The notes beneath the pieces were generated by a model. It did no database searches and was not told where the DNA came from. It worked only from the letters and a program-made list of their open reading frames with translations. A stretch of DNA of 17,821 bases from Candidatus Tectimicrobiota bacterium (lineage in GTDB: Bacteria > JACPSX01): the NCBI GenBank assembly GCA_016193065.1, contig JACPSX010000022.1, forward strand, positions 1 to 17,821, in the 5' to 3' direction. Position 1 is the stretch's first letter. Each line of letters begins with the position of its first letter. This document shows positions 1-17,821 of the stretch, piece after piece. The position numbers and the translations under genes are program-made.

Positions 1-375
1 GATTTCTTCCTGCGGGACTCCCAGATCCCTCTGGAGCGTGCGCAAGATGCGGGCGATCTCCACATCGTTGAGGCGCCGGGTCGACACATTGTGCCAGAGG
101 GCCAAGTCAAAGGCCTGCCGGTCCGGGAGGAGATCCCGGCACACCAGAGCGGGGAAAACGGTGCGATTGAGCGCCCGGCAGGCAAAGAAACGACGAAATC
201 CGCAGATGATCTGGTAGCAGGCCCCTGCCCGGCGGAGGATCAAGGGTTCGAGCACACCCACCTGCGCGATCGACTCCTGGATCCGCTGCAGATCCAGGGG
301 GAAGGTCAGACAAAAACGCTGCTGGGAGTCGTCAACCTGGTCGATATGAGCTTCCAGGAACTCGTAGGCCGTCAA
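1..375 (-). CDS. ParB-like nuclease-domain protein, partial (C-terminus off the left edge)
   Basis: Reading the minus strand from TTG at 375 gives 125 codons with no stop up to the window edge. Residues about 22-80 read as a ParB/Srx-fold N-terminal domain: 'LQRIQESIAQVGVLEPLILR' followed by a YxxICGFRR box (GFRR at 59-62), the equivalent of the GERR motif of ParB proteins, which in that family belongs to the CTP-binding domain. Residues about 100-125 (RLNDVEIARIL...) look like the start of the helix-turn-helix segment that follows in ParB. The TTG overlaps the TGA of the upstream glycosyltransferase (TTGA), and GGGAGG lies 10 nt before it, so translational coupling is likely. An in-frame GTG at 384-382 is possible but almost touches the ribosome-binding site. 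No ParA is visible. It could be a solitary regulator rather than a chromosome-partitioning ParB. Family call is fairly sure; role is unknown. Confidence 0.72.
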   Translation of the reverse strand, partial: MTAYEFLEAHIDQVDDSQQRFCLTFPLDLQRIQESIAQVGVLEPLILRRAGACYQIICGFRRFFACRALNRTVFPALVCRDLLPDRQAFDLALWHNVSTRRLNDVEIARILRTLQRDLGVPQEEI

Positions 376-1217
376 GCTACACACCCCTCCCGGGATAGCT
401 GCCACTTGCGGGAGAGGGCCTCGTAAATTTCCGCTTTCTCCCACTGTCCCCGCTTGAGGCTCCCCTGGATCAGGATGCGACATTTCCTCTGCAGCTCCCG
501 GATGGTCTGTTCCCTCTGCTCTGCGGTCAGCAAGCGCGCTGTCAGAAACTTGTCCAATGACTGGACTCTGAACCGGTCAAGTCCCCACAGGCTTCGAGAA
601 AGTTGATCCGGATGCCCTCCTCGCTTCGTAATGAGCGGCCTTGGCTCAAAGTGAAACGGGTACATCCTGGCCAAGCGCAGCCAGAGGTCATAGTCCTCGC
701 AGGCGGGCAGTGTCTCATCGAACCCGCCCAGTTCCACCAGCACATCCCGCCGCAGGAGCGCCGAGGAAAGGCTGACAATACACAGAGGAAGGCAAAAGGC
801 AAAGATGTCCCCCGAGTATTTGCGATGCTTCTTCTTTTGGTTGACTCGAACTCCGCGCCGAATCCAGATCTCATCCGTGTACGTGACCACAGCGGCAGGG
901 TGGGCCTCCATATACTCGACCTGTATTTGCAGCTTGTGCGGGTGCCAGAGGTCATCGGAGTCCAGGTACGCGATATATTTCCCCCGGGCTTCCGCCAACC
1001 CCCGATTGCGGGCTGCGCTCACTCCCCGGTGTTCCGTGAAAAGTAAGCGAACAGGCCCTCCGAGCTTCTCTAACATCTCCCGAGTCCCGTCTTCCGATCC
1101 GTCATCGACGATGATGAGTTCCCAATCCCGGTAGGTTTGCCTCCGGACAGAAGCAACGGCTTCGGGCAAAAAATGGCGACGATTATAGGTCGGTATGACA
1201 ACACTGACCTGTGGCAC
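372..1217 (-). CDS. Family 2 glycosyltransferase (GT-A fold)
   Basis: Transfers a sugar from a nucleotide-sugar donor, probably in surface polysaccharide or glycoconjugate synthesis at the cytoplasmic face of the membrane. With a GTG start at 1217 the protein is 281 aa and begins MPQVSVVIPTYNRR, the classic GT2 N-terminus. VDDGS lies at about 37-41, the metal/nucleotide-binding DSDD at 86-89, and a CEDYDLW acceptor-side motif with the likely catalytic base at 173-179. The C-terminal ~80 residues are helical and charged with no membrane span. Upstream ATGs at 1352 and 1262 are in frame, but the one at 1262 overlaps a good -10 box and has no ribosome-binding site, while GGAG lies 7 nt before the GTG. 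The TGA overlaps the start of the ParB-like gene. Donor and acceptor cannot be told. Confidence 0.85.
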   Translation of the reverse strand: MPQVSVVIPTYNRRHFLPEAVASVRRQTYRDWELIIVDDGSEDGTREMLEKLGGPVRLLFTEHRGVSAARNRGLAEARGKYIAYLDSDDLWHPHKLQIQVEYMEAHPAAVVTYTDEIWIRRGVRVNQKKKHRKYSGDIFAFCLPLCIVSLSSALLRRDVLVELGGFDETLPACEDYDLWLRLARMYPFHFEPRPLITKRGGHPDQLSRSLWGLDRFRVQSLDKFLTARLLTAEQREQTIRELQRKCRILIQGSLKRGQWEKAEIYEALSRKWQLSREGCVA

Positions 1218-1260
1218 GTCCCTGCTCCATCGTAGTGAAGTGGTCGGAATCACTTTCCGC

Positions 1261-1290
1261 ATGATAGAGCAAAACCGCAAAACCTGGCAA
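1261..1290 (-). promoter_or_regulatory. Candidate sigma-70 promoter for the glycosyltransferase/ParB-like pair
   Basis: On the minus strand TTGCCA (1290-1285), an 18-nt spacer and TATCAT (1266-1261) match the -35/-10 pattern. Transcription would start near 1254, giving a leader of about 37 nt before the GTG at 1217. This supports the GTG over the two upstream ATGs. Confidence 0.45.
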
Positions 1291-1757
1291 GGGCGGACTC
1301 CAGTCCCCCTCATTTTGCGCTTGCCCACCCCCATCAGTTTTTGCTGGTCCAACGGAAACGGGCCGCCTTCCCGCCCTTCGCTCCACGGCCTCTCGCAACG
1401 ACCCTTCCGGGGCGGGCGGGTTGGGACCCCTCCGCTAACGCCCCGGGAATCTCCTTGGCTTTTCCCTGATTCCTGCAGGCTACGCGGTTTCCCTTCCCCG
1501 CCCGCTCCCGGTCGGGTACCCGCTTTGCGGGTGCCGTTGCTCCGGCAGCTGCGCTCAGGGCGAGAAGGTCGGCCCTCGCGGTGCTCTCCCTCCGAGGGGT
1601 TGCCCCCGTAGGCGATCTAAGCGGTTGCGAGGAAGAGAACTCTCAATCCGGCCGACACAACTCACGTCGCAAGCGCTTCGTGAGCCCAAGGGGGCACCCC
1701 GAGGACCTGGGAAGACTAGCCTCCGTGAAAAACTGGTGGGCAAGCCCTTTTGCGTGG
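1291..1757. other. Long intergenic region without a recognisable gene
   Basis: About 470 nt between the two divergent promoters. The short reading frames on both strands give low-complexity Pro/Arg/Ser-rich translations with no domain, so I do not call a gene. The stretch is GC-rich with several short inverted repeats: 1515-1523/1527-1535, 1573-1578/1593-1598 and 1596-1599/1603-1606. I checked for RNase P RNA, tmRNA, SRP RNA, 6S RNA, tRNA and common riboswitch motifs and found no convincing match. It may hold an unknown structured RNA, a decayed gene or plain spacer. Confidence 0.5.
1515..1535. other. Perfect GC-rich hairpin in the divergent intergenic region
   Basis: GGTACCCGC, loop TTT, GCGGGTGCC: a 9-bp stem with one G-U pair if transcribed on the plus strand. 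No T-run follows on either strand, so it is not a typical intrinsic terminator. It lies roughly midway between the divergent genes. Confidence 0.5.
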
Positions 1758-1786
1758 TTGCGTGTTTCTGCAGAGGACACTACAAT
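1758..1786 (+). promoter_or_regulatory. Candidate sigma-70 promoter for the aminotransferase
   Basis: TTGCGT (1758-1763), a 17-nt spacer and TACAAT (1781-1786) form a good housekeeping promoter. The expected start point near 1793 leaves a leader of about 48 nt ending in the ribosome-binding site AAGGAGAGAGG (1827-1837), just before the ATG at 1841. Confidence 0.55.
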
Positions 1787-1840
1787 GGGGTTCCTAACGC
1801 GCTTATTGCTAACCTGATTACCGGATAAGGAGAGAGGTCC

Positions 1841-3196
1841 ATGCCTGCGGGGAGCGCAAAGCCGTATCCTTTCATGAAGATCAAGCCTCCGGGCCCGAAA
1901 GCGCGGACGCTCGTGAATCTGGATTCCCAGTTCGTCTCCCAGTCCTACACCCGGAATTACCCTCTAGTGGCTGACCGGGGCGAAGGGGCCATGGTGGTTG
2001 ACGTGGACGGCAATTGCTATTTGGATTTTACAGCGGGAATTGCGGTGTGCGCTACAGGTCACTCCCATCCCAAGGTGGTAGAGGCCATTACCCGCCAAGC
2101 CAAACGTCTGATCCACATGTCGGGGACGGATTTCTACTATTCTTCCCAGATCGCCCTGGCCCGGAAGCTCTCCGAAATTGCGCCCGGGAGGAAACCGAAG
2201 AAGGTTTTCTTCGGGAATTCCGGCGCGGAAGCCATTGAGGCCGCCTTCAAGCTGGCTCGCTATCACACCAAACGGACCATGGCGATTGCCTTTTACGGAG
2301 CCTTCCACGGGCGCACCATGGGGGCCTTGTCGCTGACGGCCAGCAAGACGATTCAAAGAAAGAGCTATATTCCCCTGGTGCCCGGTGTCGTCCACGTCCC
2401 GTACGCTTACTGCTACCGCTGTGACTATAACCTCACCTATCCAAGTTGCCGGGTTTCCTGCGTCGACTGGATAAAGGACTCGCTCTTCCGCTCCTCGGTG
2501 CCACCTGAGGAGGTAGCAGCCATATTCGTAGAGCCTATTCAGGGCGAAGGGGGCTACATTGTTCCTCCCCCTGAATTCCATGCCAAACTCCACCAAATTG
2601 CCCGGGACCATGGGATCCTCTACGTGGTCGATGAAGTGCAAAGCGGCATGGGGCGCACGGGGAAGATGTTTGCCATCGAACACTTCGGTGTGGAGCCCGA
2701 CATTATTGCGGTGGCCAAGGGAATTGCCTCCGGTCTACCCCTTGGAGCGATGATCGCCACGGCTGACATCATGGACTGGACCCATGGCTCTCATGCCAGT
2801 ACGTTCGGGGGGAATCCGGTGTCCTGTGAGGCGGCCCTCGCCACAATTGAACTCCTCGAAAACGGCCTTCTGGCGAACGCCGCCACCATGGGGGACTACC
2901 TCATAAAGGGCCTGATGAAGTTGCAGCCCCAGCATCCTCTGATCGGCGACATCCGGGGCAAAGGGCTCATGATTGGCATAGAGCTGGTCAAGGATCGGTC
3001 AAGTCGAGCCCCCGCCATTGACGAGCGCAATCGGGTCGTTCAGGGCTGTTTCGAGCGGGGACTCCTGGTGCTCGGCTGTGGTCAGTCCACTGTACGTTTC
3101 TCTCCACCCCTGATCATTGACCAGGAAGATGCAGATATCGCCCTGGGGATCTTCTCAGAGGTTTTAGCGGAGGTGGAAAAAGGGGTTAGTCCTTAG
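1841..3196 (+). CDS. Class III PLP-dependent aminotransferase (acetylornithine/ornithine/4-aminobutyrate family)
   Basis: A cytosolic 451-aa fold type I enzyme that moves an amino group, usually from an omega-amine such as ornithine, acetylornithine or 4-aminobutyrate, to 2-oxoglutarate. Visible marks: phosphate-binding GNSGAEA at 125-131, FHGRTMG at 155-161, cofactor-binding Asp264 in YVVDEVQSG, the PLP Schiff-base Lys293 in AVAKGI, and STFGGNPVSCEA further on. Between the large-domain halves is a cysteine cluster C191-x2-C194-x8-C203-x3-C207. As I recall, this is typical of the archaeal/bacterial subgroup that includes broad-range ornithine aminotransferases and some amino-acid racemases, and it could bind metal. 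The start has the strong ribosome-binding site AAGGAGAGAGG. The stop region overlaps convergent thiL by 11 nt. No arginine, GABA or lysine pathway gene is adjacent, so the substrate is open. Confidence 0.88.
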   Translation: MPAGSAKPYPFMKIKPPGPKARTLVNLDSQFVSQSYTRNYPLVADRGEGAMVVDVDGNCYLDFTAGIAVCATGHSHPKVVEAITRQAKRLIHMSGTDFYYSSQIALARKLSEIAPGRKPKKVFFGNSGAEAIEAAFKLARYHTKRTMAIAFYGAFHGRTMGALSLTASKTIQRKSYIPLVPGVVHVPYAYCYRCDYNLTYPSCRVSCVDWIKDSLFRSSVPPEEVAAIFVEPIQGEGGYIVPPPEFHAKLHQIARDHGILYVVDEVQSGMGRTGKMFAIEHFGVEPDIIAVAKGIASGLPLGAMIATADIMDWTHGSHASTFGGNPVSCEAALATIELLENGLLANAATMGDYLIKGLMKLQPQHPLIGDIRGKGLMIGIELVKDRSSRAPAIDERNRVVQGCFERGLLVLGCGQSTVRFSPPLIIDQEDADIALGIFSEVLAEVEKGVSP

Positions 3197-4223
3197 GCTC
3201 TTCCGAGGGGAAACCAGCACCCCGGGAAAAGTGATCGTACCCGGTGACGGGCAACTCTCTTAGGGCGCCATCTTTGGACCGCAACCGGAGTTCCGGCTCC
3301 CGGGTGATTTCCCCGATGACGAGCAGGGGACCGCACCCCTCCTGAAGGATCTGCTTCTGGAGTCGTTCGACGTTCGGGGCGGGAACTGCGACGAGGAGGC
3401 GATAATCTTCTCCGCCTCCTAAAGCCCAAGCAATGGGATCTTCTCCCAGGAGGGCCGCGGCCCGGCGGGCCGCCGCAGAAACCGGTAGGGAACTCTCCTC
3501 CACAATCGCACCGACCCCGCTGCGGGTACAAATATGGCCAAGATCCTGGGAAAGCCCGTCGCTTATGTCGATCATGGCCGATGCCAGGCGGGCCTCCCCG
3601 ATCCGGCAGCCCAGGGGAAAAGCTGGAGTCGGATTCCGATGCCAATCCAGCAGACCCTGCAGAGCAGGATCATCTGTCCCAACCCCTCGCTTGAGCAGTT
3701 CCATCCCCGCCCGTGACTCTCCCAGGGGGCCCGATACCAGAAGCCGATTTCCAGGGCCGGCACCCGAGCGAAAAAGGAGATCCTCCTTGGGAGCTCTACC
3801 CACCAGGGTAGCGCTGATCAGTAGACCGGAGGGAGAGGATGTTGTATCTCCCCCCACCAGAGTCACGCCACAAAAGTCGGCCATCTCACGTACTCCAACC
3901 AGGAACTCCTCCAAAAAGGGGACTGCAGTGCTGGGCGGGATCCCCAGGGACAGAAGGGCATAGCTCGGTATCCCCCCCATGGCCATGATGTCACTGACGT
4001 TCACCGCAATGGATTTACGCCCCAGGGCGCGGGGGGAGGTCCAGGACAAACGGAAATGGACGCCTTCCACCAGGGCGTCTGTTGTGAGGAGCAGACAGTA
4101 GTCCCCTTGGTCTAGGACCGCGCAATCATCTCCGATTCCTTGCAGAACATCCGAGGCTCCGGGCGGAAAGAGTTTCTCAATCCGGCCAATCAGTCCAAAT
4201 TCTCCCAGATCCTTGAGGCGCAT
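3186..4223 (-). CDS. thiL: Thiamine-monophosphate kinase
   Basis: Phosphorylates thiamine monophosphate to the cofactor thiamine diphosphate with ATP, the last step of thiamine synthesis, in the cytosol. The 345-aa protein shows the family marks in order: GIGDDCAV at 29-36, TTDALVEGVHF at 47-57, NVSDIMAMGG at 75-84, VGGDTT at about 123-128, IDISDGLSQDL at 218-228 and GGGEDY at 269-274. These are the Mg/ATP and TMP-binding loops of the PurM-like fold. I chose the ATG at 4223, with AAGG 6 nt upstream (AAAGGTATCT), because the protein then begins MRLKDLGEFGLIGRIEKLF as usual. An in-frame ATG at 4304 would add 27 basic residues. It stands alone on its strand, divergent from clpB, with no other thi gene in view. 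Confidence 0.93.
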   Translation of the reverse strand: MRLKDLGEFGLIGRIEKLFPPGASDVLQGIGDDCAVLDQGDYCLLLTTDALVEGVHFRLSWTSPRALGRKSIAVNVSDIMAMGGIPSYALLSLGIPPSTAVPFLEEFLVGVREMADFCGVTLVGGDTTSSPSGLLISATLVGRAPKEDLLFRSGAGPGNRLLVSGPLGESRAGMELLKRGVGTDDPALQGLLDWHRNPTPAFPLGCRIGEARLASAMIDISDGLSQDLGHICTRSGVGAIVEESSLPVSAAARRAAALLGEDPIAWALGGGEDYRLLVAVPAPNVERLQKQILQEGCGPLLVIGEITREPELRLRSKDGALRELPVTGYDHFSRGAGFPSEEPKD

Positions 4224-4299
4224 AGATACCTTTGACTCTTTCAGTTCTTGCTTGGATTGCCCTCTTTTCATCCTGAGAAATGACGTAAACTCTTTATAC

Positions 4300-4341
4300 A
4301 ACAATTGCTTATATATACATGAATTTAATATATAATAAAAC
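4300..4341 (+). promoter_or_regulatory. AT-rich tract upstream of the clpB promoter (UP-element-like)
   Basis: This is the only strongly AT-rich stretch in the window (for example AATTTAATATATAATAAAAC) and it abuts the -35 box of the clpB promoter. Such tracts often contact the alpha C-terminal domain of RNA polymerase and raise promoter strength. The divergent thiL promoter probably lies in the same tract, but I could not fix its boxes. Confidence 0.4.
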
Positions 4342-4370
4342 TTGACAATGTCAGACTAAAGCATTACATT
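4342..4370 (+). promoter_or_regulatory. Promoter of clpB
   Basis: TTGACA (4342-4347), a 17-nt spacer and TACATT (4365-4370). The -35 box is consensus and is part of a 14-nt block, ATAAAACTTGACAA, repeated exactly in front of dnaK. The -35 also lies inside the palindrome TGACA-A-TGTCA (4343-4353), a possible operator. No CIRCE element is present. Confidence 0.7.
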
Positions 4371-4371
4371 C

Positions 4372-4432
4372 TCTCCAGACCGGGGTCTTGGAGCAGGAAG
4401 AATAAGGGAGACCCCAAAGTCTTTTTAGGAGA
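4372..4432 (+). promoter_or_regulatory. clpB leader hairpin that pairs with the Shine-Dalgarno sequence (candidate RNA thermometer or attenuator)
   Basis: Three nested stems are visible: TCTCC (4372-4376) with GGAGA (4428-4432, the Shine-Dalgarno core), AGAC (4377-4380) with GTCT (4419-4422), and GGGGTCT (4382-4388) with AGACCCC (4409-4415). The T-run at 4422-4426 follows the middle stem directly. The fold could hide the ribosome-binding site at low temperature, or the two inner stems plus U-run could act as a terminator. The outer pairing needs a transcript starting at or before 4372, earlier than the most likely start near 4377, so the inner stems are safer than the outer one. Confidence 0.4.
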
Positions 4433-4438
4433 TCGATT

Positions 4439-6912
4439 ATGCGCTATGACCGCTTCACCATCAAGTCCCAAGAAGTCCTCGAAAGGGCCCAGCGTCGAGC
4501 CCAGGCACTGGATCATCAGGCCCTGGATGTCGAGCACTTGGCCCTGGAGATGGTTGAGGAGCGGGAGGCCCAAGTCCAAGGCATTGGAACGGAGAACTTT
4601 TACATCTCGCCGCGCCTAAAAGCGGTCTTGGATCAGGCACTCAAAGAAGCTGAGCAGTTGAGAGACGAGTATGTCAGTGGCGAACACTTGCTCCTGGCTA
4701 TGGTGAATGAACGAGGAGGAGAAACCGCTGCCCTCCTCGCCCGGCAAGGAGTCACCCGGGAAGGGATTCTTCGCGCTCTGCAGGCCATCCGGGGCAGCCA
4801 GCGGGTCACCGATCCGAATCCCGAGGAGAAATATCAGGCCCTGGCCCGCTACAGCCGGGATCTCACGGACCTGGCCCGCAAGGGGAAGGTGGACCCTGTG
4901 ATCGGGCGGGATGAGGAAATTCGCCGGATCATCCAGGTCCTCTCCCGAAGGACGAAGAATAACCCGGTCCTCATTGGAGAGCCCGGGGTGGGAAAGACCG
5001 CCATCGTGGAAGGGCTGGCTCAACGGATCGTGGCTGGAGACGTCCCCGAGGGACTCAAAGAAAAGCGCCTCGTGGCTTTGGATATGGGAGCCCTCATTGC
5101 TGGATCCAAGTACCGAGGGGAATTTGAAGACCGGCTCAAAGCGGTGTTGAAGGAAATCGAGGAAGCCCAGGGACAAATCATTTTATTCATTGACGAGATC
5201 CACACCCTCGTGGGGGCTGGAGCCGCCGAGGGAGCCACAACGAGTACAGAAAACGCATCGAAAAAGACGCCGCCCTGGAGCGCCGCTTCCAGCCTGTGTT
5301 TGTCCGCGAGCCCACCGTGGAGGACACAATTGCCATCTTGCGCGGGCTCAAGGAGCGCTACGAAGTTCATCACGGAGTGAGGATCAAGGACTCGGCCCTG
5401 GTGGCCGCCGCCACTCTTTCGAACCGCTACATCACGGACCGCTTTCTTCCAGACAAGGCGGTGGACCTGATGGACGAAGCCGCCTCGCGGCTGCGCATGG
5501 AGATCGATAGCATGCCGGCCGAAATTGATGAGGTGGAGCGCAAACGGATTCAGCTCGAGATTGAGCGGGAAGCCTTGCGAAAGGAATCCGACCCTCCCTC
5601 GCTGGATCGCTTCCGCCAGATCGAATCTGAGATTGAGGCGCTCTGCGCGCAAAGTACCCGGATGAAGGCTCAGTGGCAGCGGGAGAAGGAAGTGATCCAG
5701 AAGATCTCGATGCTCAAAGAACGCCTGGAATCAGCTAAACTCGAGGAGCAGCAGGCCCAGCGCCAGGGGGATCTTGGTAAGGCCGCCGAGCTGCGCTACG
5801 GCACCCTCCTTACCCTGCAAAAGGAACTCCAGGAGGAGCAATCCCGTCTTGTCGCGCTCCAGGCCAATGGTCCCATGCTCAAGCAGGAAGTCGACGAGGA
5901 AGACGTGGCCCGCATCGTGGCCAAATGGACCGGAATCCCGGTGGCTAAGATGCTGGAAGGCGAAGTGGAGAAACTCATCAAAATGGAAGAGCGGCTCACG
6001 GAGCGGGTCGTGGGACAGGACGAGGCGGTCCGACTGGTCTCCAACACGCTCAGGCGAGCCCGTGCCGGATTGCAGGATCCCAACCGCCCCATTGGGTCCT
6101 TCATTTTCATGGGGCCTACCGGGGTCGGCAAGACCGAGCTGGCCCGAGCCCTGGCCGAGTTCATGTTTGACGACGAACAGGCCATGATCCGCCTGGACAT
6201 GTCGGAGTTCATGGAAAAGCACTCCGTGGCCCGCCTGATCGGCGCCCCGCCGGGCTATGTGGGCTATGAGGAGGGGGGATATTTGACCGAGGCGGTCCGC
6301 CGGAGACCGTACAGCGTGGTCCTCTTCGACGAGATTGAAAAGGCCCACAGTGATGTCTTTAACCTCCTCCTGCAAATCTTGGATGACGGACGTCTTACAG
6401 ACGGCCATGGGAGAACCGTCGACTTCAAAAACTCGATTTTCATCATGACCTCGAATCTGGGTAGCCAGTGGCTCCAGGACCTGAACCAGACGAACCGGGA
6501 AGAGGTCCACAATCGGGTCATGGAGACGCTCCGGGCCAAATTCCGGCCCGAATTCTTGAACCGGATCGATGAGACGGTGATCTTTAACCAGTTGGGCCGG
6601 GAGGAGATCGGGGCAATCATCGACATCCAACTGCGACGTTTCCAAAAGCGCCTTGCCGAGCGCGACCTGGAACTCATCGTGTCCCCATCAGCCAAGGACC
6701 TCTTGTTCCAGAAAGGGTACGATCCCACCTATGGGGCCCGTCCCCTGCGCAGAGCCATTCAACGAGCTCTGCAGGACCCCCTGGCACTAAAAATCCTGAC
6801 GGGAGAATTCCCGCCGGGGAGTGCCATCGAGGTTTCAGGGGATCCGACGCGGGGAGAGATGATCTTCAATCGGCTGGAATCCCCTGTAGAGGCAAAAATC
6901 CTCGCGGAGTAG
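4439..6912 (+). pseudogene. clpB: ATP-dependent disaggregase ClpB, disrupted by deletions (frameshift in NBD1)
   Basis: ClpB is the hexameric AAA+ unfoldase that works with DnaK/DnaJ to rescue aggregates. The first 266 codons are in frame: Clp N-domain, Walker A GEPGVGKT at 180-187 and Walker B FIDE at 250-253, ending GAGAAEGA. The sequence then jumps at about 5237 to [17 protein letters not shown] in another frame, which stays open to 6912. It carries the coiled-coil middle domain, the second Walker A GPTGVGKT, Walker [12 protein letters not shown] and a full C-terminus. Compared with the family, about 24 residues (MDAGNMLKPAL...IGATTL, including sensor 1) are missing, which fits a single 70-nt deletion. 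The first frame runs on out of register to a stop at 5380. The N-domain is also about 26 residues short near residues 43-46. The only in-frame restart noted, GTG 5296, has no ribosome-binding site. Real decay or assembly error are both possible. Gene identity is certain. Confidence 0.9.
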
Positions 6913-6941
6913 GGATGGGATAACTCGGAATGTTATAAAAC

Positions 6942-6970
6942 TTGACAAGAATACACTCAATGGGTATAAA
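6942..6970 (+). promoter_or_regulatory. Promoter of dnaK
   Basis: TTGACA (6942-6947), a 17-nt spacer and TATAAA (6965-6970), about 30 nt after the clpB stop. The -35 sits in ATAAAACTTGACAA (6935-6948), identical to the clpB promoter block. The leader from about 6977 is some 38 nt and ends in a strong ribosome-binding site, TAAGGAGG (7001-7008). Confidence 0.72.
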
Positions 6971-7014
6971 CACCCTTGCAGAACCGCTAAGGCGAATGTT
7001 TAAGGAGGCATCCT

Positions 7015-8925
7015 ATGGGAAAGATGGTGGGAATTGACCTGGGAACCACGCTCTCCGTGGTGGCAATCATGGAGGGAGGAGAACCCAAGGTTATTATAAA
7101 TGAGGAGGGGAGCCGTCTCACCCCTTCGGTTGTGGCCTTTAACAAAGAAGGGGAAATCCTGGTTGGGCAGATCGCCAAACGTCAGGCTGTCACGAACCCT
7201 GAGAATACCGTCTATTCCATCAAACGGTTCATGGGCCGCCGGTACGATGAGGTGACCGAAGAGATGAAGATGGTCCCCTACAAGGTCGTCAAGGCGCCCA
7301 ACGGGGACGCCAGGGTCAGCGTCCGGGGGAAAGAATATTCTCCCCCCGAGATCTCGGCGATGGTTTTGCAGAAATTAAAGAAATCGGCCGAAGCCTACCT
7401 GGGAGAGACGGTCACGGACGCGGTGATTACCGTGCCTGCCTACTTCAACGACTCTCAGCGCCAGGCCACCAAGGATGCCGGTCGGATCGCGGGGCTCAAC
7501 GTGCAGAGAATCATCAACGAGCCGACTGCTTCCGCCCTGGCCTACGGGCTGGATAAGAAGAAAGACGAGATCGTGGCCGTTTATGACTTCGGAGGCGGAA
7601 CCTTCGATATTTCAATCCTCGAGGTCGGCGATAACGTCGTCGAGGTGAAATCGACCAACGGTGACACCCATTTGGGCGGAGACAACCTGGACCAACGAAT
7701 CATCGACTGGCTGGTGGCGGAGTTTAAGAAGGATCAGGGGATTGACTTGAGCCGGGATCCCATGGCCATGCAGCGGCTCAAGGAAGGAGCCGAGAAAGCC
7801 AAGATCGAGCTCTCCAGCACCCTGGAGACGGATATTAACCTCCCCTTTGTTACCGCCGATGCCTCCGGGCCCAAGCACCTCAACATGAAGCTCACGCGGG
7901 CCAAGTTTGAACAAATGGTGGCGGACCTGCTCGATAAGACTCTGGGACCTTGCCGTCGGGCGATGGATGACGCTGGTTTAAAGACGAGCGATATCCACGA
8001 AGTGGTCCTGGTCGGGGGATCTACGCGGATTCCAAAAGTTCAGGAACTGGTGAAAAACTTCTTCGGTCGGGAGCCCCACAAGGGCGTGAATCCGGATGAG
8101 GTAGTCGCCCTGGGAGCTGCGGTCCAGGCGGGAGTCCTGTCGGGAGAAGTGAAAGATATTTTGCTCCTGGATGTTACTCCCTTGTCCCTTGGGATCGAGA
8201 CCCTGGGGGGGGTCATGACGAAGCTCATCGAGCGCAATACGACGATCCCCACCCGGAAGAGCGAGATCTTCTCAACCGCCGCGGACAGCCAGACGAGCGT
8301 GGAGATCCACGTCCTCCAGGGCGAGCGGGAGCTGGCTCGGGACAACCGGACCCTCGGGCGCTTTCACCTAGTGGGGATTCCACCGGCTCCTCGAGGAGTC
8401 CCTCAAATCGAGGTGACCTTCGACATCGACGCTAACGTGATCGTCAACGTCTCCGCCAAAGACCTGGGAACCGGCAAGGAGCAGGCGATCACGATCACGG
8501 CCTCGAGCGGAGTCTCGGAAGACGAGATCAAACGAATGGTTAAGGAGGCCGAATCCCACGCTGAAGAGGACAAACGGAAGCGGCAGGAGATCGAGCAGCG
8601 CAACCAGCTCGATGGTCTCATCTACACGGTCGAAAAAACCCTCCAGGAGAACAAGGACAAGCTCTCCGAGGGAGAGATCAAGCCCCTGGAGGAGGCGATC
8701 CGAGAAGCCAAAGACGCCCTGCAAAGCCAGGACGCCCCCCGGATCCAGAAGGCCAATGAGCGCCTGACCCAGGCCTCTCACAAACTGGCCGAGGTCATGT
8801 ATCAGAAGGTCAAGTCCGGCAAGGATCAAACCGCTTCCTCACCGAGCGGCACCTCTGCCAGCAGTTCTCCTGAAGAGGGGGAAGTCGTGGACGCGGAATA
8901 CGAGGATCCGGCCAGCAAGAAGTAA
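7015..8925 (+). CDS. dnaK: Hsp70 chaperone DnaK
   Basis: ATP-driven cytosolic chaperone that binds exposed hydrophobic peptides and, with DnaJ and a nucleotide-exchange factor, folds or protects proteins. The 636-aa length is normal. The ATPase domain shows GIDLGTTLS at 6-14, the IKRFMGRRY segment with the catalytic lysine, [24 protein letters not shown] and LVGGSTRIP. The interdomain linker is [19 protein letters not shown]. The substrate-binding domain ([28 protein letters not shown]) and helical lid follow, and the tail ends [16 protein letters not shown] as usual. Residue 13 is Leu where most bacterial DnaKs have Asn (TTNS). The start is fixed by TAAGGAGG 6 nt upstream. It has its own promoter after clpB and leads into dnaJ 51 nt downstream. 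No grpE is in the window. Confidence 0.98.
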
Positions 8926-8926
8926 G

Positions 8927-8965
8927 CAAGGGCTCCTTGAACCCGCCTGGATTGAAACCGCAGGC
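8927..8965 (+). other. Two small hairpins between dnaK and dnaJ
   Basis: CAAGG-GCT-CCTTG (8927-8939) and GCCTG...CAGGC (8945-8949/8961-8965) lie in the 51-nt gap. Neither is followed by a T-run, so readthrough into dnaJ is expected. They could protect the dnaK 3' end or tune the DnaK:DnaJ ratio. Stems of 5 bp are weak evidence. Confidence 0.3.
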
Positions 8966-8976
8966 AGGGATGACCG

Positions 8977-10059
8977 ATGGCAAAACGGGATTATTATGAA
9001 ACCTTGGGCGTTAAACGAAATGCTTCCCTGGCCGAGATCAAGAAGGCATACCGGAAACTGGCGCGGAAATATCACCCGGACTTAAACCCGGCAAATGCCG
9101 AGGCGGAACGGAAGTTTAAGGAAATCTCGGAGGCCTACCAAGTCCTCAGCGATCCGGAAAAACGCAAGCGCTACAATCAGTTCGGACATGAGGGGTTTCA
9201 GGCCCAACCGGGATTTGACTCAAGCCCCTTTTCCCAGTACACTCAAGGTCCCGAAGGTTTCAATTTCAGCAACTTGGGAGATCTTTTCGGGGATCTTTTT
9301 GGGCGGGCCCGAGGGGCGCAGGCACAGGCACCCCGAGCGGGAAAGGACCTCCATTACACGGTGGAAATTGGCTTCGAGGACGCCGTGAAAGGGGTGACCC
9401 CCACGATTTCCATCACTCGGGAAGAAGCCTGCCCCCGCTGCCGCGGCACCGGAGCACTGGGGTCTCCCACGATTTGCCCGGAGTGCAAGGGTAGTGGCCA
9501 GATTGGAGTCATCAGCGGGCTGGGGTTCGGCCGCACCTGCCCCCGCTGCCAGGGGCGCGGCAATCTGGTGACCAACCCCTGCCCAGCCTGCCACAGCAAG
9601 GGGACCCAGCCCAAAACGGAGCAGATCTCCGTTAAAATCCCGCCCGGGGTCGATACGGGGTCCAAGATCCGCTTTGCGGGCAAGGGGGAACATCTGGGAA
9701 ACGGCAGCTCCCCGGGAGACCTTTATATAGTGACCAAGGTTCGGCCCGACCCCAGATTTGTGCGGAAAGGGGACAATATTCATACCGAGCTCCCCATTAC
9801 CGTCAGCGAGGCGGCCTTGGGAGCCAAGGTCCCGGTTCAAACGATCGACGGGATTACCACAATGGTGATTCCTCCGGGTACCCATAGCGGTCAGATATTC
9901 CGCCTGCGCGAAAGAGGGATGCCCCATCTGAAAGGCGGGGGGAGAGGGGACCACTACGTGACGGTCAAGATTACTCTACCCAAGCACCTTGACGAGAAGG
10001 GCCGCCAGATCCTCGAAGAATTCGCGCGTGTCTGCCCTTACGATCCAAGGAAAGAATAG
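8977..10059 (+). CDS. dnaJ: Co-chaperone DnaJ (Hsp40)
   Basis: Stimulates DnaK ATP hydrolysis and hands it substrates. The 360-aa protein has the full type I layout: J-domain at 4-68 with HPD at 33-35, a Gly/Phe-rich stretch at about 70-112, a zinc-finger region with four Cys pairs (152/155 CPRCRGTG, 167/170 CPECKGSG, 188/191 CPRCQGRG, 202/205 CPACHSKG), then the two beta-barrel C-terminal domains ([52 protein letters not shown]). The fourth zinc repeat lacks the first Gly of CxxCxGxG but keeps both cysteines. It is slightly shorter than E. coli DnaJ (376 aa). AGGGA lies before the ATG. It follows dnaK by 51 nt and precedes the diadenylate cyclase by 12 nt, so it is very likely co-transcribed with both. 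Confidence 0.97.
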
Positions 10060-10071
10060 GGTCCAGGTGCA

Positions 10072-10941
10072 ATGAAGAAGCTAACACGGATCATCCTGGA
10101 GTCTGCTGCCTCGGTGGCCCATAAGGTCGAAGCCAGTGCGATCTTTGTCCATGCCGATCTGGTACCCGATCCCGAGACCCTTAAAAAAGTCGTGGGGGAA
10201 TCCCGGATCATTCTGGTCTGCCGGGGGGATAACACACTAGAGAAGGGAGAATGCGCGGCGCTGGGCCTGGGAACGATCCTCGTCCCCCCGATTCTGCTCA
10301 GCCGGATCGGTCAGATCAAAATGGGGGTCATGATCGCCATTTCCCAGGGGCTCGTCAAGGTCGGGGATACGATCGTATGCATTGCCGGCATCCCCAGGAC
10401 GGGAGTCGCCGATACCCTCATGGTTTTGGAGATTGGCGAGGAATTCGAAATCCTCAACTCGGTCGAATCGGTCGCCATGGCGAAGGCCGTCTCGCCAGAA
10501 GTGTTCGAGACCGTCCTCCACTTGGCTCTGGAGCTTTCTTGCGAAGGACGGGAAGGCAAACCGGTAGGCTCCATTTTGGTTATCGGTGATCATGAGAAGG
10601 TTTTGCAGTACTCGCGCCAACTCGTGATCAACCCCTTTCAAGGCTATTCGGACGAGGAGCGCAGCATTTTTAACCCCCAGATGCAGAAGACCGTCAAAGA
10701 GTTCTCAACCATCGACGGCGCCTTCATTGTCCGTGCCGACGGCGTGGTCCTGTGCGCCGGGCGACATCTGAACGCCGCCTACGAGGGGGAGGACCTGCCC
10801 CACGGATTGGGCTCGCGCCACATGGCAGCCGCGGCCATCACCGATGTCACCGATGCCGCTGCCATTGCCATTTCAGAATCCACGGGGACGGTGACCGTAT
10901 TCAAGGGGGGGAAAATCTTCACCGAGATCGAGCGGCCGTGA
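10072..10941 (+). CDS. Diadenylate cyclase: pyruvate-kinase-C-like domain plus DisA_N (DAC) domain
   Basis: Predicted to make cyclic di-AMP from two ATP. Residues about 1-135 resemble the pyruvate kinase C-terminal alpha/beta domain (AISQGLVKVGDTIVCIAGIP, then GVADTLMVLEIGE). Residues about 200-285 form a DAC domain with the catalytic DGA at 215-217, GLGSRHM at 246-251 where many cyclases have RHR, and the trailing DAAAIAISESTGTVTVF block. This two-part layout is that of archaeal DacZ rather than bacterial CdaA, CdaS or DisA. There is no membrane segment and no DNA-binding HhH domain, so it is probably soluble. It starts 12 nt after dnaJ, so it belongs to the chaperone operon. The third position of the RHR motif is Met, so activity should be tested. 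Family call is firm; activity is inferred. Confidence 0.88.
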   Translation: MKKLTRIILESAASVAHKVEASAIFVHADLVPDPETLKKVVGESRIILVCRGDNTLEKGECAALGLGTILVPPILLSRIGQIKMGVMIAISQGLVKVGDTIVCIAGIPRTGVADTLMVLEIGEEFEILNSVESVAMAKAVSPEVFETVLHLALELSCEGREGKPVGSILVIGDHEKVLQYSRQLVINPFQGYSDEERSIFNPQMQKTVKEFSTIDGAFIVRADGVVLCAGRHLNAAYEGEDLPHGLGSRHMAAAAITDVTDAAAIAISESTGTVTVFKGGKIFTEIERP

Positions 10942-10986
10942 ATAGGCGAGGAACTCTAGTCCGGGCCCAGGGTCTAACAGTGAAAA

Positions 10987-11010
10987 AGGTATCCAATTTG
11001 GTTTATACCT
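10987..11010. promoter_or_regulatory. Dyad upstream of htpX (possible operator)
   Basis: AGGTAT (10987-10992) and ATACCT (11005-11010) form an inverted repeat around CCAATTTGG in the 96-nt gap between the cyclase and htpX. A weak -35/-10 pair, GTGAAA (10980-10985) and TATACC (11004-11009) with an 18-nt spacer, overlaps it, so an internal promoter with an operator is possible. Weak evidence. Confidence 0.3.
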
Positions 11011-11037
11011 GTTTTGCTCTGTAAGGAGGCGAGTTGT

Positions 11038-11898
11038 ATGAACAACACTCTGAGAACGGCAATGCTCCTGGGGTTGCTGACGGGTTTGCTGGTCCTCATC
11101 GGAGGCTATTTGGGTGGGCAACAGGGGATGGTGATCGCCTTTGTGCTGGCTGGCCTGATGAATTTTGCCAGCTACTGGTTCTCCGACAAGATCGTGCTGA
11201 TGATGTACCGGGCCAGGCAACTGGAGCCCAAGGACAATCCAACCCTCTTCTCGGCGGTGGAACGTCTTACCCGCAAAGCGGGTCTGCCCATGCCCCGGGT
11301 CTTCCTGATTCCTTCCGAGGGGGCCAATGCGTTTGCCACCGGCCGGGATCCCCAGCACGCGGCGGTAGCCGTCACAGCGGGGATTCTGGAGCTGTTGAGT
11401 TCCGAGGAGCTGGAGGGGGTGTTGGCCCACGAACTGGCCCATGTGAAGAACCGCGACATTCTGATCGGCTCCATTGCGGCCACGATCGCGGGGGCGATTA
11501 TGATGCTGGCCAACATGGCCCGCTGGGCGGCCCTGTTCGGGGGAATGGGGCGCCGGGATGGGGAAGAGCGCGGAGGGGGCGATCTGTTGGGCTTTATCTT
11601 TCTGGCCTTCCTGGCTCCCATTGCGGCCATGCTGATCCAGATGGCGGTCTCCCGGGCCCGGGAATACCAGGCGGACGCCAGCGGGGCTCGCCTGGCGGGG
11701 ACCCCGCTGGGGCTCGCGGCGGCTTTGGAGAAGCTGCACAGGGTCGCGGAGCGCCAGCCTCTGGAGGCCGGTCCGGCCACAGCCCACCTGTTCATCGTCA
11801 ATCCGCTCAGCGGCCGGACCTTAATGACCCTCTTCAGCACCCATCCGGCGGTGGAAGAGCGGGTGGCACGCCTGCGCGCCATGCTGGGGAGAATGTGA
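11038..11898 (+). CDS. htpX: Membrane-bound zinc metalloprotease HtpX (M48 family)
   Basis: Degrades misfolded or damaged inner-membrane proteins, a heat-shock function in many bacteria. The 286-aa protein has two N-terminal membrane spans (about 7-26 and 30-48), the zinc motif HELAH at 131-135 and the third ligand Glu209 in REYQAD. Two further hydrophobic segments (about 143-165 and 184-203) lie between them. The conserved NAFATGR at 97-103 and the C-terminal [13 protein letters not shown] are also present. The start at 11038 has AAGGAGG 8 nt upstream; an in-frame TTG at 11014 lies upstream of that site and is less likely. It follows the diadenylate cyclase by 96 nt, enough for its own promoter. 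Its place behind clpB, dnaK and dnaJ fits a common stress role. Confidence 0.95.
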
Positions 11899-11967
11899 GA
11901 CCAGTGGGACTCCCCCCTCAAAGTAAGCCGGCAACTCCTTCTAATTTACTTGGTGAGGAAAGAAGGG

Positions 11968-12228
11968 ATGACAATGGATAACGACCTGTATGAAAGCGCC
12001 TTTGCCCGGGTCCCGAACCGTTTCTTGCTAAACACCGTGCTCGCCAAAAGAGTGCACCAGTTGAACAAAGGAGCCCCGCCGATGGTCGAGGCGAATGGCT
12101 CGAGCTTTTTTGAGATCGCACTGCGCGAGATCATCGCGGGGAAGCTGCAATTCCATACCGCAACCCCCGAGGAACTGAAGTCCCAGCGCGAAGAGGTGAA
12201 GAAACCGGAGAGCGAGGAGAAGCCGTGA
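11968..12228 (+). CDS. rpoZ: RNA polymerase omega subunit
   Basis: Small subunit that helps fold and hold the beta-prime subunit of RNA polymerase. The protein (86 aa from ATG 11968, or 84 aa from ATG 11974) shows the omega pattern: RVPNRFLLNTVLAKRVHQL at 14-32, KGAPPMV at 34-40 and the hallmark ALREIIAGKL at 51-60, then a charged tail. AGGA at 11956-11959 suits the first ATG and GAAGGG at 11962-11967 the second. A still earlier in-frame ATG at 11950 has no site. The TGA overlaps the GTG of the ABC ATPase (GTGA), so rpoZ is translationally linked to the exporter genes. This is an unusual neighbourhood for rpoZ, which commonly sits beside gmk or spoT. The family is divergent at the N-terminus but the call is good. 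Confidence 0.85.
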   Translation: MTMDNDLYESAFARVPNRFLLNTVLAKRVHQLNKGAPPMVEANGSSFFEIALREIIAGKLQFHTATPEELKSQREEVKKPESEEKP

Positions 12229-13169
12229 TCGAAGTTGAGGGACTAACCAAGTATTACGGCCCCTCCCGGGCCATCGAGAACGTCACATTCAGCGTGAACC
12301 GGGGAGAAGTTCTCGGTTTCCTGGGACCCAACGGGTCCGGCAAAACGACGACCATGCGGATCCTGACCTGCTTTATGCCGGCCACCCGAGGCAGCGTGCG
12401 GGTGGCTGGACACGATGTCTTCCGCAATCCTCTGGAGGTCAAGAAAAACATCGGCTATCTTCCCGAAAATGTCCCCCTGTACACGGACATGACCGTGAGG
12501 GGTTTTCTGAACTTTTTCGCGGAAATCAAAGGAGTCGAAAAGGGCACGCGGAAGGCGCGGATCGATGAAGTCATGGCCAACTGCGGTGTGGAAGACGTGG
12601 GGGATAAACTGATCTCCAAGCTCTCCAAAGGGTATCGGCAGAGGGTGGGGTTGGCCCAGGCCCTGCTCAACAATCCCCCGGTCCTGATCCTGGATGAACC
12701 CACCACGGGACTCGACCCCAGGCAGATCATCGAGATCCGCGAGCTGATCCGTAGACTCTCCGGGGAAAAGACGGTCATCCTTTGCACCCACATTCTCCCC
12801 GAAGTGGAGATGCTGTGCGGCCGGGTCCTCATCATCAATGAGGGCACGGTTGTGGCCGAGGATACCCCCGAGAATCTCACCACCGGGCTCCAGCGCTCCC
12901 ACCGTATCCATCTCCAGGTGGAAGGTCCTGCTGCCGAGGTCGCAGCGAGCCTGGAAGAAGTCCCTGGCGTCCTGCGGGTTAAACAGAGTTCCCCCCCGTC
13001 CTCCGGGCCTCATTCCTACGACCTCGAGGTGGACAAGTCCGATGAGGCCCGCAAGGCATTGGCCCGCATGATCGTCAACCGGGGTTGGGGGCTTCTGGAA
13101 ATGCGCACCATCGACCTGAGCCTGGAGGACGTGTTCGTGAAACTCGTCACCACCGAGAACGGCGGATAG
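12225..13169 (+). CDS. ABC-2 type exporter, ATP-binding protein (GldA-like)
   Basis: Powers a membrane exporter whose permease is the next gene. The 314-aa protein contains Walker A GPNGSGKT at 34-41, YLPENVPLY at 78-86 (the Q-loop region, with Glu in the usual Gln place as in many GldA-like ATPases), signature LSKGY at 133-137, Walker B LILDE at 154-158, the D-loop GLDP and the H-loop His189 in CTHIL. The last ~100 residues form an extra domain ending SLEDVFVKLVT, as usual for ABC-2 drug/polysaccharide-type ATPases. The GTG start overlaps the rpoZ stop by 4 nt. The permease follows by 10 nt. The substrate is unknown; gliding is not implied by the GldA likeness outside Bacteroidetes. Confidence 0.92.
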   Translation: MIEVEGLTKYYGPSRAIENVTFSVNRGEVLGFLGPNGSGKTTTMRILTCFMPATRGSVRVAGHDVFRNPLEVKKNIGYLPENVPLYTDMTVRGFLNFFAEIKGVEKGTRKARIDEVMANCGVEDVGDKLISKLSKGYRQRVGLAQALLNNPPVLILDEPTTGLDPRQIIEIRELIRRLSGEKTVILCTHILPEVEMLCGRVLIINEGTVVAEDTPENLTTGLQRSHRIHLQVEGPAAEVAASLEEVPGVLRVKQSSPPSSGPHSYDLEVDKSDEARKALARMIVNRGWGLLEMRTIDLSLEDVFVKLVTTENGG

Positions 13170-13179
13170 GATTCTCACC

Positions 13180-13950
13180 ATGCGAAACTTTTTGCCAATC
13201 TTCAAGAAAGAACTCGCTTCTTACTTCACTTCCCCCATTGCCTACATCGTCTACTGCATGTTTCTAATCATCGTGGGTTATCTGTTCTACAGCGGCATCT
13301 CCTTTTTCAGCATCCTGAGCTTTCAGTCCCTGAACAACCCCAACCTGGCGCAAGGGCTCAATGTTACGGAGGGGGTATTTCGACCGCTGTATCTCAACAT
13401 GGGGGTGATCCTGCTTCTCATGATGCCCCTGCTCACGATGCGGCTGTTTGCCGAAGAGAAGAAGTCGGGCACCATCGAACTCCTGCTCACGAACCCGATC
13501 CGCGACGTGGAAGTCCTGCTCGGAAAATACGCGGCCTGCATGGCGGTCTACCTCGTCATGCTTCTACTCACGGCGCTCTTCCCCGCATTTACCACCTTGG
13601 TGGGCAGTCCCGAAGCGGGGCCGATTCTCAGCTCCTATTTGGGGCTCTTGCTGCTCGGCGCCTCTTTTATCGCCATCGGCACCTTGGTCTCTTCCCTTAC
13701 CGAGAATCAGATCATCGCCGCGGCGGTCACCTTCGGCATTCTCCTGCTGCTCTGGGTCATCAGTTGGTCGGCCTCGTTCGCCGGCCCCACCTGGGGAACC
13801 CTCTTGCTCCACCTTTCGGCCACGGAACATTTTCAGAACTTCGCCAAGGGGGTCGTTGACACCCAGGACGTTATCTACTACCTGAACCTTTCGGTGTTTT
13901 GTCTCTTTTTAACCTTGAGATCGCTCGAATCGAAGCGTTGGAGGGGATGA
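13180..13950 (+). CDS. ABC-2 type exporter, permease (GldF-like)
   Basis: Inner-membrane channel subunit for the ATPase upstream. The 256-aa protein opens with the ABC-2 signature MRNFLPIFKKELASYFTSPI and has six predicted spans at about 20-42, 69-88, 116-138, 149-171, 177-198 and 232-247. Between spans 2 and 3 lies EEKKSGTIELLLTNPI (92-107), the typical coupling-helix segment that docks on the ATPase. A non-membrane loop of about 25 residues after span 1 would face the periplasm. The start at ATG 13180 is 10 nt after the ATPase stop. The next gene starts 4 nt after its stop, consistent with co-translation. The partner is clear; the exported molecule is not. Confidence 0.9.
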   Translation: MRNFLPIFKKELASYFTSPIAYIVYCMFLIIVGYLFYSGISFFSILSFQSLNNPNLAQGLNVTEGVFRPLYLNMGVILLLMMPLLTMRLFAEEKKSGTIELLLTNPIRDVEVLLGKYAACMAVYLVMLLLTALFPAFTTLVGSPEAGPILSSYLGLLLLGASFIAIGTLVSSLTENQIIAAAVTFGILLLLWVISWSASFAGPTWGTLLLHLSATEHFQNFAKGVVDTQDVIYYLNLSVFCLFLTLRSLESKRWRG

Positions 13951-13954
13951 GCTG

Positions 13955-15538
13955 ATGTCAGCACGGCTCAGGACTGTACTCTGGATATTGGGGTTTCTCC
14001 TTACCGTCGGGGGCGCGATTGCCTACGTAATCAAGCCCCTCTTGACTCCTGTGACATCGGTGGCCTTGGGCCTGGGGCTCTTGATGCTCCTGGTGAACCT
14101 GTACTTGAACTTTGCAGACGTGCGCCGCTTTCTGGGGAAGCGGTCCACCCGCTACGGCGGCAACCTGGCCGTTCTGGCCCTCATCGTTTTGGCCATCGCG
14201 GTGCTTGTGCAGGGCCTGGCCACCCGCCACAACCTGCGCTGGGACCTAACCGAAAACAAGCGCTTCAGCCTCTCCCCACAGACCCGTAACATCCTCAAGA
14301 ACCTGAAGAAGAACACGGAGATTCTCGCCTTTTACCGGGACACGGAAGCAGGTAAACAGAGCCTGAAGGACCTTCTGGAAGAATACACCAACTCCTCCTC
14401 ACGGTTTAAGTACCGCTTCGTAGATCCCGATCGCTCCCCGAACCTGGCCAAAGAATACAAGGTAGCTGCGTACGGAACTCTGGTCCTGGAAAGCGGCGGC
14501 AAGAGGGAGAAGGTTGAAAGCGATACGGAACAGGCCATTACCAATGGTCTTCTCAAGGTAACGCGCGACCGGGAGAAAACCATCTATATGATCACCGGCC
14601 ATGGAGAGAAACAGATCACGAGCCAGGACAAAACCGGATTTAGCGCGGCCAAGCAAGCCGTCGAAGAACAAAACTACAAGGTCAAAGAACTTGTTCTCTT
14701 GCGAGAAAAGGCAGTCCCCCAGGACGCGGCTGTTGTGGTGATCCCGGGTCCGAGCCGAGACTTTTTCCCGGAAGAACTCTCCACGCTTACCGACTATATT
14801 GACCGCGGGGGGAAACTCCTGGTCATGCTGGAACCCCAGGTGGAGACGCCCCGCCTCAGCAAGCTCTTGGAGGACTACGGCATCGAGGTGGGGAACAATG
14901 AGATCATCGACCGTTTGAGCCGAGTTTTCGGCGCCGACTACACCATGCCCGTGGTCACCCAGTACGCCCGGCACCCGATCACCGCGAACTTTGGGGTGGC
15001 TTCCTTCTTCCCCTCGACCCGCTCCGTGACTCCGGTGAAAAAGCCGAAGACCGGAGTGGAGGTCCAACCCCTGGCTCTTACCGGTCCCAACAGCTGGGCT
15101 GAAACCGACCTGAAGAGACTCCGCCAGGGTAGCGCCGAATTCAACGAGGGCTCGGACATTGCCGGGCCCGTCTCCATTGCCGCTGTATCCTCCGTGGCGC
15201 CCAAAGAACGAGAGGATCCTAAAGGCCTGCTGTTTTCCGGGAAGAAAGGGCCCCCCAAGTCCGGCAAGGCCCGGATCGTCGTTTTCGGCGACTCCGATTT
15301 CGCCGGGAACACGGCGCTGGGCATCTCCGGAAACCGGGATCTTTTCCTGAACTCGTTGAGCTGGCTTGCCGAAGAAGAGGAATTAATCGCCATCCGGCCC
15401 AAGGACCAGTCCAACGCTCCCCTGCTGCTCTCGGCCACGGAAGGCCGCCTGGCCTTCTGGTTTCCCCTCGTCATCCTCCCCGCCACAGTCCTGGGAGCCG
15501 GTGTCTTTGTGATATGGCGGCGGAGGTGGAGCCGATGA
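13955..15538 (+). CDS. GldG-like ABC transporter auxiliary protein
   Basis: A 527-aa membrane protein of the GldG/ABC_transp_aux type that accompanies ABC-2 exporters. Residues 7-27, 34-52 and 70-89 are hydrophobic spans. The conserved block DLTENKRFSLSPQT at 97-110 marks the start of a large soluble domain, probably periplasmic, with alpha/beta character (VVVIPGPSRDFFPEEL, LTDYIDRGGKLLVMLEPQ, ARIVVFGDSDFAGN). One final span at about 499-519 is followed by the basic tail WRRRWSR. The two-span leader before the third span is longer than in basic GldG proteins. GGAGGGG precedes the ATG. It begins 4 nt after the permease stop and its TGA overlaps the next start (ATGA). The family is reliable; the biochemical role is undefined. 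Confidence 0.88.
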   Translation: MSARLRTVLWILGFLLTVGGAIAYVIKPLLTPVTSVALGLGLLMLLVNLYLNFADVRRFLGKRSTRYGGNLAVLALIVLAIAVLVQGLATRHNLRWDLTENKRFSLSPQTRNILKNLKKNTEILAFYRDTEAGKQSLKDLLEEYTNSSSRFKYRFVDPDRSPNLAKEYKVAAYGTLVLESGGKREKVESDTEQAITNGLLKVTRDREKTIYMITGHGEKQITSQDKTGFSAAKQAVEEQNYKVKELVLLREKAVPQDAAVVVIPGPSRDFFPEELSTLTDYIDRGGKLLVMLEPQVETPRLSKLLEDYGIEVGNNEIIDRLSRVFGADYTMPVVTQYARHPITANFGVASFFPSTRSVTPVKKPKTGVEVQPLALTGPNSWAETDLKRLRQGSAEFNEGSDIAGPVSIAAVSSVAPKEREDPKGLLFSGKKGPPKSGKARIVVFGDSDFAGNTALGISGNRDLFLNSLSWLAEEEELIAIRPKDQSNAPLLLSATEGRLAFWFPLVILPATVLGAGVFVIWRRRWSR

Positions 15539-17313
15539 GTTTCCGGAAAACTCTCCTCTTTGCTCTGATCCTGGCAGTGATCGCTGCTTTTTACTACCTC
15601 TACGAAATCCGGGGAGGCAGCATCCGACTGGCCAGGAGCAAGGCGGCGCAAAAACTTTTTGAGATCAAGACCGACGCCATCTCGGAAGTCAAACTGAAAA
15701 ATCCAAAAGGTCACTTCGTCCTGACCAAGAACGGAGAGGAATGGACACTCCGGGAACCGGTTCCTACCCCGGGCGATACGCAGGCCGTCTCGGATCTTAT
15801 CCGCATGGTCGCCGAGGCCCAGAGGGGCCGGATCATCGAAGAAAACCCCAAAGACCTCACTCCGTTCGGACTCAAACCTCCCAAGATGGAGGTTTCCTTC
15901 CCGGGAAAAGACAAATCGAAAACGCCTCCCCTTCTTCTCCTAGGAGACTCGAACCCCAGCGGCACCGAAGTTTATGCCCAAGTGGAGGGAAAGCCAGCGG
16001 TTTTTCTTCTGGACATGGCGATCAAAGCAGCCTTGGATAAAGGGCTCTACGAGTTTCGGGATAAACGTCTCCTCCCTTTCAAGACCAGCGAGGTCACCCA
16101 GATTCTCTGGAATCGCGGGAATCTGAAATTGACGTCGGGAAAAAACAAGGATGGATCCTGGTCTTTGGTAGAGCCCTTCAAAACGCCGGCGGACTCTCAA
16201 AAAATCGAAGATATACTTTTCCGCTTTGGACAGACTCAAGTAAAAGAGTTTATCACTGCCCAGAAAAAGAACCTATCCGAGTTCGGTACGGATAAACCCG
16301 CCGTCACTCTGGTTTTCAAAAGAGATAAGAAGCCGGATCTCACCCTCTCTTTTGGCCGCCGGCTCGCAAAGGAGAAAGAGGTCTACGCCCGGCGGGGCGG
16401 AGAGCAATCCATCCTGCGCGTTGAAGACGTGGTGCTCAAGGACATCCCGGAGACCCTCACGGCCATCCGGGACCGCGCCGTGTTTAAAGCCGATCAGGAT
16501 CACGTCCTAAAAGTGGATTGGAAGAAAGCAGACGGCTCCGAACTCCTCCTGGTCAAGACGATGAAAAACGGCTCCGAGGAATGGACAATCGAAAAGCCCG
16601 TGACCGCGCCGGCCGAACGATCGGAGGCCTACGGGCTACTCTGGGACCTGCATGATACCAAGCTGGAACGGTTTGTCGGCGACGCGCCGAAAGATCTCGC
16701 TCCTTACGGGTTAACTGCCCCGCAATGGACCGTGACCCTCTGGCAGAAAGGGGAGGAAAAGCCCCAGGTTCTAAAGATCGGAAAGGCAAGTCCGGGCTCC
16801 CAGGGCTTCTTTGCTATGGTCAGCTACTCGCCCTCGGTGTTCCTGTTGTCGAACGCCGGTTTCAAGCGGCTCTGGCGCAACCCGGAAGACCTGAGAGATC
16901 GCAAACTCCTGGACTTCGACACGGAAAGAATCTCAAAAGTGGAACTGCGTTACCAGACGATCACGGTACTCCTGGAAAAAAAAGGGAAACGCTGGCAGAT
17001 GCTGGCCCCCGAGAAAGCGGACATCGCGAGCCCCAAGATGATCGATCTGCTGTGGGGAGTGAAAGATCTCAAATTCAAGAAGGAGGTGAGCAACCAGGCC
17101 AAGGAATTGGACTCTTTTGGCCTGAAGAACGCTCAGATCCAGATCCGTCTCTGGGACGAAAAGGGTAAGCAGTTCCCGGCCTTGGCCGTGGGCTCAAGAA
17201 TTCCCAACAGCGACGAATACTACCTTGCCAAGGAGCCGTTCACCTCGGTTTACAGCGTGAGCTTCGACCTTCTCAACAAGCTCCCCAAAGGGCCCAGAGA
17301 TCTCCTGTTCTAA
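15535..17313 (+). CDS. DUF4340 protein with four tandem repeats
   Basis: A 592-aa protein with one N-terminal membrane anchor (about 6-24) and an otherwise soluble body, probably periplasmic. The body is four copies of a unit of about 140 residues. Each has W-T/S-L/M..P (W70, W209, W350, W487), an F/Y-G-L or FGT turn (111, 250, 391, 528), a [V/Y]Y[A/L] strand or equivalent, and an R-D ending (175-176, 312-313, 454-455, 588-589). This is the DUF4340 pattern, which is regularly found just behind GldG-type genes. I chose ATG 15535, which overlaps the GldG stop (ATGA) and follows GGAGGTGGAG; the in-frame start at 15514 lies inside the upstream gene without a site. Function unknown, likely a part of the exporter complex. 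Confidence 0.85.
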   Translation: MSFRKTLLFALILAVIAAFYYLYEIRGGSIRLARSKAAQKLFEIKTDAISEVKLKNPKGHFVLTKNGEEWTLREPVPTPGDTQAVSDLIRMVAEAQRGRIIEENPKDLTPFGLKPPKMEVSFPGKDKSKTPPLLLLGDSNPSGTEVYAQVEGKPAVFLLDMAIKAALDKGLYEFRDKRLLPFKTSEVTQILWNRGNLKLTSGKNKDGSWSLVEPFKTPADSQKIEDILFRFGQTQVKEFITAQKKNLSEFGTDKPAVTLVFKRDKKPDLTLSFGRRLAKEKEVYARRGGEQSILRVEDVVLKDIPETLTAIRDRAVFKADQDHVLKVDWKKADGSELLLVKTMKNGSEEWTIEKPVTAPAERSEAYGLLWDLHDTKLERFVGDAPKDLAPYGLTAPQWTVTLWQKGEEKPQVLKIGKASPGSQGFFAMVSYSPSVFLLSNAGFKRLWRNPEDLRDRKLLDFDTERISKVELRYQTITVLLEKKGKRWQMLAPEKADIASPKMIDLLWGVKDLKFKKEVSNQAKELDSFGLKNAQIQIRLWDEKGKQFPALAVGSRIPNSDEYYLAKEPFTSVYSVSFDLLNKLPKGPRDLLF

Positions 17314-17321
17314 AGGCCCTT
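17288..17321 (+). other. Inverted repeat across the DUF4340 stop codon
   Basis: AAGGGCC (17288-17294) and GGCCCTT (17315-17321) form a 7-bp perfect arm pair with a 20-nt loop that spans the stop codon of the DUF4340 gene. There is no T-run after it, so it is not a clear terminator. The next gene starts 27 nt later. Confidence 0.35.
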
Positions 17322-17347
17322 GCAGACCCCTGGCAGGGAGGTGAATC

Positions 17348-17821
17348 GTGGTCTTCGCGCGGATCAATCGCTCCTATTATGAGCGTCTCCTGAGCCCCCT
17401 CCTGAAGGCCCTAAGCCGCCTGCGAATCCATCCCAATGCGCTCACGGTCATCGGATTATTGATTAACGGGGTGGCAGCCGTCCAGTTCGCCAACGGACGG
17501 GTGCGCTGGGGCGGGTTGTTGATCCTGGGGGCGGGGATCTTCGATTATCTCGACGGGGCCTTGGCCCGCTATTCGAGACGAACGTCCCCCTTCGGTGCCT
17601 TCCTGGACTCCACGATTGATCGCTATTCGGACATGACCCTTCTGACCGGAATTTTGATCTTCTTCATGCGGCAAAATGAGGCGGGTCTCGTCCTGCTTAC
17701 CTGCGCAACGCTGGCCGGCTTCGTCATGGTGAGCTATACCAGAGCTCGAGCCGAGTCCCTGATCCCCGACTGCACCGTCGGTCTCATGGAACGCGCCGAA
17801 AGGCTCATCCTGCTCTCCCTC
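17348..17821 (+). CDS. CDP-alcohol phosphatidyltransferase, partial (C-terminus off the right edge)
   Basis: Integral membrane enzyme that swaps the CMP of a CDP-linked lipid for a small alcohol or sugar phosphate to make a phospholipid head group. The 158 visible codons contain the complete catalytic motif D66-x2-D69-G70-x2-A73-R74-x8-G83-x3-D87-x3-D91. Hydrophobic spans lie around 33-46, 54-66, 96-108 and 114-128. The SYTRARAESL and GLMERAER blocks (about 129-152) resemble the phosphatidyl- or archaetidyl-inositol-phosphate synthase branch more than PgsA of E. coli. The GTG at 17348 is set by AGGGAGGTGA with a 6-nt spacer; a GTG at 17342 is out of frame. It follows the DUF4340 gene by 34 nt and may be in the same operon. 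Family is sure; alcohol substrate is not. Confidence 0.9.
   Translation, partial: MVFARINRSYYERLLSPLLKALSRLRIHPNALTVIGLLINGVAAVQFANGRVRWGGLLILGAGIFDYLDGALARYSRRTSPFGAFLDSTIDRYSDMTLLTGILIFFMRQNEAGLVLLTCATLAGFVMVSYTRARAESLIPDCTVGLMERAERLILLSL

Follow-up and report, generated by a model that had tools for sequence, protein, structure and literature searches.

A DacZ-type diadenylate cyclase gene lies beside proteostasis genes in a Tectimicrobiota genome and in several other bacterial lineages

Introduction

c-di-AMP is known mainly as a signal for K+, osmolytes and the cell wall, and it is made by CdaA-type enzymes, whose gene lies with cdaR-glmM in Firmicutes. To our knowledge, this nucleotide is almost unstudied in the Gram-negative lineages considered here. 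Among the described cyclases, CdaA (DacA) of Firmicutes has N-terminal transmembrane helices (PMC6741144), and DisA carries a linker and DNA-binding domains in addition to its DAC fold. DacZ and CdaZ constitute one family with a PK_C-like fold, whose bacterial members have already been noted (Braun et al., 2019, PMC6741144). Its representatives in Haloferax volcanii (DacZ) and Methanocaldococcus jannaschii (CdaZ/DacY) are soluble and active cyclases (PMC6741144), and the haloarchaeal dacZ has been reported in an operon with mscS2, without chaperone genes.

Here, we describe a dacZ gene located among chaperone genes in a stretch of 17,821 nucleotides (hereafter, the window) from a Candidatus Tectimicrobiota bacterium, and compare its neighbourhood with those of its bacterial relatives. 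The window's phylum is represented by one genome in the collection searched, and the relatives compared come from other phyla.

Results

Domain structure and family placement of the window DacZ

The dacZ gene (10072..10941, + strand) is an uninterrupted open reading frame encoding 289 amino acids, with a DacZ_P/PK_C-like N-terminal domain and a DAC catalytic domain. A protein combining PK_C-like and DisA_N parts had been proposed at this position, and the Pfam matches bear it out: DAC (PF02457) covers residues 156-281 (3.2e-22, 78.8 bits against a cut-off of 27), DacZ_P (PF21755) covers residues 8-126 (2.8e-14, 53.3 bits against 27.4), and PK_C (PF02887) covers residues 8-118 at 1.7e-6 with 28.5 bits, barely above its cut-off of 28. 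In an AlphaFold model obtained from 19 aligned sequences (mean pLDDT 82), residues 1-129 resembled the pyruvate kinase C domain (Z ~15), and residues 134-289 resembled CdaA and DisA (Z ~14-16). The window protein thus has the DAC catalytic fold in common with both CdaA (Z ~15) and DisA, but differs from the former in having a PK_C-like domain at its N-terminus, with no membrane helices as judged from sequence only, and from the latter in lacking the linker and DNA-binding domains. Relatives in other phyla share ~50-55% identity with it across the full length, which excludes a chance resemblance. The window protein is predicted to be a diadenylate cyclase whose DAC domain would join two ATP molecules to give c-di-AMP, and the pyruvate-kinase-C-like domain is probably a small-molecule sensor.

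The original prediction had also called this an archaeal-type cyclase, distinct from the usual bacterial ones. The DacZ-type assignment, as opposed to CdaA or DisA, holds: the CdaA model TIGR00159 (34.2 bits, cut-off 188.8) and the DisA model NF010009 (26.2 bits, cut-off 201) matched the DAC part only and stayed below their cut-offs, and the architecture, as well as the conserved DGA motif and the R and H residues, is that of the H. volcanii and M. jannaschii proteins. "Archaeal-type" in the sense of something foreign is not supported, since the family is common in bacteria (PMC6741144): our scan returned at least 539 loci encoding relatives, and the 80 of them that were retained are all bacterial (Syntrophales, Nitrospinota, Nitrospirota, Tectomicrobia, Desulfobacterales and others). 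The window protein is ~33-35% identical to the Haladaptatus DacZ and scores 149.9 bits with the haloarchaeal DacZ equivalog NF041371, below its cut-off of 430; with proteins of the bacterial DacZ/CdaZ branch from Syntrophales, Nitrospinota and Tectomicrobia it shares the same domains and 43-55% identity. By domain content and similarity, then, the window dacZ is one of the bacterial representatives of the DacZ/CdaZ family, and the label "archaeal-type" is fair historically but misleading biologically.

The active site appears intact. The DGA motif occupies residues 215-217 (D215-G216-A217) and the second motif, RHM, residues 249-251; in the 19-row alignment of relatives, D215-G216, R249 and H250 do not vary. 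RHM had been singled out because it replaces RHR, which is literally true, and the third residue is indeed R in CdaA and DisA, so that a degenerate or altered cyclase, making a different product or none at all, might be imagined. That reading is extremely improbable. The third position is variable among 100 DacZ-type proteins (I in 40, V in 13, M in 10, R in 10, A in 7, S in 5 and L in 5) and is H in two haloarchaeal DacZ proteins of that set, both from Haladaptatus, whereas DGA and the preceding R and H are retained, and the H. volcanii and M. jannaschii cyclases are active members of the same family. RHM is therefore neither an anomaly nor a defect, and argues neither against activity nor for new chemistry.

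Gene neighbourhood of dacZ in the window

The gene order in the window is clpB-dnaK-dnaJ-dacZ-htpX, all on the + strand and in an operon-like layout. As originally proposed, the cyclase gene starts 12 nt downstream of dnaJ (8977..10059; TIGR02349, 408.6 bits against a cut-off of 377.2) and precedes htpX, and these neighbours pass NCBIfam equivalog cut-offs. The dnaK gene (7015..8925) lies 51 nt upstream of dnaJ and scores above the cut-offs of TIGR02350 and NF001413. The htpX gene (11039..11898; NF002826, 383.5 bits against 369) encodes a membrane zinc metalloprotease; its start was listed as TTG at 11014, but the ATG at 11039, preceded by the ribosome-binding site TAAGGAGG (identified by eye), is likelier, leaving a gap of ~97 nt after dacZ. 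A scan of the + strand found no terminator-like sites in the dnaJ-dacZ and dacZ-htpX gaps. From this layout, dacZ most likely shares a transcript with dnaK and dnaJ, which may extend into htpX.

Upstream, clpB (4439..6912, + strand) is interrupted, being split between overlapping frames at 4439-5380 and 5296-6912; ~27 codons are absent and the reading frame shifts near 5234, which may reflect an assembly fault of this MAG or a truly broken gene. An rpoZ-like gene for an omega subunit (RNA_pol_Rpb6, PF01192, 3.5e-12; 11950..12228, + strand) directly follows htpX and is not clearly part of the system. At the edges of the window, a thiL-like gene (3186-4304, - strand) and a gene for a class III aminotransferase (1841-3196, + strand), both named by eye, lie upstream of clpB, and a Gld-type ABC cluster (12225-17313, + strand) follows rpoZ, in which an ABC transporter ATPase (identified by eye) is encoded together with an ABC-2 permease, a GldG-like ABC auxiliary protein and a protein of the DUF4340 family.

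Proteostasis genes beside dacZ across bacteria

Several bacterial relatives also adjoin heat-shock or proteostasis genes, but the partners differ from the dnaK-dnaJ-htpX context of the window. In the Syntrophales-type arrangement, rpoH is divergent from dacZ, which is followed by clpB and often by htpX, DUF1844, ispE and prs; NCBIfam models identify these RpoH, ClpB and HtpX proteins as true equivalogs. In Tectomicrobia/Entotheonella, dacZ is followed by dnaJ, then by a MerR-type regulator and a second dnaJ (L044:8943-12252 and L065:8928-11467), with htpX between these last two in L044; the regulator is HspR/CbpM-like by position. In marine Nitrospinota, dacZ begins 1-2 nt after the end of htrA, except in one locus where the two genes share 4 nt, and in one Zymogenaceae locus rpoH lies two genes away. 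Other clades show different surroundings, such as ychF and pth-rpl25-prs in the ychF-type clade, or an unknown gene and a NUDIX hydrolase in another.

To quantify this, 98 bacterial dacZ loci were searched by script for rpoH, clpB, htpX, dnaJ, dnaK and htrA within three genes. At least one gene of the set was present in 53 of the 98 loci, compared with none of 40 CdaA-type control loci from other bacterial genomes searched with the same queries; the linkage noticed in the window thus recurs in several bacterial lineages, so that the original prediction is not refuted by a lack of conservation in relatives. Set genes occupied 40 of 96 slots at position -1, 43 of 95 at +1 and 24 of 88 at +2, and only 2 of 499 at the distant positions ±5 to ±8, and the median gap between dacZ and a downstream chaperone or protease gene was 13 nt (43 loci). 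Because a single Syntrophales clade contributes 39 rows, loci were collapsed to lineages on the tree: the link was present in 7 of 20 lineages when the tree was cut at a depth of 1.0 (p 0.0002 against 0/40) and in 4 of 14 when it was cut at 1.5 (p 0.003), p values that are optimistic since the gene set was partly picked after looking at dacZ neighbours. On a 100-row dacZ tree the linked state changes at least eight times, a count that does not tell gain from loss and thus also fits a single ancestral cluster that was subsequently lost or rearranged in places.

The association is clade-specific, not universal. It is missing from the ychF-type loci (12), the Desulfobacterales/Myxococcota-type loci, those of Nitrospirota and both archaeal plasmid loci. 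No earlier report of a link between dacZ and proteostasis genes was found among the papers of an open-access library; what is new is this neighbourhood, the enzyme family and its bacterial members being already known.

Some unlinked loci carry other neighbours. A NUDIX-hydrolase-like gene lies closely downstream of dacZ in five loci of the Desulfobacterales/Myxococcota clade (L056, L059, L070, L105 and L110), with scores below the cut-off of the PRK10707 CoA pyrophosphatase model, which suggests another conserved partner in that clade. In two Nitrospirota MAGs, a DHH-DHHA1 gene overlaps the start of dacZ by ~4 nt (L035:6562-7950 and L037:6556-7965), plausibly forming a cyclase-phosphodiesterase operon. 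In a Planctomycetota MAG (L064:8945-9724), a universal stress protein (Usp) gene begins 38 nt after dacZ; in KdpD, the Usp domain is an established receptor for c-di-AMP.

Promoters upstream of dacZ

Putative sigma-70-type promoters precede both dnaK and clpB in the window. That of dnaK-dnaJ-dacZ-htpX (6942..6970, + strand; TTGACA-17-TATAAA, with TG shortly before the second hexamer) was read directly from the sequence, being absent from the list of the promoter scan, which accepts a second hexamer only if its sixth base is T; that of clpB (4342..4370, + strand; TTGACA-17-TACATT) was found by the scan. No CIRCE element was detected in the window with up to 3 mismatches allowed, and an HrcA gene is located elsewhere in the genome, beside an apparent grpE and another dnaJ (both by eye). 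The window contains no Rfam family, and hence no ydaO riboswitch.

In the rpoH-type loci, TTGAC-N-TAnnnT occurs upstream of dacZ in 33 of 34 cases, where shuffled sequences would give ~1, with the consensus CTTGACA-N13-TGNTTANNNTA. We interpret this promoter, conserved in Syntrophales, as sigma-70-type, and the TTGACA-17-TATAAA before dnaK in the window resembles it. Each genome has 1-4 copies of the motif, in some cases before genes that do not resemble heat-shock genes. As a heat-shock promoter, CTTGACA-N13-TGNTTANNNT was rejected: in six genomes it also precedes enoyl-CoA hydratase-, DUF134-, CRP-like-regulator- and toxin-antitoxin-like genes (by eye, judged from the beginnings of their sequences), and since these seem unrelated, a housekeeping role is likelier. 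Sites of the E. coli-type sigma-32 consensus upstream of dacZ did not exceed shuffles in nearly all loci, and the alpha-proteobacterial-type consensus CTTGA-N16/17-CYTATNT had 0 matches there. Nothing in these scans supports heat induction of dacZ, which weakens the original suggestion that c-di-AMP is produced along with chaperones under stress; steady co-expression with chaperones appears the simpler reading.

A promoter of this kind would also suit a neutral or structural co-location, in which a constitutive osmolyte cyclase sits beside proteostasis genes because both belong to ancestral blocks of housekeeping genes with steady expression, without any functional coupling. In the same direction point the ychF-type clade, where dacZ adjoins the pth-rpl25-prs housekeeping block, common to Syntrophales loci, without chaperones, and the fact that the biggest heat-shock group (39 rows) forms one clade and so goes back to one inheritance event. 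However, separate clades have different proteostasis genes beside dacZ, the excess survives the collapse to lineages, the CdaA controls show nothing comparable, and the gaps are operon-like. We regard this explanation as rather doubtful, though it keeps appreciable weight.

Cyclase repertoire, turnover and receptors

DacZ is the sole DAC match in the window genome (86% complete), and the only one in two single-contig Entotheonella chromosomes. A second DAC match, in most cases much stronger than that of DacZ, was present in 17 of 25 surveyed genomes, where DacZ therefore looks specialised; these second matches are consistent with a division of labour between cyclases. The original prediction had called for DHH-DHHA1 phosphodiesterases and c-di-AMP receptors to be sought in the genome. 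TrkA_C-containing (RCK_C/TrkA-type) proteins, candidate receptors of a type known for c-di-AMP, are present, but no dedicated GdpP-type phosphodiesterase was found in this 86% complete genome: its three DHHA1 matches resemble, by ORF length and gene order, AlaRS, RecJ and an NrnA-like protein linked to infB-rbfA-truB, and were discarded as candidates.

Discussion

The explanation that we favour, with moderate confidence, is that DacZ is a cyclase co-expressed with chaperones whose c-di-AMP tunes K+ and osmolytes during the response to protein damage. Through a shared dnaK-dnaJ-dacZ transcript, cyclase dosage would track chaperone dosage, and the c-di-AMP produced would adjust K+ and osmolyte balance, for instance via RCK_C/TrkA-type receptors. 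Two published findings offer leads: gdpP mutants turned up in a heat-resistance screen of L. lactis, as cited in PMC10243994, and DacA of S. mutans pulls down GroEL and FtsH (PMC13289029). Against this explanation weigh the clades that lack the link, the housekeeping features of the Syntrophales promoter, the missing sigma-32 enrichment and CIRCE element, the interrupted clpB of the window, and the failure to find a dedicated GdpP-type phosphodiesterase in this incomplete genome.

A different use of the same neighbourhood can be envisaged, in which DacZ itself relies on the neighbouring chaperones and proteases for its folding, oligomerisation or turnover, so that the link would serve the enzyme and not a stress output. 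HtpX and HtrA act as proteases in quality control. The S. mutans pull-down, in which DacA enriched GroEL and FtsH, led its authors to suggest tuning by proteostasis (PMC13289029). Nevertheless, DacZ is small and soluble, with two domains, the partner varies by clade (ClpB, DnaJ or HtrA), and rpoH as a neighbour is left unexplained, all of which makes this possibility unlikely.

Returning to a cyclase coupled to the damage response, a broader version can be put forward tentatively: in several distant lineages, DacZ may be a stress-dedicated proteostasis cyclase, acting in many species apart from a housekeeping CdaA-type cyclase. Protein damage would alter expression of the chaperone operon, DacZ would rise, and c-di-AMP would reset K+ and osmolytes in favour of refolding.

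The recurrence of dacZ beside heat-shock and quality-control genes in distant bacterial groups suggests an undescribed tie between c-di-AMP and protein repair. The idea can be tested in Syntrophus, a genus in culture, and the family also provides a natural two-cyclase arrangement. If a second class of cyclase is repeatedly encoded beside RpoH, ClpB, HtpX, DnaK/DnaJ or HtrA, c-di-AMP signalling in Gram-negative bacteria would be connected with the quality control of proteins.
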